Shown here: one piece after another, positions 1-64,000 of the stretch | How the letters are laid out: each line of letters starts with the position of its first letter | Numbering within the stretch: position 1 is the stretch's first letter | Assembly: GCF_008327825.1 (NCBI RefSeq) | Contig: NZ_AP019827.1 | Coordinates: 1,302,001 to 1,366,000, forward strand | DNA: 64,000 bases | Source of the DNA: Leptotrichia shahii | GTDB taxonomy: Bacteria; Fusobacteriota; Fusobacteriia; Fusobacteriales; Leptotrichiaceae | Direction: 5' to 3' | Notes under the pieces: model-generated | What the model saw: the letters and a program-made list of their open reading frames with translations, nothing else | The model's database searches: none | Told to the model about the DNA's origin: nothing | Made by a program: the position numbers and the translations under genes

Positions 1-441
1 ATTATTTGCTGTAAGTTGAATATTAAACAAATCTTTGCCAAAAGATAGTAAAACATTTAGTAAAGCAGGTGTTACTATAAAAAATCCAAAAGAAAGTCCT
101 GTAACAAATAATATAAAAGTTGCAGGTACATAAGATAAAATTGCCTTAGCTTCCTTTTCCTTAAGAGCAGGACGAATAAAAGCCCATAGCTGATAACTTG
201 TAAAAGGCAATGTCAAACTAAAAGCACATATTCCAGCCAGCATTAAATAAATGCTCAAAATATCATTAGGCCCAAGAACTGTGAGCTTCTGCTTGAATGA
301 AGCCGTCAGTAATTTGTAAATATCGGAGCAAAATATCAAACTTACTAAAAAAGCCACAATAAAAAATATAATTGTGATAATGAGTCTTTTCCTAAATTCG
401 CTCAAATGTTCTACAAGCGTCTGTTCATCAATTTTAGTCAT
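1..441 (-). CDS. tatC: Sec-independent protein translocase TatC (N-terminal part, runs off the window)
   Basis: Integral membrane core of the twin-arginine translocase, which recognises RR signal peptides and moves folded proteins across the inner membrane. The reading frame opens with ATG at 439-441 and stays open to base 1, giving 147 residues of a protein usually near 240-260. The N-terminus carries the family pattern LVEHLSEFRKRL at residues 9-20, a first membrane helix follows, and YQLWAFIRPAL near residue 90 with the downstream acidic stretch is typical of TatC. It starts 43 bp after efeU, in the same direction as efeO-efeB-efeU, and EfeB carries a Tat signal, so the operon seems to bring its own exporter. 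TatA/B would have to lie outside the window. Confidence 0.93.
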   Translation of the reverse strand, partial: MTKIDEQTLVEHLSEFRKRLIITIIFFIVAFLVSLIFCSDIYKLLTASFKQKLTVLGPNDILSIYLMLAGICAFSLTLPFTSYQLWAFIRPALKEKEAKAILSYVPATFILFVTGLSFGFFIVTPALLNVLLSFGKDLFNIQLTANN

Positions 442-484
442 TCTATTCCTTTCCGATATTTTATCTTTTAAAATTTTTATTTTT

Positions 485-2185
485 TTATTTATCTTTTCTC
501 TTTTTTATCAATGTAGCAATCACGATAATCACAATTAAAATTAATTGACTAATAAATACTTCCATATTTGCATAAATTCCCAAAATTTCCATTGTAGGTA
601 TAAAATGAACTACGTGTAACGGTAAAATCCCTACAACTTGCAACATGTGAATACTTGTTCCAAGCATTTTAAATGCAAGGAAATAAATTGTCCATGTAAG
701 TACAAAAAACACTTGATGTATTTTTATTTTTGAAGAAGCATATATTAAAACAAGTGCAATTACAATTAGTATCAATATCGCACTTACAATACCGATAATC
801 AAATTCTGCAATGAAATTAATGGTAAAATTCCTACATAAAACAATATTGTTTCTGCCCCTTCTCTAAATACCGCAAGAAAACTAAGTACAAACATTGACA
901 CAAAACTTCCTGTACTTAATACAATATCCATTTTTCTGTCAATATAATCTTGCCAAGATTTCAAGGATGATTTACTATGCAGCCAGAATCCAATCCCAAT
1001 CATCATTATAACTGCAAAAATTCCTACAAATCCTTCCAGAATTTCACGATTTGTTCCTGAAGATACCGCAGGAAATAACGCCTGAAGAGCAAATGCTATT
1101 ACCACACTTGCCAAAATTCCAGCAGCAGCTCCTGCATACACCCAACGTAATCCTTTTTTCTGATTTGCAGCTTTCAAGCTGCTTACCAATGCCAGAACTA
1201 TTAGAAGCGCCTCCACACCTTCACGAAGAAGTATAAACATTGCATCAATAAACGTATATTGTGCTTTTGTATCAATTTGTGATAATTCTGTAATTAATCC
1301 TTGTAATTGTTCCTGATACTCTTTTTCGCTACCTTTTACCATGATTATTGGAGTCTGTGTTTCCACTTTTGTATATAAAGCTGAATTTCTCGTACTTACA
1401 TCGCCTTCAACCGTAGGCCATACCTGAATAAACTCTTTCACTTTTGACTGACCTTTAGATTTATTTCCATTTTTAAAGGCTTCCAACGCATCTTTCAACA
1501 TATCTACAGCTTCTTTTAGTGTAATTGTGCTTGAAATATTATTTTCTATCTTCTTGCCATCTAAATAGTCTTGTATTGTTGATTTCAAGTCATTAAAAGA
1601 ATTGATTGTGCTGTCATAATCAAATGGCTCCACTTCCATAGAACTTCTCAAAAATGACATCGCAGTTTCTACTTTCCCATAGTAAGGAATACTTCTGCTT
1701 CTTATAAAACTTTCATTTCTTGTCCAGACACCATTAAATTTCAGATATTCTTTTTTCATAAGTTCCACATCTTTAGATTGAATTGCTTTTTCCAGCATAT
1801 CTAAAGCAGGATTCATTCTTGACTGGAACTTTTTCTTTTCTGCATTATCGTCAACAGGATTCTGCTCTTTTTCAAAAGCTAGTAATGCTGTTGTAACTTC
1901 TCTCAGGTCATCTTCTGACAATACAGCTTTTTCTTTATTTAAAAGTTCCTGTACCTTTTTCCCTTTCGTAGAATCAGCATTTTTAACCTTTTTAAATTCA
2001 TCTCTTACTTCGGAAAAAAGTTTTTTTGCTTCATTTTGGTTATTATTTTTTATTGCCGTTGTTGTGTCTGTAATTTTTATGTAAAGTCCACTATAACTTT
2101 CTTCTGCAATAATATTCACGAAGAATAGCATAAAGCACAAAAATAGCATTGTACTTATTTTTTTATTCAAATAATTTCTGCCCAA
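485..2185 (-). CDS. efeU: FTR1-family iron permease with large extracytoplasmic N-terminal domain (EfeU-like)
   Basis: Predicted inner-membrane permease for iron. A signal-like hydrophobic stretch (residues 11-27) is followed by about 290 hydrophilic, helix-rich residues and then a seven-helix-type membrane domain. The two iron-binding REGxE motifs are visible: REGVE at 321-325 and REGAE at 441-445. The periplasmic part contains an internal duplication: a W-x(4)-E...Y-x-KVET pattern appears around 153-173 and again around 256-275, as in long bacterial FTR1 proteins that carry EfeO-like helical domains. The ORF overlaps the end of efeB by 23 bp, so translation is probably coupled. At 566 residues it is about twice E. 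coli EfeU. Substrate (ferrous versus ferric) is inferred from family. Confidence 0.92.
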   Translation of the reverse strand: MGRNYLNKKISTMLFLCFMLFFVNIIAEESYSGLYIKITDTTTAIKNNNQNEAKKLFSEVRDEFKKVKNADSTKGKKVQELLNKEKAVLSEDDLREVTTALLAFEKEQNPVDDNAEKKKFQSRMNPALDMLEKAIQSKDVELMKKEYLKFNGVWTRNESFIRSRSIPYYGKVETAMSFLRSSMEVEPFDYDSTINSFNDLKSTIQDYLDGKKIENNISSTITLKEAVDMLKDALEAFKNGNKSKGQSKVKEFIQVWPTVEGDVSTRNSALYTKVETQTPIIMVKGSEKEYQEQLQGLITELSQIDTKAQYTFIDAMFILLREGVEALLIVLALVSSLKAANQKKGLRWVYAGAAAGILASVVIAFALQALFPAVSSGTNREILEGFVGIFAVIMMIGIGFWLHSKSSLKSWQDYIDRKMDIVLSTGSFVSMFVLSFLAVFREGAETILFYVGILPLISLQNLIIGIVSAILILIVIALVLIYASSKIKIHQVFFVLTWTIYFLAFKMLGTSIHMLQVVGILPLHVVHFIPTMEILGIYANMEVFISQLILIVIIVIATLIKKRKDK

Positions 2186-3401
2186 TGTACTCTCCCTTCT
2201 TTATCCCTCCAAAACACGCAAAAATTCCTGTTCCGACATGAGTAATGTATTCATTCAACTTGTCATCGTTTCCTAGGCTGTTCTGAATCTTTATAAATTG
2301 ATCAGGATGTTTTTGAAAACATATAAATAGCAGTCCCGCATCAAACTGTCCGCTCACTTCATCTATTCCATTAGAATAAGAAAAGGCACGGCGTGCTATT
2401 TTAACGTCAGCTTTTTTGGCAAGATAAACGTGTGAATCAATTGGTAGAACTGGTTTTCCGTCTGGTCCTTTTTTATTTATGTCAATTGTTGCAAATTCAT
2501 CTGTTTCTCCGAATGGAGCCCCGCTTTCCTTATACCTTCCAAACGTATTTTCCTGCTCCTGCAAATTAGTTCTATCCCATGTTTCAAGATGCATTTGAAT
2601 ACGCCTTACAATAAGAAAAGTCCCATTTTTCAGCCAATTATTCTTATCATACCAGACAACATTTTTAAAATCATTATTATTTTTTGGATTTTCCGTTCCA
2701 TCTTTAAATCCAAAAAGATTTCTTGGAGTTTCTTTTCCATTTCCAATAGGCAAAAAGCCAGCTTGAGTCCATTTTAAAGTAATTAAGGCACGTCCTTTAC
2801 GAACAAGATTTCTCACAGCATGAAATGCTACCTGTGCATCATCCGCACAAGCCTGAATACAAATATCACCGCCTTTATACTTGTCCTTTATCTGATCTCT
2901 CGGAAAATGTGGCAAATCCTTAAATTCTTCCATTTTCTTATTATCCAGCTTCAATTTATCCAGAAAAGACGGACTTATTCCAAAAGTTATTGTCAGACGG
3001 TACGGATTTAATCCCACTGTTTCTCCTGTATCTAGTGGAGGAACTAGATGATTTGCAAGTTCTGGTGCTACAAGTTCACCCTTCATAAGTTTTTCAGAAT
3101 AATCTGTCCAGTCCTTGAACATCTGTTTTATTTCTTCCTTGTCTGTAGAATGTAAATCTAATACCGCAAAATAAACATTTTTCTGAACAGGAGTAGCAAT
3201 TCCTGACTGATGTTCTCCATAAAATGAAATTTCTTCATTTCCAACAACTTGATTTGCCTTGCCGCTAAACATATTTGCAAAAATTGCACCCGCTCCGCTC
3301 GCTCCAATTGCAGCACCTGCTCCAACCATTCCTGCTTTTTTCAAAAAATCACGACGTGATATTTTTTTATCAAACCATTTTTTATCATTTTCATCACTCA
3401 T
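2163..3401 (-). CDS. efeB: Tat-exported Dyp-type heme peroxidase (EfeB)
   Basis: Periplasmic heme-dependent peroxidase of the EfeUOB iron system. Residues 14-20 are a twin-arginine motif (SRRDFLK), followed by a Gly/Ala-rich hydrophobic segment (24-45), so export as a folded, heme-loaded protein is expected. The Dyp signature GFKDG is at 231-235 (GxxDG family motif), and the 412-residue length fits EfeB. The gene lies between efeO and efeU on the same strand and overlaps efeU. EfeB has been linked to extracting iron from heme and to ferrous oxidation before transport; which applies here cannot be told from sequence. The gap upstream (3402-3608) holds a hairpin repeat rather than an obvious promoter. 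Confidence 0.93.
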   Translation of the reverse strand: MSDENDKKWFDKKISRRDFLKKAGMVGAGAAIGASGAGAIFANMFSGKANQVVGNEEISFYGEHQSGIATPVQKNVYFAVLDLHSTDKEEIKQMFKDWTDYSEKLMKGELVAPELANHLVPPLDTGETVGLNPYRLTITFGISPSFLDKLKLDNKKMEEFKDLPHFPRDQIKDKYKGGDICIQACADDAQVAFHAVRNLVRKGRALITLKWTQAGFLPIGNGKETPRNLFGFKDGTENPKNNNDFKNVVWYDKNNWLKNGTFLIVRRIQMHLETWDRTNLQEQENTFGRYKESGAPFGETDEFATIDINKKGPDGKPVLPIDSHVYLAKKADVKIARRAFSYSNGIDEVSGQFDAGLLFICFQKHPDQFIKIQNSLGNDDKLNEYITHVGTGIFACFGGIKKGEYIGQKLFE

Positions 3402-3429
3402 TATTTTACCTCTTTTTATACTGTAAGTT

Positions 3430-3600
3430 TTATTTAGATGTGTTCAATAATCTAAATGTTAATTTTAACAAAGGGAATTAATTCCCTATTTAATAATAGT
3501 TAAACATATTAGATATGTTTGATAACCTAAGTTTTTTTATCTATACAAGGGGTCAAGACCCCTTGCTTCAAGATATTTATTTTATTAAATTTTTATCGAA
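3430..3600. repeat. Intergenic hairpin repeat between efeO and efeB
   Basis: The gap contains a perfect 9-bp stem, CAAGGGGTC / GACCCCTTG (3546-3554 and 3557-3565, loop AA). The surrounding about 80 bp (3508-3595) match 32540-32630 closely, including the flanking 'gataac.taa' and 'atttattttatta' blocks. A second short palindrome (gggaattaattccc, 3473-3486) lies beside it. It is one copy of a degenerate repeat group described in the findings, and could also act as a transcript stabiliser or partial terminator between efeO and efeB. Confidence 0.65.
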
Positions 3601-3608
3601 TAAGTGTA

Positions 3609-4490
3609 TTATTTCTTAGGAGTTGCGTCTATTACGATTCCCATTTGCGATAAAGGTTCTCCAAGTTTAGTAACTGCTTCAGCTAGAGCTTTTGTATCTT
3701 CTGGCTTCAACTCTGTGTACAATTTATAATTTTTATCATCTGTCATATATTTGTCAAGAAGTGCATTTACAGCTTTAAATTCAGTATCTAAAGTTGTTAC
3801 GAGCTTAGCATCTTTTTGTTCTAATTTAGGTCTGAACAGTTCAAAAATTTTCTGAGCCCCTTCGATATTCGCTCTAAAGTCGTATAAATCAGTATGCGAG
3901 AACACTTCTTCTTCTCCAGTAATTTTTTGAGTCGAAACTTCATTTAACAAATCAATCGCTCCTGTAACCATTAAATCAGGTGTTACTTCAATTGTGGCAA
4001 TTTTTGCCTTTAGTTCCTTAATGTCGTTTACAAGATCTTCTGCATATTTTTCAGTTCCTTTTGTAGTGTTTTGTTCCCACAATATTTTTTCAATTCTATG
4101 AAAACCTTTCCATCCTTCTTCATTTTTAAATTCTTCCTTGAAGTCTACAAGACGGTAATCTATCTTAATATCCGATTCTCCAAAACTTTCAGCGATAGGC
4201 TCAGATCTTTCATAAGCCATACGGATTAAGGGATAAACTTTTTTAGCTTCGTCTAATTTCCCAGTCTTTAATAATTGTGCAAAATTTTCTGTATCCTTTA
4301 AAAGCATATCAATCTGACCTTCAACATACTTTTTATATTCAGAAGTTTCCTTGCTTAAATCAGTTTTCCCTTGTTCAGCTGTCTTTCCAGCTGTTGTACC
4401 AGCCTTTCCACCTTCCTTTGCTCCAGTATCTTTGCCACAGCTTATCGCCATTAATGCTCCAATAAGCAATAAAATTCCCATTTTTTTCAT
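3609..4490 (-). CDS. efeO: Imelysin-family iron-binding lipoprotein (EfeO/EfeM-like)
   Basis: Extracytoplasmic iron-binding component that would hand iron to EfeU. The N-terminus is a lipoprotein signal with lipobox AISC (Cys18) and a low-complexity Gly/Thr/Lys linker to about residue 45. The remainder is the helical imelysin (peptidase M75-like) domain, and its metal-binding HxxE motif is visible as GFHRIE at about residues 129-134. There is no cupredoxin domain, so it resembles the short EfeM form, anchored by lipid. It is the first gene of the operon, with a good promoter at 4521-4549 (TTTACA-17-TATAAT). An AT-rich direct repeat overlapping the -10 could be a Fur-type site, but I would not call it an operator. 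Confidence 0.9.
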   Translation of the reverse strand: MKKMGILLLIGALMAISCGKDTGAKEGGKAGTTAGKTAEQGKTDLSKETSEYKKYVEGQIDMLLKDTENFAQLLKTGKLDEAKKVYPLIRMAYERSEPIAESFGESDIKIDYRLVDFKEEFKNEEGWKGFHRIEKILWEQNTTKGTEKYAEDLVNDIKELKAKIATIEVTPDLMVTGAIDLLNEVSTQKITGEEEVFSHTDLYDFRANIEGAQKIFELFRPKLEQKDAKLVTTLDTEFKAVNALLDKYMTDDKNYKLYTELKPEDTKALAEAVTKLGEPLSQMGIVIDATPKK

Positions 4491-4520
4491 AAAAAATTCC
4501 TCCCAATTTATATTTGCTAT

Positions 4521-4549
4521 ATTATACTCATTATTTTATTATTTGTAAA
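4521..4549 (-). promoter_or_regulatory. Promoter of the efeO-efeB-efeU-tatC operon
   Basis: Read on the minus strand: TTTACA (4549-4544), 17-bp spacer, TATAAT (4526-4521), ending about 30 bp before the efeO start codon. The spacer is AT-rich with 'aataat' repeats that loosely resemble iron-regulator boxes. Confidence 0.7.
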
Positions 4550-4589
4550 GTAAAAATATTTGATTTACAAAATTTTTTACTAAAAAAAT

Positions 4590-4640
4590 TATTATGTAAC
4601 TAAAAAAGTCCTCCACAATCTAGAGAACTTTTTATTTTTT
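4590..4640 (-). terminator. Rho-independent terminator after rsmA
   Basis: Near-perfect inverted repeat, AAAAGTcCTC / GAGaACTTTT (4605-4614 and 4623-4632), flanked by A-runs on one side and T-runs on the other. It could terminate transcription in both directions; on the minus strand it follows the rsmA stop. Confidence 0.7.
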
Positions 4641-4661
4641 ATTCAATAAAATATAGACAGT

Positions 4662-5510
4662 TTAACCTTCCAAAATCCCAATAAAATCAATAAATCCTTG
4701 CACAGAAAATTCTTCTGCTCTAGCCAATTCTGTTTTGCCAACTTTTTTCAAGCATTCTTTTACAAAATCTTTTGAAAATCCTAAATTCGATAAATTATTA
4801 GAAATACTTTTTCTCTTATTTGAAAACGCTTCTCTCAAATATTTAAAATATTTTTCTTCTGAAATTTGACTTTCATATTTTTTATTTTTCAAAATTTTTA
4901 TTCCTAAAAATGCTGAATCAACTTTTGGAACAGGATCAAATTTTTCTTTTGGAACAGTAAATAAATATTCTGCTTCAGCATAAAATTGAACAGCGTGAGT
5001 AAGCAGGCTCATACTTTTACTGTGTGGCTTTGAGGCAATCCGCTCTGCCACTTCCTTTTGCACCATCAAATAGATTTCATCAATATTTTCACGGTATTCA
5101 AGCAATTTATTAATAATTGGCGAAGTTATGTAATACGGAATATTTGCTACAACTTTCACATCTTTTTTATTCTCAAAAAAAGTTTTTAAATCTGCTTCCA
5201 TAAAATCTTGATGAACTAACTTAAAATTTTCTTTTTTTTCAAATTTTTTACTCAAAAATGGGATTAAATCATCATCTATTTCAAAAGCAGTCAAAAATTT
5301 AGAATTTTCAATTAATTTTTCTGTCAAAAATCCCAAACCTGGTCCAATCTCCAGCACTTCTGTTTCTTCATCAATATTCGCCACATTCAAAATCTCGTCC
5401 AACAAACTGCTATCATTTAGAAAATTCTGACCATATTTTTTCTTAGCCTTATGATTTTCATTCTCAAAATGTTTATTTTTCTTTTGGTATTTCTCTTTTT
5501 TTCTTTTCAA
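4662..5510 (-). CDS. rsmA: 16S rRNA (adenine(1518)-N6/adenine(1519)-N6)-dimethyltransferase
   Basis: RsmA/KsgA uses SAM to dimethylate two adjacent adenines in the 3' terminal hairpin of 16S rRNA, a late check in small-subunit assembly. The SAM-binding motif EIGPGLG is at residues 54-60, the family hallmark FGQNFL-like YGQNFL at 26-31, and the catalytic NxPY-type motif NIPYY at 123-127. Length 282 is normal. The start is TTG at 5508-5510, preceded by a good AAGGAG site; the lysine-rich first 25 residues are extra compared with most homologues. Downstream of hpt on the same strand but separated by a hairpin repeat. Confidence 0.96.
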   Translation of the reverse strand: MKRKKEKYQKKNKHFENENHKAKKKYGQNFLNDSSLLDEILNVANIDEETEVLEIGPGLGFLTEKLIENSKFLTAFEIDDDLIPFLSKKFEKKENFKLVHQDFMEADLKTFFENKKDVKVVANIPYYITSPIINKLLEYRENIDEIYLMVQKEVAERIASKPHSKSMSLLTHAVQFYAEAEYLFTVPKEKFDPVPKVDSAFLGIKILKNKKYESQISEEKYFKYLREAFSNKRKSISNNLSNLGFSKDFVKECLKKVGKTELARAEEFSVQGFIDFIGILEG

Positions 5511-5540
5511 TCTTTCTCCTTATTTAATGTTCCCTTTTAT

Positions 5541-5699
5541 CCATTTGTAAAAGTATAAAAATTATGATAAGCACAGCACTTAAATTTTTGATTTTATAAT
5601 TTTTCTCCACTCTTTGACAATGGGCCTTGACCCCCTTGTTGTATAAAAAGATACTGCTTCTATTTGATAATTAGTCTTTCACTTTTACAATCACATATA
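5541..5699. repeat. Degenerate intergenic repeat, family A copy 1
   Basis: Starts with CATTTGTAAAAGT (5542-5554), has a central block with a 'ttgac..gggccttgacccccttgt' core (5614-5638) and 'atactgctt' (5651-5659), and ends with CTTTTACAATCAC. The two ends are inverted copies of each other (GTAAAAGT / ACTTTTAC). Closely similar blocks occur at 6318-6480, 30291-30372 and 62959-63120. Confidence 0.65.
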
Positions 5700-5735
5700 A
5701 TATTCTCAGAGCTATTTTAAAACTAAATTACAAAT

Positions 5736-6290
5736 TTATTCAAAAACTGATGGTTCCGCTATTCCCACATACTCAAGGTTTCTATAATTTTCATTAAAAT
5801 CAAGCCCATATCCTACAACAAATTCATTTGGAATTTCAAATCCAACATATTGCACATTAACTTCAACTTCTCTTCTTTCAGGCTTATCTAAAAGTGTGCA
5901 AAGCGATATTTTCTTAGGATTTCTGCTTCCCAAAATTTGCAATACTTTTTTTAACGTAAATCCTGAATCAATAATATCTTCAACTACCAAAACATTTTTC
6001 CCGTTAATTGTACTTCTCAGATCCTTCAAAATTTTAACTTCCCTAGAACTCTGAGTTCCTTCTCCATAACTAGAAGCCTCTATAAAATCAATCTCAAGCG
6101 GCAATTTTATTTCCCTAATCAAATCAGCCATAAACACAATAGATCCCTTCAAAAGCCCTACTATTATTAGCGGCTCATTCTCATTTTTAAAATCTTCAGT
6201 AATTTTTTCTCCCAACTCCTTCACTTTTTTATGAAGCTCTTCCTTTGTAATTAGCTGTTTTTTTATTCCAAATTCAAAATCTTTGTTCAT
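5736..6290 (-). CDS. hpt: Hypoxanthine phosphoribosyltransferase
   Basis: Purine salvage enzyme that joins hypoxanthine (or guanine) with PRPP to give IMP (or GMP). The PRPP-binding loop VVEDIIDSG lies at residues 102-110, and the family's conserved 'SSYG' flexible-loop segment is at 73-76. Its 184 residues match the Hpt/HprT family, and the usual C-terminal 'VGYGLDFNE' block is present. The ATG start is preceded by an AAGGAG-type site. It stands alone, with family A repeats on both sides. Confidence 0.95.
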   Translation of the reverse strand: MNKDFEFGIKKQLITKEELHKKVKELGEKITEDFKNENEPLIIVGLLKGSIVFMADLIREIKLPLEIDFIEASSYGEGTQSSREVKILKDLRSTINGKNVLVVEDIIDSGFTLKKVLQILGSRNPKKISLCTLLDKPERREVEVNVQYVGFEIPNEFVVGYGLDFNENYRNLEYVGIAEPSVFE

Positions 6291-6317
6291 GATTTTCTCC
6301 TTATTGTTTATATTTTT

Positions 6318-6480
6318 TATTATTTATAAAAATTTATAAAATTCCATTAATATAGCATTTTTTAAGTTTAATTCTTAATGTTTTTTACTACTTTTTGACA
6401 AGTGATCTTAACTTTTTACTGCCATAGACGCTATTACTGCTTAATTTTATATGATTTTTCTTTTATAATTTTCCATATTT
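6318..6480. repeat. Degenerate intergenic repeat, family A copy 2
   Basis: Same order of blocks as the copy at 5541-5699: 'tatttataaaaattta', then 'atagcattttttaa', 'tttttgacaagtgatctt', 'ctattactgctt' and a closing 'cttttataattttcc'. The central palindrome has decayed. It sits upstream of hpt. Confidence 0.5.
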
Positions 6481-6501
6481 AGTTTATTTTAATTTACACT
6501 A

Positions 6502-6529
6502 TTGACTTTTTTAATTTTTGTGTTATAAT
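6502..6529 (+). promoter_or_regulatory. Strong promoter with no protein gene downstream
   Basis: TTGACT (6502-6507), 16-bp spacer, TATAAT (6524-6529). It points into about 220 bp of non-coding sequence that ends in a terminator, and opposes the rplT operon. Confidence 0.75.
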
Positions 6530-6535
6530 ATTAAT

Positions 6536-6755
6536 GTTGAGGAAATGTTAAGCGATGTTTAACAATCTCTCGGCTGTATAGGGAAATTGTTTTTTTGAAT
6601 AAAAGACCATTTTATGAGATAGCCCAAAAAAACATTATTTATTTAATTTCCCTATATAAAAAGGGCTATCTCATAACCTAAAGTTAATCTATTTTGTAAG
6701 ATTTACAAGTATAGTCCTTTTGATTAAATCTAATTCATTTAGATTTTTTTTATTT
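6536..6755 (+). ncRNA. Candidate structured small RNA of about 215 nt
   Basis: A consensus promoter (6502-6529) and an intrinsic terminator (stem AAATCTAA / TTAGATTT at 6726-6733 and 6739-6746, then a T-run) enclose a stretch without a meaningful ORF. Inside are a short hairpin (TGTTAA / TTAACA, about 6546-6563) and two long inverted repeats that interleave: TATAGGGAAATT (6577-6588) pairs with 6645-6656, and TTATGAGATAGCCC (6612-6625) pairs with 6663-6676. They form an H-type pseudoknot pattern or two exclusive folds. The length would suit 6S RNA, but I see no diagnostic 6S sequence and do not claim it. Confidence 0.6.
6726..6755 (+). terminator. Intrinsic terminator of the candidate small RNA
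   Basis: Stem of 8 bp with a 5-nt loop (TTCAT), followed by T(4)ATTTT. Nothing is encoded upstream on this strand other than the candidate RNA. Confidence 0.65.
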
Positions 6756-6849
6756 TAAACTTTTTATTAAATATTGCTCAATCTCTTATTTAAATAAAAA
6801 ATCAAAATCCTTTTTTTAATTATAATTCTAAATCTATACTTTATAACTT

Positions 6850-6905
6850 AAAAAAAGTAATACTCAAACAGTTGCTTTTAATTTAAAAATCACCATTTGA
6901 GTATT
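6850..6905 (-). terminator. Terminator of the infC-rpmI-rplT operon
   Basis: Inverted repeat AATACTCAAA / TTTGAGTATT (6859-6868 and 6896-6905). On the minus strand it is followed by a run of seven T, 22 bp after the rplT stop codon. Confidence 0.8.
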
Positions 6906-6926
6906 GATTTATTTATATTTGAATCA

Positions 6927-7271
6927 CTATTTAACTTTTTCTACTAATTTTGCAAATTCAGCAGGATTGTTTAATGCTAAGTCTGCTAAAACTTTTCTAT
7001 CAAGTTCAATTCCAGCTTTTTTAAGTCCATTCATTAATCTTGAGTAAGAAATTCCGTTTAATCTTGCAGCAGCGTTAATTCTGATAATCCATAATTCACG
7101 CATTTTTCTTTTTTTCAATTTTCTATGTTCAGTTGCGTAAGCCATAGCTTTTTTAACTGCTTCATTAGCTTTTTTATAATTTGTTTTTATGGCTCCTCTA
7201 TAACCTTTTGCTTCTTTTAAAACTTTTTTATGTCTTTTTCTTCTAACTATTCCTGTTTTTACTCTTGGCAT
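6927..7271 (-). CDS. rplT: 50S ribosomal protein L20
   Basis: L20 binds 23S rRNA early in large-subunit assembly and in many bacteria represses its own operon. The N-terminus MPRVKTG and the block [17 protein letters not shown] are hallmark L20; 114 residues is the standard length. A strong AAGGAGG site precedes the ATG. The gene is last in infC-rpmI-rplT but also has its own promoter in the 200-bp gap before it (7312-7339). Confidence 0.98.
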
Positions 7272-7311
7272 ATTCTTTCCTCCTTGATATTTTAGCCGTT
7301 TTCTGTTCTTT

Positions 7312-7339
7312 TATATATTTAGAACTAACTTTTTGTCAA
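7312..7339 (-). promoter_or_regulatory. Internal promoter upstream of rplT
   Basis: Minus strand: TTGACA (7339-7334), 16-bp spacer, TATATA (7317-7312), with rplT starting about 40 bp further on. Confidence 0.6.
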
Positions 7340-7359
7340 TTTTTAATTTTGTTTTATAT

Positions 7360-7444
7360 AAAAGCTGTTAATTTGTATTTTAAACTGCTTTTTTGGTCTC
7401 ATTTTTGAATAAAAGCCGTAAATTTTAATTAAATTGCTTTTTTC
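7360..7444 (-). repeat. Two tandem hairpin units between rpmI and rplT
   Basis: Two 35-bp units with a 50-bp period (7410-7444 and 7360-7394). On the minus strand each begins AAAAAAGCA.TTTAA and ends CGGCTTTTAT or CAGCTTTTAT, so each can fold as an AAAAGC...GCTTTT hairpin. They lie where an L20-responsive control element could be placed, but their role is unknown. Confidence 0.5.
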
Positions 7445-7471
7445 AACATATTTTTAAAACAATTGTTGGAA

Positions 7472-7678
7472 CTATCTTCCTTCTTGTCCAGCCAATACTT
7501 TTTTGATTTTTCTTTCAGCACCTTTTGGAGCGATTGCGTCTTGTCCTAGACGTTTTTTTCTTTTATGAGTCTTTTTAGTCAAGATATGGCTCTTTCCTGA
7601 ATGTCTTATAGAAATTTTTCCACTTCCTATAACTTTAACTCTTTTTTTTGTTCCTTTATGTGTTTTCATTTTTGGCAT
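7472..7678 (-). CDS. rpmI: 50S ribosomal protein L35
   Basis: Small basic protein of the large ribosomal subunit. The start is set at ATG 7676-7678, giving MPKMKTHKG, the universal L35 N-terminus, with AGGAGGAAAG just upstream. A longer in-frame extension to 7705 would run through this ribosome site and is rejected. The 68 residues, the 'KTHKGTKKR' block and the '[15 protein letters not shown]' segment are typical. It follows infC by about 45 bp in the usual operon order. Confidence 0.97.
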
Positions 7679-7722
7679 TTTCTTTCCTCCTAAATCACTT
7701 TTCACTTTTTTAAATTTTGCCT

Positions 7723-8247
7723 TTATTTTTTAGGCGATAATAAAATAAATTTTTGAACCTGTTCTTTTCCATATTTTTTTTCAACTGTTGCAATTTCTTC
7801 AAAATGGCTTGCAAACTCGTCTAATACTTTAATAGCAGATTCTGCGTGCAATCTTTCTCTACCTGTAAGTCTTAGGCTGACTTTTACCTTATGCTCCTTG
7901 GCTATAAATTTTTCAATTTGAGAAATTTTTGTATCTTTATCATGTTCATCAATATGAGGTTTAATTCTAATCTCTTTAACGACAACATTTTTTTGTTTTT
8001 TCTTATTTTCCTTGTCTTTCTTCGTTTTCTCATACTTGAATTTTCCATAGTTCATAATTTTGCATACAGGCGGTGTAGCATTTGGCGAAATCTCAACTAA
8101 GTCCAATTCTTTTTCTGCCGCAAGTGCTAATGCATCTCGTGTAGACATTACTCCAAACTGCTCTCCGTCATCACCAACAACTCTAATTTCTCTTACTCTA
8201 ATTCGCTCATTTATTCTTGGCTCATCAGATCGGTTATTTCCTCTTAT
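7723..8247 (-). CDS. infC: Translation initiation factor IF-3 (probable AUA start codon)
   Basis: IF-3 keeps ribosomal subunits apart and monitors start-codon choice on the 30S subunit. The N-domain '[16 protein letters not shown]' and linker/C-domain '[15 protein letters not shown]' are diagnostic. The ORF could be opened at GTG 8254-8256, but that codon is part of the full anti-SD match AGGAGGTG (8261-8254) and cannot be used with it. Eight bases after AGGAGG lies ATA (8247-8245), giving a 174-residue protein that begins (M)[15 protein letters not shown] non-canonical start is a known feature of infC and lets IF-3 repress its own translation. Confidence 0.93.
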
Positions 8248-8274
8248 AAAAAACACCTCCTAATTTTTTTACAA

Positions 8275-8301
8275 TAAAAAAACAAGATATAAGAAACCTT
8301 G
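8275..8301 (-). promoter_or_regulatory. Terminator-like hairpin (possible attenuator) in the infC leader
   Basis: Minus strand: CAAGGT (8301-8296), 7-nt loop, ATCTTG (8288-8283), then eight T, ending 14 bp before the infC ribosome site. Firmicute-type infC operons are controlled by L20-dependent attenuation; the same idea fits here but the stem is weak (6 bp with one G-U). Confidence 0.5.
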
Positions 8302-8571
8302 CTCAATAGTTATCATATAAATAAATCTCACAATAAAATCAGTACAATAAGAATACCCATTTCATTACAAAATATCAAATAACTAATACCCAACTCATCC
8401 TAAAATAGAACTAACCATTCTATTTTTATTTGGAAAGTCAATCCAAAACCTAAATATATTGATGGAAAGGTGAGAAACAATGTTTCTACTTCTAATTTAA
8501 TTACTAAAACAGTTTATCATATTTTATTTTATTTTGCAAGGAAATTTTGAAAATTTTTTCACTTCTTGTCC

Positions 8572-8599
8572 TTGACATTTTATGAAATTATGATATAAT
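8572..8599 (+). promoter_or_regulatory. Perfect consensus promoter driving a short non-coding unit
   Basis: TTGACA (8572-8577), 16-bp spacer, TATAAT (8594-8599). Points away from infC and into about 95 bp ending in a T-run. Confidence 0.8.
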
Positions 8600-8605
8600 T
8601 AATTT

Positions 8606-8699
8606 AACAAGATAACTTGTGAAGGATTAGTGCTGGGTTCCTGGATAGGAGTAGGATTAAAATCTTAGAATTCCTTTGCCCCTGAGGTTGTCTTTTTTT
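8606..8699 (+). ncRNA. Candidate small structured RNA, about 95 nt
   Basis: Transcription from the consensus promoter would give a short RNA whose ends pair: AAGATAACTT (about 8609-8618) with AGGTTGTCTT (8684-8693), followed by the T-run 8692-8699. Inside are AAGGA/TCCTT pairing, a hairpin UCCU-GGAU-AGGA (8639-8650) and a hairpin AGGAU-UAAA-AUCUU (8653-8666), giving a three-way-junction-like fold. There is no ORF. The size recalls 4.5S SRP RNA, but the conserved GGAA loop and AGCAG internal loop are missing. Its terminator overlaps the stop codon of the converging toxin gene. Confidence 0.6.
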
Positions 8700-9069
8700 A
8701 GTTTTCCATATCTAATTCTAAATGTTTAAAAAATTTATGAAAAGTCACTTTTAATTTATTAGTATCCTCTTCATCTAAACTATATTTTTTATTACTTAGT
8801 AATCTTTTTATACTTACTTCTCGAATTTTCCTAAGTTGTATGAATGCTTTTTTAGCACTTGGATTATTTTGATATTTTTCACAAATAATAGTAATCCCAC
8901 CTCTATATTTTTTATTTCTTTTTTTACTCGTCATCGGTGCAACAAGAAATGTTTTATCAGAACTTGACATTTTTGTTAATACTAAACCATAATGCTTATT
9001 TGATAATTCTCCACCCTTATTTATTTTAAAGTCTATCAAGTAAACACCAAAAACCTCACATTTTGTCAT
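8698..9069 (-). CDS. MazF/PemK/ToxN-fold endoribonuclease-like toxin
   Basis: A 123-residue protein with the layout of the MazF-like RNase fold: an N-terminal strand 'VFGVYLIDF', a 'KHYGLVLTK' strand, the central 'FLVAPMTSKKR' segment (as in '..APLTSPKK' of ToxN), and a C-terminal 'IQLRKIREVSIKRLL' block as in PemK/MazF. No antitoxin protein gene adjoins it. Instead it is preceded by a strong promoter, about two 42-nt repeats and an intrinsic terminator right before its ribosome site, the layout of type III (RNA antitoxin) toxin genes. It is shorter than most ToxN relatives. Toxin identity is a good family guess; RNA cleavage is inferred. Confidence 0.7.
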   Translation of the reverse strand: MTKCEVFGVYLIDFKINKGGELSNKHYGLVLTKMSSSDKTFLVAPMTSKKRNKKYRGGITIICEKYQNNPSAKKAFIQLRKIREVSIKRLLSNKKYSLDEEDTNKLKVTFHKFFKHLELDMEN

Positions 9070-9085
9070 ATTGCATTCCCCCTCT

Positions 9086-9118
9086 TAAAAAAATTAGGTA
9101 TATCTTTTGGATATACCT
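9086..9118 (-). terminator. Intrinsic terminator between leader repeats and toxin gene
   Basis: Minus strand: AGGTATATC (9118-9110), loop CAAAA, GATATACCT (9104-9096), then AATTTTTTT. It ends 13 bp before the ribosome-binding G-run of the toxin gene, so only read-through RNA would carry the toxin message. Confidence 0.85.
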
Positions 9119-9185
9119 TCAGTAGTCCTTAACGAATAAGGTTCTTAATCTTTTATTACCATTCTTTCCTTAAATAAATAAGGTT
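9102..9185 (-). repeat. Two tandem ~42-nt repeats, possible RNA antitoxin
   Basis: On the minus strand AACCTTATT recurs at 9185-9177 and 9143-9135, exactly 42 bp apart. Each unit continues with a small hairpin (CCTTA...TAAGG, 9168-9183 and 9127-9141) and then a GAA(T)GGTA block followed by AAAAGA. The units are imperfect. Tandem repeats of about this length before a terminator and a ToxN-type gene are what encode the RNA antitoxin in type III systems. Confidence 0.55.
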
Positions 9186-9198
9186 TTAATGTAAATAA

Positions 9199-9227
9199 AT
9201 TATAATACATATCAAATATTTTGTCAA
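9199..9227 (-). promoter_or_regulatory. Consensus promoter of the toxin leader
   Basis: Minus strand: TTGACA (9227-9222), 17-bp spacer, TATAAT (9204-9199). Expected start near 9192, just before the first repeat unit. Confidence 0.85.
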
Positions 9228-9348
9228 CTATATTTTTAAACTTTTTTTAATAAACTCCAAAACCTCCTCAATCCCCCACTTCCTTTATTTTCTTTCTCTT
9301 CCAATTAAAAGAAACCAACCCCCTATTTAAAAGTAAAAATTATAAAAA

Positions 9349-11688
9349 TTAAATTGTTCTAACTATACGAAAACCACAAGAAATTTGTACAGTTTTAAAA
9401 TAATTTGAAAGTAAAGTCACACTCGTTATAGTACTATTAGCACTATTGCTATATCTCTTAGATATACTTATATTATCTTTATAATCATCAATATCCCAAC
9501 AACCTCCTCTTAATCTTCTGTCATTTTCAGTTTCATCATATATATATGGTATTTTTTCTGATATATATCCTGAATTAGTAGTGTCATAACACCATTCACA
9601 TATATTTCCACTACAATCATAAAGTCCTAATTGATTTGGTTTTTTTATTCCTACATCGTGAGTTTGGTCTCCTGAATTTCCTTTGTGCCAAGCAACTTCA
9701 TCTATATTATTACTGCCTGAATATTTATAATCAAATGTTCCATCTTGCATTGCAATTTCGCCACCTCTTGCAAACCATTCCCATTCTACTTCTGTTGGCA
9801 ATCTAAATCCTTCAGTTTTTCTAAAATCTGCTACATTTGGGTATTCTGTCTTACCATTTAATTGATGTATTCTTAATATTCCTTCTTCTTTTCGACTTAA
9901 ATCATATACTGGTTTTAATCCATACTTTTCACTTAATTTATTACAAAACTCCAAAGAATCCCACCAAGACACTTTTTCAACTGGACGTCTTCCACCTTTA
10001 AATTCTGATGGATTATTCCCCATTACTTCCATCCACATATCTTGTGTTGTCTGATATTTACAAACTTCTAAATTGCAAACTTCTCTTTCTTCATTAAAGA
10101 ATGATGGTGTGTATTTTCCTCCATTTACTATAACCATATCTTTGAATGTCGGTCTTCCAGCTATTCTTTTACCATTTTTTATTTTTTGAGAAGCTGATTT
10201 TATTTTGAATTTTTTATAACTCTTTTTCAAAACATCTATTTTATCAGATAAAATATTCGATAAAGAATCTATACTTTTAGTTGCTTCTAATAAATTATTT
10301 GTTGTAATTTTCTTTTCTTCTTCATTTTCAGTTTCTAATATAAATTTATTTTCAACTGCGTTTTTGACGATTTCTTCTATATCAGCACCGCAGTAGCCTT
10401 CCGTTTCTTCTGCCAGTTCTTTCAAGTTTATGTCGTCTGACATTTTTCTTCTTTTTTCAAGGTGAATTTCAAATATTCTTTCTCTTTCTTCCTCATTTGG
10501 GAAGTCTATGAAAAATACTTCATCAAATCGCCCTTTTCTTAGAAATTCTGGCGGGAAGGCTGTTATATCGTTGGCTGTTGCTACTACGAATACTGTGTTT
10601 TCTTTTTCCTGTAACCAAGTCAAAAATTGTCCAAATAGACGTTTTGTTATGTCGCTTGCTCCACCGTTTTGATCTATTCCTGCAAAGGCTTTTTCTATTT
10701 CATCTATCCATAAAATGCACGGACTTATTGATTCGGCTGTTTTTAGTGCGACTCTCATATTATGCTCCGATTCACCAACGTATTTTCCCAAAAGTCTTCC
10801 TATATCCAGCCTTAATAATGGAACATTAAACAATCTTGCACTTGCTTTTGCTGCCAAACTTTTACCACAGCCTGGCATTCCCACAAGCAGTACTCCTTTT
10901 GGTGTATCCACTCCAAATTTCTTAGCTTCATCCAGTCTTCTAAATACTTGTGCTTTAGAACTTAACCATTCTTTCAGCCCTTCAAGCCCACCAATTTCTT
11001 CTATTTTTTCCTTAAAGTCAATAATTTCCAAAATTGAAGATTTTTTAATTATTTGCCCTTTTTCACGAATGATTATTTGATTAGCACCTTTTGAAATAGC
11101 TCCATAATTTTCTTCTAATATCATATTTAAAATATGATCCAAATCTAACTTGGTTAAACCTTTTAAAGAAATTGACAAATCTCCCAAATCATCCCAATAA
11201 ATTCGAGCATTATTTTTTTGAGCAAAATCTTGAATATATTGATTAATTGTTGTTTCATCCATAGTTTCAATATCAATTATACTTGTAAATTTTTCTAATC
11301 CTTTTGGTACATTTACATCTTCATCAACAATTATTATATTAAAATTATAATTTATATCATTATACATTTTTTCAGCTATTTTTTTAATAAAAGCAATATT
11401 TCGTGCCTCTTTCATTTCTTCTTCCGTATTTTTTATCAATAAAAATACATTTGTTTTAAAACCAACCGAAAAAAGAATATTTAAAAAGCTATACAAATCT
11501 GCAACTTCATCACTTTTAACCTTGGTTTCAAAATTTACAGCTCCAAAGGCCCTATATTCAAAAATCGCCTTATTTTTATATTCTTTAGTCGCTTCTGTTA
11601 CAATTGTGTCAACTTCCTTGTAATCTCCACTGTGTACCCAAATTATAGGTCTTCTTGCCCTTAAATACTTTGATAAATTTGTTTCCAT
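9349..11688 (-). CDS. Ycf46-like AAA+ ATPase fused to a formylglycine-generating-enzyme-like domain
   Basis: 779 residues in three parts. Residues 1-225 resemble the N-terminal region of Ycf46-type AAA+ proteins ('RRPIIWVHSGDYKEV'). Residues 226-480 are a full AAA+ module: Walker A GMPGCGKS (270-277), Walker B CILWIDE (324-330), arginine-finger region RKGRFDE (384-390). Residues about 516-779 are an FGE-sulfatase/C-type-lectin-like domain, with 'GFRLPTEVEWEWFARGG', 'GLYDCSGNICEWC' and a closing 'CGFRIVR'. The paired cysteines that catalyse formylglycine formation in true FGEs are not evident, so a binding role is more likely. The gene starts after AGGAGG, 147 bp behind the glycine-rich protein gene. 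The fusion suggests a sensor or remodelling ATPase; function unknown. Confidence 0.85.
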   Translation of the reverse strand: METNLSKYLRARRPIIWVHSGDYKEVDTIVTEATKEYKNKAIFEYRAFGAVNFETKVKSDEVADLYSFLNILFSVGFKTNVFLLIKNTEEEMKEARNIAFIKKIAEKMYNDINYNFNIIIVDEDVNVPKGLEKFTSIIDIETMDETTINQYIQDFAQKNNARIYWDDLGDLSISLKGLTKLDLDHILNMILEENYGAISKGANQIIIREKGQIIKKSSILEIIDFKEKIEEIGGLEGLKEWLSSKAQVFRRLDEAKKFGVDTPKGVLLVGMPGCGKSLAAKASARLFNVPLLRLDIGRLLGKYVGESEHNMRVALKTAESISPCILWIDEIEKAFAGIDQNGGASDITKRLFGQFLTWLQEKENTVFVVATANDITAFPPEFLRKGRFDEVFFIDFPNEEERERIFEIHLEKRRKMSDDINLKELAEETEGYCGADIEEIVKNAVENKFILETENEEEKKITTNNLLEATKSIDSLSNILSDKIDVLKKSYKKFKIKSASQKIKNGKRIAGRPTFKDMVIVNGGKYTPSFFNEEREVCNLEVCKYQTTQDMWMEVMGNNPSEFKGGRRPVEKVSWWDSLEFCNKLSEKYGLKPVYDLSRKEEGILRIHQLNGKTEYPNVADFRKTEGFRLPTEVEWEWFARGGEIAMQDGTFDYKYSGSNNIDEVAWHKGNSGDQTHDVGIKKPNQLGLYDCSGNICEWCYDTTNSGYISEKIPYIYDETENDRRLRGGCWDIDDYKDNISISKRYSNSANSTITSVTLLSNYFKTVQISCGFRIVRTI

Positions 11689-11835
11689 TTTTCCTCCTGA
11701 TTTTTTATTTATTTCATTTCTTTATAAATATGCTTGAATTAATCTAAAATTAAACTGATAAAAATTAAATAAACCAAATATTATAGAATTTAATTAGAAT
11801 TTTTTAACTTCAATTTTAAAATGATATTATTATTT

Positions 11836-13572
11836 TTACCATCCAAATAAACCTCCAATAAAACTTCCCACTGCTCCAACTGCTGAACTTAAGGTACTTC
11901 CTACCGCTTTTACACCTGAGGCTACTGCTTTCACTCCTTCCCATGCTCCTTTTGCAACGCTTTTTACTGCCTCTGTCCCTTTTTTTACTATTTCAGTTGA
12001 TCCATCAATTACAGGTTTTGCAATAGTTCCCACTCCTTTGGCTATCGCTCCGCCAACTTTACTTCCAACTATTCCACATACTGCTCCTGCCGCAAGTGCT
12101 ACCGCTCCACCAACAACTGCTCCAGCAACTCCCAACGCTCCCAGCCCAATTGCTCCAGCCATTGCCAATCCACCTATAAAACCAGCATTTGATGCAACTA
12201 TCGCTCCATAAGCAGAACCTACTGATGTTCCTACCCTTTTTGTAGCTTCTCCTAGACTTATTTCACCTGAACCTAATTTAAACGCCGTTCCTATAATATC
12301 CATTGAAGATGCCGCAACTGCTCCAACTGCATTATTATTTGCTAAAACTCCAGCAAAGACTTTCGGCACAACATTCTTTTCGACTGCAACTCTTATTCCC
12401 CCAGCAACTGCTGTTGAAAGTCCCATTGAAGTCCCAGTCTTCACTCCAGCCTCGATTACTTCAGCAACTTCCACTTCTTCACCAGAAACAAGTTTTGTTC
12501 CAACATCCAAAGCCATTCCAATACCAACTCCCATAGTTCCATTGATTACAGCCTGTTTTCCTAGTTGTTTGCTTATTGCAAGAGCGTCTACGTCTTTTTC
12601 AAAACTGAATTTCACTGCTTCTTTGTAGCCAGACTGGTATTTTTCCTGAATATTTTTTATTTCTTCCTTGCTTATATTTTTACTTTCCACTTCTCCAAAT
12701 TTCAGCTTATCTACTGAATTTGGGATATCTCCAGTCTGATTTGACGGAACTAATTTTGACTGAAATTTATATTTATAGCCTTGCTGTCTGTCGTAAAATG
12801 ATTTTGCAGTTTCATTGGCATTTTTATAGGCTTTTGCCTGATATTTTCTTACAATCTTGCCAGAATCTTCTATTGTCATGTCAATCGAATTTTTTCCATA
12901 AGTTTCGCCTATTTCTGGCTTTAGTGCCTTTGCATAGTAGTTTTTTTCTTTAACTGCCGCATCTATATTGAACGTTCCAGCATGACGTTCTTCAAATATA
13001 AATCCATCTAAATTAGGATTTTGGCTTATTTCTCCAGTTTTAGTTGTAAGTGCTGACAAAATTTCCTCATTTGACTTGCCTATAGCTGAATTTACATTGT
13101 CAACATAGGTATTTGCTCTATTTGCACTCAATGTATCTGCTACTATTTGCGGATCGTTTATTGCAGCTGCTTCATATATCATTGCCTCGTTGTAATTTAC
13201 TAAAATTTCACTGCTTTCCTTCATATCCCTGATAATTTGCTGTCTATCCATAACTTCCGCATTTATTACATCTTCCGAAATTTTATCCAGTATCACATCT
13301 CCCACATAATCACTGCTGCTTATTCCAACTTTCTGATATTTTTCCACTTCCTTTTTCTTGTAAAAATAAATTTCAACTCCTGCCATAAGTTCATCAGCCA
13401 TTTTTTCTATTTCCTGTATATTTTTATCAGCAAGTTCATTTTGCAATTCAAAAATTAACCAGCTTCTCAAATCCTTTTTATTTTCACTTTTCTCATTTTG
13501 AGCATAACTTTTTAAAAATTTTTTGATAATTTCCTCAGTTTTTTTCCTTCTGCTCCCTCTTAGTCTAAACAT
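11836..13572 (-). CDS. Large uncharacterised protein with C-terminal glycine-zipper membrane region
   Basis: 578 residues from ATG 13570-13572, chosen because AGGAGG stands 6 bases upstream; an upstream ATG at 13593 lacks such a site. The first half is soluble and charged, with a central block around residues 180-300 ('EERHAGTFN', 'GKNSIDMTIED', 'VRKYQAKAY') that looks like a conserved domain I cannot name. From about residue 345 on the protein is rich in Gly, Ala and Val, with zipper-like runs such as 'GALGVAGAVVGGAV', and ends in amphipathic 'AVGSFIGGLFGW'. Such tails occur in pore-forming or membrane-inserting proteins. Its ATG overlaps the stop of the WYL gene (ATGTTTAG), so the genes are translationally coupled. 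Confidence 0.75.
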   Translation of the reverse strand: MFRLRGSRRKKTEEIIKKFLKSYAQNEKSENKKDLRSWLIFELQNELADKNIQEIEKMADELMAGVEIYFYKKKEVEKYQKVGISSSDYVGDVILDKISEDVINAEVMDRQQIIRDMKESSEILVNYNEAMIYEAAAINDPQIVADTLSANRANTYVDNVNSAIGKSNEEILSALTTKTGEISQNPNLDGFIFEERHAGTFNIDAAVKEKNYYAKALKPEIGETYGKNSIDMTIEDSGKIVRKYQAKAYKNANETAKSFYDRQQGYKYKFQSKLVPSNQTGDIPNSVDKLKFGEVESKNISKEEIKNIQEKYQSGYKEAVKFSFEKDVDALAISKQLGKQAVINGTMGVGIGMALDVGTKLVSGEEVEVAEVIEAGVKTGTSMGLSTAVAGGIRVAVEKNVVPKVFAGVLANNNAVGAVAASSMDIIGTAFKLGSGEISLGEATKRVGTSVGSAYGAIVASNAGFIGGLAMAGAIGLGALGVAGAVVGGAVALAAGAVCGIVGSKVGGAIAKGVGTIAKPVIDGSTEIVKKGTEAVKSVAKGAWEGVKAVASGVKAVGSTLSSAVGAVGSFIGGLFGW

Positions 13573-13990
13573 CTTTTTCCTCCTCGTTTTCATATATTTT
13601 TATTGTTTTTTTAAGTTCATTTTTTAATCTTTCTTTCAATTCACTTGGCTCCAAAATTTTCACATTGGAAAAAAATTGTGCAAAATACACCATCGCAAGT
13701 TTATTATCACACTCAAAAGTGTAAATTCCATCTTTTTTATTCAAAAGTTTTGGTCTGTTTGTTAAAACTTTCTCATATAATTCCACCCCTTTTTCTGTAA
13801 ATTCAACTTTAACCGTGTTTTTATAAGACAAAAACGGATCAAAATTTTTATACACATCATCAATATATTTTTTATCTTTTTTTTCAATATTTTCATTTGT
13901 AAACCATACTTCTTCTATTTCTGAAATTCTGTAATTCCTATAATCATTATTTTTCACAGTAGCAGAATAAATAAGATCTGTTTTCGTCAT
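13565..13990 (-). CDS. WYL-domain regulator, C-terminal fragment (out of frame with N-terminal part)
   Basis: The frame encodes the end of a WYL domain and the usual WYL C-terminal extension ('AMVYFAQFFSNVKILEPSELKERL'). Sequence logic says it continues the protein ending at 13947: joining the two at a run of five A gives '..SYLFCYCEK' directly followed by 'NNDYRNYRISEIEEV', as in intact WYL proteins. An ATG at 13988-13990 would allow separate translation of this part. It is therefore a frameshifted gene, a split gene, or a sequencing error in the A-run. It overlaps the next gene by 8 bp. Confidence 0.8.
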   Translation of the reverse strand: MTKTDLIYSATVKNNDYRNYRISEIEEVWFTNENIEKKDKKYIDDVYKNFDPFLSYKNTVKVEFTEKGVELYEKVLTNRPKLLNKKDGIYTFECDNKLAMVYFAQFFSNVKILEPSELKERLKNELKKTIKIYENEEEKDV

Positions 13991-14411
13991 CTGCCACTTT
14001 TACAAAATATGGACTTACTAGCCTTATATATTTATGATATTTTATTTTTATCTTTCTCTTACTCTCCATTCCTTCCTTAATTTTCCTAAAAATCTTTTCA
14101 AATAATATTTCTTCACGTTTATATCGTAAATTATTGATATATGTAAAAATTATATTTCTCCAATATTCAGCCTCAGTTTCAACTCCACTTCTAACAAAAG
14201 TATCCATAAAAATTTCATCATTATTTTTATTCAAGTTAAACTGCAGCACTTCTCCTGAAAAGTTCCCCAATTCAACTTTATTCAAATTTTTGTCCATATA
14301 ATATTTAAAAATTATGTTCCCTATCCTTCCCACAGGCATTTTAAAATACTCCGAATCACTTTTTATAATTTCATTCATAAAATCCGAAATTGTAACTCTA
14401 ACCTTCTTCAT
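13947..14411 (-). CDS. WYL-domain transcriptional regulator, N-terminal part
   Basis: Starts at ATG 14409-14411 with AGGAG seven bases upstream; a TTG two codons earlier is less likely. The first about 45 residues (MKKVRVTISDFMNEII...) look like a small DNA-binding region, perhaps ribbon-helix-helix. A helical segment and the start of a WYL domain ('KIKIKYHKYIRLVSPYF') follow. The frame stops at 13947 just after 'SYLFCYCEK', and the rest of the WYL domain is in the next frame (13565-13990). WYL proteins often sense ligands or nucleic acid and control defence or stress loci. This one heads the operon with the glycine-zipper and AAA-FGE genes. Confidence 0.8.
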   Translation of the reverse strand: MKKVRVTISDFMNEIIKSDSEYFKMPVGRIGNIIFKYYMDKNLNKVELGNFSGEVLQFNLNKNNDEIFMDTFVRSGVETEAEYWRNIIFTYINNLRYKREEILFEKIFRKIKEGMESKRKIKIKYHKYIRLVSPYFVKVADDENRSYLFCYCEK

Positions 14412-14506
14412 AGCCAATCTCCTAAAATAACAATATTTTTTAACTTCTAAATCTAATTTTAAGCCATTTTCCTTAAATTTAATCCCCGATTATTTTTTCT
14501 ACACAA

Positions 14507-14535
14507 ATTATATCTAATATCAAAGTGAAATACAA
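14507..14535 (-). promoter_or_regulatory. Promoter of the WYL/glycine-zipper/AAA-FGE operon
   Basis: Minus strand: TTGTAT (14535-14530), 17-bp spacer, TATAAT (14512-14507), about 95 bp before the WYL start codon. Confidence 0.65.
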
Positions 14536-14679
14536 GGAAATATTTGTTTTCAATTTTTGTTCCCCTAAAAAATAGAAAACCGTGAAATTATCGAAAAAAA
14601 TTACTAAATTTTTATTATTTCTGTTCCTTAAAATAGAATTTACTTTTTTTCAAATAGTATTCCCTTATTTTAAAAAATA

Positions 14680-14688
14680 TGATATAAT
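14680..14688 (+). promoter_or_regulatory. Extended -10 promoter of the metNIQ operon
   Basis: TGATATAAT (14680-14688) is an extended -10 (TGnTATAAT). The -35 position 17 bp upstream (ttccct) is poor, as is common with extended -10 promoters. Confidence 0.6.
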
Positions 14689-14738
14689 TTTGAAGTTATT
14701 ACATTTTAAAATTAAATACAAAAATAATTGGAGGTGAA

Positions 14739-15410
14739 ATGGTAGAACTTAAAAACATTGAAAAAAATTATATCGGTTTTGATTTAAAAATAAATTTAAA
14801 GATTAACAAAGGAGAAATCTTTGGATTAATTGGACAGTCAGGAAGCGGAAAATCGACAATTTTAAGAATTATTCAAAGAATTTTGAAAGCTGATAAAGGA
14901 GAAATTAATATTGCAAAGAATACTGAAACTGCTTATATTTTTCAGGAATTTAATCTTTTGTATAACAAAAATGTCTTTGATAATGTTGCTCTTCCCTTAA
15001 TTTTAAAGAAAAAATTTTCAGCTGAAAAAGTTAAGGAAGTTTTGAAATTTGTGGGGCTGTCTGACAGGAAAGAATCATTTATTGCTTCCCTTAGCGGCGG
15101 CGAAAGGCAGAGAGTGGCGATTGCCCGTGCGTTAGTGTCAAATCCGCAATTACTGCTTTGTGATGAAGTTACAGCTTCTTTGGATAAATCTGTAAAAGAT
15201 GAAATACTTGACTTATTTGAGGAAATAAATAAAAAGTATGGAACGACTATTTTAGTTGTTACTCACGAACTGGAAGTTGTAAAAAGGCTATGCAGCAGGG
15301 TGGCGGTTATTGAAAAAGGTAAAATTACAGATATTTTCAATGTTAATCAGAAGGATTATGAAAAATCAAACAAAAGTTATGCCGATTATGTGAGGGAGGT
15401 TCTGAAATGA
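14739..15410 (+). CDS. metN: Methionine ABC transporter ATP-binding protein (short MetN)
   Basis: Energises uptake of methionine with MetI and MetQ. Walker A GQSGSGKST is at residues 32-40, the ABC signature LSGGERQR at 118-125, Walker B LLLCDEV at 138-144, and the switch His in 'VVTHE' follows. At 223 residues it lacks the C-terminal regulatory NIL/ACT domain found in MetN of about 340 residues, so feedback inhibition by internal methionine may be absent. It overlaps metI by 4 bp (ATGA), and its ATG is preceded by GGAGGTG. Confidence 0.88.
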   Translation: MVELKNIEKNYIGFDLKINLKINKGEIFGLIGQSGSGKSTILRIIQRILKADKGEINIAKNTETAYIFQEFNLLYNKNVFDNVALPLILKKKFSAEKVKEVLKFVGLSDRKESFIASLSGGERQRVAIARALVSNPQLLLCDEVTASLDKSVKDEILDLFEEINKKYGTTILVVTHELEVVKRLCSRVAVIEKGKITDIFNVNQKDYEKSNKSYADYVREVLK

Positions 15411-16063
15411 TAGATACTGAATTATTAATTGCAATAAAGGACACTTTTATAATGGTTCTTATTCCTACGATATGTGCAGTATTTTTGGGAGTTCCTTTAG
15501 GAGCCGTTGTATTTTTGACTGATAAAGGCGGCATTAGGGAAAATAAGTTTATAAATATCCCATGCAACATTTATATAAATGTAGTCAGAAGTTTTCCGTT
15601 TTTAATATTTGTAGTTATATTGATACCTCTCACACGATTAATTTTTGGTACTGCCTTTGGACTATTTCCTGCAAGTTTTCCAATTTGCTTTGTAGCTGTG
15701 GCACTGTATGCGAGATTTACAGAACAGTCCTTTTATGATGTGAATAGCGGAATAATTGATGCGGCTTTATCAATGAAGGCAAGTGTATTTCAGATTGTGT
15801 GGCATTTTTTGCTTGTTGAAGCGAGAAGCAGCCTTGTGCTTGGCTTAACTTCGGCAATTATCAGTTTTATTTCGTACTCTACTGTAATGGGAGTCGTTGG
15901 TGGAGGCGGAATTGGCGACTATGCAATGCGATATGGATACAACGAATACAACTATGCCCTTGTATACAGGGTTGTGGCGATAATGATAGTCATTGTATTT
16001 TCGATACAGATTATTGGAAACAGAATATCAAAAAATTTAGATAAGAAAAGGAGAATTTACTAA
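15407..16063 (+). CDS. metI: Methionine ABC transporter permease
   Basis: Inner-membrane channel of the MetNIQ importer. 218 residues with about five hydrophobic helices and the EAA-type coupling loop (around 'LVEARSSLVLG'), which contacts MetN. Start and stop codons overlap those of metN (ATGA) and metQ (the A of TAA is the A of ATG), so the three genes are tightly coupled. Length and order (N-I-Q) match the family standard. Confidence 0.92.
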   Translation: MIDTELLIAIKDTFIMVLIPTICAVFLGVPLGAVVFLTDKGGIRENKFINIPCNIYINVVRSFPFLIFVVILIPLTRLIFGTAFGLFPASFPICFVAVALYARFTEQSFYDVNSGIIDAALSMKASVFQIVWHFLLVEARSSLVLGLTSAIISFISYSTVMGVVGGGGIGDYAMRYGYNEYNYALVYRVVAIMIVIVFSIQIIGNRISKNLDKKRRIY

Positions 16064-16857
16064 TGTCAAAAAAATTATTAATTTCATTAGCTGTAATATG
16101 TGTGCTAATTTTAGCATTTGTTGGAATAAATTTAAAAAAGGATAATGTCATCAGAATTGCTGCGGCTGGATATCCGATGGATGAAATTGTGAAAATAGCA
16201 GCTGAGGATTTAAAAAAAGAAGGTTATAATGTAAAAGTTACTGTGTTAACAGATTATGTTACTGCAAATGTTGGTTTAAATGCTAAAGATTTTGACGCAA
16301 ACTTTCATCAGCATGAGCCGTTTATGCAGGTTTTTAATAAGAAAAATAATGGAAAACTTGTAAAAGTTAAAGGGATTTATGATGTTTATGTAGGTTTTTA
16401 TTCAAAAAAATATAAGAATAAGTCAGAAATTCCAAACGGGGCAAAAGTTGCCATTCCAAACGATGTGACAAATCAGGATAGAGCTTTGAGAATACTTGCA
16501 AATGAAGGTTTAATTGAGTTGAAGCCAAAAGATGGACTTTATAATTTGAATGACGTTATTAACACAAAGAAAAATTTCAAATTTATGGCAGTTCCTATTC
16601 CATCGCTAGTGCAGGCATACCAAGAAGCTGACTTAGCATTTAATTGGCCATCACACATGCTAAAAATTGGAGTTCACGTAAAAGATGCCTTATTCATTGA
16701 AAAAAATACAAATGGTAAATACGCTGTAAGTCTTGTAGCAAGAGAAGATAACAAAAACAGTAAGAAAATACAGGATTTGACAAAAGCTATGACTTCTGAA
16801 AAAGTTAAAAAGTTTATTGAAGAAAAATATGCCGGACAAGGATTTCCTGTGTTTTAA
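16063..16857 (+). CDS. metQ: MetQ/NlpA-family methionine-binding protein, membrane anchored
   Basis: Substrate-binding protein that delivers methionine to MetI. The mature part has the NlpA signature ('DFDANFHQHEPFM', 'VAIPNDVTNQDRAL', 'ADLAFNW'). The N-terminus is a hydrophobic helix of about 20 residues, but its only cysteine (Cys13) sits in 'SLAVIC', with Ile rather than Gly/Ala/Ser before it. A standard lipobox is therefore not clear, and the protein may be held by an uncleaved helix. A strong terminator (16959-16985) closes the operon. Confidence 0.92.
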   Translation: MSKKLLISLAVICVLILAFVGINLKKDNVIRIAAAGYPMDEIVKIAAEDLKKEGYNVKVTVLTDYVTANVGLNAKDFDANFHQHEPFMQVFNKKNNGKLVKVKGIYDVYVGFYSKKYKNKSEIPNGAKVAIPNDVTNQDRALRILANEGLIELKPKDGLYNLNDVINTKKNFKFMAVPIPSLVQAYQEADLAFNWPSHMLKIGVHVKDALFIEKNTNGKYAVSLVAREDNKNSKKIQDLTKAMTSEKVKKFIEEKYAGQGFPVF

Positions 16858-16958
16858 AAAATAAAAATATTTTATAGCCATTTCAAATTGACATTCTGCT
16901 CAAAACTTAAAATTTATTGAGTTTTTATGAATTTAAATTTACAAACTTTTGAATACAG

Positions 16959-16985
16959 GTTGCTCTACTAAGAGCAACTTTTTTT
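16959..16985 (+). terminator. Terminator of metNIQ
   Basis: Stem GTTGCTCT / AGAGCAAC (16959-16966 and 16971-16978), loop ACTA, then TTTTTTT. Confidence 0.9.
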
Positions 16986-17018
16986 ATGAAAAAAGTTTTA
17001 AAATTAATCATAATGAGG

Positions 17019-17024
17019 TATAAT
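17019..17024 (+). promoter_or_regulatory. -10 element before the lipid-type operon
   Basis: TATAAT at 17019-17024 with a weak TTTTAA at 16996-17001 (17-bp spacing), 40 bp before the first gene of the six-gene operon. Confidence 0.5.
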
Positions 17025-17063
17025 ATAAAATAAACATATTTTTTAGCAAAGGAAAATAAAATT

Positions 17064-19781
17064 ATGAAATATATTTATAATATTGATAAACTAAAAAATC
17101 ATAATGAAAATACAGTATTTGAGGAAAAAATTGGTAAAAAGGCTCAAAATTTGCTTGAACTTGCTGCCAATGGATTTAATGTCCCGCATTTTTCAGTCAT
17201 TACTAACAGATATTTTAAGGAAATTATACTAAAAGAAATTGAAATGTATAATCAGGAAACAGGAAACAATGATGAAATTAAGGATTGGAATGCTGTATTC
17301 AGCGGAAATACCGAAAGAAAAATTGAAAATATAATTAGAATTATAAAAAATCATAAAATTAAGGAAGAATTTGAAAAGGAAATAGAAAATGCACTAAATG
17401 AAGAAAGTTATTATGCTGTGAGATCGTCTTCAATTGAAGAAGATAGCAGCAATTTTTCATTTGCTGGACAGTTTGAAACGTACCTTTATGTGAAAAAAGA
17501 AAATATGTTGGAAAAAATAAAGGAAGTTTGGATTTCTTCATTTTCAAATCATGTTATGAAATACAGAAAAGAAGGGAAAATAAATAATGAAATAAATGTT
17601 CCAGCAGTAATAATTCAGGAAATGGTTAATTCTGAAAAGGCGGGAGTTGGATTTAGTGTAAACCCTGTAAATAATAATTATGACGAAGTCGTTATTTCTG
17701 GAACTTATGGACTGGGAACAAGCATAGTTGACGGAGATGAAAATGGAGATCTGTTTATATATAATAAAAAAACGAAGGAAATTAAAAAGGAGATAAGAAC
17801 CAAAAAAATAAGACAGGTTTTAGATTTTGAAAATAAGAAAATAAAAACAGAAGAAATAAATATTGAAGAGGAAATATTAAATGACAGTGAAATATGTGAA
17901 CTAGGTGAAAATATCATAAATATTGAAAAATATTATGGAAAGCCTCAGGATATGGAATGGGCATTTGAAAAGGAAAAGCTATATATATTGCAGTCAAGAC
18001 CTATAACTACATTGGAAAAAACAGACAAAAAAACATATAACACAATAATATGGGATAACAGCAATATTGTAGAAAGCTATCCTGAAATTACATTGCCACT
18101 CACATTCAGCTTTATAAGAAAGGCATATTCCGACGTCTATAAAAGATTCTCAGAAATAACAGGAGTGCCTGCCAAAGTTGTGGAAAGTTATCAGGATATT
18201 TATGATAATATGCTTGGATTGCTAAAAGGGCGGGTTTACTATAACTTGATAAACTGGTATAAACTTTTGATGCTGTTTCCAAATTCTAAAGGCAATAGTA
18301 AATTTATGGAACAGATGATGGGGGTAAAAAAGGAATTATCCGAAGAAAATCTGAATGAGAATTTGCTGGAAGCTGAAGGAAAAATGACAGGCTTTGAAAA
18401 ATTTAGAAATAAACTGGAAAAATATAAGGCTGGATTTACATTATTTATGAATATGTTTCTTATTGAAAAAAAGGCTGAAAAATTTTATAAGATTATTGAT
18501 GAAAATCTTAATGGTAAAAATAGCGATTTAAGTAATAAAAATATAAAAGAACTGAAAAAATATTACAAGTTTCTTGAAAATAAATTTTTAAAAAATTGGG
18601 AAATACCTATTATAAATGACTTTCTTGTAATGGTTTGGTTTGGACTTTCAAAAAAAATGGCTGAAAAATATATAAAAGATGATTTTGAAAAGACACACAA
18701 CACGCTTATTGCTCAAGAAGGAAACAGCATGATTAGTGTTGAACCATCGAAATATATAAAAAAAATGAGCCTTATGATAAAAAATGACAAATCTTTAAAA
18801 GATGAAATAAAAAATATAATAAACAAAAACGAAAAATCACTTATTGAAATATTTAAATTAACCCAAAATGCAGAATTTAGTTCTACTTTGAATGAGTATA
18901 TGGAAAAATTTGGTGACAGGACAGTCCACGAACTGAAACTGGAAGCACCAACATTAAGGGAAGAGCCTTTATTTTTAATAAAAATGATATATTCGCTTTC
19001 AATAACAGAAAATGTTCAGGAACATGCTAAAAGAAACATATTGGAAGAACAGAAAAAAATATATGACAGCCTGAAAATAAATCCTATAAAAAAATATTTA
19101 TTGAAAAAAACTTTATTTTATGCGAAAAAATTTATACGGTTAAGGGAAAATTTGAGATATGAACGGACAAAGGTTTTTGGAACAGTCAGAAAGATTATGA
19201 AAAAAATGGGAGTACATCTTAAAAATAACAACCTTATAAATAATGAAAAAGATGTATTCTATCTTACTGTCGATGAAATTTTTGGACTTGTTGACGGCTC
19301 AATAATTGATATTGACTTAAAAAAACTTATAGAACTACGAAAAGAGGAATATAAAAAATACGAAACAGAGGCAATTCTTCCTGATAGATTTTTAACAAGA
19401 GGATTCCTAGGAGAAAACTTTTATTATGAAGATTTGACTGGAAATTCTCAACTCGACGAAAATACTTTGCAAGGGACTGGATGTAGCAAAGGAATTGTAA
19501 AAGGAAAAGTAAAAATTGTCTTAAATCCTATGGATACTCAAGTTGAAGAGGGAGATATCGTTGTTACAAAATCTACAGATCCAAGCTGGGTTATGGTTTT
19601 TCCTTTATTGAAGGGACTTATAGTAGAAAAGGGAAGCCTTTTATCCCACAGTGCAATTATTTCACGGGAAATGAACATCCCTGCCATAGTAGGAGTACAA
19701 GGGGCAACAAGTATTCTGAAAACAGGAGATATGGTTCAATTTGACGGAAGTACGGGAATTATAAAAAAATTGAATGACTGA
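17064..19781 (+). CDS. PEP-synthase/rifampin-phosphotransferase-like dikinase lacking the PEP-binding barrel
   Basis: 905 residues with two domains of the PPDK/PPS group: an N-terminal ATP-grasp domain (about 1-320; 'YYAVRSSSIEEDSSNFSFAGQ', 'LYILQSRPIT') and a C-terminal swivelling phosphohistidine domain (about 810-905; 'GSLLSHSAIISREMNIPAIVG', His in LSHSA). The protein ends there, without the C-terminal PEP/pyruvate TIM barrel of true PEP synthase. The middle 480 residues are unlike PEP synthase. That order (ATP domain, acceptor domain, His domain) is that of rifampin phosphotransferase, which moves the ATP beta-phosphate to a hydroxyl. As first gene of a lipid-type operon it may phosphorylate a pathway intermediate; antibiotic resistance is a less likely alternative. 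Confidence 0.8.
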   Translation: MKYIYNIDKLKNHNENTVFEEKIGKKAQNLLELAANGFNVPHFSVITNRYFKEIILKEIEMYNQETGNNDEIKDWNAVFSGNTERKIENIIRIIKNHKIKEEFEKEIENALNEESYYAVRSSSIEEDSSNFSFAGQFETYLYVKKENMLEKIKEVWISSFSNHVMKYRKEGKINNEINVPAVIIQEMVNSEKAGVGFSVNPVNNNYDEVVISGTYGLGTSIVDGDENGDLFIYNKKTKEIKKEIRTKKIRQVLDFENKKIKTEEINIEEEILNDSEICELGENIINIEKYYGKPQDMEWAFEKEKLYILQSRPITTLEKTDKKTYNTIIWDNSNIVESYPEITLPLTFSFIRKAYSDVYKRFSEITGVPAKVVESYQDIYDNMLGLLKGRVYYNLINWYKLLMLFPNSKGNSKFMEQMMGVKKELSEENLNENLLEAEGKMTGFEKFRNKLEKYKAGFTLFMNMFLIEKKAEKFYKIIDENLNGKNSDLSNKNIKELKKYYKFLENKFLKNWEIPIINDFLVMVWFGLSKKMAEKYIKDDFEKTHNTLIAQEGNSMISVEPSKYIKKMSLMIKNDKSLKDEIKNIINKNEKSLIEIFKLTQNAEFSSTLNEYMEKFGDRTVHELKLEAPTLREEPLFLIKMIYSLSITENVQEHAKRNILEEQKKIYDSLKINPIKKYLLKKTLFYAKKFIRLRENLRYERTKVFGTVRKIMKKMGVHLKNNNLINNEKDVFYLTVDEIFGLVDGSIIDIDLKKLIELRKEEYKKYETEAILPDRFLTRGFLGENFYYEDLTGNSQLDENTLQGTGCSKGIVKGKVKIVLNPMDTQVEEGDIVVTKSTDPSWVMVFPLLKGLIVEKGSLLSHSAIISREMNIPAIVGVQGATSILKTGDMVQFDGSTGIIKKLND

Positions 19782-19827
19782 TTTTTATTAAAAATTTAAA
19801 ATTACAAACAAATTAGGAGGAACATAA

Positions 19828-20994
19828 TTGAAAAGTGAAGTAAAAGAAAATAAAGTTGATTTTTCTTTAATAAGATACTCCCAATGCTGGGAAGATACTG
19901 AAATATTGCTTGAAAGCCTTGATATTAGTGAAAAAGATGTATGCTTTGGGATTTTGTCGGCAGGGGATAATGTGTTTTCGATGCTTACTGAAAATCCTGA
20001 AAAAGTGATAGCTCTCGATATAAGTTTTCCCCAAATTGCTCTTGCTAAGCTTAAAAGGGAAATTTTTAAAAATTTTGATTATGAAGAAATGCTAGAATTT
20101 ATGGGAATTAAAAATTCTTCTAAAAGAATTGGGATGTATGAGAAAATACGTGAAAAACTTGAGAAAGATGTGAGAGATTATTGGGATCTTAATAGGGAAG
20201 CAATTGAAACTGGAGTGATTCATATTGGAAAATTTGAAAAATTCTTTAAAATTTTTAGGGAAAAGATACTTCCTTTGATACATAATAAAAAAAGAGTGGA
20301 AGGACTTTTTGAGAAAAAGTCGAGGCAGGAAAGAGAGGAATATTATAATAAACATTGGAATAATTTTAGATGGAAACTGATGTTTAAGCTGTTTCTTTCT
20401 AAATCTATAGTTGGAAAATTTGGAAGGGATAAGGAATTTTTCAGGTATGCGGAAAAAGATATTTCTGAAGAGATGAATAAAAGAAGCAAGTATGCCCTTT
20501 GCGAGCTGGACAGCTATGAAAATCCTTATATTCATTATATTATGATGGGAAATTACCGTTTAGACTGCTTACCTTACTTTTTAAGAAGGGAAAATTTTGA
20601 AAATATTAGGAAAAATCTTCATAAATTAGAGATTGTTCAAAATTCTGTGGAAGAATATCTTGATGAAATAGATTTTAAAATAAATAAATTTAATTTAAGT
20701 GATATATTTGAATATATGTCTTTGGAAAATTATAGAAATTTGATGAAAAAAATTTATGATAATGCTGATAATAATGCGATATTGGCATACTGGAACTTGA
20801 TAGTGGAAAGAAATTCCGCAAAATTAAATTATACAGAGAATGAAATGAAGGAAAATATAGAAAACAAAAAAAATAATATTGAAAAAAATTTTCAAAGAAT
20901 GGAAGAATTTGATAAAAAACTTCATAAAAAGGACAAAACGTTTTTTTATACTGATTTTGTAGTTGAAAAGGTGATAAAGTATGGAAATAACTAA
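19828..20994 (+). CDS. BtaA-like (DUF3419) S-adenosylmethionine:diacylglycerol 3-amino-3-carboxypropyltransferase
   Basis: Starts at TTG 19828-19830 with AGGAGG eight bases upstream. The DUF3419 hallmark RYSQCWED is at residues 16-23, a SAM-binding AGDN at 45-48, and the acidic 'ALDIS' end of strand 2 at 62-66. BtaA uses SAM as donor of a homoserine unit to the free hydroxyl of diacylglycerol, the first step of betaine lipid synthesis. The BtaB methyltransferase domain that trimethylates the amine is not present in this protein or its neighbours, so the product may be a non-methylated homoserine lipid or something else. At 388 residues it fits the family. It overlaps the next gene by 14 bp. 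Confidence 0.78.
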   Translation: MKSEVKENKVDFSLIRYSQCWEDTEILLESLDISEKDVCFGILSAGDNVFSMLTENPEKVIALDISFPQIALAKLKREIFKNFDYEEMLEFMGIKNSSKRIGMYEKIREKLEKDVRDYWDLNREAIETGVIHIGKFEKFFKIFREKILPLIHNKKRVEGLFEKKSRQEREEYYNKHWNNFRWKLMFKLFLSKSIVGKFGRDKEFFRYAEKDISEEMNKRSKYALCELDSYENPYIHYIMMGNYRLDCLPYFLRRENFENIRKNLHKLEIVQNSVEEYLDEIDFKINKFNLSDIFEYMSLENYRNLMKKIYDNADNNAILAYWNLIVERNSAKLNYTENEMKENIENKKNNIEKNFQRMEEFDKKLHKKDKTFFYTDFVVEKVIKYGNN

Positions 20995-22312
20995 GATGAT
21001 ACTTGTTTTTATTGGTTTTATAATGTTTTTTCTTTTGCTGAATAAACTTGAAAAAAGTGAAACGTTAAATTCAGAACTTATACGAAAAATTTTACATATA
21101 GGTTCGGGATTTGGAGGACTGGCTCTTCCGTTTATATTCGAGAAAAAGAATTCGGTTATAATACTCGGAGTGATTTTTCTTATGGTACTTATTTCCATTA
21201 GGCTGATAAAAAATAGAATAGCTGGATTTAGAAAAGTTTTGGAAACAAAAAATAGAAAAACATTTGGAGATATATATTTTATTATAAGTATTTTAGGATT
21301 ATGGATTGTGTCAAGTGAAAATAAAATAATGTATTCCCTTCCGCTTATAATACTTATGTTTTCTGATGCCTTTGCGGCCCTTATTGGAGAATTTTATAGT
21401 AAATATAAGTTTGACACGGGATTTGGAACAAAGTCAGTAGAAGGATCTGTGACATTTTTTCTTACAACATATTTTATTTGTATAAACTTCTTTTTATTTT
21501 TTAGCAACATTAAAAGTATAAATATTGTGCTTGTTTCATTACTTTTAAGCGTTCTTGCAATGATTCTTGAAATGATTTCGTGGAACGGGCTGGATAATCT
21601 TTTTGTCCCATTTTTCGTATATTTATTTTTAAAATTAAACTTATATTTGGCTGCAGGCGAACTTACGTATAAATTTGGGGTAATAATCATACTTCTTACA
21701 ATTATAATATTAAATAGAAAAAAAACTACTCTTACAAAAGTTGCACAAACTGCAAGTTTATTTTTCCTTTACATCGTTATGATTATAGGTGGAATAAAAT
21801 GGGGAGTTCCTCCATTAATAATGTATCTTGGATATTATCATTTTACGCCAAAAGTCAAAGGGCAAGTTAAAGATTCGCTAAAAGGGCTTTTAACAATAGC
21901 ATTTACCACATCAATGTGGCTTGCATTAAGCATAATAATGAACAAAGATAAAATGTTTCTTATTTATATTTTTTCATTTTCACTATTTTTTGGAATTATA
22001 AATTTAATAAGGGATAATGCTGGAAATATCTACAGGGAAACATTTAGAATGAGCTTTTTGATGGGAAGCATATTTAAGGCAGCTGTTTTCTTTTTGGTAA
22101 ATTATTTTATTTTGTCAAGAATTCTGGATTTTAAAATGTTAGCTGGAATAGCAGTTCTTATATCAGGCGGAATATTTATTTATGAAACAAGTATGAAAAT
22201 TTTCTATATTTTTGAAAAGGAAAACGAACTTAGCGGAGAAAGCAAAGTATTTTTAACTTCAGGAATTGTTTTTACTTGCTCAATGTTATTACTGGGAATA
22301 GGAATGTTATAA
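20981..22312 (+). CDS. Polytopic membrane protein with DAG/phytol-kinase (SEC59/DGK1)-like domain
   Basis: 443 residues and about a dozen hydrophobic helices. The N-terminal half matches the CTP-dependent lipid-alcohol kinase group (yeast DGK1, phytol kinase, dolichol kinase): 'ELIRKILHIGSG' at the start, 'FSDAFAALIGE' and 'GTKSVEGSVTFF' (KSxEGS) near residues 125-165. The C-terminal half (about 205-443) is a second membrane block without a name I can give. Likely role: phosphorylation of diacylglycerol or a prenyl alcohol in the inner membrane. Overlap with the BtaA-like gene and a 25-bp gap to the GNAT gene put it firmly in the operon. Confidence 0.75.
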   Translation: MEITKMILVFIGFIMFFLLLNKLEKSETLNSELIRKILHIGSGFGGLALPFIFEKKNSVIILGVIFLMVLISIRLIKNRIAGFRKVLETKNRKTFGDIYFIISILGLWIVSSENKIMYSLPLIILMFSDAFAALIGEFYSKYKFDTGFGTKSVEGSVTFFLTTYFICINFFLFFSNIKSINIVLVSLLLSVLAMILEMISWNGLDNLFVPFFVYLFLKLNLYLAAGELTYKFGVIIILLTIIILNRKKTTLTKVAQTASLFFLYIVMIIGGIKWGVPPLIMYLGYYHFTPKVKGQVKDSLKGLLTIAFTTSMWLALSIIMNKDKMFLIYIFSFSLFFGIINLIRDNAGNIYRETFRMSFLMGSIFKAAVFFLVNYFILSRILDFKMLAGIAVLISGGIFIYETSMKIFYIFEKENELSGESKVFLTSGIVFTCSMLLLGIGML

Positions 22313-22337
22313 GATTAAAACAGGAGAAAATATAGAT

Positions 22338-23372
22338 ATGAAAATAAAAAGATATGCGATAACAGAAAATAAAAAAATAAATAATAATTATTTAGAAAAA
22401 TATATTAAAGAAAATGATATTTCTCAAAATGAAATAGCAAGAATTCAGATAGAACGCCCCTCAGAAATTATAGTTTTTCAAGATGAAGCGGAAAAAATGG
22501 CAGGAAACCTAAATTTGTGGCATAATCGACCAAATTATAATGGAAAAAAAACATCTTATATTGGAAACATAATGATATTTGAAAAATATAGAAAAGAAAA
22601 ATTTGAAAAAGAAATATTTGATACACTTTTTGAAGAAATAAGAAAAAATGAGATTGAAGTGATAATTGGACCTTTGAATGGAACTACTTGGAATACGTAT
22701 CGGTATGTGACAAAAACTGGAAACAGAAAGCCATTCTTGATGGAACCTTGGAATGAAGGCTATTATGTGGAATTATTTCAAAAAATTGGATTTAAACCTC
22801 TTGCCAATTATATTTCTACAATAATGGAAAATATGAATCCTGTTAAAAGGGAAAATCTATCTAAGAAAATTGAAAAAATAAAAAAATTGAATTACTATAA
22901 GGATGTAAAAGTAAAATCTTCAGAAAATGAAGATATAATAACAATGTTAAATAAAGTCTATGACTTGACAATTCAGGCATTTAAAAATAATTTTTTATAT
23001 TCTGAACTGGAAAGAGAAATTTTTATAAAAATGTATATGAAATATGAGGATAAAATTGTAAAAAAATTCTTTAAAACGCTTTATCTCAAGGATGAATTAA
23101 TTGGCTATGTGTTTGGAGTACCTGATTATGCGGAGCTTGAATATAAAGGAAAAATAGAAACAATGATACTTAAGACGATTGCAATTTCTCCAAAATATAA
23201 CGGAAAAGGAATGGGATATATCTTAATTGATGAACTTGTAAAGGAAGCGGAAAAATCAGGTTATAAAAATGTGATTTATGCTTTGATGTATGAAAAAAAT
23301 ATATCTAAAAATATAGGATCGCTATTGGGAGATGAATTGAGAAGATATACTTTGTTTATAAAGGAACTTTAA
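22338..23372 (+). CDS. GNAT-fold N-acyl/acetyltransferase
   Basis: 344 residues. The C-terminal third has the GNAT acetyl-CoA motif (NGKGMGYILIDELVKEAEKSG, near 290-310; R/QxxGxG/A-type loop as KGMGY) preceded by the usual beta strand 'LKTIAIS'. The N-terminal two-thirds is distinct, with a 'GPLNGTTWNTYRYV' block around 115-128 that may form a second, degenerate GNAT domain. In context it might acylate the amino group of an aminocarboxypropyl lipid, but the substrate cannot be read from sequence. Confidence 0.7.
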   Translation: MKIKRYAITENKKINNNYLEKYIKENDISQNEIARIQIERPSEIIVFQDEAEKMAGNLNLWHNRPNYNGKKTSYIGNIMIFEKYRKEKFEKEIFDTLFEEIRKNEIEVIIGPLNGTTWNTYRYVTKTGNRKPFLMEPWNEGYYVELFQKIGFKPLANYISTIMENMNPVKRENLSKKIEKIKKLNYYKDVKVKSSENEDIITMLNKVYDLTIQAFKNNFLYSELEREIFIKMYMKYEDKIVKKFFKTLYLKDELIGYVFGVPDYAELEYKGKIETMILKTIAISPKYNGKGMGYILIDELVKEAEKSGYKNVIYALMYEKNISKNIGSLLGDELRRYTLFIKEL

Positions 23373-23390
23373 ATAAAAGGTGGTATAAAA

Positions 23391-24953
23391 ATGACAATAG
23401 TTGACAAAATAAAAGAATTAAGAAGTCTGTATCCAGATAAGACAGCTTTATTTGACTTAAATACAGGCAAAAAAGCTACTTTTACCCAAATAGATGAAAA
23501 ATCAAATTATGTATGTGATTATTTAAGGAAAAAAAATTTTAAAAAAGGAGATAAAATTGTAGTTTTTATTCCAATTGGAGTGGAATTTTACTTGATTTTG
23601 ACAGCAATATTCAAAATGGGAATACAGGCTGTATTTATTGATCCTTATGCTGGGATTGAGCATATTAATAAATGCTGTGAGATGATTTCACCTGATGGGA
23701 TAATTGGAAGCAGAAAAACACTTTTGAAGGGATTTTTTCTAAAAGGAATCAGAAAAATTGGGAAAAAAATTAATTATATTAAAGTGATGGAATACTCTGA
23801 AAAATTTTCAATAAATGAAAATTGTCAAGTGAAAGAAAATAAAAAAATTGAAAATTATGAAAAAATTGAAGAAGATACACCAGCTCTTATCAGTTTTACA
23901 AGTGGAAGTACTGGATTTCCTAAAATTATTATGAGAACTCATAAATTTTTGCTAGGGCAGCATAATGTACTTGAGAAAAATATAAAATTTGAAAAGGAAA
24001 CATCGGTTTATTCTTCATTCCCAATATTTCTTTTTTCGCACATTGCCACAGGAACAACTACTTTTATTCCTGATTTAAACTGGAAAAAACCTGCAGAATC
24101 AAATTTTAAAAATATTGTTAAACAGATAATAGAAAATAATATTCAAAACGTCATCCTCCCTCCTGTAATATTTGAAAATATCGTAAAATTTTGCAAAGAT
24201 GAAAAAATAACGCTTGAAAATGTTCAAAAGGTATATACAGGTGGTGCTCCTGTTTTTTACAGCCTTATGAAAAAAATTAAAGAAGTTTTTACAAATGCAA
24301 AAATTACAGCTTTGTATGGAGCATCAGAAGCTGAGCCAATATCAGTATTAAATTTTGAAGATATAACAAAAGAAGATATTGAAAATATGAAAAATGGAGA
24401 AGGGCTGTTGGCTGGAAAAATAGTTAATGAAATAGAACTTAAAATAGAAGAATTAGAAAAAACTCCTGAAAGAAATAAAATCCTAAAAGATAACAATGCT
24501 GAAGATTTTTCAGCATTAAAAGGTGAAATACTTGTAAAAGGTGAAAATGTAGTAAACGAATATTTAAATGTTGAGAAAAACCCCAATGAAAAATGGCATA
24601 GGACAGGAGATATGGGATATATTAACAAAAAAGGGCAACTTGTACTGCTTGGAAGAGTTAAAGGGAGAATACAGATTGATGAAAATGTTTATTATCCTTT
24701 TACTGTGGAAACAGCCTTTTCATTTTGTAAAAACTTGAAAAAATCAGTCCTTACTTCAAAAAATGATAAATTATACCTCTTTGCTGAAAGAAATTCTGGA
24801 TTTAAAGAAGACTTATCTAAAGATAGTGAAATTAAAAGACTAAAAGAAAAATTTGGAATATTTAAAATAATTGAAACTGAAATTCCAATGGATAAGAGGC
24901 ATAACAGCAAAACGGATTATAAAAGGCTGGAAGAATTGAAAAAAGAACTTTAG
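23391..24953 (+). CDS. AMP-forming acyl-CoA/acyl-AMP ligase (ANL superfamily)
   Basis: 520 residues. The P-loop motif A is FTSGSTGFPK (about 169-178), motif 'LYGASEAEP' at about 308-316, and the hinge with adenylate-binding Asp is HRTGDMGY (about 404-411) followed by 'LLGRVKGRI'. This is the standard two-domain adenylating enzyme. Overall it is close to the fatty-acid ligase/OleC type that activates fatty or beta-hydroxy acids. No carrier-protein gene is adjacent, so CoA, a lipid or an amine could be the acceptor. Lies 18 bp after the GNAT gene with a GGTGG-type ribosome site. Confidence 0.85.
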   Translation: MTIVDKIKELRSLYPDKTALFDLNTGKKATFTQIDEKSNYVCDYLRKKNFKKGDKIVVFIPIGVEFYLILTAIFKMGIQAVFIDPYAGIEHINKCCEMISPDGIIGSRKTLLKGFFLKGIRKIGKKINYIKVMEYSEKFSINENCQVKENKKIENYEKIEEDTPALISFTSGSTGFPKIIMRTHKFLLGQHNVLEKNIKFEKETSVYSSFPIFLFSHIATGTTTFIPDLNWKKPAESNFKNIVKQIIENNIQNVILPPVIFENIVKFCKDEKITLENVQKVYTGGAPVFYSLMKKIKEVFTNAKITALYGASEAEPISVLNFEDITKEDIENMKNGEGLLAGKIVNEIELKIEELEKTPERNKILKDNNAEDFSALKGEILVKGENVVNEYLNVEKNPNEKWHRTGDMGYINKKGQLVLLGRVKGRIQIDENVYYPFTVETAFSFCKNLKKSVLTSKNDKLYLFAERNSGFKEDLSKDSEIKRLKEKFGIFKIIETEIPMDKRHNSKTDYKRLEELKKEL

Positions 24954-24980
24954 AAATAGATATACGAAGGGAAAAATAAA

Positions 24981-26009
24981 ATGAATAGAAATGATACAAA
25001 TTCAAAAAAATCAATGATTCAAAATATAAAAAACTTCAAAATATATTTGAATGAACGGTTTCCATTAGGAAAAAACTCTTTTTTTGTACTAATTTTTACT
25101 TTGTCAGGATACATTTATACAAGTTTATTATACAATTCAAAAATTATGCATCCATTTTATGTAAAAGGAATTAGAGTACCTATGTCCTTTTATAGAATAG
25201 TTCCACTATTCATAATAATTTTTATGTTTTTCCTGCAATTAAGAATAACAGACGAATTTAAGGATTATGAGGAAGACTTAAAATACAGGGCTTACCGTCC
25301 TGTTCAGAGAGGTATAATTTCATTAAAAACATTAGGAAAAATAGGAATTGCTACTGTTATAACACAAATAATACTTGCACACGTTATAGATCCTGAAATT
25401 ATCTATTTTATGATATTTGTATGGATTTATATGTTCTTAATGGCAAAGGAATTTTTTATAAAAAAATGGCTTACAAAAAGAATTTTGATTTATGCTCTCT
25501 CCCACGTTGTAATAATGGTATTCATTACTCTCGTTATTGTAGAATCTACACGATACATTGTACCAAAAAATATTTTTGACGTTTTTATATTACAACGGTA
25601 TAAACATAATATTGATATTGCCCTAATTCCTCTTTTTGCATTAAATTATCTAAACGGAATTGTTCTAGAAATTGGAAGAAAAACGAGAAGAGCTGACGAA
25701 GAAGAACATGGAGTGCAGACGTATAGCAAACTTTGGGGAAAGAAAAAGGCTGTAGTAATTTTAAGTTTACTTTTTGTTATTGAATATTTTCTTGTCATTC
25801 TTGGGCTTGCCCATACTTACGAAAAATATTTTTTCTTTGGTGGATTAACATTGCTTGTAATATTAGTAGTTTCAATATATTTTATGATAAAATTTTTGAA
25901 AAAGGATTTATCAGGAAAAATTGTGGAAAGTGTGTCGGGACTTTGGATTATTTTTTCTAGTATGGGGATGGGGCTTCTTCCTTATTTTATATTTAGTTTA
26001 ATAAGATAA
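24981..26009 (+). CDS. UbiA-family prenyltransferase-like membrane protein
   Basis: 342 residues with about nine membrane helices. The first cytoplasmic loop carries an Asp-rich motif, 'RITDEFKDYEED' (about 84-95), followed by 'YRPVQRG', the UbiA arrangement in which NDxxDxxxD binds prenyl diphosphate through magnesium. The second Asp-rich site is weaker ('GRKTRRADEEEHGVQTYSKLWG', about 231-252) but in the expected place. It is the last gene of the operon and the natural candidate to add a polyprenyl chain to a small or lipid acceptor. Confidence 0.8.
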   Translation: MNRNDTNSKKSMIQNIKNFKIYLNERFPLGKNSFFVLIFTLSGYIYTSLLYNSKIMHPFYVKGIRVPMSFYRIVPLFIIIFMFFLQLRITDEFKDYEEDLKYRAYRPVQRGIISLKTLGKIGIATVITQIILAHVIDPEIIYFMIFVWIYMFLMAKEFFIKKWLTKRILIYALSHVVIMVFITLVIVESTRYIVPKNIFDVFILQRYKHNIDIALIPLFALNYLNGIVLEIGRKTRRADEEEHGVQTYSKLWGKKKAVVILSLLFVIEYFLVILGLAHTYEKYFFFGGLTLLVILVVSIYFMIKFLKKDLSGKIVESVSGLWIIFSSMGMGLLPYFIFSLIR

Positions 26010-26021
26010 AAAATATACTCA

Positions 26022-26155
26022 GGCAATATTTTATTTAAATACTCGAAACCATTTAAAATTAGACTATTAAAAACTATATAAAACTTAGAATTTGAATAAA
26101 ATAGTCATAGTTTTTAAGTTCAGTTTTACTATATTATTGCTTGAGTATTTATATT
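26022..26155. repeat. Repeat element B copy 1, flanked by 14-bp inverted repeats
   Basis: Bases 26049-26133 match 55299-55385 at roughly 85% identity with few gaps. This copy sits within an inverted repeat, ATACTCAGGCAATA near 26023 and TATTGCTTGAGTAT near 26138 (13 of 14 pair). It could be a small non-autonomous mobile element or a large bidirectional terminator between the converging lipid operon and recR. Confidence 0.6.
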
Positions 26156-26181
26156 AACTCCTGAAATCTGTTAAAATAAAT

Positions 26182-26778
26182 CTAATTTTCATCATCTACA
26201 TTAACTCTACCTTCCAATGATCTTCCAAGAGTTGCCATATCAGTGTATTCAATATTTCCACCCATTGGAATACCACTAGCAATTTTAGAGATTTTTACAT
26301 CTCTTACCTTTAAAAATTTTGTTAAGTAAAGACTTGTAGTTTCTCCTTCCAAATCAGGATTTAAAGCTAAAATAACTTCCCTAACACTTCCATCTATCCT
26401 ATCCAGCAACTTTTTCAAATTCAAATCTTCAATAGTAATTCCATTTAACGGATCAATTTTGCCGCCTAAAACATGATAAAGCCCATTATATGTTTCTGAC
26501 TTCTCAAAGGCAATCACATCTCTTACACCTTCTACAACACAAATTACTCCCTTATCTCTTTTTTCATTCTCACAAATTTCACAAATTTCATTTTCCGATA
26601 AATTTCCACAAATTTTACAATGTTTAATATTTGTATGTGAATCTTTTATTATTTCTAACATTCTATCAACTTCTGCTTCACTCCTGTCTAGTACATCAAA
26701 TGCAATTCTTGCCGCACTTTTTCTCCCAATTCCAGGCAATTTTGCAAAAACATCAATTAAATCATCTAATTTCTTCAT
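26182..26778 (-). CDS. recR: Recombination mediator RecR
   Basis: Works with RecF/RecO to load RecA on gapped DNA. The helix-hairpin-helix LPGIGRKSA is at residues 14-22, the C4 zinc site uses Cys54, 57, 66 and 69, and the Toprim domain starts at 'GVICVVEG' (77-84) with the usual 'NPDLEGE' motif. Length 198 is standard. dnaX, often upstream, is absent here. Confidence 0.97.
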   Translation of the reverse strand: MKKLDDLIDVFAKLPGIGRKSAARIAFDVLDRSEAEVDRMLEIIKDSHTNIKHCKICGNLSENEICEICENEKRDKGVICVVEGVRDVIAFEKSETYNGLYHVLGGKIDPLNGITIEDLNLKKLLDRIDGSVREVILALNPDLEGETTSLYLTKFLKVRDVKISKIASGIPMGGNIEYTDMATLGRSLEGRVNVDDEN

Positions 26779-26804
26779 ATTTTTTATTTTCTCTCCTTTT
26801 TAAT

Positions 26805-26842
26805 TTTAAAAAAGGGAAAGGCATAAAAACCGTTTCCCTTAT
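26805..26842 (-). terminator. Terminator of pyk
   Basis: Minus strand: AAGGGAAACGG ... CCTTTCCCTT (26840-26830 and 26821-26812), then TTTTTTAAAA. Lies between the pyk stop and the recR start. Confidence 0.8.
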
Positions 26843-26882
26843 AAAAATATTTATGATTAAAATGTCAAACAATTAAATTTAA

Positions 26883-28310
26883 CTATTCTCCAACTCTTTC
26901 CACTCTAAATGTATTAGTTGTTCCTTCTTTAGAAATTCCAGTTACTAATACTACTAAGTCACCTTTTTTAGCTTCTTCGTGATTAGCTGCAATTTCTCTT
27001 GCTTTTGCAAAAAAGTCATCAGTTTTATCTAATCCTTTTTCTACGTAAGCTCTAACTCCTCTTACTAATGCCAATTGTCTAGCAGTTTGTTCATTATCAG
27101 TTAATGCAATTATAGGTACAGTTGGTCCATATTTTCTAATCATTTTAGGAGATCTTCCTGTTTTTGTCCAACATACGATTAATTTAGCATCCAATGATTG
27201 TGTAGTACTTACTGCACCGCTTGAAATTGCTTCTGTAACAGAAATATCTGATCCTCCTGGAGTTTCAACTGTTTTGAATTTTTTAAATTCATCTGTTCTT
27301 TTTGAAATAGTAGCCATCATCTTAACAGCTTCTACTGGATATTTACCTTTTGCTGATTCTCCTGATAACATAACTGCATCTGTTCCATCTAAAATAGCAT
27401 TAGCAACGTCTCCTGCTTCTGCTCTTGTAGGTCTTGGGTTTCTAATCATTGAATCTAACATTTGTGTAGCTGTAATAACTGGTTTTCCAGCTTTGTTACA
27501 TTTTCTAATCATCATTTTTTGCATGAAAGGAACTTCTTCAGCAGGAACTTCTACTCCTAAATCTCCTCTTGCTACCATGATTCCATCACTTAATTCCAAG
27601 ATTTCATCGAAGTTGTCAACACCTTCTTGGCTTTCAATTTTAGGAATAATTTGAATATTTTTTCCACCATTATCATCTAGTACTTTTCTTACTTCAGCAA
27701 CGTCAGATGCTTTTCTTATGAATGAAGCTGCTACAAAGTCAACACCTTGTTTGCAACCAAATTTCAAGTCAGCAATATCTTTTTCAGCTAATGCAGGCAA
27801 TCCAACTGAAACATCTGGCAAGTTTACACCTTTAGTTTCTCCTAATTCTCCAGTATTTGTGATAACACAGTGAACTTCTCCAGCTGCTTTGTCTACGCTC
27901 TCAACTTTTAATCCAACTAAACCATCATCTAATAAAACTGTTGTTCCTTCATATAAGTCATCAACAATTCCAGGATAAGAAACTGCAAATTTGTCAGCAT
28001 TTCCAACGAAAGAGTAATCAGTAGTAATTGTTACCTTCTTACCTGTTTCTAACAATACATCTTTCCCGCCTTCTAATTTTCCAGTTCTAATTTCAGGCCC
28101 TTTAGTATCTAATAAAATCCCTATTTCTTTACCTGTTTTTTTCATTACTTCTCTAATATTTTTAATTCTTTGTCCATGTTCTTCAAAATCACCATGAGAA
28201 AAGTTCAATCTCATTACGTTCATTCCACTTTCTACTAATTTTGTCAACATTTCAACACTTTCAGTTTTTGGACCGATGGTACAAACAACTTTAGTCATTT
28301 TAATTTTCAT
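26883..28310 (-). CDS. pyk: Pyruvate kinase
   Basis: Last step of glycolysis, PEP plus ADP to pyruvate plus ATP. The N-terminal 'TKVVCTIGPKT', 'MRLNFSHG', the active-site signature 'IIPKIESQEGVDNF' (catalytic Lys), and 'PVITATQMLDSM' are all present. At 475 residues it has the A, B and C domains but no extra C-terminal PEP-utiliser domain. It follows pfkA by 133 bp on the same strand, a common glycolytic pairing, with a stable hairpin between them. Confidence 0.98.
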   Translation of the reverse strand: MKIKMTKVVCTIGPKTESVEMLTKLVESGMNVMRLNFSHGDFEEHGQRIKNIREVMKKTGKEIGILLDTKGPEIRTGKLEGGKDVLLETGKKVTITTDYSFVGNADKFAVSYPGIVDDLYEGTTVLLDDGLVGLKVESVDKAAGEVHCVITNTGELGETKGVNLPDVSVGLPALAEKDIADLKFGCKQGVDFVAASFIRKASDVAEVRKVLDDNGGKNIQIIPKIESQEGVDNFDEILELSDGIMVARGDLGVEVPAEEVPFMQKMMIRKCNKAGKPVITATQMLDSMIRNPRPTRAEAGDVANAILDGTDAVMLSGESAKGKYPVEAVKMMATISKRTDEFKKFKTVETPGGSDISVTEAISSGAVSTTQSLDAKLIVCWTKTGRSPKMIRKYGPTVPIIALTDNEQTARQLALVRGVRAYVEKGLDKTDDFFAKAREIAANHEEAKKGDLVVLVTGISKEGTTNTFRVERVGE

Positions 28311-28363
28311 TTTTCCTCCTAAAATTTAATTTAAAATTTTCATTGCCTTAAATTATCAATGAA

Positions 28364-28383
28364 TTCTTGCTAAAGAGCAAGAA
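28364..28383 (-). promoter_or_regulatory. Hairpin in the pfkA-pyk gap
   Basis: Perfect 8-bp stem TTCTTGCT / AGCAAGAA with a 4-nt loop, about 55 bp before the pyk ATG. There is no T-run after it on the minus strand, so it is more likely a processing or stability element than a terminator. Confidence 0.5.
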
Positions 28384-28443
28384 AGTTCATTTACAGTTTA
28401 TCAAAATTAAAAAATTACTAAACTAACATAACTTTTTATTAAA

Positions 28444-29406
28444 TTATAATGATAACATATTTGCAATTGCATAATCAGCTGCAGATGCTTTTGAATAATT
28501 TTCCCAAGCATAAGATAATTTATGAGTTGTAACTTCTTCACTTTGGATTCCAACCATTAATCCACCTTTTCCTTCAGCAATTAATTCAACTGCCTTAACA
28601 GCCAATCTTGTTGCTAAAATTCTATCAAATGCAGTAGGTGCTCCACCTCTTTGAATATGCCCTAAAATAGTAACTCTTATACTTGTGTTAACTCTTGTTG
28701 ACAGCTCTTCTTTAAGTTGAACAACATTTCCAACGCCTTCAGCAACAACAATTATATCGTACAATTTACCATCTGCACGTCTTTTTTTTATTACTTCTGC
28801 CAAGTCATCAATTGAGCTTTCAGTTTCTGGAATCATAACTCCGCTTGCTCCTCCTGCTATTGCAGAATAAAGAGCTAAATCTCCACAGTTTCTTCCCATT
28901 ACTTCAACTAAATATGTTCTTTCGTGTGAAGTAGCAGTATCTTTTAATTTTGAGATTGCATCTAATATAATATTTAATGCTGTATCATAACCGACTGTAT
29001 AGTCAGTTCCAGCTACATCATTATCAATAGTTCCTGGAATTCCAATTGTTTTGATTCCGTGTTCTTCATATAAGTAATGTGCCCCATGGAACGATCCATC
29101 TCCACCGATTACAACTAATCCGTCAATTCCATATTTTTTCAGATTAGCCGCCGCTTTTGCCCTAACTTCAGGATCTTTAAATTCAGGTAATCTTGCTGAT
29201 AATAAAATTGTTCCTCCTTTGTCAGCAATTCCACTTACATCTAGTAATGTTAATGGAGCAATTTGATCCTCAAGCATCCCTTTGTATCCTCTTTTTATGC
29301 CATAAACTTCCATTCCTTTGTTAATGGCAGCTTTCGTCACAGCTCTTATCGCTGTATTCATACCTTGTGAATCTCCTCCACTTGTTAAAATTGCGATTTT
29401 TTTCAT
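28444..29406 (-). CDS. pfkA: ATP-dependent 6-phosphofructokinase
   Basis: Phosphorylates fructose 6-phosphate. Motifs: 'ILTSGGDSQGMN' at the N-terminus, where most relatives have GGDAPGMN; 'VIGGDGSFHGA' with the Gly after GGD that marks ATP use; and the catalytic 'GTIDNDVAGTDYTVG' segment. 320 residues is the classic bacterial length. First gene of the pfkA-pyk pair, with a recognisable promoter (29472-29500). Confidence 0.97.
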   Translation of the reverse strand: MKKIAILTSGGDSQGMNTAIRAVTKAAINKGMEVYGIKRGYKGMLEDQIAPLTLLDVSGIADKGGTILLSARLPEFKDPEVRAKAAANLKKYGIDGLVVIGGDGSFHGAHYLYEEHGIKTIGIPGTIDNDVAGTDYTVGYDTALNIILDAISKLKDTATSHERTYLVEVMGRNCGDLALYSAIAGGASGVMIPETESSIDDLAEVIKKRRADGKLYDIIVVAEGVGNVVQLKEELSTRVNTSIRVTILGHIQRGGAPTAFDRILATRLAVKAVELIAEGKGGLMVGIQSEEVTTHKLSYAWENYSKASAADYAIANMLSL

Positions 29407-29471
29407 CGTACTTTTTCTCCTTCTATGACATTTATAATATTTAAAAATTTAATTTCAATCTTTACATTTTT

Positions 29472-29500
29472 ATATTAGCATTTTTGAAATCCATTGTCAA
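29472..29500 (-). promoter_or_regulatory. Promoter of pfkA-pyk
   Basis: Minus strand: TTGACA (29500-29495), 17-bp spacer ending in TGC, TAATAT (29477-29472); the TGn makes it an extended -10. Confidence 0.65.
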
Positions 29501-29619
29501 TTAATTTTTGAAATTATTTTAATTAAAGCCTTATTTTTCACTATTTTTTAGATTTTTTCACAGTAAAATTATTTTTTAAATGAATTTTGATTTATTTTAT
29601 TTAATTTTTAATATATACT

Positions 29620-29849
29620 TTATGTACGAACAATAATTTCTTCAATACTTTTTCCATATTGAACAACCCATTCCAATACAAGCCAGGTAAAATACAAAAT
29701 ACTTTTGTTTATAATTCTATCTTCAACGTTTGTCCAGTTTAATCTAAAATCTTATTTTGTAAATAAATTTCACATTTTATAGCAAAGGACTTTAAATTAT
29801 CACGCTCCAGTCCATCAGTTTGTTTTCCTTTATATTTTTTTCTGTTCAA
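29620..29849 (-). pseudogene. Relic of a small unknown protein, frameshifted
   Basis: On the minus strand a frame opening at TTG 29849-29847, overlapping the end of the upstream gene, gives 'KQTDGLERDNLKSFAIKCE..' up to a stop near 29741. The neighbouring frame then continues 'NWTNVEDRIINKSILYFTWLVLEW' and 'GKSIEEIIVRT' to a stop at 29620-29622. The composition looks protein-like in both parts, with one shift needed to join them. I do not recognise the family. The rest of the 29407-29619 gap shows only the pfkA promoter. Confidence 0.4.
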
Positions 29850-30264
29850 AATTATCCAATTCCTTTTCTAAAATTAAAATAACTGTCATATCTGCAGGTA
29901 TCATACTCAAAATTTTTTGGTACAGTTCTGCTTTTTTTTCACGACATACTTTTAAAAATAGCAGGCAATCCCTCTTTTTCTTTAATCTCAAGCTGTATCC
30001 ATCATTTAAAAGAATATTAAAATTTATTGTCTTAAAAGTTCCCTGACGAATAAAAATTCTTGTTAAAACACAAAGTTTTACTTCATTAATATTAAAATAT
30101 ATTTCCTGTTTTTTTATTTTTGGTATAAAAGTAAATATAAATTCTCCATCCAGTTCTTCCAAATTTTCTGCATTAAATTTAATCTTTTTCATAATTAGGG
30201 AAAAAATCACATAAACTATATATAAAATCAGTATTATTGTAGGTAACGGCAAATTGATTTGCAT
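29830..30264 (-). CDS. Small membrane-anchored hypothetical protein
   Basis: 144 residues: one N-terminal membrane helix (about 5-24) followed by a beta-rich, basic cytoplasmic-type domain ('LDGEFIFTFIP..', 'RQGTFKTINFNILLNDGYSLRL'). I do not recognise the family. A family A repeat lies directly upstream (30291-30372), and the ribosome site AAGGAGG is good. Its stop region overlaps the start of the relic reading frame at 29620-29849, so the two may once have been coupled. Confidence 0.6.
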   Translation of the reverse strand: MQINLPLPTIILILYIVYVIFSLIMKKIKFNAENLEELDGEFIFTFIPKIKKQEIYFNINEVKLCVLTRIFIRQGTFKTINFNILLNDGYSLRLKKKRDCLLFLKVCREKKAELYQKILSMIPADMTVILILEKELDNFEQKKI

Positions 30265-30290
30265 AATTTCCTCCTTTCAAACTTACACTT

Positions 30291-30372
30291 CAGTCATTTA
30301 TAAAAGTCTAAAAACTTCAATAACTACAGCATTTTTAAATTTTTATAGCTTTTACTTTTAAAATTGCCTAAA
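30291..30372. repeat. Degenerate intergenic repeat, family A copy 3 (short form)
   Basis: CATTTATAAAAGTCTAAAAAC...AATAACTACAGCATTTTTAAA, then TTTTACTTTTAAAATTGCC. It matches both ends of the copies at 5541 and 62959 but lacks the central 'gacaagg' block. Confidence 0.6.
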
Positions 30373-30388
30373 TTTATTCTATCAAATA

Positions 30389-31903
30389 TTAAGTTAATTT
30401 ATTTAAAAATACTGTTGCCAAACTTAAAAATATTAAAAATCCAAAACAATCTGTCGCTGTTGTCAGTACCACAGCCGAAGCCATCGCAGGATCAATTTTT
30501 AACGCTTTTAATGTTATTGGTATCAAAAATCCGATCATACAGGCAATCACAAGATTTCCGATCATTGCCAAAAATACAATTAATCCCATATAAAAATTTC
30601 CGTAAAGTACCCATAAGATTCCTCCGCACAGCAATCCTAAGATCGCTCCATTTATTGCTCCAACTAAAAGTGTCTTTCCAATTATTCCAATTGTATCCTT
30701 TAAATCAACTTCTCCTAACGCTAATGCACGAATTGTTACAGATAAGGCTTGAGTCCCTGCATTTCCTCCCATTCCGCTGATTATTGTCATTATTGAAGAT
30801 AAAATGACTACTTTTTCAACTGTATTGGAAAATAGCCCAATTACAAATGAAGCCAGAAAAGCTGTTGCGAGATTTATAACTAACCAAGGTAATCTTTGCT
30901 TAACAGAAAATAAAAATGGTGAATCAATCTCTTCTTCTTCTGAAACTCCCCCTAATTTTAAAATATCCTCAGTATTTTCCTCCTGAATTACATCAATAAT
31001 GTCATCTACTGTTATAATTCCCAATATATTCTTTTTATGATTAATAACAGGCACTACACGTAAATCGTATTTTGACACAATTCTAGCCACTTCTTCCTGA
31101 TCTTCCTCAACATAGACATATTTTACATTTTCATCCATTATATTCTCAAGTTTTGTATCTTCTGAAGAAATTAATATATCCCGTAAGTCTGCCTCTCCAA
31201 CCAGTTCTTTTTTTTCATTTGTAACAAAAATAGTTTCAATCACTTCTGTCTTTGGAGCAATAATTTTCAACTTAGCCATTACATCTTTTATTTCCAGATT
31301 TTGCTTAAATGCAATATACTGGGTTGTCATTATTCCTCCAGCCGTGTCTTCCTCATAGCCTAGTAATTCTCGAAATTTATTCGCCTGTGAACGTTTCATC
31401 TTATCAAGAATTGATTTACTCTTTTGAATGTCAATATATCCTAAAATATCGACTACGTCATCTGGCGACATATATCCCAAAATATCTATGTCTTCTTCAT
31501 CTGAAAGCAAATCTATAATTCTCGTTTGCAATTCTTCATCTGCCTGCTCTAAAACACTAGCCTTATTCTCATTGCTCATAAGCTCAAACACTCTTAAAAG
31601 TTCATCATCATCCAACTCTTCAAAACTTTCTGCAATATCAATCGAATGATTATCTTCAAAGTATTCTTTCAGCTCTTTCTCTGTTTCAATTTTTTGAATT
31701 TCCTCAGCCATTTCTTCAGGCGATACTTCTTCATTTTCTTCAAAATCCTTAACATCCTCTTCAGACATACGGTTTCTAATTTCATCCTTTAATTTCTCCA
31801 CATCCTGCTGAGTTACTTCCTCTTGAACTGATTCTTTTATGTTAGTGTTATTATTAATGTCAATATCTTGTTTGTCTAAATTTACTTTATTATTTTGATT
31901 CAT
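30389..31903 (-). CDS. mgtE: Magnesium transporter MgtE
   Basis: Magnesium-gated channel. Domains in order: an acidic N-terminal extension (1-60), MgtE N domain (superhelical; 'YMSPDDVVDILGYI' near 145-158), two CBS domains (about 185-320), connecting helix, and five membrane helices at the C-terminus with the pore signature 'GNAGTQALSVTIRAL' and 'DCFGFLIFLSLA'. Length 504 is slightly long because of the acidic leader. No M-box is seen in the 55 bp upstream. Probably cotranscribed with the NUDIX gene. Confidence 0.96.
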   Translation of the reverse strand: MNQNNKVNLDKQDIDINNNTNIKESVQEEVTQQDVEKLKDEIRNRMSEEDVKDFEENEEVSPEEMAEEIQKIETEKELKEYFEDNHSIDIAESFEELDDDELLRVFELMSNENKASVLEQADEELQTRIIDLLSDEEDIDILGYMSPDDVVDILGYIDIQKSKSILDKMKRSQANKFRELLGYEEDTAGGIMTTQYIAFKQNLEIKDVMAKLKIIAPKTEVIETIFVTNEKKELVGEADLRDILISSEDTKLENIMDENVKYVYVEEDQEEVARIVSKYDLRVVPVINHKKNILGIITVDDIIDVIQEENTEDILKLGGVSEEEEIDSPFLFSVKQRLPWLVINLATAFLASFVIGLFSNTVEKVVILSSIMTIISGMGGNAGTQALSVTIRALALGEVDLKDTIGIIGKTLLVGAINGAILGLLCGGILWVLYGNFYMGLIVFLAMIGNLVIACMIGFLIPITLKALKIDPAMASAVVLTTATDCFGFLIFLSLATVFLNKLT

Positions 31904-31958
31904 TAATTCCCCCTTTCCATCATTTTTATATTTTTATTTAAATATAATCAGTTATTTC

Positions 31959-32459
31959 TTAATTTTTCCCTGAAAAATAAGTTACTGCAAGTATTGTTTT
32001 CATATCATTTGAAAGTTTTACAATATCCTTCACATCAATCCAAACCACTTTCACATCTTCCCCATTATCTAGCGACTGCTCAAGCGGCTTAATATCATCC
32101 GATCTCAATCTCCCACTAAAAAAATATAGATTTTCAGTAGTATACCCAGGCGACACATAAAGCCCTTGCGGCAATTCTTTTACATCCACAATATCCCTTT
32201 CCAAATATCCAGTTTCTTCCCGTAATTCCCTAAAAGCTGCTGTCTTAGGATCTTCATCCCCGTCAATCAGCCCAGCACAAACTTCCAAAGTATAATCTTT
32301 CGGACCTGGACGGAATTGTTTTACCAATATTGCTTTTTCTCTAGTTTCATTAAATAAAACAAAACAAACCGCATTAGACTTATCTAGATATTCCAAAGTT
32401 ATCCCAGTTGTTGGGTGTATCATTTTTGCCCCTTTTAAAAATTTAAAACTATTATCCAT
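31959..32459 (-). CDS. NUDIX hydrolase (ADP-ribose pyrophosphatase type)
   Basis: 166 residues with a complete Nudix box, G-x5-E-x7-REUxEExGU: Gly and Glu in 'GLIDGDE' and 'RELREETGY' (about 86-110). The N-terminal 'VCFVLFNETREKAILVKQFRPG' is like ADP-ribose pyrophosphatases, which cleave ADP-ribose to AMP and ribose 5-phosphate. Exact substrate is not certain. Located 55 bp upstream of mgtE in the same direction. Confidence 0.85.
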   Translation of the reverse strand: MDNSFKFLKGAKMIHPTTGITLEYLDKSNAVCFVLFNETREKAILVKQFRPGPKDYTLEVCAGLIDGDEDPKTAAFRELREETGYLERDIVDVKELPQGLYVSPGYTTENLYFFSGRLRSDDIKPLEQSLDNGEDVKVVWIDVKDIVKLSNDMKTILAVTYFSGKN

Positions 32460-32529
32460 TTTTATTTATTGTATGATAAAATATCATACACTCCTTTCCT
32501 GCAATTTTTTATTTTCCTTACTTTTAAAA

Positions 32530-32640
32530 TTCATAATAGACCTGTTCGATAACTTAAATCTTTTTATTCTTATAAGGGGCAAGGCCCCTTGCTTTAGAAC
32601 ATTTATTTTATTAGATTCTAAATACATAAATTTTAGAACA
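32530..32640. repeat. Intergenic hairpin repeat upstream of the NUDIX gene
   Basis: Contains AAGGGGC / GCCCCTT (32574-32580 and 32584-32590). About 80 bp align with 3508-3595, sharing 'gataac.taa', the central hairpin, 'ccccttgctt' and 'atttattttatta'. Confidence 0.6.
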
Positions 32641-32649
32641 AGTTTAATT

Positions 32650-33426
32650 TCAAAAAATACTCTCAATCACATTTAATCCAATTTCCTTTGCAAATTTTCT
32701 TGCAATTTCCATTTCCCTATCTTCCATCCTGTTAAAATTGTGCGTATCCGATCCAATTATCGTTCTAACATTATACTGTTTCACAATTTCCCAAAATTCC
32801 TTGTACGGATACATATATCTGTCCCAGTCAGGATGTCTTTCAAACGATTTTCTTATCCCATTTGCATTTACTTCAAGCGGTACATCTATTTTTTCTGCGG
32901 CTTTAGAAATAATGTGTGCAGCTTTTTCACAACTTTCATCCCAAGTTCGATAATTTACCATGTACAAGTCTGGATGTGCAATATAGTCAAATTTTCGGCT
33001 TTCTATTGCTTCTATCATATATTTGGCATAACTTATGACATCTTCACCTGTTTTTATTTTCCAGGAACTATAATTTTTATTATCTCCAGATTTTCTAAAA
33101 ATATGCAGTCCTAAAACAAGATAATCCAGTTTTTCCCTATATTTATCATATTTTTCAAGAAGCTCTGGAAAATATTCTATTTCCAGTGATTTATAAATTT
33201 TAATTTTATCTCCATATTTTTTCTGCGCATCTTCAATTTCCTTTAAATATCCACTAAAGTCCTCTTCTTTCATTCGGTTATCTTCATAATATTCAGGCAT
33301 TGGAGCGTGATCTGATATTCCAAGCTCGGTGTAGCCTTCCCTAATTGCCACCTTTACATAATCTTCCACATTTCCAACGGCATGTTCACATCGATAATTG
33401 TGAGTGTGAAAATTTGTCTTATTCAT
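32650..33426 (-). CDS. PHP-family histidinol-phosphatase-like phosphoesterase
   Basis: 258 residues. The PHP metal motifs are visible: HTHNYRCEH (7-15), 'LGISDHAP' (about 36-43), 'YIAHPDLY' and a final 'IIGSDTHN'. This is the HisJ/HisK type that removes phosphate from histidinol phosphate. No other his gene is nearby, so the true substrate could differ. The start is ATG, with no strong ribosome site visible. Confidence 0.85.
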   Translation of the reverse strand: MNKTNFHTHNYRCEHAVGNVEDYVKVAIREGYTELGISDHAPMPEYYEDNRMKEEDFSGYLKEIEDAQKKYGDKIKIYKSLEIEYFPELLEKYDKYREKLDYLVLGLHIFRKSGDNKNYSSWKIKTGEDVISYAKYMIEAIESRKFDYIAHPDLYMVNYRTWDESCEKAAHIISKAAEKIDVPLEVNANGIRKSFERHPDWDRYMYPYKEFWEIVKQYNVRTIIGSDTHNFNRMEDREMEIARKFAKEIGLNVIESIF

Positions 33427-33517
33427 ACGTTTTCCCCATTCTGTATTTTCAAAATTTTTCCTTTCATATATTTTACCAATTATTTGGGAAAAAATAAAGG
33501 TTTTAAATAAATTTATT

Positions 33518-33546
33518 TTGTTTTTAGTGAAAATTTTTGATATAAT
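33518..33546 (+). promoter_or_regulatory. Promoter of the ABC-F gene
   Basis: TTGTTT (33518-33523), 17-bp spacer ending in TGA, TATAAT (33541-33546); extended -10. Confidence 0.7.
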
Positions 33547-33581
33547 ATAAATAAATTATAAATATTTAAGGAGGAAATTTT

Positions 33582-35201
33582 TTGATTTCAACAAGTAATT
33601 TATCTGTCCAGTTTGGTGGACGAAAACTTTTTGATGAAGTGAATATTAAATTTACAGAGGGGAACTGTTACGGTATTATTGGACCGAACGGAGCTGGAAA
33701 ATCCACATTTTTAAAAGTTCTAACTGGAGAACTTGACTCTACTTCGGGAGAAGTTATTGTAGAAAAAAATAAAAGACTGTCATTTTTAAAACAGGACCAC
33801 TTTGCCTATGAAGATGAGGAAGTGCTAAATGTAGTAATGATGGGACACGCAAAATTATATGATATTATGCTGCAAAAAAATGCTTTATACGCAAAAACTG
33901 AATTTACAGAAGAAGATGGAAATTTGGCGGCTGAACTTGAAGGAGAATTTGCAGAGCTGGACGGCTGGGAAGCTGAAACAAATGCTGAAAAATTTCTAAT
34001 TGGATTAGGAATTCCCGCTGAAATGCACCACAAGCTGATGAAAGAATTAACAGAGCCTGAAAAGGTAAAAGTGCTGCTTGCACAGGCTATTTTTGGAAAT
34101 CCTGATATTCTGTTGCTAGATGAGCCTACAAACGGACTTGACTTGCATGCAGTAAAATGGTTAGAAGATTTTCTAATGGAACTGGAAAATACTACTGTAC
34201 TTGTCGTTTCACACGATAGACATTTTTTAAACAAAGTTTGTACTCACATTGCCGACATTGATTACGGAAAAATTAAAATGTTCGTTGGGAACTATGATTT
34301 CTGGTATGAATCAAATCAATTAATGCAAGAATTAATTAGAAACCAAAATAAAAAAATGGAGCAAAAGAAAAAGGAACTGCAAGACTTTATTGCACGTTTC
34401 TCTGCCAACGCCTCAAAATCAAAACAGGCTACTAGCCGTAAAAAGCAACTGGAAAAATTACAATTTGAAGATATGCAGGTTTCCAACAGAAAATATCCAT
34501 ATATTGAGTTCAAGCCTGAGAGGGAAGCTGGAAACAATATGTTAAAAGTTGAGAACTTAACAAAAACTGTTGATGGCGAAAAAATCCTTGACAATATTTC
34601 ATTTACGATAAATACTGGAGATAAAGTTGTAATTTTGTCAAAAAACGATATAGCCAAAACTACTCTTTTCCAAATTTTAGCTGACGAGCTAGAACCTGAT
34701 TCTGGAAAGGTTGAATGGGGAGTTACAACTTCACAAAGCTATTTTCCAAAAGATAACTCAGAATATTTTGAGAATGTCGACTTGTCACTAATTGACTGGC
34801 TAAGACAATTTTCAGAAGATCAACATGAAGAATATGTACGTGGATTTTTAGGAAGAATGTTATTCTCAGGAGAAGAGGCAAGAAAAAAGGCAAAAGTGCT
34901 TTCTGGAGGGGAAAAAGTCCGTTGTATGCTTTCAAAAATGATGCTATCCAATGCAAATGTCCTATTATTAGACAACCCAACAGATCACTTGGATCTTGAA
35001 GCAATTACATCGCTTAATAAATCGCTGGAAAGATTTGACGGAACAATTTTATTTACAACACACGACCACGAATTTATTCAGACAATTGCAAATAAAATCA
35101 TTGAAATTACACCAAAAGGAATTTTGGAAAAAGAAATGGAATATGATGATTATTTGAACGATGAAACTGTTGAAGCAAGACTTAAAGAATTGTATAGTTA
35201 G
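33582..35201 (+). CDS. ABC-F family ATPase (YkpA/YbiT-like translation factor)
   Basis: 539 residues, two ABC domains and no membrane helix; ABC-F proteins act on the ribosome. TTG start (33582-33584) after AAGGAGG. First domain: Walker A GPNGAGKST (about 36-44), signature region 'LTEPEKVKVLLAQ' (degenerate compared with LSGGE), Walker B 'ILLLDEP'. A charged linker follows (about 245-300; 'KKMEQKKKELQ'). Second domain: intact signature 'LSGGEKVRC' and 'LLLDNP', but Walker A reads 'LSKNDIAKTT', missing the usual glycines. The 'AKTT' form and 'YFPKDNSEYF' resemble YkpA. Each site keeps part of the consensus. Confidence 0.88.
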   Translation: MISTSNLSVQFGGRKLFDEVNIKFTEGNCYGIIGPNGAGKSTFLKVLTGELDSTSGEVIVEKNKRLSFLKQDHFAYEDEEVLNVVMMGHAKLYDIMLQKNALYAKTEFTEEDGNLAAELEGEFAELDGWEAETNAEKFLIGLGIPAEMHHKLMKELTEPEKVKVLLAQAIFGNPDILLLDEPTNGLDLHAVKWLEDFLMELENTTVLVVSHDRHFLNKVCTHIADIDYGKIKMFVGNYDFWYESNQLMQELIRNQNKKMEQKKKELQDFIARFSANASKSKQATSRKKQLEKLQFEDMQVSNRKYPYIEFKPEREAGNNMLKVENLTKTVDGEKILDNISFTINTGDKVVILSKNDIAKTTLFQILADELEPDSGKVEWGVTTSQSYFPKDNSEYFENVDLSLIDWLRQFSEDQHEEYVRGFLGRMLFSGEEARKKAKVLSGGEKVRCMLSKMMLSNANVLLLDNPTDHLDLEAITSLNKSLERFDGTILFTTHDHEFIQTIANKIIEITPKGILEKEMEYDDYLNDETVEARLKELYS

Positions 35202-35485
35202 TAACTTTTTATTGTACCTATATTATTTCCCATTTAAACAGCAGACTGGTTATAAATTTCTTTGCAAAGGGTAAGAACCCTTGCTGTTAAATAATATAAA
35301 ATATAACTTCTCTTTAATTTAATAAAAAAGCAAATATCTAAAAATAGCAGGATTTTTAATTTTTCCTGCCATTTTTTTATTCTCTTATTTCTTTCTTAAT
35401 TTTTTACTTGCTTTGATAAATTATATAACTCTAAGAATTAAATTTTTTTCCATTTATCAACTTTTGATAGTTAATCAAAAATATC

Positions 35486-35953
35486 TTACTTTTTAGCTAC
35501 TTGATTGCTATAAATATAACCGTATTCATTTCCATTATATTTTATGTAATACCAGTCATCATCTGTCTTGCTTATTGCATAAACTATTTGTCCAGTTTTT
35601 AATCTAGATTTTATTGTAGATTTTGTTGTTGGCTTTTCTCTTATGTTGCTGTAACCTTCGCTTGAAGTTATAATAAGTTTTCCAACTATTTCCTTTAACT
35701 GACTATTATGAATATAACCAGTAAATGTTTTTTTTATATCACTGTTGTAATATGTCACTTTATGCCATTCACCTGATTTTTCATTACTTTCTAGTATATT
35801 TCCATTTTTAATAGTTTCAATAACTTTTGAATCAGTACCTGCGGCTTGTCGTATATTAATTGCATTGTCTTTTGATGATGTTATGAAAGTCGCACCCATT
35901 GAAATAGCACTAAAAATTACAGATAAAATTGAAACTAAAAATATCTTTTTCAT
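35486..35953 (-). CDS. Secreted protein with two bacterial SH3 domains
   Basis: 155 residues. Signal peptide with cleavage likely after 'SAISMGA' (about residue 21). Two SH3b repeats follow, each with the 'NIRQ/NIREKP' start: about 32-90 and 98-155. SH3b domains usually bind cell-wall peptides. There is no catalytic domain, so it may be an anchoring or sensor protein. It has its own promoter (36017-36044). Confidence 0.82.
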   Translation of the reverse strand: MKKIFLVSILSVIFSAISMGATFITSSKDNAINIRQAAGTDSKVIETIKNGNILESNEKSGEWHKVTYYNSDIKKTFTGYIHNSQLKEIVGKLIITSSEGYSNIREKPTTKSTIKSRLKTGQIVYAISKTDDDWYYIKYNGNEYGYIYSNQVAKK

Positions 35954-36016
35954 AAAAAATCACTCCTTAAAGGTTAAAATTTTTATTTATATATAATACT
36001 TGTTGTTCTCAATAAT

Positions 36017-36044
36017 ATTATAACCTATTTTTTTGATTTTGCAA
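36017..36044 (-). promoter_or_regulatory. Promoter of the SH3-domain gene
   Basis: Minus strand: TTGCAA (36044-36039), 16-bp spacer, TATAAT (36022-36017), about 65 bp before the start codon. Confidence 0.6.
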
Positions 36045-36133
36045 ATAAAAACTATAAAAAATATAATATTTTTTAAATTAATTTCAAAAAATAATATAAT
36101 ATAAAATTTACAAATAACTATAAATTTTGTTTT

Positions 36134-36556
36134 TTAAAAATTTTCTAAAGCAAAAGAATACGGCAACAATTTCTCCAATGAAGTTATTTTATATTTTCCA
36201 TCTTTATTTGCTAAAATGATAACTGTATCTTTATCCGAAAACTCTTTCATTACTTGCCTGCACGCTCCGCAAGGGCTAATTGGCTCAGGAGTATTTCCTG
36301 TTACGACAAGCAGTTTTATTTTTTTCATACCTTCTGTAACTGCTGTTGTAATCGCATTACGCTCTGCACAAAGCGTCAATCCATAAGAGGCATTTTCAAC
36401 GTTAATCCCCTTATATTTTTTCCCATTATTGTCAATTAGCAATGCTGCGACAGGAAATTTAGAATAAGGAACGTATGCTCTTTCCAATAAGAGATTCGCT
36501 TCATCAATATAATTTAATATTTCTTTTTTCTCTTCATCAAAATTTATTAAATTCAT
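36134..36556 (-). CDS. cdd: Cytidine deaminase
   Basis: Converts cytidine/deoxycytidine to uridine/deoxyuridine. 140 residues, tetrameric type. Zinc and catalytic residues are in 'LCAERNA' (Cys-Ala-Glu) and 'CGACRQV' (CxxC). N-terminal 'AYVPYSKFPVAA' is the substrate-binding stretch typical of the family. Followed on the minus strand by non-coding DNA and preceded closely by dinB. Confidence 0.95.
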   Translation of the reverse strand: MNLINFDEEKKEILNYIDEANLLLERAYVPYSKFPVAALLIDNNGKKYKGINVENASYGLTLCAERNAITTAVTEGMKKIKLLVVTGNTPEPISPCGACRQVMKEFSDKDTVIILANKDGKYKITSLEKLLPYSFALENF

Positions 36557-36594
36557 CTATTTCACTTCCTATTGTATAAATTTTTTATATATTT

Positions 36595-37686
36595 TTATTT
36601 TAGATCATTGAACGAAAGTTGAACCACATTACTTTTTAGAATCGAACTCAGCTGAACTCCAATAAGCCGTACTTCGTCCTTTTTTTCAAAAAATTCTAAA
36701 TTTTCAAGAGTTGCCTCATATATTGTATTTACATTATTTGTCGCACTTTTCAAAGTTTTTGAGCGGGTATGTGTTGAAAAATTAGAATATCTAATTTTTA
36801 TTGTGACTGTTTTGGCAAATTCATTTTTCTCAATAAGTTTATCACTTAGTCTTTTAGACTGTCTCTTTAATTCAGCGTGTAGTACCAAAATATCATTTTC
36901 TTCACGATGAAAAGTAATTTCATGACCATAAGACTGTCTTTTCCTATCTATGTTTATCTCAGAAATATGCAGTCCACGAACAGAATTATACAAGTAATCT
37001 CCCTTACTTTCCCCAAATCTTCTAATTAATTCATTTCTTTCAATTTCATATAATTGAAAAACTTTTGTTATATTAAACAATTCTAACATTTCTCTAGTTT
37101 TTTTTCCAATCCCTGGAATTATTCCCAAATCCTTGTCATAAATATAATCCAAAAAATGATCACGATTTTTAAAAATAAAATAACCATCAGGTTTATCAAT
37201 ATCACTTGCAATTTTGGCACTTATCTTGCTAAAACCAATCCCAACTGAACAAGTTAAACGAGAATTATCATAAATATACCTTTTAAATCTTTTTATAAAT
37301 CTTTCAATTTTTAAAATCTCTTCCTTCTTACTAAGTTCTACATCTTTATTTCTTATAAATTCTGTAATATCAATATATCCCTCATCAACTGAAGTAAACT
37401 CACTTTTTTTTAGAACTTTTTTTATTAATTTCTGTATTCTTCTGCCTTCTTCAAAATAAACACCTTTTCTAAGATTCACAACAATAAGATTTGGACATAA
37501 CCGTTTAGCCTGAATTGTAGGCATAGCAGATCTTATACCGTATTTTCTAGCTTCATAACTGGCAGTCGTAACAACTCCATATCCTATTGCGATAGGTCTT
37601 CCTCGAAGTTCACTATTATCCCGTTGCTCTATTGAGGCAAAAAAGGCATCCATATCATAATGCAAATAAATCTTTTCTTTTTTCAT
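36595..37686 (-). CDS. dinB: DNA polymerase IV
   Basis: Y-family translesion polymerase. Catalytic residues: 'YDMDAFFASIEQ' near the N-terminus and 'SVDEGYID' (family consensus SIDE). HhH segment 'IPGIGKKTREML' and a little-finger domain with 'RSKTLKSATNN' follow. No beta-clamp motif was verified at the C-terminus, which ends 'VVQLSFNDLK'. 363 residues is standard. It shares orientation with cdd, 38 bp apart. Confidence 0.96.
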   Translation of the reverse strand: MKKEKIYLHYDMDAFFASIEQRDNSELRGRPIAIGYGVVTTASYEARKYGIRSAMPTIQAKRLCPNLIVVNLRKGVYFEEGRRIQKLIKKVLKKSEFTSVDEGYIDITEFIRNKDVELSKKEEILKIERFIKRFKRYIYDNSRLTCSVGIGFSKISAKIASDIDKPDGYFIFKNRDHFLDYIYDKDLGIIPGIGKKTREMLELFNITKVFQLYEIERNELIRRFGESKGDYLYNSVRGLHISEINIDRKRQSYGHEITFHREENDILVLHAELKRQSKRLSDKLIEKNEFAKTVTIKIRYSNFSTHTRSKTLKSATNNVNTIYEATLENLEFFEKKDEVRLIGVQLSSILKSNVVQLSFNDLK

Positions 37687-37794
37687 AATTTAAATTTCCT
37701 ATTTTTTTAATTTATTTTCACGTCTGACTTTAATACTAACTCCTAGTTTATCCTTCTATATAAAATTTTTAGCAGCAAACAATTTTACAAAATA

Positions 37795-37836
37795 AATAAA
37801 AAACTATCCTGAGAATGAAAAATCTTCAGGATAGCT
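37795..37836 (-). terminator. Terminator of the HU gene
   Basis: Stem CTATCCTGAA / TCAGGATAG (37834-37825 with 37812-37804) followed on the minus strand by TTTTTTA. Confidence 0.85.
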
Positions 37837-37852
37837 ATTACAAAAAGTTATA

Positions 37853-38134
37853 TTATTTAGCTTCTGCAATTTTATCAGCTAATTTTTTCCCAACTTTGAA
37901 TTTAACTACTTTTTTAGCTTCAATTTTGATTGGAGCACCAGTTGATGGATTTCTTCCTTCTCTAGCTGCTCTTTCTTTTACTTCAAAAGTTCCCCAACCT
38001 ACAAATTGGATATTTTCACCTTTTACTAAAGATTCTTCTGTTGTTTCTAAAAAAGCATTTACCAATTCTTCAGCTCTTTTTTTAGTTTCTCCAGTTGCTT
38101 TTGCATAAGCATCTACAAATTCTTTTTTTGACAT
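37853..38134 (-). CDS. HU-family DNA-binding protein
   Basis: 93 residues, the small dimeric nucleoid protein. The arm region 'GRNPSTGAPIKIEAKKVVKFKVGKKL' at the C-terminal half is diagnostic, as is 'WGTFEVKERAARE'. AGGAG lies just upstream of the ATG. A TTGACA is present about 60 bp upstream (38194-38199) but its -10 partner is ambiguous. Single-gene unit with its own terminator. Confidence 0.96.
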   Translation of the reverse strand: MSKKEFVDAYAKATGETKKRAEELVNAFLETTEESLVKGENIQFVGWGTFEVKERAAREGRNPSTGAPIKIEAKKVVKFKVGKKLADKIAEAK

Positions 38135-38236
38135 TTTATCTCCTCCAAACTTTTTTCATTGTTTATTATATGTTATCACATTTTCAGTATTTGTCAAGGA
38201 TTTCTTAAAATAAAAAAAATATCTTTTTATGTTTTT

Positions 38237-40912
38237 TTAATCATTTCTTCTTCTTGAAATCACTTTTATAATTTCATTAACAACAAACGGAACTAATGAC
38301 AAGCCGATTACCATTCCCCAATGACTTGAATCAATCGCAGTCACTTTAAACATTTGTGCAATACTTGGAATCGAAGTCAAGCCAATTTGTAAAACTATTC
38401 CAATAACAATTGACCCAATTAAAAATTTATTCCCAAAAAATCCCACTTCAAAAATAGTTTTTTTACTATTTCTCATTGACAATGAATAAAACAATTGTGA
38501 GAATGTAAGAACGATAAATGCCATTGTTCTTCCATAAGTCAGAATCTCTCGTGTTGCTGAATTATTTTCTTTTACAAGCGAAATAGATATATTTCCGCTA
38601 TGAATAATTCCCAAATAAAATGCGACAAGTGTAAGTATTCCAATCAACACTCCACCGACAATTGATCTCATTCCTGCACCTTCAGAAAAGAAACTTTCCT
38701 TCGGATTTCTAGGTTTTCTAGCCATAACTTCCTTATCTCCAGGATCCATTCCAAGTGAAATCGCAGGCAATGTGTCAGTTATCAAGTTTACCCATAAAAG
38801 CTGAGTTGCAACTAATGGTATTGCCCAGCCGAATAATGTTGCAATAAATACACACAAAACTTCTCCCAAATTACAAGAAAGTAAAAATATAATTGTTTTT
38901 TTAATATTATTAAAAATATTTCTTCCTTCTTCAATCGCATGAATTATCGTAGTAAAATTGTCATCAGTCAAAATCATGTCACTAGCACCTTTAGAAACAT
39001 CAGTCCCTGTAATTCCCATTGCCACTCCTATATCGGCAAATTTAAGCGACGGTGCATCATTTACTCCATCTCCAGTCATCGAAACGATATTTCCTTGCTC
39101 TTTAAACGCTTTTACAATCTTAACTTTATGCTCAGGCGAAACTCTTGCAAACACCCTATATTTATTCACTTCCTTAGCAAATTTATCATCTGGAATCTCA
39201 TCAATTTCAGCTCCAGTCAAACTTTGACTAATATCTGTCGCAATTCCTAACTCTTTTGCAATTGCAACCGCCGTATTCTTATGATCCCCAGTTATCATAA
39301 TCGGAGTAATTCCAGCCTTTTTAGCTTCTACAATCGAATCTTTCACTTCAGTTCTAGGCGGATCAATCATTCCAACAATTCCAACTACAACCAGATCTTT
39401 TTCCATCTCTTCAGGCGAAATTTGGCTGTCAACATCTTTAAATGCCACTCCAAGCACTCTTAAAGCGTCATCAGACATTTCTTCAGCAACTTTCAATATT
39501 TTATTTTTTTCTTCTTCAGTCAATGGTAAAATTTCTCCATTTACAAGAATTTTATTTGCTCTTGTAAGAATGTTGTCAATCGCACCTTTTGTATGAACTC
39601 TATATTTCCCACCTTCTTCATTAAGTGTCGACATCAATTTTCTGTCTGAATCAAATGGATTTTCAGAAACCCTTTTATATTTAGCATTCAACGCATTTTT
39701 TTCCAGATCAAATTTATTTCCCAATACAATCAGAGCCACTTCTGTTGGATCTCCAATATCCTGTCCATTTTCAACAGATGCATCCGAGCAAAGCACAAAC
39801 GAACGGATTAACTCAGTTTCATCAGCATTCGCCTTTTGTCCATTCTGACTGGAAATATCCCTTAAATTATCCAGAGTATATGTTTTCAAAACTGTCATCT
39901 TATTTTGAGTAAGTGTCCCAGTTTTATCAGAACAAACGATATTTACTGCTCCTAACGTTTCAACAGCAGGTAATTTTCTCACAATTGCATTTTTTTTCGA
40001 CATAGTCTTTACTCCAAGTGAGAGTACGATTGCAACAATCGCAACAAGCCCTTCAGGAATTGCCGCCACAGCCAAACTTATCGCCGTCATAAACATATCG
40101 ACCACTCCTCTTCCTTGAATCAATCCTATAACAAAAATGATTCCGCAAATTACCATTGCTCCATAACCTAGAATTTTTCCTAATTCTTCCAGTTTTATCT
40201 GAAGTGGAGTCAATGTATTGTTATCTTCATCCAAAATTTGTGCAATTTTACCAATTTCTGTATTCATTCCAGTTTCAACTACAACGCCTTCTCCTCTTCC
40301 ATAAGTTGCCATAGTTGACATAAAAGCCATATTTTCCTTATCTCCAATAGGTATTTTTGCATCAGCTGTTATAAAGTTGGCATCTTTTTCACTTGGAACA
40401 GATTCTCCAGTAAGTGCCGACTCTTCAATTTGTAAATTGGCACTTTCAATAAGTCTAACATCTGCTGGAATAAATCTCCCCGCATCAATTATTAAAATAT
40501 CTCCCGGTACCAGTTCTTCGGAATTAACTTCAATAACTTCCCCATTTCTTCTAACCAAGCTCTTAGGTGTAGTCATTTGCTGTAACGCTTCCAGCGCCTT
40601 TTCCGCTTTAGATTCCTGCACAACTCCAACTATCGCGTTTATAAGGACTACTGCTAAAATTATCAAAGCATCAGCTATCCCATCCTTTCCATGTGCAACA
40701 ATATTAATCACAGCCGCACCAATTAGCACATAAATAAGCATATCCTGAAGCTGTGCTAAAAACAATTGCAGCAAACTTTTTTTCGGCTTTCCTTTTAATT
40801 TATTAGGTCCATATTTGTCCAGGCGATTTTTTACTTCTTCCGTTGAAAGTCCCGTTTCTGAAGAAACATTCAACTCTTTCAAAACATCTTTTGATGATTT
40901 AGTAAACCACAT
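38237..40912 (-). CDS. Calcium-type cation-transporting P-type ATPase (P2)
   Basis: 891 residues with the whole P2-ATPase plan: N-terminal cation ATPase domain ('LNVSSETGLSTEEVKNRL'), actuator TGES in 'ALTGESVPSE', phosphorylation site DKTGTLTQNKM, hinge 'TGDGVNDAPSLK', and ten membrane helices including a C-terminal four-helix block. Helix 4 contains 'AAIPEGLVA' (PEGL), the ion-binding form of SERCA/PMCA-like pumps. Calcium export is the usual role, but sodium or manganese cannot be excluded. Stands alone between the HU gene and the envelope cluster. Confidence 0.9.
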   Translation of the reverse strand: MWFTKSSKDVLKELNVSSETGLSTEEVKNRLDKYGPNKLKGKPKKSLLQLFLAQLQDMLIYVLIGAAVINIVAHGKDGIADALIILAVVLINAIVGVVQESKAEKALEALQQMTTPKSLVRRNGEVIEVNSEELVPGDILIIDAGRFIPADVRLIESANLQIEESALTGESVPSEKDANFITADAKIPIGDKENMAFMSTMATYGRGEGVVVETGMNTEIGKIAQILDEDNNTLTPLQIKLEELGKILGYGAMVICGIIFVIGLIQGRGVVDMFMTAISLAVAAIPEGLVAIVAIVLSLGVKTMSKKNAIVRKLPAVETLGAVNIVCSDKTGTLTQNKMTVLKTYTLDNLRDISSQNGQKANADETELIRSFVLCSDASVENGQDIGDPTEVALIVLGNKFDLEKNALNAKYKRVSENPFDSDRKLMSTLNEEGGKYRVHTKGAIDNILTRANKILVNGEILPLTEEEKNKILKVAEEMSDDALRVLGVAFKDVDSQISPEEMEKDLVVVGIVGMIDPPRTEVKDSIVEAKKAGITPIMITGDHKNTAVAIAKELGIATDISQSLTGAEIDEIPDDKFAKEVNKYRVFARVSPEHKVKIVKAFKEQGNIVSMTGDGVNDAPSLKFADIGVAMGITGTDVSKGASDMILTDDNFTTIIHAIEEGRNIFNNIKKTIIFLLSCNLGEVLCVFIATLFGWAIPLVATQLLWVNLITDTLPAISLGMDPGDKEVMARKPRNPKESFFSEGAGMRSIVGGVLIGILTLVAFYLGIIHSGNISISLVKENNSATREILTYGRTMAFIVLTFSQLFYSLSMRNSKKTIFEVGFFGNKFLIGSIVIGIVLQIGLTSIPSIAQMFKVTAIDSSHWGMVIGLSLVPFVVNEIIKVISRRRND

Positions 40913-41002
40913 ATTTTATCCTACCTCTTCTTTCTTAAAATCTTTGTAAATATTATACACTAAAATTCGATTTATTTCACTATAATTTTAAAATTTTTCC
41001 AT

Positions 41003-41049
41003 AAAAAAAATTGTCTAATCGTTTCAGCAAAGAAATAACTAGACAATTT
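41003..41049 (-). terminator. Terminator of the envelope-protein cluster
   Basis: Stem AAATTGTCTA / TAGACAATTT (41049-41040 and 41017-41008), then T(6+) on the minus strand, just after the OmpA-like gene. Confidence 0.85.
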
Positions 41050-41059
41050 ATAATTATTA

Positions 41060-41587
41060 CTATTTTGTAGCTTTAAATTCAATTCTTCTGTTTTCAAATC
41101 TTCCTTGTTCAGTATCATTCGGAGCGATTGGTTCAGATTCCCCTCTTGATTCTACACCTAAAATTCTTGCAGGGTCTAATCCAAATTCTAACAATTTATC
41201 TCTAACTGCTATTGCCCTTCTCATACCTAAAGCCATATTATATGCATCAGAACCTTTAGAATCTGTATGTCCTATAATTGTTAATTTGAAATCATTTTGT
41301 TCAGCATAGTCTTTAACATTTCTTAATAATTCAAAGTATTGAGGTTTAACTACTGATTTATCAAAATCAAAGTTCAATCTTCCAGAATCAAATACCCAAA
41401 CATCATCTTTCTTAGGTTCTGGAACTGGCTCTGGAATCGGTTCTGGAGCTGGTTCTTCTAACTCAAGAGCATTAATTCTAATTGTATTCTCTCTCATTTG
41501 AGTAGTTGTCAGCCTTCTTGCCATCAATGGTGAAGCAACTAACAACCCTAATGCAATTATTGTTGTTGTTGTTGATCGTCTACCCAT
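41060..41587 (-). CDS. OmpA-family peptidoglycan-binding outer-membrane protein
   Basis: 175 residues. The N-terminal signal has an unusual Thr-run (RRSTTTTIIALGLL), probably cleaved after 'PLMA'. A Pro/Glu-rich linker (about 45-62) leads to an OmpA C-terminal domain with 'LNFDFDKSVVKP', 'IIGHTDSKGSDAYN' and 'NRRIEFKATK', which binds diaminopimelate of peptidoglycan. There is no N-terminal barrel. The start region overlaps the preceding lipoprotein gene by 31 bp, in a stretch of CAA repeats read in two frames. Last gene of the cluster. Confidence 0.88.
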   Translation of the reverse strand: MGRRSTTTTIIALGLLVASPLMARRLTTTQMRENTIRINALELEEPAPEPIPEPVPEPKKDDVWVFDSGRLNFDFDKSVVKPQYFELLRNVKDYAEQNDFKLTIIGHTDSKGSDAYNMALGMRRAIAVRDKLLEFGLDPARILGVESRGESEPIAPNDTEQGRFENRRIEFKATK

Positions 41588-41757
41588 TTTTCAGCCTCTC
41601 TTTCTAATGATCTATATTTTTGGCTACCTGGATTTGGTTTATTTTCATCTAAATAATCTTCAATATGATTCAATCTAGTTGTATTATAATCTACTAATTT
41701 TGCATTTGTACAAGACAAAGCTCCTAATCCTACTAATATTAATGCTAACTTTTTCAT
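41557..41757 (-). CDS. Small lipoprotein
   Basis: 66 residues. Lipoprotein signal with lipobox 'ALSC' (Cys16), then a short charged helix ('RLNHIEDYLDENKPNPGSQKYRSLEREAEKW') ending in five glutamines. No family recognised. The five-Gln tail is encoded by a CAA run that the following OmpA-like gene reads as Thr. Between two exported proteins it is probably an envelope helper. Confidence 0.75.
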   Translation of the reverse strand: MKKLALILVGLGALSCTNAKLVDYNTTRLNHIEDYLDENKPNPGSQKYRSLEREAEKWVDDQQQQQ

Positions 41758-41835
41758 ATTTCTAATTTCCTTTCTAATTCATCCAAATTTATTTTTGAAA
41801 TTTTTTAATCAATTACTATATTACAGTATAACTTT

Positions 41836-42324
41836 CTAGTTCATTTTCTCTTGGATAGCATCCAATCTTTGTTCCATTTGATCCAACATTTCATTTGTTT
41901 TATGGAATTTTTCAATATTGCTATTAATTTGATCTACTCTTTTTCTAATTCTTTGAATTTCTACATCCATCATTTTACTTTCAGACATATTTTTTCTTTG
42001 AGCTCTTATTTCTCTTGTTTTTGTTTTTCTTTGTTGAGCTGCTTCTTTAGCTTTTTCTGCTCTTTCTTGTGCCTGTGCCCTAGCAGCTTCAGCCTTTTGA
42101 CGTGCATCTTCACTTGTAGCTGGTGTTACAGTTTCTTCAACTGGAACTACTATAACTTCTTCTTCTACAACGCCTTTTGCTGCTTCTTTAGCTTGTTGAG
42201 CTTGTCTTTGCTTAGCCACTTTGACTAGTCTTTGCACTGCGGCATCAGTATCTTTTTGAGCTGAGAATGATAATTGACTTATTGCCAAAACCATTACCGC
42301 TGCTAATCCTAATATTTTTTTCAT
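41836..42324 (-). CDS. Exported coiled-coil protein
   Basis: 162 residues. Signal peptide (cleavage likely after 'LSFSA', about residue 22). An acidic Val/Glu/Pro stretch (about 50-68) separates an Ala/Gln-rich helix from a long charged coiled coil ('ARAQAQERAEKAKEAAQQRK', then 'RIRKRVDQINSNIEKF' to the end). No enzyme motif. It shares length class and setting with FadA-like proteins but not their sequence pattern. Confidence 0.7.
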   Translation of the reverse strand: MKKILGLAAVMVLAISQLSFSAQKDTDAAVQRLVKVAKQRQAQQAKEAAKGVVEEEVIVVPVEETVTPATSEDARQKAEAARAQAQERAEKAKEAAQQRKTKTREIRAQRKNMSESKMMDVEIQRIRKRVDQINSNIEKFHKTNEMLDQMEQRLDAIQEKMN

Positions 42325-42385
42325 TGATTTTCCTTTCTAAATATCATTAAATGTTATTTTGGTTTAAATAATTGAATTGGCTTAA

Positions 42386-42769
42386 TTATTTAACTTTTCT
42401 TGTTTTTTTAGGACTATTTTTAACACCGTCTCTTCCAAGAACACTATCAAATTCTCCTAATTCTTTTTCTTCTCTCTGCACACTTCTTACTACTCTTTCG
42501 TAAAAATCCACTCTAGCTGCTGCTTTAGCTGCATTGTATTCAAGTTTTTCAATTGATGATTTTGGCTTAACTCTTTCTTTTTCTTCAACTACTCCATCTT
42601 CATCTATTGTTACTAATTTTTCTGTTGTCATTTCACGCTCTTTTGGAGCTTTTAAACTTTTATAGTAATCTTCTCTAGCTTGTTTTAACGCTTGCTGTGC
42701 AGAATCTGCCATCATTGGAACAGATAATGCAGCTACTATCCCACACAATAATATTTTTTTTGCTTTCAT
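42386..42769 (-). CDS. Small exported helical protein
   Basis: 127 residues. Signal peptide ending near 'PMMA' (residue 21). Mature part is a charged helical protein ('QQALKQAREDYYKSL', 'AARVDFYERVVRSVQREEKEL') with a basic C-terminus. No family recognised. Gene order and spacing (23 bp after the FadA-like gene) suggest a shared transcript and envelope role. Confidence 0.65.
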   Translation of the reverse strand: MKAKKILLCGIVAALSVPMMADSAQQALKQAREDYYKSLKAPKEREMTTEKLVTIDEDGVVEEKERVKPKSSIEKLEYNAAKAAARVDFYERVVRSVQREEKELGEFDSVLGRDGVKNSPKKTRKVK

Positions 42770-42791
42770 CCTTTAATTACCATTCCTTTCA

Positions 42792-43178
42792 TTAATTCAT
42801 TACTGATAATAATGCATCCAATTCAGCAATTTTTTTCTCTTTTTGTGCTATGCTTTTATTTATATTTTTATAGATAGTTTCAGAATTTTTTAGTATTTTT
42901 TTATATTTATCTCTGTGCCATCTTACTTCTGAATCTACTTTTAATTTTTCTGCTAATTTTTCCCTACTTGTTTGTTTTTCTTTCAAATCTTCCAATTCAG
43001 CTTCTAATTGAGCTTTTTGCTGAATGTAACTTTGCTTTTGCGCTTCTTCTTTTTTCATCAATTCATTGAATTGGCTTTCAATTGAATTTAAACTGCCTTC
43101 TAAACTCTTTTTTTCAGCAGAGAAACCTATTGATGAAACCATCATTATTCCAACTAATAAGAATATTGTTTTTTTCAT
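42792..43178 (-). CDS. FadA-like adhesin family protein
   Basis: 128 residues. A signal peptide (cleavage about 'IGFSA', residue 20) precedes an alpha-helical hairpin: a first helix with 'LNSIESQFNELMKKEEAQ', a mid-helix run of Gln/Glu/Lys, and 'RWHRDKYKKILKNSE', close in pattern to the '.RFYKSQYQDL.' region of FadA from Fusobacterium nucleatum. FadA forms amyloid-like surface filaments and binds cadherins; whether this relative adheres to host cells is unknown. First gene of the five-gene cluster, with a long structured leader upstream. Confidence 0.75.
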   Translation of the reverse strand: MKKTIFLLVGIMMVSSIGFSAEKKSLEGSLNSIESQFNELMKKEEAQKQSYIQQKAQLEAELEDLKEKQTSREKLAEKLKVDSEVRWHRDKYKKILKNSETIYKNINKSIAQKEKKIAELDALLSVMN

Positions 43179-43184
43179 TTTATT

Positions 43185-43420
43185 TTCCTCCTATTTTTTA
43201 TTTGCGTAAAACTCCCGTAATATAAAAGTTACAGGGTTACTGAGCAATAGCTATTTTTATTAGCTAATTGAACTTACCAGTTTTCCCAGTAGTTCCTTAG
43301 GTTTGTATATACTTAAAAATGTATTATGTATACATATAAAACTCTAAATGTATAAATGTAATTTTTAGTTATCAAACCAATATGGAACTACTATCAAATC
43401 ACTTACTTAATCATCACTTG
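43185..43420 (-). promoter_or_regulatory. Promoter and structured 5' leader of the FadA-like cluster
   Basis: Promoter on the minus strand: extended -10 TGGTATAAT ending near 43422, with TTGTAT 17 bp further upstream. The leader (about 235 nt) contains a long-range pairing: 43288-43296 (AGTAGTTCC) with 43384-43392, and 43300-43305 with 43373-43378, plus a CCCTGTAA / TTACGGG hairpin nearer the gene. No known riboswitch was recognised. Apart from these elements the 43179-43543 gap holds nothing I can identify. Confidence 0.6.
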
Positions 43421-43543
43421 CTTTTATTATACCAAATTATATAAAAAAATACAATTAAATTTTTAAATAAAATATAAAAATTATAACTCTATATAAAAAA
43501 TTATTTAAATTTAACAAAAAAATTATTTTTTATTCCAATAAAT

Positions 43544-43999
43544 TTAAAGATTTTTTAACTTTTCAAAAATTTCTTCAACTGTTTTAACTTTTTCAAGCTG
43601 TTCAACTAATTCTTCTTCAAATGACAATTTTGAAATTTCAGCTAACAGATCTAAATGTTCTTTTTTAGTTCCTTCTGGAGCAGCAATCATAAAAATTAAT
43701 TTTGAAAGTTCTCCATCCATACTTTCAAAGTCAACTCCTTTGCTAGAAATCCCCATTGCAAGTGAAAGAGACTTTACTAGCGGAGTTCTTGCATGTGGAA
43801 TTGCGATCCCATCTTGCATTCCTGTTGGTGTCAATTTTTCCCTTTCATTTATTTCTCTCACAAATTCTTCAAGATCTTCTGAATCAATAATTCCACTTTT
43901 CACAAACAATTGTGCCATTTCCTTAATAGTTTCGGCTTTTGTTGTTCCCTTTAAATCCAAATTTACTCTTTCAGACACTAAATATTCTAGTATTTTCAT
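43544..43999 (-). CDS. PTS fructose-type EIIA domain protein (PtsN-like)
   Basis: About 151 residues from ATG 43997-43999 (MKILEYLV). An upstream TTG at 44035 would add 12 residues but has no ribosome site at the right distance; the start remains uncertain. The phosphorylation-site His is in 'GIAIPHARTP', the EIIA-Fru signature. Single-domain EIIA proteins of this type usually act as regulators rather than sugar transporters. No EIIB or EIIC is adjacent, which supports a regulatory role. Confidence 0.85.
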   Translation of the reverse strand: MKILEYLVSERVNLDLKGTTKAETIKEMAQLFVKSGIIDSEDLEEFVREINEREKLTPTGMQDGIAIPHARTPLVKSLSLAMGISSKGVDFESMDGELSKLIFMIAAPEGTKKEHLDLLAEISKLSFEEELVEQLEKVKTVEEIFEKLKNL

Positions 44000-44060
44000 A
44001 TTCTTATGCAGGATAATCCCGCAATCTCCTTTCAAAATTTTTTCTTTAATTTATTTTTTC

Positions 44061-44972
44061 CTAAAAATTTTCCCATCTTTTCAAAATCTCATCCAAAACT
44101 TCATTTTCAGACATCTCTGATAGATTACAAATAATATAGTCTTTTTCTTTTCTAAACCATGTCATCTGTCTTTTTGCATATCTTCTACTTTCTTTTTTTA
44201 TTTCTTCAATTGCCTCATCCAATTTAATTTTACCATCAAAGTACATAAACAATTCCTTATATCCAATCGAGGATATCTTATAAAGTTTTTCTTTGTATTT
44301 ATTATATACTTTTTTTGCCTCTGCGACAAGTCCTTTTGCAATCATAATTTCAACTCGCCTATTAATCCTATCATAAAGTTCTTCTCTATTTCGTGTCAAA
44401 AATACCTTCAAAAATTCATAATCATTATTTTTTATATTTCTAGTCCTTAGCTCGCTAAATTTACCACCAGTTAAAATGCACACTTCAATAGCCCGAACTA
44501 GCCGCAACTTATTGGATAAATCAATTTCCTCATAGGATTCTTTATCTAATTTTTTCAAAATTTCCTGTAATTCATCAAGGTTTTTGTCTTCCAAATTTTT
44601 TCTAATTTTTTCATCTTTTGAAGGCAATTTTGCAAATCCATTTGTAATCGACCTTATATAAAGTCCCGTTCCTCCTGTAATAATGATATTCTTCCTGTTT
44701 TCACTTTTTTGAGAATTTTCATTCAGAATATTATTTACATCTCTCTCAAAATCTCCCACAGAATAATCTTCACCAGGATCTACAACATCAATCATATAAT
44801 GCTTTACACCCTGCATTTCTTCATCAGTTATTTTTGCAGTTCCAATATTCAATTCTTTATAAATTTGAGATGCATCCGCCGAGATAATTTCCGCATCAAT
44901 TTTTTTTGCAATTTTTATTGACAAATCAGTTTTCCCAACTCCAGTAGCACCCGCAATTACAATTCCTTTCAC
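44061..44972 (-). CDS. miaA: tRNA dimethylallyltransferase
   Basis: Adds a dimethylallyl group to A37 of tRNAs reading UNN codons. P-loop 'GATGVGKTDLS' at residues 7-17, 'DASQIYKELNIGTAK' at about 34-48 and 'GGTGLYIRSI' are family signatures. 303 residues is normal. It ends close to the PTS IIA gene and follows obgE on the same strand with a 70-bp gap. Confidence 0.97.
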   Translation of the reverse strand: MKGIVIAGATGVGKTDLSIKIAKKIDAEIISADASQIYKELNIGTAKITDEEMQGVKHYMIDVVDPGEDYSVGDFERDVNNILNENSQKSENRKNIIITGGTGLYIRSITNGFAKLPSKDEKIRKNLEDKNLDELQEILKKLDKESYEEIDLSNKLRLVRAIEVCILTGGKFSELRTRNIKNNDYEFLKVFLTRNREELYDRINRRVEIMIAKGLVAEAKKVYNKYKEKLYKISSIGYKELFMYFDGKIKLDEAIEEIKKESRRYAKRQMTWFRKEKDYIICNLSEMSENEVLDEILKRWENF

Positions 44973-45042
44973 TTTTCCTGCTATTTTATTTACCTCCTGC
45001 TATAAGTAGACCACATTTTTTTAATTTTTTCAATATTAAAAT

Positions 45043-46326
45043 TTAAATTATATATTCAAATTCATAACCTGCAATGATTATTACATCCCCTTGCTCAACA
45101 CCAGCATTTTCAAGTTCTGTTTCCATACCAAGGCTTCTCATTTTTTGCAAGAAATTTATAATTCCCTCTTCTCCAATAAATACATATTTTCTCAATACAT
45201 CATCCACAATTCTTCCATCAACTTCAAATACATTGTCTGAAACTTTTTTTATAATCCAGTCTTCCTTTTTATTATTTTCTCGAATTAGTTCTTCAACAGA
45301 ATGAACTTCTTCTAATTCTTCCCTAGGTATTTCCTGAATTAGTTCCCAAGCCTTTGATAAAACAGGCTTCAATCCATCATTTGCAATTACAGAAACTGGA
45401 TAAACAAATTCTGCTCCATTTTCCTTCACAAATTTTTCAAATTCATCATATTTTTCATCTTCATAGAGCATATCAATTTTATTTGCCACTACAATTTGAC
45501 GTTTTTTAGACAATTTTTCACTATAATTCTTTAATTCATGATTTATTTTCAGAAAATCTTCCTTAGGATCACGTCCATCAAGCCCTGAAATATCTACAAT
45601 ATGAACAATTAATTTACATCTTTCAATATGTTTTAAAAATCTATCTCCAAGTCCCACTCCTTCGTGAGCTCCTTCAATAAGTCCAGGTACATCTGCAATC
45701 ACAAAACTTTCCTCATCTCCCATTCTGACAACTCCCAATTTAGGCTTTAATGTTGTAAAATGATAACTTGCGACTTTTGATCTGGCAGCTGAAACTTTAT
45801 TAATAAAACTGGATTTTCCAACACTTGGATAACCAACAAGTGCCACATCAGCAAGCAGTTTTAATTCTAACTTTATTTTTAATTCTGCACCTTCACGTCC
45901 ACTTTCTGCTATTCTTGGAGCTTTTTTTACAGATGACTTAAAATGGATGTTTCCACGTCCGCCATCTCCTCCCTTTAAAAATATAACTTTTTCATTTGGA
46001 TTATCCAAATCAAGTAACAGTTTATTTGTTTCAAAATCCCTAACCATTGTCCCAACTGGAACTTTTATAATTAAATCTTCTCCAGATTTCCCAGTAGAAC
46101 GTGCCGCAGCACCTTTTGTCCCATCCTGTGCCTTAAATTTTTTACTGCTTTTAAAATCCACAAGCGTATTAATATTTGGATCGGCGATAAACACAATATC
46201 TCCACCTTTTCCGCCATCTCCACCGTCAGGCCCTCCAAACTGGACAAATTTTTCTCTCCTGAATGTAGCAGCTCCATCTCCACCTTTTCCAGAAATTACT
46301 GTAATTACACTTTCATCTATAAACAT
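45043..46326 (-). CDS. obg: GTPase Obg/CgtA
   Basis: Essential large-subunit assembly GTPase. Domains in order: Gly-rich Obg fold (1-157; 'GGDGGDGGKGGD'), G domain with P-loop 'GYPSVGKSSF' (about 165-174), 'DVPGLIEGAHEG' and 'NKID', and a C-terminal OCT domain (about 350-427). Length 427 fits the long form found in Firmicutes and Fusobacteria. Probably cotranscribed with miaA. Confidence 0.97.
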   Translation of the reverse strand: MFIDESVITVISGKGGDGAATFRREKFVQFGGPDGGDGGKGGDIVFIADPNINTLVDFKSSKKFKAQDGTKGAAARSTGKSGEDLIIKVPVGTMVRDFETNKLLLDLDNPNEKVIFLKGGDGGRGNIHFKSSVKKAPRIAESGREGAELKIKLELKLLADVALVGYPSVGKSSFINKVSAARSKVASYHFTTLKPKLGVVRMGDEESFVIADVPGLIEGAHEGVGLGDRFLKHIERCKLIVHIVDISGLDGRDPKEDFLKINHELKNYSEKLSKKRQIVVANKIDMLYEDEKYDEFEKFVKENGAEFVYPVSVIANDGLKPVLSKAWELIQEIPREELEEVHSVEELIRENNKKEDWIIKKVSDNVFEVDGRIVDDVLRKYVFIGEEGIINFLQKMRSLGMETELENAGVEQGDVIIIAGYEFEYII

Positions 46327-46395
46327 CTCATCATCCTTTTCTTTTTTAAACTTCTTTTTTTATTTGTTTAATGCTAAACATTAACTCAAAACAAG

Positions 46396-47070
46396 CTATT
46401 TACTTTTAGTTCTGCTTGATGCTGCCGCCTTCTTCTCTTTCCTATAATTCCAAGGTTCTGTATATCCTTTTCTAGAAAAAAGTCCCAATTTTTTCTGTTT
46501 CGCATTTTCTTGATATTCTTCAAATTGTGCATCTTTTTTGGCATATTCTTGATACCACCAGGCATTTCCCGTTTTTACCATTTCTTCATTGACATTTTTA
46601 CCATCCGCATAAATAATAGCAACTGTTCTGCCATATCTATCCTTATTCTTCACTTCCACGCTCAAATTTTTTCCAGTCACTAATTTTTCAAGTGCCTGTC
46701 TACTTTCAGATCCATAATCCTGAGTCTTTTCAGGTGCATCCATTCCATACATCCTAATTCTCAATATTTCTCCAACAAATTTCCCGTTCTCAACCTTTTG
46801 AATATTAATCGTATCTCCATCACTAACTTTCAACACTTGATAGCCATCTAAAATTTCGGGTTCAACCTCTCTTTTTTCTTTAGATTTTCTAGTTTTAGAA
46901 CTTTTTTTGTCACTATTTTGGGAAGTTTTTACATTCTTGGATTTTTTAGTAATTTTTTCAGCATCTTTTCTGCCTTTGTTAAACATTCCAAAAAGCATAA
47001 CCGCAGCAATTATAATTATTGCAACAATTAAAACTATTTGAGATTTCCCTTCATCAATTTTTTTTGCCAT
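46396..47070 (-). CDS. Membrane-anchored thermonuclease (SNase family)
   Basis: 224 residues: one N-terminal membrane helix (about 10-28), a Lys/Ser-rich linker (30-70) and a staphylococcal-nuclease domain. Catalytic pattern: 'VSDGDTINIQ', 'IRMYGMDAPE' (active-site Arg/Asp) and 'KDRYGRTVAIIY', then 'GNAWWYQEYAK'. It would cleave DNA or RNA outside the inner membrane. Located 18 bp after the PLP-enzyme gene. Confidence 0.92.
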   Translation of the reverse strand: MAKKIDEGKSQIVLIVAIIIIAAVMLFGMFNKGRKDAEKITKKSKNVKTSQNSDKKSSKTRKSKEKREVEPEILDGYQVLKVSDGDTINIQKVENGKFVGEILRIRMYGMDAPEKTQDYGSESRQALEKLVTGKNLSVEVKNKDRYGRTVAIIYADGKNVNEEMVKTGNAWWYQEYAKKDAQFEEYQENAKQKKLGLFSRKGYTEPWNYRKEKKAAASSRTKSK

Positions 47071-47088
47071 TTTTCTCCTACTTTTTTA

Positions 47089-48222
47089 CTATTTTTCAAG
47101 TGCTTGTTTAAAATCTTCAATCAAGTCATCAATATTTTCAAATCCAGCTGCAACTCTAATCAATGAATGTGTAAATCCTCTAGCTTCCTTTTCTTCTTCA
47201 GGCATTTCAGCGTGAGTTATTGTACTTGGATGGGTTACCAATGTTTCAGCTCCGCCAAGGCTTGCCGCAAATAATGCCACATTTAAACTTTCAAAAAATG
47301 TTTTTACTTTTGAATCATCTTTTAAAGTAAATGAAAATACTGAACCTCCACCTGTTGCCTGACTTTCATGAATTTTTTTACCTTTATTTGTATCTAAAGT
47401 CGGATAGTAAATTTTATCAACTGCATCGTGCTTTTGGAAAAATTCTATAAGTTTTTTTGCATTTTCCTGTGCCGCTTCCACCCTTAATTTTAATGTTTTC
47501 AAACTTCTCATCAGAAGCCAGCTGTCAAACGGCGAAATCAAAGCACCAGCCGCAACTTGCGAAAATTTAATCTTTTCTGCAAGCTCCTCATTATTCGTAA
47601 TAGCAACTCCAGCCAGTAAGTCATGATGTCCAGATAAAAACTTAGTCGCACTATGAACTACAATGTCAATTCCAAAATCAAGCGGCTTTTGCAAATATGG
47701 TGTCATAAACGTATTATCTGCAATAGTTATAAGATTATGCTCCTTCGCCAGTTTTACAACTCCTTTTATGTCAGTTACATCAAGTAGCGGATTTGACGGT
47801 GTTTCAATAAAAATTGCTTTTGTATTAGGTTTTAAAGCTTTTCTTATATTTTCTAAATCAGTTGTATCAACAAATGTAGATTCTATTCCAAATCTTGAGT
47901 AAATGTCATGTAAAATTCTATAAGTCCCGCCATAAATATCTTGTCCCAAAATAATGTGATCTCCAGCCGAAAACATTGTAAATACAGATGTTGTAGTTGC
48001 CATTCCAGATGAAAAGGCATAGGCATATTTTCCGTTTTCAAGAGCCGCAAGAATTTCCTCCAGTTCATTTCTTGTAGGTGCTGAAACTCTAGAATATTCA
48101 AATTCCTGTATCACTCCAAATTCTGCAACAGGAAAAGTAGAAGCAAAATTAACATTTGTTCCCCATAATTCCTTCTTTTTCCCTTTTCTTACCCCATGTA
48201 TTGTTTTTGTTTCAAATTTCAT
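47089..48222 (-). CDS. Cystathionine gamma-synthase/lyase family PLP enzyme
   Basis: 377 residues, Cys/Met metabolism PLP-dependent family. The Schiff-base Lys lies in 'VHSATKFLSGHHDL', with 'YAFSSGMAT', 'ETPSNPLLDVTD' and 'GGAETLVTHPSTITHA' as supporting motifs. Gamma-synthase versus gamma-lyase cannot be separated by eye, and relatives can also have methionine gamma-lyase activity. No met or cys gene adjoins it, and no SAM riboswitch lies in the short upstream gap. Confidence 0.88.
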   Translation of the reverse strand: MKFETKTIHGVRKGKKKELWGTNVNFASTFPVAEFGVIQEFEYSRVSAPTRNELEEILAALENGKYAYAFSSGMATTTSVFTMFSAGDHIILGQDIYGGTYRILHDIYSRFGIESTFVDTTDLENIRKALKPNTKAIFIETPSNPLLDVTDIKGVVKLAKEHNLITIADNTFMTPYLQKPLDFGIDIVVHSATKFLSGHHDLLAGVAITNNEELAEKIKFSQVAAGALISPFDSWLLMRSLKTLKLRVEAAQENAKKLIEFFQKHDAVDKIYYPTLDTNKGKKIHESQATGGGSVFSFTLKDDSKVKTFFESLNVALFAASLGGAETLVTHPSTITHAEMPEEEKEARGFTHSLIRVAAGFENIDDLIEDFKQALEK

Positions 48223-48271
48223 AATTTATCAGCTCACTTTCTTTTTTTATTTATTTTTTAAACTTTAAATT

Positions 48272-48841
48272 TTACAATAGTTCATGCGGAATTTTTATTA
48301 TCTTCTCATAAGCAACACGCTTTGCCCCTAAATCAGGCTCTCTATCCAAATAAATTAATCCACAAAAACTAAATCCATTTTTTTCAAGAAGCCTTTTCAT
48401 TGGCTCATTATTTTCATGTGTATCCGCCTTCAGACTAAGTATCCTATTCTCAACACAAACTTCTTCAGAAAATTCCAGTATTTTTGTTGCAATCCCCTTA
48501 TTTTTCATATCAAAATCAACTGCCAGCCTATGAATTACCATATAATCATCATCTGTTATCCATTTTCCTTCAATCTTAGAATACGGCTCTTCCTTTTCAG
48601 GTGATAAAACAACCGTTCCTAAAATTTTTGTAAAGTTTTCTGATTTTAAATCATTTCTATTTCCTTCAATATCTTCAAGGACATAACTAATTCCCAATTT
48701 TACATCACTTTCAATAGATTTTCTATCAGGATATCCTTTTTGCCATTGATCTAACCCAAGTTTCCTTAGTTCGACTTTTGCTTTTTCGATGATTTCTAAA
48801 ATTCTGTCTACATCATCAAAAGTTGATTTTCTAAAATTCAC
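48272..48841 (-). CDS. GNAT family N-acetyltransferase
   Basis: 189 residues. Acetyl-CoA loop 'DMKNKGIATKILEFSEEVC' (Q/RxxGxG/A-type as NKGIAT) and the last-strand segment 'NGFSFCGLIYLD' place it in the GNAT fold. Substrate unknown. The ATG is preceded by AGGGAGG. Upstream lies a decayed repeat with 'ttggggcaag' (48920-48960). Confidence 0.8.
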   Translation of the reverse strand: MNFRKSTFDDVDRILEIIEKAKVELRKLGLDQWQKGYPDRKSIESDVKLGISYVLEDIEGNRNDLKSENFTKILGTVVLSPEKEEPYSKIEGKWITDDDYMVIHRLAVDFDMKNKGIATKILEFSEEVCVENRILSLKADTHENNEPMKRLLEKNGFSFCGLIYLDREPDLGAKRVAYEKIIKIPHELL

Positions 48842-48984
48842 AAAAATTCCTCCCTTTCATAAAATTTAAATAATCATTTAAAAAAATTCTTTAGAATTTT
48901 ATTAACACAGTAACCTTCTATTTTGGGGCAAGAGAACTTAACCCCTAGATAGCAATGGTACTCAAATTTTATAATTTTTTATTC

Positions 48985-49656
48985 TTATATTTGCCAGTCA
49001 ATTTCCTCTTTCCCTAGTTCTTTCAAAATACCATTAGCTTTCTTAAAGTGTCCACAGCCAAAAAATCCACGGTTTGCAGATAATGGGCTTGGATGAACAC
49101 TTTCCAGAATATAGTGTCTATTTGTGTCAATAAAGGCTTTCTTACTTTTGGCATTATTTCCCCAAAGTATGAAAATTATTGGCTCTTCACGTTCATTCAA
49201 ATATTTTATTACATTATCTGTAAAAATTTCCCATCCTATTTTTGAATGTGAGTTGGCATTTCCAGCAACTACAGTAAGTGCTGTATTTAAAAGCAGGACT
49301 CCCTGTTCTGCCCATTTTTCAAGAAATCCATTTTTACTCATTTTATAGCCAAATTCATTTTCAATTTCCTTATAAATATTTTTTAGGGAAGGTGGCAAGG
49401 AAACTCCCTGCTTTACAGAAAATGCCAGTCCATGTGCCTGATTTTCGCCATGATATGGATCCTGCCCCAAAATTACAACTTTGCAGTCCTTATAGCTTGT
49501 CAGTTTGAATGCAGAAAAAATTTCATATTTATCTGGATAAATTGTTTTTGTCTTGTATTCTTTTATCAAAAATTTTCTCAAGTTTAAATAATAATCCTTT
49601 TCAAATTCCTTTTCTTTTTCAAAAATTTCATCCCAGTCATTTCCAATATTAACCAT
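48985..49656 (-). CDS. ung: Uracil-DNA glycosylase
   Basis: Removes uracil from DNA. Family 1 motifs: catalytic Asp in 'GQDPYHGENQAHGLAFSV' and the His of 'HPSPLSANRGFFGCGHF'. 223 residues is typical. ATG start; 55 bp from the EcfT gene. Confidence 0.98.
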   Translation of the reverse strand: MVNIGNDWDEIFEKEKEFEKDYYLNLRKFLIKEYKTKTIYPDKYEIFSAFKLTSYKDCKVVILGQDPYHGENQAHGLAFSVKQGVSLPPSLKNIYKEIENEFGYKMSKNGFLEKWAEQGVLLLNTALTVVAGNANSHSKIGWEIFTDNVIKYLNEREEPIIFILWGNNAKSKKAFIDTNRHYILESVHPSPLSANRGFFGCGHFKKANGILKELGKEEIDWQI

Positions 49657-49710
49657 TTTCCAATTATTCCTTTCCTTGAAATTTAAATTCTATTTCATAA
49701 TCGAACTTTT

Positions 49711-50547
49711 TTAATTTACAAAAGGATTATAAAATCTTCCATTATTTATTTTTATAAGTACAATTGAAGCAATTACGAATATTGCTGTTACAAAAATTGC
49801 TATAACATCTGGCATTTTCATTTTTCTTGCCTGATACCATGTTCGCTTTTTTCCTTTTCCAAATCCTCTTAAAATCATTGCATTGCTTATGATATCTATT
49901 TTTTCAATGCTTGAAAATATTAAAGGCATTAATGTATAGGATATGTTTTTTATTCTTGTTATTAATTTTACATTTTTGGAAATATCTATTCCTTTTGCCT
50001 GCTGTGCCTTGCTAATGGTAATAAAATCCTCCTGCACCGTTGGAATATATCTAAGTGCAATCGAAACTGCATAAGAAAATTTATACGGTACGCCTATCCT
50101 GTTTAATGAAGATGCAAACTCGCTTGGATTTGTTGTAATTATAAACAGCAAAGCGACAGGAATAACTGAAAAATACTTGATAAATATATTAAATTCATAA
50201 AACAGCTGTTCCTTCGTTATTACATAATTTCCAAAAATTTTGAAAATATCATGCCTTGTTCCATAAATTTTCGTTCCTTCAAGAGGAGAGAATAAAAAAA
50301 TCATAATTAAATTTAACATAAGAAAAATAGTAATTAGATAAAATACAATTTTTATTTCATTAAACTTTATTTTGGAAATTCTGAAAAGTACAAATCCTAA
50401 AAATGTCAAAGCTAAAAGAAGCCTCGTATCATAAGTAAACATAATTGCAACAGTCCATAGTATAAAACAAATCAGTTTTGCCGCTCCATTTAGTCTATGA
50501 ATCACAGAATCCTTTTCAATATACTCCAGTAAAAATGTACCTGCCAT
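49711..50547 (-). CDS. ECF transporter transmembrane component EcfT
   Basis: 278 residues, about five membrane helices, and the cytoplasmic coupling helices with the Ala-Arg-Gly type signatures ('ISKAQQAKGID' and 'AMILRGFGKGKKR'), which touch the two ATPase sites. It is the membrane scaffold for vitamin-type uptake. Starts 1 bp after the ATPase gene, as in YkoC-like genes. Confidence 0.9.
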   Translation of the reverse strand: MAGTFLLEYIEKDSVIHRLNGAAKLICFILWTVAIMFTYDTRLLLALTFLGFVLFRISKIKFNEIKIVFYLITIFLMLNLIMIFLFSPLEGTKIYGTRHDIFKIFGNYVITKEQLFYEFNIFIKYFSVIPVALLFIITTNPSEFASSLNRIGVPYKFSYAVSIALRYIPTVQEDFITISKAQQAKGIDISKNVKLITRIKNISYTLMPLIFSSIEKIDIISNAMILRGFGKGKKRTWYQARKMKMPDVIAIFVTAIFVIASIVLIKINNGRFYNPFVN

Positions 50548-52260
50548 CTAATCACCTGCCCTTTTTTGCTCTTTTTCATAATGCACAAATGTTTTTATAA
50601 GCTCTTCGGAATTTATCCCAGCCTTTTCTGCCACATAATGAAGTGAAGTTTCCTTCAAATTTGCCTGTTCCAACACATTCCTATCTGCCAAAATCTGTGC
50701 TGGATTTCCTGATTTTATAATTTTTCCTTCATTAAAAACGTATGCCTTGTCAGTATACTCTAGCATCAAATGCATATCATGCGTTATAAATAAAATTGTA
50801 ATCCCTAATTCATTCAGCTGTTTCAAAAATTCCATTATTTCCCTGTAATGAAATAAATCCTGCCCTGCTGTCGGCTCATCTACTATTATCATCTCAGGCT
50901 GTAACACAAGGACAGACGCTATTGTAACCCTTTTTTTCTGTCCATAGCTAAGTGCTTTTATAGGCCATTTCCTAAACGGCTTTAATTTACATATTTCTAA
51001 AATCTCAATAACTCTTTTTTCTATTTCATCTTCTGAAACTCCTCTAGTTTTTAGTCCTAATGCAACTTCATCAAAAACTGTAACTTTTGAAATCATTGCA
51101 TTCGGATTTTGCAGTACAAAACCTATTTTCTCAGCTCTTTTTGTTATATTTTCATCACTTATATCCAAATTTTTATAATAAATCTTTCCTTCGTCCTGCT
51201 TTTCAAATCCTGCAATAACCTTTGACAGCGTAGATTTTCCCGCTCCATTTGAACCAACTATGCTTATCATTTCACCTTTTTTTACATCTATATCTATGTT
51301 TTTTAATATTTTTCTTTTCTCATTGTATGAAAATGAAATATTTTCCAATTTTAATAATATTTCTTCAGATTTTTCCCTTGCTTTCGGGGAATTATATTTT
51401 ATCCAGTTTAAAATACTGTCTCTTGTTTCAGAAAAATCAATCTTCTCAATATTAGAAATACTGCTATATTTCTCAAGGTTGGCATTACTGTATTTTAGCA
51501 AGGAAATATACAAAGGCTCTCTTATGTTCATACTGCTTAGCAAATTTCCAGTTAAAATATTGTCTGGCATATCATCAGCAACAATTCTGCCTTCATTCAC
51601 AACAATAATCCTGTCAATTCTCCTATGCAGTACATCTTCAAGCCTATGCTCTATAATTATTGTAGTTAGTTTTTTATTATTATGAAGTTCATCTATCAGT
51701 TCAATAGCGTATTTTCCGCTCAAAGGATCAAGATTTGCAAGCGGTTCATCATAAAGAACAATGTTGGTATTGTCCACCATTATTCCAGCGAGTGAAACTT
51801 TCTGCTTTTGTCCACCAGATAAATCATGTGGCTTCAAGTCAAGCAATGTTTCAATTTTTACAAATTTTGCAATTTCCTTTACCTTCTCTTTCATAACTTG
51901 CGTTTCAACTTCATCATTTTCCAGAGCAAACGCTATATCCTCTGCAACAGTAAGTCCCACAAACTGTGCATCCGAATCCTGAAGAACAGTTCCCACATAT
52001 TTAGAATGTTCAAACACTTCCTTACACTTTTTCCCATAAATCTCAAACTTTCCTGTTATTTCTCCCTTGTAAAAATAAGGAACAAGTCCATTTATACAAT
52101 GTCCCAAAGTACTTTTCCCCGAGCCTGACGGACCTATTATAACGACTTTCTCCCCTTCGTAAATTTTCAAATTTATATTATGTAATGTCGGTTCCGACTG
52201 ACTTTCATACCTAAATGTAAAATTTTCAAAATTTATAGCAACTTTTCTATTTTCGTCCAA
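50548..52260 (-). CDS. Fused dual ATPase of an ECF transporter (EcfA1-EcfA2, YkoD-like)
   Basis: 570 residues with two ABC ATPase domains in one chain. First: Walker A 'GPSGSGKSTLG' (about 38-48), signature 'LSGGQKQKVSLAG', Walker B 'IVLYDEP'. Second: Walker A 'GSNGAGKSTLS' (about 333-343), signature 'LSYGQKKRVT' (LSYGQ in place of LSGGQ), Walker B 'MIIVDEP'. Energises uptake together with EcfT and the S component upstream. Confidence 0.92.
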   Translation of the reverse strand: MDENRKVAINFENFTFRYESQSEPTLHNINLKIYEGEKVVIIGPSGSGKSTLGHCINGLVPYFYKGEITGKFEIYGKKCKEVFEHSKYVGTVLQDSDAQFVGLTVAEDIAFALENDEVETQVMKEKVKEIAKFVKIETLLDLKPHDLSGGQKQKVSLAGIMVDNTNIVLYDEPLANLDPLSGKYAIELIDELHNNKKLTTIIIEHRLEDVLHRRIDRIIVVNEGRIVADDMPDNILTGNLLSSMNIREPLYISLLKYSNANLEKYSSISNIEKIDFSETRDSILNWIKYNSPKAREKSEEILLKLENISFSYNEKRKILKNIDIDVKKGEMISIVGSNGAGKSTLSKVIAGFEKQDEGKIYYKNLDISDENITKRAEKIGFVLQNPNAMISKVTVFDEVALGLKTRGVSEDEIEKRVIEILEICKLKPFRKWPIKALSYGQKKRVTIASVLVLQPEMIIVDEPTAGQDLFHYREIMEFLKQLNELGITILFITHDMHLMLEYTDKAYVFNEGKIIKSGNPAQILADRNVLEQANLKETSLHYVAEKAGINSEELIKTFVHYEKEQKRAGD

Positions 52261-52351
52261 ATTCTCCTCCTTTCGAGTTAAGAATATATTTTTATTTAAA
52301 TTTATTCAGTAATCTAAATTGTAAATTCTTTATTTTATAAAGATTAAACAA

Positions 52352-52408
52352 AATACCCGCCTAATCTTCTCATAGCTACCTAAAGCTACTTGAAAAATGC
52401 GGGTTATT
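52352..52408 (-). terminator. Hairpin between the S component and the ECF ATPase genes
   Basis: Minus strand: AATAACCCGC (52408-52399) pairs with GCGGGTATT (52360-52352). The loop holds a second small hairpin (TAGCT / AGCTA). The T-tract after it is poor (TTTTGTTT), so read-through into the ATPase gene is likely; it may act as an attenuator. Confidence 0.55.
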
Positions 52409-52412
52409 TGAA

Positions 52413-52955
52413 TTATTCCTGTTTCAAGCTTCCTTTGCTTACTATTGTTTTTGAAAATGCGAATATTAAAATTGTACCTAAAATTGCTACAACTATCATA
52501 TTTCCAAGTGCCGCTGTAACTCCTTGTGCAAATGCTTTTGCTTGGGGTTCCTTATATATTGCAATATCAATAATTGGAGCTAGAACTACCCAGCTTATCA
52601 AACTTATAATTACTTCTCCCACTATAAATTTTACAATTTTTGCTCCATTAAAATTCTCGATTTTAACAATTTTTCCTAAAAATCCAGTTGCCAGTCCAAA
52701 AAATGCCGCTGCTGCAACCCAACTGAACCACACACTTCCATATCCCGAAATATCATTAAGCGTATGCCCAATAAATCCAATCCCCAGACCAACTGCAGGG
52801 CCATATATAAATGCCATCAACGCTACAAAAGCAAATGTCACTTGCAGTGTCGTATTAGGAATTGGTGTCGGAATTGCTACAAATCTTGATAATACAATAT
52901 AAATCGCTGCACCGATTCCCATTGCTACCACTTTTTTAATTGTTGTTGCTTCCAT
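52413..52955 (-). CDS. ECF transporter substrate-binding S component (UPF0397-like)
   Basis: About 180 residues from ATG 52953-52955, chosen for the AGAGGTGAG ribosome site upstream; a longer ORF to 53036 runs over the promoter and is rejected. Six hydrophobic segments. The sequence ('ATTIKKVVAMGIGAAIYIVL', 'YGPAVGLGIGFIGHTLND') fits the UPF0397 / ECF-ribofla_trS group that partners YkoD/YkoC-like modules. The substrate is unknown: riboflavin, thiamine precursors or another vitamin. Confidence 0.85.
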   Translation of the reverse strand: MEATTIKKVVAMGIGAAIYIVLSRFVAIPTPIPNTTLQVTFAFVALMAFIYGPAVGLGIGFIGHTLNDISGYGSVWFSWVAAAAFFGLATGFLGKIVKIENFNGAKIVKFIVGEVIISLISWVVLAPIIDIAIYKEPQAKAFAQGVTAALGNMIVVAILGTILIFAFSKTIVSKGSLKQE

Positions 52956-52994
52956 TAGTCTCACCTCTTTTAAAATTTTCAAAAGTTTAAATAC

Positions 52995-53023
52995 ATTATA
53001 TACTAATATCACTTTTTTCTCAA
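52995..53023 (-). promoter_or_regulatory. Promoter of the ECF transporter operon
   Basis: Minus strand: TTGAGA (53023-53018), 17-bp spacer, TATAAT (53000-52995), 40 bp before the S-component start. Confidence 0.75.
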
Positions 53024-53066
53024 CTAAAAATAACAATACTTTTTCATAAATTTTATTAAATTATAT

Positions 53067-53552
53067 CTAATCTCTAAACTGGATATTTATCGCTTCTTTC
53101 TCAATTTCAAGATGTTTCGTTTCTACCCGTGCATTTTCAAAAATCCTTTTTGAAGCTTTTGTCGAATCAAGCGACTTGTGTTTATCTGAAAAATATATCA
53201 CCTTCTTTATCCCCGCCTGAACAATCGCCTTTGCACATTCATTGCAAGGAAAATGTGTCACGTAAATAGTGCAGTTTTTAAGAGATTTTATACTATTTAA
53301 AATTGCATTTAACTCAGCATGGACAACATAAGGATACTTCGTTTCCAAAAAATCCCCTTCCCGTTCCCAAGGCATCTCATCATCTGAACTCCCGTGCGGA
53401 AATCCGTTATAACCAATTCCAATAATCTTTTTATCCTCATCAGTAATACAAGCTCCAACTTGTGTAGACGGGTCTTTGCTTCTCATTCCAGACAAAAATG
53501 CAATTCCCATAAAATATTCATCCCATGATAAATAGTTATCTCTTTTAGACAT
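53067..53552 (-). CDS. dCMP deaminase (ComEB-like)
   Basis: 161 residues. Zinc and catalytic motifs '[10 protein letters not shown]' (HAE) and '[10 protein letters not shown]' (PCxxC). The substrate pocket segment 'STQVGACI' agrees with deoxycytidylate deaminases, which feed dUMP to thymidylate synthesis. Start ATG; followed by the S-component promoter region. Confidence 0.9.
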
Positions 53553-53592
53553 TCTTCATACCTCACTTTCTAAAATATGCAATGTTTCTCAA

Positions 53593-54945
53593 TTACTTAA
53601 CAACCACTTTCTTCTTAACATCCAAAAACTCTATCTCCAGCTTATCTTCCTTACTAAGTTCAATCCCTCTCTTAACAATCTTCCCATTTTTTCTAGTTAT
53701 TGTATATCCCTGTTTCAAAATATCACTTACTGAATATTTTGAAAGTCGAGCTTTTTTGTATTTCAGTTCATTTTTTCGATTCTCAAAAAATTCCAGCATT
53801 ATCTGATTTAATTCAGCGGATTTTTTCTTCAAATTTTCTTTTTCACTTAAAATTATTTTTTGTAAATTAATTCTATCAAATCTCTGTTTTCGGTAATCCA
53901 GCTGTTCTCTTGATTTTTGTACAATCCTTCTAAGTTCTCTTGATAATTTCTGTTCTTTTTCCATCAAGTCAAATTTTTTATTATCCAGAATATTTCCAAA
54001 ATTCTTTATATAATAGTTATTTTTTCTGTATTCCAGCTCTTTTTTCATCATTGTGACTCTATTTAAAAGTAATTTGCTCAAAAGATTCTTTTTACTTTCC
54101 AGTTTATCTGTCAATTTTTCTTTTTCAGGAATCAAGATTTCTGCTGCCTGAGTTGGTGTAGCCGCCCGTTTATCAGCGACTAAGTCCGAAAGAAGATTGT
54201 CTATTTCATGTCCTACCGCTGAAATTACAGGAATCTCAGACTTATAAATGGCTTCTATCACAGCTTCCTCATTAAATGCCCACAAATCCTCAATGCTTCC
54301 TCCACCACGTCCAACAATAAGCGTGTCTATTTCAAGCTGTTTCTCTCCATTCATTCTATTAAAAAACTCAATCCCTGCTGAAACTTCACGTGCTGCCCCC
54401 TCTCCTTGAACTTTTGCTGGATAAAGGTAAATATTTACATTTGGAAATCTTTTGTGTGTCGTATTTATAATATCTCTGATTGCTGCTCCTGTATCAGCCG
54501 TTACAACACCAATATTTATAGGTAATTTGGGTAACTGTTTTTTTATTTCATCAGAAAAATATCCCTTTTCAAAGTACAACTTTTTAAGCATTTCCATTTT
54601 CTCATAAAGCAGCCCAAGAGAATTACTTTTTTCAAGAAAATCCGCTACAATCTGATAACTTCCATTTGCTTCATAAAGCGTGACGCTACCCCGAATTTTT
54701 ACTAAATCCCCTTCTTTTAAGTCCTCAGGCACTCCTCTATATTTATAACGAAAAATAGCACATTTTACACTTGCACTTGCATCTTTTAACGTAAAATACA
54801 AATGTCCCGAACGATAATATGTAATATTAGAAAGTTCCCCTTCAATAAAAATGTTCTTAAAAGTATTTGTCCCCTCCAAAAACATTTTAACTTCCCTATT
54901 TATATCACTTACGGAAAATACTGTCTGTTCCATAATTTCACCCAT
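53593..54945 (-). CDS. xseA: Exodeoxyribonuclease VII large subunit
   Basis: 450 residues. N-terminal OB-fold ('FIEGELSNITYYRSGHLYFTLKD') that binds single-stranded DNA, a catalytic domain with 'GVVTADTGAAIRDI', 'IVGRGGGSIEDLWAFNEE' and 'ISAVGHEIDN', and a long C-terminal coiled coil (about 265-400). xseB is not adjacent. The protein-start Met could also be four codons downstream (MEQTVFS); the ATG at 54943 is preceded by a weak site. Confidence 0.95.
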   Translation of the reverse strand: MGEIMEQTVFSVSDINREVKMFLEGTNTFKNIFIEGELSNITYYRSGHLYFTLKDASASVKCAIFRYKYRGVPEDLKEGDLVKIRGSVTLYEANGSYQIVADFLEKSNSLGLLYEKMEMLKKLYFEKGYFSDEIKKQLPKLPINIGVVTADTGAAIRDIINTTHKRFPNVNIYLYPAKVQGEGAAREVSAGIEFFNRMNGEKQLEIDTLIVGRGGGSIEDLWAFNEEAVIEAIYKSEIPVISAVGHEIDNLLSDLVADKRAATPTQAAEILIPEKEKLTDKLESKKNLLSKLLLNRVTMMKKELEYRKNNYYIKNFGNILDNKKFDLMEKEQKLSRELRRIVQKSREQLDYRKQRFDRINLQKIILSEKENLKKKSAELNQIMLEFFENRKNELKYKKARLSKYSVSDILKQGYTITRKNGKIVKRGIELSKEDKLEIEFLDVKKKVVVK

Positions 54946-55003
54946 TTCTTACATTTTTTTGTTCTTTAATAATAACATATTTCATCTCTTTTCTCAACTA
55001 CAA

Positions 55004-55038
55004 AAAAATTGCCTTATTTTCAAAGACAATTTTTATTA
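55004..55038 (-). terminator. Terminator after the small gene at 55047
   Basis: Stem AAAATTGTCTT / AAGGCAATTTT around a short loop, then TTTTT on the minus strand. Confidence 0.65.
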
Positions 55039-55046
55039 TTAACAAT

Positions 55047-55301
55047 TTATTTAGATAATGGTTTTTCAGGATATAATCCCAATTCACCTGGTGTAGGTTC
55101 TCCTTTTACATCTCCTACAAACAATCTTATTTGAGCTTTAAAGCTTTCTACTCCAGCTCTATCCATCATAAAGTTTTCAAATTCCTTCATATTTGAATTT
55201 TTATATTCCCATATCTGTTTATACCAGAATAATACAGCAGCAGCAGCATTTGGATATAAAATTATTTTTATCCTTGTTTTTCTATATATACCTGAACTCA
55301 T
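55047..55301 (-). CDS. Small hypothetical protein, possibly truncated
   Basis: 84 residues with no recognised family. The C-terminal half ('FMMDRAGVESFKAQIRLFVGDVKGEPTPGELGLYPEK') looks like a real conserved segment. The start codon (55299-55301) lies at the edge of repeat element B, and no ribosome site precedes it. The original N-terminus may therefore have been replaced by the repeat. Could be a fragment of a larger gene. Confidence 0.4.
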   Translation of the reverse strand: MSSGIYRKTRIKIILYPNAAAAVLFWYKQIWEYKNSNMKEFENFMMDRAGVESFKAQIRLFVGDVKGEPTPGELGLYPEKPLSK

Positions 55302-55385
55302 TTAAAATTAAACTATTAAAAATTATATAAGCTCAGTGTTTGAGTAAAATAGTCATAGCTTTTGAGTTCCGTTTTTAAATAGTTT
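55299..55385. repeat. Repeat element B copy 2
   Basis: About 85% identical over 85 bp to 26049-26133. This copy is itself an inverted repeat: ATTAAACTATT-AAAAA near 55308 pairs with TTTTTAAATAGTTTAAT near 55373. It lies between two gene fragments. Confidence 0.6.
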
Positions 55386-55389
55386 AATG

Positions 55390-55940
55390 TCATTCTTCCT
55401 CTACTACAACCTCCACATCCTTTTTCCTAAATCCCATCCCAATTTTCACAATTTCTTTATAACCTTCATATTTTAACCCTTCAAAATAATTCCTGTCATC
55501 TATTTGCTTCAAGGCGCTTTTTGCAGTTCTTTTCAAATTTTTTCTATCTTTTCTTAAATTCAAATATAAATGCTTTTTTATTTTTATCTTTTGGCTTCAA
55601 TACCAAATCAGGGATTCCATCTCCACTTTCTACATTTGATCTTACAAAATAATTTTCTGATATTATCGAAACTAGCCCAATTACAAACAGATGATAAGAA
55701 TTTTCCTCCTTCAAGTTCCTAAAACTTATCGTATTTTTTAAAAGTTCCCTTATTTCCAATCTAAATTTTTCATAATTTCCATTAATCAAATACTCTCAAA
55801 GTCCATAAAATTTCTAATGTCCCCGATAAGTCCTATACAAAAATCTGATTCTGAAAAAATCAAACAGTTCCTCATTTGGAATTTTTAAATCATACACATT
55901 TTTAACTACTTTTTTATCAACGGAGTTCAAATGAAAAAAA
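55390..55940 (-). pseudogene. Decayed AAA-ATPase-like/PD-(D/E)XK nuclease gene (C-terminal remnant)
   Basis: Three frames together give the C-terminus of this family. 'VVKNVYDLKIPNEELFDFF' (55920-55830) ends at a stop. 'YHLFVIGLVSIISENYFVRSNVESGDGIPDLVLKP..' (55789-55544) has the nuclease Asp in GIPDLVL and a FEFK-type catalytic end. After a shift at an A-run, 'NLKRTAKSALKQIDDRNYFEG' continues to a stop at 55390. The AAA ATPase half is missing. At least two frameshifts or stops make it a pseudogene. Confidence 0.75.
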
Positions 55941-55944
55941 TTAA

Positions 55945-55985
55945 AAGAATAAAAAAGAACAGTAAAATTTCATTACTGCTCTCTT
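55945..55985 (-). terminator. Terminator of the autotransporter gene
   Basis: Minus strand: AGAGCAGTA (55982-55974) and TACTGTTCT (55964-55956), loop of 9, then TTTTTTATT. Starts about 38 bp after the stop codon. Confidence 0.8.
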
Positions 55986-56019
55986 TTTTCAAATTTTTCT
56001 TTCTTAAACTAGAAGAATA

Positions 56020-59000
56020 TTAGTAAATAGCTCTAAATCCAATTCCACCTCTTACATTGTTACCTTTAGTATCGTATCCAGCATTTACCGTAACACCAAA
56101 TCTTGTGTTATCTACTCCGATATTTAAATCAAACTTACCGTTTCCACGTCTGTCTTCTTTTTCTTTCTCCAAGTTATACCATCCAGCAGTTGTATATCCT
56201 ACTCTTGCTTGATTTCCTTCTTGAAGTTTTCCAATTTCGTTTTCGTAAGCTGCTGTTAACCCTACTGTCAAGTTTGTTTTTACTGCAAGTGGCTGAACGT
56301 ATTTAAATTCCATTCCAACTTCAGGTTTTACTGAGAAGTAGTCGTTTCCTTTAACTTCTAATCTCATTTGTCCTGTTTTCTCTTTTATCTCATTAAATTT
56401 GCCATATTCCATTTTTAATGCTCCGTATGGACGTAAATGTGTTCTTTCACTCATTCTTATGTCATAGCCTATCTCATTTTTAATAGCCGCTCCATAAGAA
56501 TGGTAAGTTGATTTAGCCTCAAAAGTATCGTCAACTACCCAGAATCTACGTTTCATATTATTAACTCCAGCAAATACATCTCCTGAAATTGTCCATTGCA
56601 ATGCACCATTATAATCCCCTTTAGGTGACAATGTTTTAAATACTCCAAGTTTTACCATTGTTTGATCTTCTGTTGAATGTCCAATATCTTTAAACTTGAA
56701 TCTATTTGTTACAGCTCCTGCATACCATCCAATTGAATTACCCATTCTAACTTTTTCATCTTCATGAACATAAGCTACACCGTAGGCATTGCTTCTATAA
56801 TCAATAATTCCTGCTGTATCAGTGCTGTACTCATCTCTCGTACCAAATGCTTTAATCTTGTTATTTTGTTTAGAAGGATTTCTCCATTCGTCTCTTAAAT
56901 ATCTAAATTCTTTATCCAATGTATTTCCAGTTGCATTGATTCTTTGCTGAGTATTTGCATATTGGTGTCCTTTCATTTCATCCACAGCCTGTGTGAAGAT
57001 ATGAGTTTCACCTTTACCAAGTCCATTAAGTTTGTCAAAGATTAATCTTTCTCTTGATCCTAGAGGTTCAACACCGTATCTTTGTTCCAATCCATCAAGG
57101 AAATTGTATGTATTTTCATCTTTTACACTTGCAAAGAATGTATAAGGTATCTTTATCATATACAATGTTTCAATTGGTTTACTTGTTCCTTGTAAAGGCT
57201 GTGCAAGCCAAGTAAGTCCTGCTGAATTAATATTTAATGTTGTTCCTGTTGTAGTCAATGAAGATATAGCATCATTATATGGTTTCAAAATATTTTCACC
57301 AATTTCAATTGCTTTTGCGTCAGTATATTTAGCTGCTTCTGTACCAATAATAAGATTAATATTTTCAAGTCCAACTAAGTTACTTAATCCTTGAATAGGA
57401 TTTGTATAGTTTACTCCTGAAGTATCAACATACATTCCAACTTCCGTTACTTGAGCGTTTGAAACTGTATTTGCATACAATGGCAATGATAAATCAAGTG
57501 TTGTCGAACCTGCTGTTACATATGCAGGTGTTGGACTTGCTATATTTGTATCTACTCCTGTAAGTGTTACTTCTCTATCATTAATTGTTAATCTTGGTGC
57601 TTTTGGAGGATTTTGAATTAATAGTTTCCCTTTTGGCGTTACAATATACTTCTGATCGGTAGAAGTCGCAGAATACACAGCCGCTTTTGTTCCACTTACT
57701 GTTCCTGTACCAGCTGTTGGCTCATTCTTTTGACTTAATGCTGACAATGCATCTTGGTATATTCCTATTCCTCCAGGAGAAGTAATCGAGATAGTACCGT
57801 AGTTCTTAATATATCCACCATTTACTGTCGCAACTCCTTTAATTCCTGAAGCTGTTCCAGTAGATTTAATAGTTCCATAGTTTACCCCTTCAGCTCCTTG
57901 GTCAATATACATACCAGTTGCATTTTTACCAGAAATATCAATTGTACCGTGATTGATAGCTTTTGAACCTGCTCCTACAGCGTACATACCTATTGAATTA
58001 TCTTTACCTACATTAATAGTTCCTCTATTTTCAATAAGCCCTTCGTTTGAAATCGCTCCAGTTGTTTCATTGTAGTATCCTGTTGCCATACCAATACCAT
58101 ATTCTTTAGCAACCAAGTCAGTTCCACCAACTGTTATTGTTCCATAGTTAGTTGCACCTAATCCAGCTAAGCTTCTTCCTGTCGAATAAATACCAACATT
58201 CCCATTTCCACCAGTTAAATCAATATTTCCATAATTTTCTGTTTTTCCAGCAGTATACAGTCCGTATGATTTTCCACCAGTAGTTGTAATATCAGTATTA
58301 CTGTAAACATATCCGTTTTTATCATTTGAATAAGCATAAACTGAATCTGGTCCAAGTGAAGCTGTTAATTTATTTGTTGCTGTACCAAGCAATAAATCAG
58401 TTCCTGTCGTAGAATCTACAACATAACCAAACGCATTTGTTCCAACAGTCATATTAGTTCCTGTATTTTTAACTGTTGTTTTCAAAGGATTTGTAGCATC
58501 ATCTGCAATAAATACCCCTACTGCCTGGTTATTACCAACATTAATTGTTCCACCTCGTAAATCTACTGTTGAAGCTGTAATTGTTCTATTATCAGATGAA
58601 CCAGTTGCAAAAATACCTACCCCATCTTCTCCAACATTAATCGTTCCATTTGACATAGTTACATCATTTGAGGCTCCATAAATACCATAAGATTTCTTAC
58701 CAATATTTAAAGTTCCAGATGTTTCTATTGTTGTATCAGCATCATTTGTAAACATACCAATTATTGGTGTAACTCCTGTTGTATCAGCAAGTTCAAGTGT
58801 TCCTTTATTTATAAGAGTGGAACTTAATCTATCTGTCGGCGCTGTCATTGCCGCACCTGTGGCATAAGTTCCATACATTGCCACACCTTCTTGCCCGCTT
58901 ATTGTAATTTTACCTGTTGTGTCATTTGTAATTTCTCCACCTTCGGTAATCATACCAATAGCATTTTTACCTGACATTGTAATTTCACCTTTATTTGAAG

Positions 59001-62000
59001 ATAGAGTGTAACCATTCCCTATTCTAGCATAATCTGTATTTGTTCCAGTGGCATTCAAACTATTATTTTTAGTATAAATTCCTAAAGCATTTTCTCCATC
59101 AAGTGTAATTTTACCATTATTTGTAACATCTACATAACCAAGTTTAGTTGCAAACACTGCTGGACCTGCTGTTCCAAACTTCTCATAGACAACATTACCA
59201 GCACTGTCTATTCTATAAGAAAGCCCAAGAATACCAATACTGTCTTTACCACCAACTTCAATAGTTCCATTAGTTTTATTATCCACTTGTGTTCCATTTG
59301 TAGCATAAAGTCCTACTGCAAAATCATTTGGTGTTGTCTTTTCAACTTCAATTTTTCCATCATTAGAAATAGTTCCATAGTTTACATACGCACCTACTCC
59401 ACCATTTCCGCTATCTGTTCTATCTACAGTAATTGTAGCACCATTTGCAACATTTACTCCTGTTGTAGCTCTGCTTGTAGATTTTCCACTCGCACTTATA
59501 TCAAGCCCAACTGGCACGTTTAAGTCAGGATTTATTGAATTAAGTTCTGTTGTATTTAAATGAGCTTTTACAGTATTTCCTGAAAGTACGTTTATATTTG
59601 AATTTTGCAATTGAATTCTTCTTGTGAAAATATAACTATCTGATGGTGTAGCTCCTCCTGTAGTATCTCCTTTATCAATATTACTGTCAACATCTACTGT
59701 TATTCCATCAAATACAGTATATTTATATCCATCATAAGTTGTTGTACCTTCTACATTAGTAATTTTTGTTATTGGTATATATGTTCCTATTGTATTAGCT
59801 GCATTACCATTAATGTATGAACCATTTGTATTAAATTTAGTTACTCCTGTTAAATTTGCTACAATTACATCATTTGAAAATACATTAATTTTTGTGTCTG
59901 TCAAAGTAATTGGCTGTGTTGCTGCTGTTACATCTCTTGAATATCCAGTTGAACTTCCTCTTAATGTTAAAGTTCCGTAAGATAAATCAATTTCTCCACC
60001 TTCAGATGAAAATAATGCGTATCCTTTACCATCGTATTCTACTGTACCTCCTGCATTAGTAGCAGTTCCTGATAAATCAATTCTAGAATTTACAGCAGGT
60101 GTTGCTCCAGATTTTCCTACTGAGGCAATCGCAGTCCCACCATTTACAACTTTAATATTGTTATTTTTAGCACTAATTTGTGCTCCTTTTCCAGCATATA
60201 ATCCAAATCCTGTATAACTACCCGTTCCAGTTGCTGCTTTTGTTGTAGGATCAATAGTTACAATTTCTGTTCCTGTTATTGTAATATTAGGATTTGCTGG
60301 AGTGACAGGTGTTGTCGCTGGTGCAATGGTCGGCATATCAATATTTACTGATGTTTGTTCTCCAGTTGCATAAACAGCTCCTGCACTTTCTCCACCTGCT
60401 ATTGTTGGATTTGCTGAAACTGTTGCTCCTTTAATAGTAATACCATCTGTTACTTTTACTACAGAACCTACCACTGAATTTCCTGAAACCCCGTCATCCG
60501 CTGCATAAATAGCAACCGAATTTTGAGTATTATTTGATTCTATTTTTCTTACTATTACAGTTTCATTAACTCCTGAAGGACGAGTTGAACCTTTAGCATA
60601 AATTGCCAAGTTTCCTTTTCCACCCTCTAACTTAACATCCCCTGTTGATTTTACAGCTCCCGCTGGATTAACTGTCACTCCACCAGATGTCGTATATTTG
60701 TCTACAACATAAATTCCTATATTGCTATTTCCACCTTTAAGTTCTATATTTCCTCCACCTAAATCAAGTAAAACATTTGCATTTGGCATTACCCCAACAT
60801 TAGATTCTGTTTTATCAAAGATTTCGATTTGATGGCTTGTCAAATTAATTGCAGAATTTGAAAGAATACCAAAACTATTTCTAATATATTCAGGATGTTT
60901 ATTTAACTCAGGATCTGAATTATAAGGATTAAGTAATGAATCTGTAGGGTTTACATCATGATTCATAGCAGCAGTAATCACTACACCGTTCGTTTCTGCA
61001 CCAGTTGCTGTAGGTATAGTAGTTGTTTTATTTGTTACAAAATTTTGATTTCCTACCCCTGCTGCTCCTATATTAATTGCAAGATTTCCTTCTGTTTTTG
61101 AATATTGATTTTGTCCACTTGCACTGCTTTCATAATAACCAACACTTGAATCACCATAAATAGTTAATGGTTTATATTGATATGGAGTTCCCGGCGTTTT
61201 ATCATTTGGCTTATTATCTGCTACATTAAAAGTAAATCCTTCTTCTACAAATTGTAAATCTGTTCTTGTAGGATATAGGAAAAATGTTCCTACACTACCT
61301 TCAGCATATAAATTAATAGATCCTCTATTGACTAAACTAACAGGCAGATTATTTCCAACTCTATCACCGTTCATTATCCAAGTTCCACCATTTCCTGCGG
61401 CATTTAAAAAATATGCAGATTTATTAGTCCATACATCTATTTTTCCTGTACTTCCGTTATAAGAAATAGCATGATGTCTTTCTTTATCTCTGTCGTTACT
61501 ATCATTTGATAAACTAAAAACAGCATTTTGAGTTTCCGTATAGTTTGTCCCATCAAAATGTGGTTGGATTAATATTTCACCAGTATTTATTGCAACTGAT
61601 TTTGAATCTTCTGCATTATTATGATCATAATTATTAGTAACCGCATTATTTCTTCCTTCCATAACTATTCTACCACTATTTATCCAAGCAAATAATCCTG
61701 AACCAGAAGTAGTTTGTTTATTATTTTGAATAACTGTTCCATTTACATTATTCACCACATCATTATAAGCACCTAAAACTGCCGCTTGAGTTGAACCGTT
61801 AGTTACTGTTGAATCCCAAGTTGCATCTGAAGTTGCTGAAGTTAAACCTGCCACTGCAGCTGTTCCGTTTGCAGTATGTACATGGTGATCCATATGTACA
61901 AATTCTCTAACAGCTGGATTTCCTGAATATGTAAAACTATTAGTATTTGTAAGAAGGTTTTTTGTATTTGTCAAACCTGTTCCAGAAACAAGTTTTTGAA

Positions 62001-62928
62001 ATCCCAAATAACTTCCTGTTGTGCCATTTCCTGTTTCTCCATTCCAAGGTGCTGATGTTATATCACCACCACTACTAAGAGATCCCCATGGCGATGTCCC
62101 ACTGTATTGATTGTACTCATAGTCCATTGTACCATTAGATTTTCTAATAATATTAAAATTACCCTTTCCTGAAGCAACACTTTCAATTGCACCGTTACTT
62201 CTATTTTTTTGAAAAGCTGTACGTGAAGAACTATTTCCATTTGATTCTCCTGTTAAATTGAAACTAAATGAACCAATACTTGGAGCTTTTGGAGCACTCG
62301 GAGCTAATGGATCATTCACCGTTCTAGGCTCAAACGACGGTAAACTTGCAATCGCCACATTTTTTTGAATATTTGGATTAGTTTTTGTTATTGATTTTGG
62401 TGTGATTGAAGCACTTATAGGAATTGCTGCATTTGGCTCGTAGGCAAATCCTAATGTTGTTGTGTTATTCGCATTTTTTTCGTTTATTGGTTTTGCGATA
62501 TATTTGTTTAAAGTCTGATCTCTTTTGTAAATGATGTTGTCAATTTTATTTCCTTTACCTTTGAAAGTTCCATGCCAGTCATTATAAAAATAATTCATTC
62601 CATATTGCCAGCTGCTCCAAGGTGATTTTGTTACATGATCTCCTTGTTCCATTAACTGAGTCAGTTCTAAATTCGTATCTTTAATTAATTTATTGTTTTC
62701 CTTTCTAGCCCTTTTAAAATTTGTACGAATTTGAGCAATTGAAGTGTTTATCTCGCTCACCTGATTCTTAATACCTGAATCTTCACTTGCAGCTAGACCA
62801 TTACCTGTAATAAAGACTAGACCAGTCATTAAAAATGTAATCAGTGAAGAATCTGTATACTTAAATCCTTTTGTTCTTTTCGCAAATGTACGCAGATCCT
62901 GTGAAATCTTTCTAAGATTATTTGTCAT
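56020..62928 (-). CDS. Giant type Va autotransporter adhesin-like protein
   Basis: 2302 residues. The extended N-terminus (1-30; basic) and hydrophobic stretch ('FLMTGLVFITGNGLAAS', 29-46) form a long signal peptide. A coiled coil (about 52-95) and a 'WSSWQYGMNYFYNDWHG' block follow, as in fusobacterial autotransporters. Residues about 450-1800 are a beta-helix-like passenger with many short repeats such as 'GTINVGKDNSIGMY', 'GNVGIYSTG' and 'ISGKNATGMYID'. Residues about 2020-2302 form a 12-strand-type barrel that ends in aromatic 'GFRAIY'. The nearest concept is the RadD/Fap2-like adhesin class, but the binding partner is unknown. SD AAAAGGAG precedes ATG. Confidence 0.9.
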   Translation of the reverse strand: MTNNLRKISQDLRTFAKRTKGFKYTDSSLITFLMTGLVFITGNGLAASEDSGIKNQVSEINTSIAQIRTNFKRARKENNKLIKDTNLELTQLMEQGDHVTKSPWSSWQYGMNYFYNDWHGTFKGKGNKIDNIIYKRDQTLNKYIAKPINEKNANNTTTLGFAYEPNAAIPISASITPKSITKTNPNIQKNVAIASLPSFEPRTVNDPLAPSAPKAPSIGSFSFNLTGESNGNSSSRTAFQKNRSNGAIESVASGKGNFNIIRKSNGTMDYEYNQYSGTSPWGSLSSGGDITSAPWNGETGNGTTGSYLGFQKLVSGTGLTNTKNLLTNTNSFTYSGNPAVREFVHMDHHVHTANGTAAVAGLTSATSDATWDSTVTNGSTQAAVLGAYNDVVNNVNGTVIQNNKQTTSGSGLFAWINSGRIVMEGRNNAVTNNYDHNNAEDSKSVAINTGEILIQPHFDGTNYTETQNAVFSLSNDSNDRDKERHHAISYNGSTGKIDVWTNKSAYFLNAAGNGGTWIMNGDRVGNNLPVSLVNRGSINLYAEGSVGTFFLYPTRTDLQFVEEGFTFNVADNKPNDKTPGTPYQYKPLTIYGDSSVGYYESSASGQNQYSKTEGNLAINIGAAGVGNQNFVTNKTTTIPTATGAETNGVVITAAMNHDVNPTDSLLNPYNSDPELNKHPEYIRNSFGILSNSAINLTSHQIEIFDKTESNVGVMPNANVLLDLGGGNIELKGGNSNIGIYVVDKYTTSGGVTVNPAGAVKSTGDVKLEGGKGNLAIYAKGSTRPSGVNETVIVRKIESNNTQNSVAIYAADDGVSGNSVVGSVVKVTDGITIKGATVSANPTIAGGESAGAVYATGEQTSVNIDMPTIAPATTPVTPANPNITITGTEIVTIDPTTKAATGTGSYTGFGLYAGKGAQISAKNNNIKVVNGGTAIASVGKSGATPAVNSRIDLSGTATNAGGTVEYDGKGYALFSSEGGEIDLSYGTLTLRGSSTGYSRDVTAATQPITLTDTKINVFSNDVIVANLTGVTKFNTNGSYINGNAANTIGTYIPITKITNVEGTTTYDGYKYTVFDGITVDVDSNIDKGDTTGGATPSDSYIFTRRIQLQNSNINVLSGNTVKAHLNTTELNSINPDLNVPVGLDISASGKSTSRATTGVNVANGATITVDRTDSGNGGVGAYVNYGTISNDGKIEVEKTTPNDFAVGLYATNGTQVDNKTNGTIEVGGKDSIGILGLSYRIDSAGNVVYEKFGTAGPAVFATKLGYVDVTNNGKITLDGENALGIYTKNNSLNATGTNTDYARIGNGYTLSSNKGEITMSGKNAIGMITEGGEITNDTTGKITISGQEGVAMYGTYATGAAMTAPTDRLSSTLINKGTLELADTTGVTPIIGMFTNDADTTIETSGTLNIGKKSYGIYGASNDVTMSNGTINVGEDGVGIFATGSSDNRTITASTVDLRGGTINVGNNQAVGVFIADDATNPLKTTVKNTGTNMTVGTNAFGYVVDSTTGTDLLLGTATNKLTASLGPDSVYAYSNDKNGYVYSNTDITTTGGKSYGLYTAGKTENYGNIDLTGGNGNVGIYSTGRSLAGLGATNYGTITVGGTDLVAKEYGIGMATGYYNETTGAISNEGLIENRGTINVGKDNSIGMYAVGAGSKAINHGTIDISGKNATGMYIDQGAEGVNYGTIKSTGTASGIKGVATVNGGYIKNYGTISITSPGGIGIYQDALSALSQKNEPTAGTGTVSGTKAAVYSATSTDQKYIVTPKGKLLIQNPPKAPRLTINDREVTLTGVDTNIASPTPAYVTAGSTTLDLSLPLYANTVSNAQVTEVGMYVDTSGVNYTNPIQGLSNLVGLENINLIIGTEAAKYTDAKAIEIGENILKPYNDAISSLTTTGTTLNINSAGLTWLAQPLQGTSKPIETLYMIKIPYTFFASVKDENTYNFLDGLEQRYGVEPLGSRERLIFDKLNGLGKGETHIFTQAVDEMKGHQYANTQQRINATGNTLDKEFRYLRDEWRNPSKQNNKIKAFGTRDEYSTDTAGIIDYRSNAYGVAYVHEDEKVRMGNSIGWYAGAVTNRFKFKDIGHSTEDQTMVKLGVFKTLSPKGDYNGALQWTISGDVFAGVNNMKRRFWVVDDTFEAKSTYHSYGAAIKNEIGYDIRMSERTHLRPYGALKMEYGKFNEIKEKTGQMRLEVKGNDYFSVKPEVGMEFKYVQPLAVKTNLTVGLTAAYENEIGKLQEGNQARVGYTTAGWYNLEKEKEDRRGNGKFDLNIGVDNTRFGVTVNAGYDTKGNNVRGGIGFRAIY

Positions 62929-63487
62929 TAAATTTCTCCTTTTAATTTTAGTTTTTTAGTCATTTGTAAAAGTCTAAAAATTGCAATAAATACTGTATTT
63001 TTTTAATGTTTAATTTCCTTATTTTCTCTATTCACTGACAAGGAGTCTTCTTCTCTTGTGATTACAAATACTGCTGTTATTCAATCTTTATATCTTTTAC
63101 TTTTACAACTGCCTAATTTTAATTTTTATGAATCCTGCTCTTTCAGTCTATTTAATTCTTCCTATGAATAATGAACTGCTTTCATTTATAGAAGCAGTAA
63201 ATTTTTCAGATAGCTGTTAAAAGAATACTGATAATTGTATTCTCAATAGCAATAAATAAAGATATATCCTTATTTGAATATATCTTTAAAAAAAGAAATC
63301 GAATATGATTTTCCAAACATTCATCATATTTCTTGTAAATTTACTCTTGCTTATAAAAGCAAGAACTTCCTACAAACCACAAACTAATGTTTGTGTATTT
63401 CTATTCTGTATAATTATAGTATCATATTTTTAAGATTTTGTAAAATTTTTTTTTAATTATAAATTGACTGTAAAGCAATCACATAAA
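62929..63487. other. Long intergenic leader of the autotransporter gene
   Basis: About 560 bp without a gene. It holds a family A repeat copy (62959-63120), a hairpin AAAGATATAT / ATATATCTTT (63258-63267 and 63278-63287), two smaller perfect hairpins (CTTGCTT..AAGCAAG near 63348-63365 and CACAAAC / GTTTGTG near 63378-63396), and a possible -10 (TATAAT, 63418-63413 on the minus strand) with a poor -35. If that promoter is used, the 5' UTR is about 480 nt. Confidence 0.5.
62959..63120. repeat. Degenerate intergenic repeat, family A copy 4
   Basis: CATTTGTAAAAGTCTAAAAATTGCAATAAA (62961-62990) and TCTTTTACTTTTACAACTGCC (63093-63113) mark the ends. A central 'actgacaaggagtctt' and 'aaatactgctgtta' block matches the copy at 5541-5699 in order and spacing. 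Confidence 0.65.
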
Positions 63488-63916
63488 TTATTTTGAAAGT
63501 TTATCATACATCTTTGCTAATTTCAAAGCTCTATCCTTTGTTTCTTCCAAACTGTCACTAGCAGCCAATTCCCCTGCCATTCTTTCTCCTTCTTCCACAA
63601 CATATTTATCGTATGCTTTTTTCAATTTAATTTTTGTATCTTGTTTCCATTTTTGCTGTTCAGCTTTAAATTTTGTTTTTTCTTTTGCTGGCAGTTTTTT
63701 CAAAATCAAGTCGTAAACTTTATTTAATTCCTTTTCCCATTCATCATCTAAATTGACTGAAGCATTAATCATATCCGCTCTTACTCCGCTATCCCAAGCA
63801 GACTGAGCTTTTTCTTCCTCCACTTTCATTCTTTCTGTCAATTCATCTTCATATTTCCCTGCAAATGCACTAACTCCTAAAAGCAGTAATCCTGCTATTA
63901 ACAACAATTTTTTCAT
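63488..63916 (-). CDS. Secreted LprI-like (DUF1311) protein
   Basis: 142 residues. Signal peptide with cleavage likely after 'GVSAFA' (about residue 19). The mature part has the DUF1311/LprI pattern: 'LDDEWEKELNKVYDLILKKLP' and 'FKAEQQKWKQD'. Some members of this family inhibit lysozyme. One acidic N-terminal helix and a basic C-terminal helix flank the domain. The ATG is preceded by AGGAG. Nothing further is encoded to base 64000. Confidence 0.75.
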   Translation of the reverse strand: MKKLLLIAGLLLLGVSAFAGKYEDELTERMKVEEEKAQSAWDSGVRADMINASVNLDDEWEKELNKVYDLILKKLPAKEKTKFKAEQQKWKQDTKIKLKKAYDKYVVEEGERMAGELAASDSLEETKDRALKLAKMYDKLSK

Positions 63917-64000
63917 TTTTCTCAGCTCCTCTTTTTATATTTTTTATTCATCTGATTTTTTAGTCAATTATAAAATTTATTTATACAATTTATAATAATC

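What the first reader, a model, noticed from the sequence alone, without database searches (positions are those of the whole stretch)
6502..6755. Small-RNA gene with two interleaved long inverted repeats
A good promoter and terminator define an about 215-nt transcript opposite the rplT operon. Its 12-bp and 14-bp inverted repeats alternate (A-B-A'-B'), which allows either a large pseudoknot or two exclusive folds. This is a regulatory design rarely seen outside riboswitches and structured ncRNAs, yet no gene lies downstream.
Basis: partly seen in the sequence, partly recalled or inferred. Interest (0 to 1): 0.6.

Follow-up and report, generated by a model that had tools for sequence, protein, structure and literature searches.

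The report
Conserved Leptotrichia small noncoding RNA gene
A stretch between two ordinary genes of an oral bacterium (Leptotrichia) carries what looks like a real gene for a ~215-nucleotide noncoding RNA of unknown function, whose middle part is almost unchanged across ten species although the DNA around it has drifted to near-random, so it probably does something important that nobody has yet studied.

Summary
Promoter (6502-6529), perfect 12-bp repeat A (6577-6588/6645-6656) and 14-bp repeat B (6612-6625/6663-6676) lie where stated, interleaved A-B-A'-B'; 0 of 500 shuffles reproduce this. Comparison supports a real gene: 10 of 13 genus genomes carry it, in the rplT-hpt gap where read. In six genomes compared, the core is 97.5% identical (6S RNA 92%, rplT 97%) while sequence on either side falls to 40-51%. 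The three genomes lacking it form one clade; nothing was found in 83 other genomes of the order. No Rfam family matches; 6S RNA and tmRNA lie elsewhere.

A:A' and B:B' could coexist as a pseudoknot; the truly exclusive pair is B:B' versus a third stem, P3 (B' with 6700-6719). Thermodynamics predict A:A' first, B:B' when B' emerges (10/10), then A:A'+P3 in 8/10. Covariation supports the 5' hairpin P1 and weakly P3; A:A' shows only one-sided wobble changes and B:B' never varies, so neither is proven by covariation. Best reading: stand-alone, genus-specific structured regulatory RNA; target and partner unknown; transcription not shown.

The parts
6502..6529 (+). promoter: TTGACT - 16 nt - TATAAT with extended -10 (TG)
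   Evidence: 11/12 to consensus; 23 of 28 positions invariant in 10 genomes against 9 of 65 just upstream; only such match in the 64-kb window, 0 expected
6536..6750 (+). predicted noncoding RNA, about 215 nt (start inferred from the -10 box, end from the T run)
   Evidence: orthologues in 10 of 13 genomes of the genus, same place and orientation where read; transcription itself not shown
6536..6574 (+). P1, 5' hairpin
   Evidence: 15 pairs, 6 with changes on both sides, 96.7% of cells paired
6577..6588 (+). arm A of P2 (pairs with 6645-6656); P2 as a whole starts at 6575
   Evidence: perfect 12-bp inverted repeat; 14 consensus pairs, 11 invariant, 3 with one-sided A-U/G-U changes, 100% of cells paired
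6588..6597 (+). U7 strand of the upper part of P2 (pairs with 6625-6634)
   Evidence: inverted repeat I15; 95.9% of cells paired
6605..6676 (+). near-invariant core block (B, A', B' and the loops between them)
   Evidence: 69 of 74 alignment columns invariant in 10 genomes
6612..6625 (+). arm B (pairs with 6663-6676)
   Evidence: perfect 14-bp repeat, identical in 10 of 10 genomes
6645..6656 (+). arm A'
6663..6676 (+). arm B'; shared between B:B' and P3
6661..6719 (+). P3: 6661-6679 with 6700-6719, competitor of B:B'
   Evidence: 16 pairs, 95% of cells paired, 5 vary on one side, 1 on both; weak in L009 and L010
6726..6751 (+). terminator: A+T-rich hairpin followed by T8
   Evidence: sequence; kept in most orthologues, replaced in L009, not evident in L005 and L007
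6927..7271 (-). rplT (ribosomal protein L20), convergent neighbour, not part of the RNA
   Evidence: ORF translation; neighbour in orthologous loci read
5736..6290 (-). hpt (hypoxanthine phosphoribosyltransferase-like), neighbour on the other strand, not part of the RNA
   Evidence: ORF translation; neighbour in orthologous loci read; family named from the sequence, not tested with a profile

Best explanation
The region is a stand-alone gene for a trans-acting, structured noncoding RNA of about 215 nt, restricted to one branch of the genus Leptotrichia. SHOWN by comparison: a conserved promoter, a conserved ~100-nt core in a drifting gap, fixed location, a covarying 5' hairpin. INFERRED: (1) it is transcribed from about 6536 to about 6750; (2) as it is made, hairpin P2 (A:A') forms first, then B' emerges and pairs with B in the P2 loop, giving a pseudoknot or a B:B' hairpin; then the 3' strand of P3 emerges and competes for B', so the RNA has two nearly equal conformations; (3) the near-invariant loops are the working surface, binding target mRNAs through a short seed or a protein, and the choice between B:B' and P3 exposes or hides the B segment. 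Step 2 is a thermodynamic prediction, step 3 is a hypothesis.
For: Ten of 13 genomes of the genus carry it, between rplT and hpt where read. In six genomes with both RNAs sampled: core 97.5% mean identity and 93% invariant columns, against 6S RNA 92.1%, rplT 97.3%, hpt 87.9% and the 200 bp on either side 40.1% and 50.6%. Promoter invariance far above the flank. P1 covaries; the whole three-hairpin fold exceeds all 500 shuffles in cells paired and covariation score, and every slid control. G-U versus A-C cells are 35 to 10 on the + strand, as expected if the + strand RNA folds, though the fold was chosen on that strand. Folding: B:B' is the predicted structure when B' has just been made in 10/10; the P2+P3 fold wins in the full RNA by 2.3 to 7.7 kcal/mol in 8/10, B:B' in L009 and L010. 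No conserved ORF seen. Extended-complementarity target searches did not exceed their controls, consistent with a short seed or a protein partner.
Against: No transcript has been shown. B:B' never varies and A:A' varies only by one-sided changes, so no covariation supports either. The pseudoknot could not be scored with the software available. The covariation of P1 rests on few independent events among ten related genomes. No target or partner was found. The terminator is A+T-rich and not kept as a hairpin in three genomes.
Confidence: 0.55

Rival explanations
1. Same RNA gene, but B:B' versus P3 is a true attenuator: P3 (AAAAAGGGCTATCTC...TATAGCCTTTTCT) is an intrinsic terminator and B is its built-in antiterminator, so that conformer choice sets where the RNA ends (about 6722 or about 6750) or whether it reads on into antisense of rplT.
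For: P3 has an upstream A-tract and downstream U-tract, and resembles terminator-like hairpins elsewhere in the genus (L055, L039: GGCTGTCTCATAAAG...GAAACAGYC..TTTTT). B is exactly complementary to its 5' strand in 10/10. Fold order fits.
Against: A second terminator follows within about 30 nt and no + strand gene lies downstream. The P3 U-tract is short and broken (TTTTCTAAT or TTTTGATT). P3 is weak in L009 and L010. Few other occurrences of the motif in held loci are terminators.
Confidence: 0.15
2. A scaffold or sponge RNA that binds a protein (as 6S RNA binds RNA polymerase), with the invariant core as the binding site; no base-pairing targets.
For: Core conservation includes predicted loops and exceeds that of 6S RNA in the same genomes. 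No conserved long complementarity elsewhere.
Against: No positive evidence for any protein; short-seed base pairing fits as well.
Confidence: 0.2
3. Cis-antisense control of the neighbours: the RNA pairs with read-through transcripts of rplT or the hpt leader made from the other strand.
For: Opposite strand, fixed position between rplT and hpt in the loci read.
Against: Conservation lies in the self-complementary core, which cis-antisense pairing does not need. It overlaps neither CDS. An inverted repeat followed by a T run just after rplT (6857-6907 region, - strand) could already end that transcript. The clade without the RNA keeps the rplT-hpt arrangement.
Confidence: 0.06
4. A DNA-level or mobile-element remnant: the B arms are ends of an insertion element or miniature transposon.
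For: GGGCTRTCTCATAA recurs in the genus above its reversed control and is the terminal repeat of a ~190-bp MITE-like element in L040 and L059.
Against: One copy per genome at one fixed site; arms face the wrong way for an element end; promoter and P1 are conserved too; whole core unlike the MITE.
Confidence: 0.04

Closest known systems
6S RNA (Rfam RF00013)
   Same: Stand-alone, about 200 nt, single copy, strongly conserved in the genus
   Different: The 6S RNA of all 13 genomes is a separate gene; this RNA gives no 6S match even at E = 10 and is predicted as three hairpins, not one long hairpin with a central bubble
Fusobacterial trans-acting sRNAs such as FoxI and FoxJ (PMC11005410)
   Same: Stand-alone small RNAs of the same phylum
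   Different: Described in Fusobacterium nucleatum; the paper does not mention Leptotrichia. The R1 model finds nothing in 83 other genomes of the order. Sequences were not compared directly here
Orphan structured ncRNA motifs from intergenic-region surveys, e.g. the high-ranking candidates of Narunsky et al. 2024 (PMC11109978)
   Same: Narrowly distributed structured RNA with no gene association; that survey included Leptotrichia buccalis
   Different: Not among the motifs found in the main-text passages read; its supplement, which might list this region, could not be read here
Transcription attenuators and riboswitch expression platforms
   Same: Mutually exclusive stems (B:B' versus P3), one of them terminator-like
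   Different: No gene downstream; two terminator-like elements in a row; no ligand or leader peptide
rhtB sRNA (Rfam RF01814)
   Same: Weak resemblance of the B:B' hairpin read on the - strand (24.8 bits, E 0.067)
   Different: Far below the gathering score of 55, wrong strand relative to the promoter, and only 18.3 bits in L010

Membership tests
6S RNA | match to the RF00013 covariance model | tested here: not met
   no match at gathering nor at E <= 10; true 6S elsewhere in 13 of 13 genomes
6S RNA | one long hairpin with a large central bubble | tested here: not met
   consensus fold is three separate hairpins
tmRNA | match to RF00023 | tested here: not met
   tmRNA lies at G000:C1:2060492-2060830; no match in the window
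any described Rfam family | score at or above the gathering threshold | tested here: not met
   0 matches in the whole window; best sub-threshold matches are unrelated
bacterial stand-alone small RNA (general kind) | own promoter in an intergenic region | tested here: met
   by consensus and conservation only:
bacterial stand-alone small RNA (general kind) | own terminator | tested here: inconclusive
   hairpin with T8 in most orthologues, replaced in one, not evident in two
bacterial stand-alone small RNA (general kind) | conserved as RNA with compensatory pairing | tested here: met
   P1 has six pairs with both-sided changes, fold above shuffled and slid controls; A:A' and B:B' not informative
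bacterial stand-alone small RNA (general kind) | expression as a discrete RNA | not testable with these tools
   no RNA data available
riboswitch or attenuator | regulated gene directly downstream on the same strand | tested here: not met
   rplT is convergent on the other strand
riboswitch or attenuator | mutually exclusive stems, one terminator-like | tested here: inconclusive
   B:B' versus P3; P3 termination not shown
mobile or repeat element | multiple copies at varied sites | tested here: not met
   one full copy per genome at a fixed site

The most novel reading that the evidence does not exclude
A new class of noncoding RNA with a bistable, co-transcriptionally rearranging pseudoknot core in which nearly every base of about 70 nt is fixed, more conserved than 6S RNA in the same genomes, carrying out a core function specific to one Leptotrichia lineage (for example a protein-binding RNA switch that is not cis-regulatory).
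Probability: 0.25. Interest if true: 0.65.

Novelty: new member of a known kind. Interest (0 to 1): 0.42.

Why it matters
Regulatory RNAs of Fusobacteriota are little studied, and Leptotrichia is a common member of the human oral flora. A single-copy RNA gene more conserved than 6S RNA in the same genomes, yet with no Rfam family and confined to one branch of one genus, is a clear and cheap target for experiment. If the bistable core is real, it would be a natural switch that is not attached to a gene.

Tried and rejected
6S RNA, tmRNA and every Rfam family. Remote homologues: model R1 over 96 genomes of the order finds only the ten; a laxer run on 13 genomes gave only hits with E >= 0.4, which look like coding sequence, ordinary terminators or other chance matches. 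DNA pattern A'-gap-B' in the 84,980-species contigs: two Leptotrichia records (L. hongkongensis, oral taxon 879) and three apparently chance matches, not followed up; none in viral contigs; blastn found nothing in plasmids. Long-complementarity targets of the invariant loop: counts at the level of the reversed control; the B-side search found a few extra weak matches that were not followed up. Small ORFs: none conserved by eye (the ATG near the 5' end is absent in several orthologues; ATGAGATAG is two codons). Mobile element: single copy, rejected. My first alignment mixed strands and was discarded; the L001 and L010 rows carried extra upstream sequence and were replaced. One search was a wasteful alignment with no use.

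Full report
WHERE IT IS. The feature lies in the gap between hpt (5736-6290, -) and rplT (6927-7271, -), on the + strand, convergent with rplT.

OBSERVATION. All elements described are present. Interleaved perfect repeats of this length did not occur in 500 shuffles, and the RNA folds 3.6 standard deviations better than shuffles. The terminator is a weak, A+T-rich hairpin with eight T.

IT IS A CONSERVED GENE. A nucleotide search of 13 genus genomes gave near full-length orthologues in nine others besides the window's own copy, at 79-93% identity. The correctly oriented alignment shows an invariant -35, an extended -10, a drifting 5' part, an almost unchanged core and a drifting 3' part. Invariant columns: 14% just upstream, 82% in the promoter, 45% in 6530-6576, 93% in 6605-6676, 31% in 6677-6710, 9% downstream. 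In six genomes for which 6S RNA was also in hand, mean identity is 97.5% for the core, 92.1% for 6S RNA, 97.3% for rplT, 87.9% for hpt and 40-51% for the flanks. The three genomes without it (G006, G007, G009) have a short rplT-hpt gap without the element (150-170 bp stretch read), group together with full support on a long branch of an hpt+rplT tree, and show no copy elsewhere. The tree is unrooted, so one gain or one loss are both possible. No copy was found in 83 other genomes of the order.

STRUCTURE. The consensus fold has three hairpins: P1 (6536-6574), P2 (A:A' extended by a U7:A7 stem) and P3 (6661-6679 with 6700-6719). P1 has six pairs with changes on both sides; P3 has one; P2 has only one-sided, pair-keeping changes in its lower part. 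B:B' never varies. The fold beats every shuffle for paired cells and covariation score and every slid control, but with ten related genomes these controls are only indicative. B:B' competes with P3 for B', and not necessarily with A:A'.

FOLDING PATH. Minimum-energy structures of growing transcripts give P2 until about 6670, B:B' at 6676, and P2+P3 from 6724. At the end of B', B:B' is preferred in all ten sequences. In the full RNA the P2+P3 fold is better by 2.3-7.7 kcal/mol in eight, and B:B' in L009 and L010. These are nested-structure energies; a pseudoknot A:A'+B:B' would add stability to the B:B' state that I could not compute. The two states are therefore close, in several genomes within model error of each other.

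WHAT IT IS NOT. Not 6S RNA, not tmRNA, not any Rfam family. Not a riboswitch or leader of a gene, since none follows. Not a mobile repeat, although B resembles the end of a MITE-like element and the 5' strand of some terminators in the genus.

LITERATURE. The survey of Narunsky et al. 2024 (PMC11109978) analysed intergenic regions of L. buccalis; the passages found name two Leptotrichia motifs, both gene-associated (manA-II, fhsA), and not this RNA. Its supplement could not be read, so an unnamed listing there is possible. The FoxJ paper on F. nucleatum (PMC11005410) does not mention Leptotrichia.

VERDICT. A new, lineage-specific structured noncoding RNA candidate of a known general kind, well supported as a gene by comparison, with an attractive but unproven bistable core, unknown target and no expression data.

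Noticed in passing
L059 and L040, about 190 bp around position 1501: A MITE-like element of about 190 bp with terminal repeats GGGGCTRTCTCATAA...TTATGAGACACCCTC, in at least two Leptotrichia genomes; its ends resemble arm B.
   Followed up: partly
L055, L039, L035 and L051 near 1501: Intrinsic-terminator-like hairpins whose 5' strand is GGGCTRTCTYATAA recur in the genus; the GGGCTATCTCATAA motif is commoner than its reversed control.
   Followed up: partly
6857-6907: Inverted repeat ACTCAAA...TTTGAGT followed on the - strand by a T run, probably the terminator of the rplT operon.
   Followed up: no
9349-11688 (-): Large ORF that by eye joins an AAA+ ATPase-like domain to a C-terminal part resembling formylglycine-generating-enzyme/sulfatase-modifying domains; not tested with profiles.
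   Followed up: no
485-4490 (-): Three consecutive genes that by eye look like an EfeUOB-type iron uptake operon (permease, Tat-exported Dyp-type peroxidase, lipoprotein); not tested with profiles.
   Followed up: no
L009 orthologue, downstream of the RNA: The conserved terminator is replaced by a different hairpin plus T run (AATCCATAGGGATTTTTATTT), suggesting the need for termination is kept while the sequence is exchanged.
   Followed up: no

What the first reader, a model, noticed from the sequence alone, without database searches (positions are those of the whole stretch)
41060..43178. Five-gene envelope cluster: FadA-like protein, two coiled-coil proteins, lipoprotein and OmpA
All five products carry export signals. 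The order joins a FadA-like helical hairpin with an OmpA peptidoglycan anchor and a lipoprotein. It may be a surface-filament assembly unit in which the small proteins are subunits or chaperones.
Basis: partly seen in the sequence, partly recalled or inferred. Interest (0 to 1): 0.5.

Follow-up and report, generated by a model that had tools for sequence, protein, structure and literature searches.

The report
Autotransporter helper-gene module in Leptotrichia
Five small neighbouring genes for exported proteins in a Leptotrichia genome look like a helper-and-anchor set for the giant surface adhesins of fusobacteria, because in related bacteria the same five genes mostly sit right beside an adhesin gene.

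Summary
Five same-strand ORFs (43178 down to 41060) encode a FadA-family protein, two helical proteins (P2, P3), a lipoprotein and an OmpA-domain protein, each with an export signal by eye. The order is the same in 13 of 13 Leptotrichia genomes. The 'surface filament' reading is not what comparison favours. In other genera the module lies directly beside a large autotransporter gene in 17 of 19 copies with readable flanks: downstream in 13 of 15, upstream in 4 of 4. P3 passes the FAD-I family cut-off; FAD-I belongs to the radD adhesin operon of F. nucleatum. FadA-family genes occur in 33 of the 35 genomes carrying this autotransporter class and in 0 of 63 others. In Leptotrichia the module stands alone, once per genome, beside 4-15 unlinked autotransporter matches. 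My reading: an accessory complex for type V adhesins, tethered to peptidoglycan by OmpA, acting in trans in Leptotrichia. The association is shown; the mechanism is inferred. It is an extended variant of the radABC gene set, whose FadA, however, is a different subfamily.

The parts
42792..43178 (-). FadA-family protein of the module subfamily, 128 aa, first gene
   Evidence: PF09403 66.3 bits, cut-off 28.5; separate clade from solo FadAs; DSEVRWHRDxY motif in 30 of 31 copies
42386..42769 (-). P2, exported helical protein, 127 aa, motif FYxRVVRSVxREE
   Evidence: alignment A2; motif in 31 of 31 copies; AF2 helix 72-110
41836..42324 (-). P3, FAD-I-family helical protein without a lipobox, 162 aa
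   Evidence: NF041845 36.7 bits, cut-off 35; alignment A3; AF2
41557..41757 (-). small lipoprotein, 66 aa
   Evidence: Cys after the hydrophobic stretch in 20 of 20 aligned rows
41060..41587 (-). OmpA-domain protein, 175 aa, with conserved N-terminal motif LTTTQMRENTIRINALE
   Evidence: PF00691; best solved relative 5u1h, OprF; motif and D109/R124
41557..41587 (-). overlap of the lipoprotein and ompA genes (31 bp)
   Evidence: an overlap of 22-49 bp in 27 and 4 bp in 4 of 31 copies
43426..43454 (-). promoter-like block: TTGTAT, 17 nt, TATAAT with TGG before it
   Evidence: read by eye from an alignment of 12 Leptotrichia upstream regions; not among the sites of the pattern scan
41008..41049 (-). 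hairpin followed by a U-run after ompA, likely terminator
   Evidence: -17.2 kcal/mol, z -4.3; not listed by the pattern scan
56020..62928 (-). 2302-aa autotransporter about 13 kb upstream: candidate client, not part of the unit
   Evidence: NF033175 and PF03797

Best explanation
The five genes form one transcription unit for an accessory complex of fusobacterial type V autotransporter adhesins. Shown: composition, conserved order, and close genomic association with these autotransporters outside Leptotrichia. Inferred: all five proteins are exported; the lipoprotein sits in a membrane leaflet facing the periplasm; the OmpA domain grips peptidoglycan; the near-invariant N-terminal peptide of OmpA and the motifs of the three helical proteins bind one another and the autotransporter (its periplasmic face, or its N-terminal helical segment during export). 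The complex would tether, fold or dose the adhesin, much as TpgA does for AtaA. In Leptotrichia one orphan copy would serve several unlinked autotransporters in trans.
For: Adjacency to an autotransporter in 17 of 19 non-Leptotrichia copies with readable flanks, with the adhesin downstream in some genera and upstream in g9. FadA family in 33 of 35 genomes with the NF033175 class and 0 of 63 without. P3 is FAD-I family. A motif-bearing OmpA gene alone directly precedes a 2670-aa autotransporter in G039, and a lone module lipoprotein a 2305-aa one in G081. Ligand Asp/Arg kept in 31 of 31 OmpA copies. Autotransporter barrels of linked and unlinked genes are interleaved. TpgA precedent (PMC8151025, passages).
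Against: No adhesin gene adjoins the unit in the 12 Leptotrichia genomes that could be examined, nor one G081 and one G066 copy. 13 of the 35 autotransporter genomes lack a strong module-lipoprotein match, so the class does not need the full module. In F. nucleatum, rapA and rapB deletions had no consistent effect and fad-I deletion raised radD transcript (PMC7023056, passages). The FadA of a true rad operon (G039) falls outside the module FadA clade, on a long branch. No protein contact has been shown.
Confidence: 0.6

Rival explanations
1. Regulatory or sensing module: the FAD-I-like protein and its partners set adhesin expression, with little structural role.
For: fad-I deletion raises radD transcript about 3.5- and 6-fold in two F. 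nucleatum subspecies (PMC7023056, passages). P3 is of the FAD-I family.
Against: It does not explain a peptidoglycan-binding OmpA, a lipoprotein, or five co-conserved exported proteins. No signalling domain was found in them.
Confidence: 0.15
2. General envelope tether or stress complex; autotransporter genes merely settled beside it.
For: A stand-alone copy in Leptotrichia with the same kind of neighbours (an ORF of Obg length, 427 aa, in 11 of 11 flanks read). Two further OmpA paralogues with related N-terminal motifs in 13 of 13 Leptotrichia genomes.
Against: Adjacency recurs with the adhesin on either side. No strong module-lipoprotein match (E under 1e-20) in the 63 genomes without the autotransporter class, odd for a housekeeping tether. 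Five copies in G081.
Confidence: 0.13
3. Surface-filament unit: FadA-like and coiled-coil proteins polymerise on the surface, anchored by OmpA and the lipoprotein.
For: FadA-family membership, OmpA domain, long helices. FadA filaments and amyloid are discussed in print (PMC13432900, passages).
Against: Module FadAs form a separate clade with their own motif. The constant partner in other genera is an autotransporter. No usher, pilin or assembly gene lies in the unit.
Confidence: 0.08

Closest known systems
radABCD (rapA-rapB-fad-I-radD) operon of Fusobacterium nucleatum
   Same: FadA-family first gene, small exported helical proteins, a FAD-I-family third gene, and in relatives an autotransporter as next gene
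   Different: Two extra genes (lipoprotein, OmpA); P3 has no lipobox; P2 is only weakly tied to RadB and has no lipobox; the FadA of the G039 rad operon is outside the module clade; no adhesin gene in the Leptotrichia unit
FadA paralogues beside type V genes in F. varium
   Same: FadA-type gene close to an autotransporter gene (PMC5720691, passages); the same adjacency was seen here in G026 and G029
   Different: P2, the strong lipoprotein match and the OmpA N-terminal motif were not found in G026-G029; G026 has one marginal lipoprotein-profile hit, E 8e-4
TpgA with the trimeric autotransporter AtaA (Acinetobacter)
   Same: A peptidoglycan-associated protein encoded with an autotransporter; needed for full surface display (PMC8151025, passages)
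   Different: Clients here have the PF03797 barrel and are not trimeric; five proteins, not one. That TpgA has an OmpA-type domain is recalled
SadB with the trimeric autotransporter SadA (Salmonella)
   Same: A lipoprotein partner of an autotransporter (PMC8151025, passages)
   Different: SadB is an inner-membrane trimer for one trimeric adhesin; homology was not tested

Membership tests
FadA family (PF09403) | match over the Pfam cut-off | tested here: met
   66.3 against 28.5 bits
FadA family (PF09403) | groups with solo FadAs (the adhesin type) | tested here: not met
   17 module FadAs are one side of a 100/100 branch, 6 solo FadAs the other; no solved FadA chain at E 0.01
FAD-I family (NF041845) | match over the NCBIfam cut-off | tested here: met
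   36.7 against 35 bits; over cut-off in 19 of 98 genomes
FAD-I family (NF041845) | lipoprotein | tested here: not met
   no lipobox by eye in the 18 aligned P3 rows; the G039 FAD-I beside RadD has one
radABCD operon | second gene RadB lipoprotein | tested here: inconclusive
   P2 has no lipobox; hhalign with the G039 RadB-like protein gives probability 83%, E 9.5e-6; 3 of 18 P2 rows touch NF041844, best E 2.5e-5, and the window row does not; F. nucleatum RapB itself was not at hand
radABCD operon | first gene groups with the rad-operon FadA | tested here: not met
   the FadA of the G039 rad operon falls with the solo FadAs, on a long branch
radABCD operon | autotransporter as last gene | tested here: not met
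   none within 7 kb after ompA here or in 11 other Leptotrichia genomes; met in 13 of 15 copies of other genera, g9 apart
OmpA-type peptidoglycan-binding proteins (PF00691) | domain match and ligand Asp/Arg | tested here: met
   E 2.9e-20; D109 and R124, D and R at this spacing in 31 of 31; that these bind diaminopimelate in other OmpAs is recalled
AtaA-TpgA type anchor | peptidoglycan-type protein encoded beside an autotransporter | tested here: inconclusive
   met in relatives, not in the window genus
AtaA-TpgA type anchor | client is a trimeric autotransporter | tested here: not met
   PF03797 barrel in L084, L092 and the window autotransporter
AtaA-TpgA type anchor | binds both peptidoglycan and the autotransporter | not testable with these tools
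   needs binding experiments

The most novel reading that the evidence does not exclude
Fusobacteria use a dedicated multi-protein, peptidoglycan-tethered complex to build or hold giant type Va autotransporters, a secretion type long regarded as needing few helpers. One stand-alone copy serves a whole repertoire in trans in Leptotrichia. The FadA family, known from a cancer-linked adhesin, arose as, or still includes, parts of this machinery, which would explain why FadA genes track this autotransporter class across the phylum (33 of 35 with, 0 of 63 without).
Probability: 0.35. Interest if true: 0.75.

Novelty: new variant of a known kind. Interest (0 to 1): 0.52.

Why it matters
RadD- and Fap2-type adhesins mediate coaggregation, biofilms and binding to tumour and immune cells (PMC12186487 and PMC12397386, passages). 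If such adhesins depend on a shared accessory complex, that complex is a single handle on a whole adhesin repertoire. It would also offer a cellular role for FadA2/RapA, RapB and FAD-I: passages read here say that mechanistic evidence for FadA2 and FadA3 is lacking and that RapA/RapB deletions had no consistent effect. The Leptotrichia unit, separate from any adhesin gene, makes the question testable without disturbing an adhesin transcript.

Tried and rejected

P2 as a FadA-like hairpin: the AF2 model (pTM 0.31) shows one well-predicted helix, 72-110, and a helix that merges with the signal peptide. No fold search was run on such low-pTM helical models.

Remnant of an autotransporter after the Leptotrichia unit: none in 7 kb in 12 genomes examined; G073 is a 3.4-kb contig and could not be examined.

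Leader RNA: the roughly 150-nt longer leader of this genome, G079 and G080 has no Rfam match; three sequences fold at -25.6 kcal/mol with a covariation term of only -0.1. No claim is made.

Autotransporters near the orphan unit: within 20.2 kb in 6 of 11 Leptotrichia genomes, random mean 1.5, P 0.0018. G073 and G078 were left out, as was the G076:C3 hit; two part-hits of G080 were counted once. Relatedness and clustering were not corrected, so this is a hint only.

Pattern scans: 13 promoter-like sites against 13.6 expected, and one terminator-like site, on the other strand; neither scan lists the promoter or hairpin I name, which rest on conservation by eye and on folding.

FAD-I by profile: hhalign of the P3 alignment with the G039 FAD-I gives only 43% probability, E 2.5e-4, weaker than the NCBIfam match.

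That the window genus is Leptotrichia rests on contigs of G071 and G073 having the lengths of NZ_AP019846.1 and NZ_KI271339.1.

Rows dropped: motif counts and the module tree use 31 complete copies. Left out: G085 (FadA cut by the contig end; kept for the flank count), G086 (cut), partial copies in G087, G088:C160, G089 and G090:4278632 (the last kept for the flank count), and weak P2 hits in G018, G046, G054, G058, G064 and G067. One G084 copy has a broken P3 frame and was entered with one piece. The module-lipoprotein count takes E under 1e-20; weaker hits in G016, G026, G082, G083 and G086 (E 8e-4 to 2.7e-8) are left out, three of them in genomes without the autotransporter class. Members of the 35-genome set were read from the best E-values; their number agrees with its tally. 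The barrel tree used 26 of 27 sequences, one with an odd C-terminus being dropped; its label needs 4 changes against a shuffled mean of 7.9, so linked genes do cluster by lineage. In the G029 distance test 2 of 19 autotransporters and 1 of 14 FadA hits, on other contigs, were left out; the G026 set includes one FadA hit below the Pfam cut-off.

Full report
What is there. Five ORFs run on the minus strand from 43178 to 41060: a FadA-family protein, two exported helical proteins (P2, P3), a 66-aa lipoprotein and an OmpA-domain protein. The lipoprotein and ompA genes overlap by 31 bp; the two overlap in all 31 complete copies compared (22-49 bp in 27, 4 bp in 4). Upstream, a promoter-like block is conserved in the 12 Leptotrichia upstream regions aligned. 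After ompA a stable hairpin with a U-run probably ends the unit. Neither is in the list of the simple pattern scan. The neighbours (a Ca-ATPase-like gene; a PTS IIA-like gene, miaA and obg, named by recall from their sequences) look unrelated.

Conservation. The window lies in a 2.16-Mb genome of a genus that includes L. hongkongensis. All 13 genomes held of this genus have the five genes in the same order, with one strong match each. Outside it the unit occurs in G066 (2 copies), G081 (5), G084 (3), G085, G088 and G090 of the same family and in G017, G023 and G039 (2) of a second family. In g9 (G088, G090) P2 and P3 are swapped. Each protein carries a short conserved motif: DSEVRWHRDxY-like in FadA (30 of 31), FYxRVVRSVxREE-like in P2 (31 of 31), SxxMxxEIxRI in P3 (31 of 31), a CTNxKxVxYN-like motif in the lipoprotein (30 of 31), and LTTxxMRxxxIRINAxE-like in OmpA (28 of 31 by a strict pattern; the 3 misses, all from G084, differ at one position). 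Five co-conserved motifs suggest parts that touch one another; that is inference.

The autotransporter link. Outside Leptotrichia and g9, 13 of 15 copies are followed on the same strand by a gene with the fusobacterial autotransporter N-terminal domain NF033175, starting about 10-550 bp after ompA. In two of these (second G039 copy; G023) the reading frame is interrupted about 226 codons in. Uninterrupted ones run from about 1990 to 3654 aa, and the two scanned (L084, L092) have the PF03797 barrel. The exceptions are one of five copies in G081 and one of two in G066, with no remnant in 7 kb. In g9, 4 of 4 copies with a readable 5' flank have an autotransporter gene ending 69-238 bp before FadA: three by PF03797, the fourth by 93% identity to one of them. 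Two of these four have a second, different autotransporter after ompA. Another of the four is a partial copy (FadA, P3, P2), followed by a 5'-nucleotidase-like gene and a two-partner secretion pair. Two g9 copies, in L079 and L078, begin at a contig end and could not be read on that side; the g9 copies in L101 and L079 have nothing like an autotransporter in the 7 kb after ompA. In G039 a motif-bearing OmpA gene alone sits 17 bp before a 2670-aa autotransporter. In G081 a lone module lipoprotein sits before a 2305-aa one. Adjacency that recurs with the adhesin on either side argues for function rather than a frozen order.

Phylum-wide co-occurrence. NF033175 is over its cut-off in 35 of 98 genomes and PF09403 in 33 of 98. 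All 33 lie within the 35; the two without FadA (G018, G067) are drafts. The other 63 have neither over the cut-offs. In four genera with mixed presence (g14, g15, g17, g22) the two agree genome by genome except in G018. The module lipoprotein (E under 1e-20) is in 22 of the 35 and 0 of the 63; weaker hits are told under rows dropped. Fisher p is 4.5e-24 for FadA, but related genomes are not independent and no phylogenetic correction was made. In G026 and G029, which lack the full module, 4 of 8 and 8 of 13 FadA genes lie within 2 kb of a same-strand autotransporter, against 0.5% and 0.9% of random points. This agrees with the report that FadA paralogues are closely located to T5SS genes in F. 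varium (PMC5720691, passages).

Relation to radABCD. In F. nucleatum RadD is the last gene of rapA (FadA family), rapB (predicted lipoprotein), fad-I, radD (PMC7023056, passages; called radABCD in PMC12186487, passages). P3 scores over the FAD-I family cut-off. P2 is only weakly tied to RadB. G039 carries both kinds: full five-gene units, and separately FadA, RadB-like lipoprotein, PPIase-like protein (PF13145), FAD-I and RadD. The FadA of that rad operon falls with the solo FadAs and not with the module FadAs, though on a long branch. So the Leptotrichia module is like the radABC set in kind and partly in sequence, with two additions (lipoprotein, OmpA), a different FadA subfamily, and no adhesin gene.

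In Leptotrichia. This genome has 7 NF033175 autotransporters, one in the window at 56020-62928, and one module. The 13 genomes have 4-15 matches each, none beside the module in the 12 that could be examined. The module tree puts the Leptotrichia copies in one clade next to those of G066, as vertical descent would. In the barrel tree linked and unlinked autotransporters are interleaved, although the labels cluster more than shuffled ones. The simplest reading is one module serving many clients in trans; the alternative is that these clients no longer need it.

How it may work (inferred). The OmpA domain keeps the Asp and Arg that hold the peptidoglycan peptide in other OmpA proteins (positions; their role recalled). 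Its N-terminal peptide, joined by a Pro-rich linker here, would dock on the lipoprotein, the helical proteins or the adhesin barrel. The adhesins share a long basic signal region and a helix-like segment before the passenger, a possible contact during export. TpgA, co-transcribed with AtaA, lowers AtaA display when absent and binds both AtaA and peptidoglycan (PMC8151025, passages): the nearest working analogue. Against an essential role: rapA and rapB deletions had no consistent effect, and fad-I deletion raised radD transcript.

Novelty. Ten literature searches listed no paper whose listing, or the passages I read of nine papers, described the five-gene unit or its OmpA and lipoprotein parts. 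The library holds open-licence papers only, and I read no paper in full. The four-gene rad operon and the FadA-T5SS proximity are known. I file this as a new variant of a known kind.

Noticed in passing
L194:7566-8087 (-) and L195:4306-5073 (+), genome G000: Two further OmpA-domain proteins with a related N-terminal motif lie elsewhere in the genome; all 13 Leptotrichia genomes have such a second (E up to 4.6e-14) and a weaker third match. The OmpA of the autotransporter-linked G066 copy resembles the second type.
   Followed up: partly
window 43179-43400 (-): The leader upstream of FadA is about 150 nt longer in this genome, G079 and G080 than in nine other Leptotrichia genomes and may be structured; no Rfam match.
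   Followed up: partly
L096 about 5870-6560 and L097 about 14400-15170: The autotransporter gene beside the module is interrupted about 226 codons in, in two different genomes; decay or phase variation was not tested.
   Followed up: no
L116:2551-14999 (-): A RadD operon in G039 holds an extra PPIase-like gene (PF13145) between the RadB-like lipoprotein and FAD-I; a second FAD-I-RadD copy is in L115.
   Followed up: partly
L092 and L093 (G066); L095 and L096 (G039): Module copies within one genome are mosaic: in G066 FadA, P2 and P3 are 87-93% identical but the lipoprotein 59% and OmpA 46%; in G039 FadA 61% and P2 53% but P3, lipoprotein and OmpA 99%. It suggests gene conversion.
   Followed up: no
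L099:1583-14232 (-): A partial module in G090 is followed by a 5'-nucleotidase-like gene and a two-partner secretion pair (ShlB-type transporter and a 2964-aa TPS-domain protein).
   Followed up: no
G000:C1:854932-855231 (+): A 216-aa open frame with a weak N-terminal match to P2 (E 7e-4), with similar weak matches in other Leptotrichia genomes.
   Followed up: no
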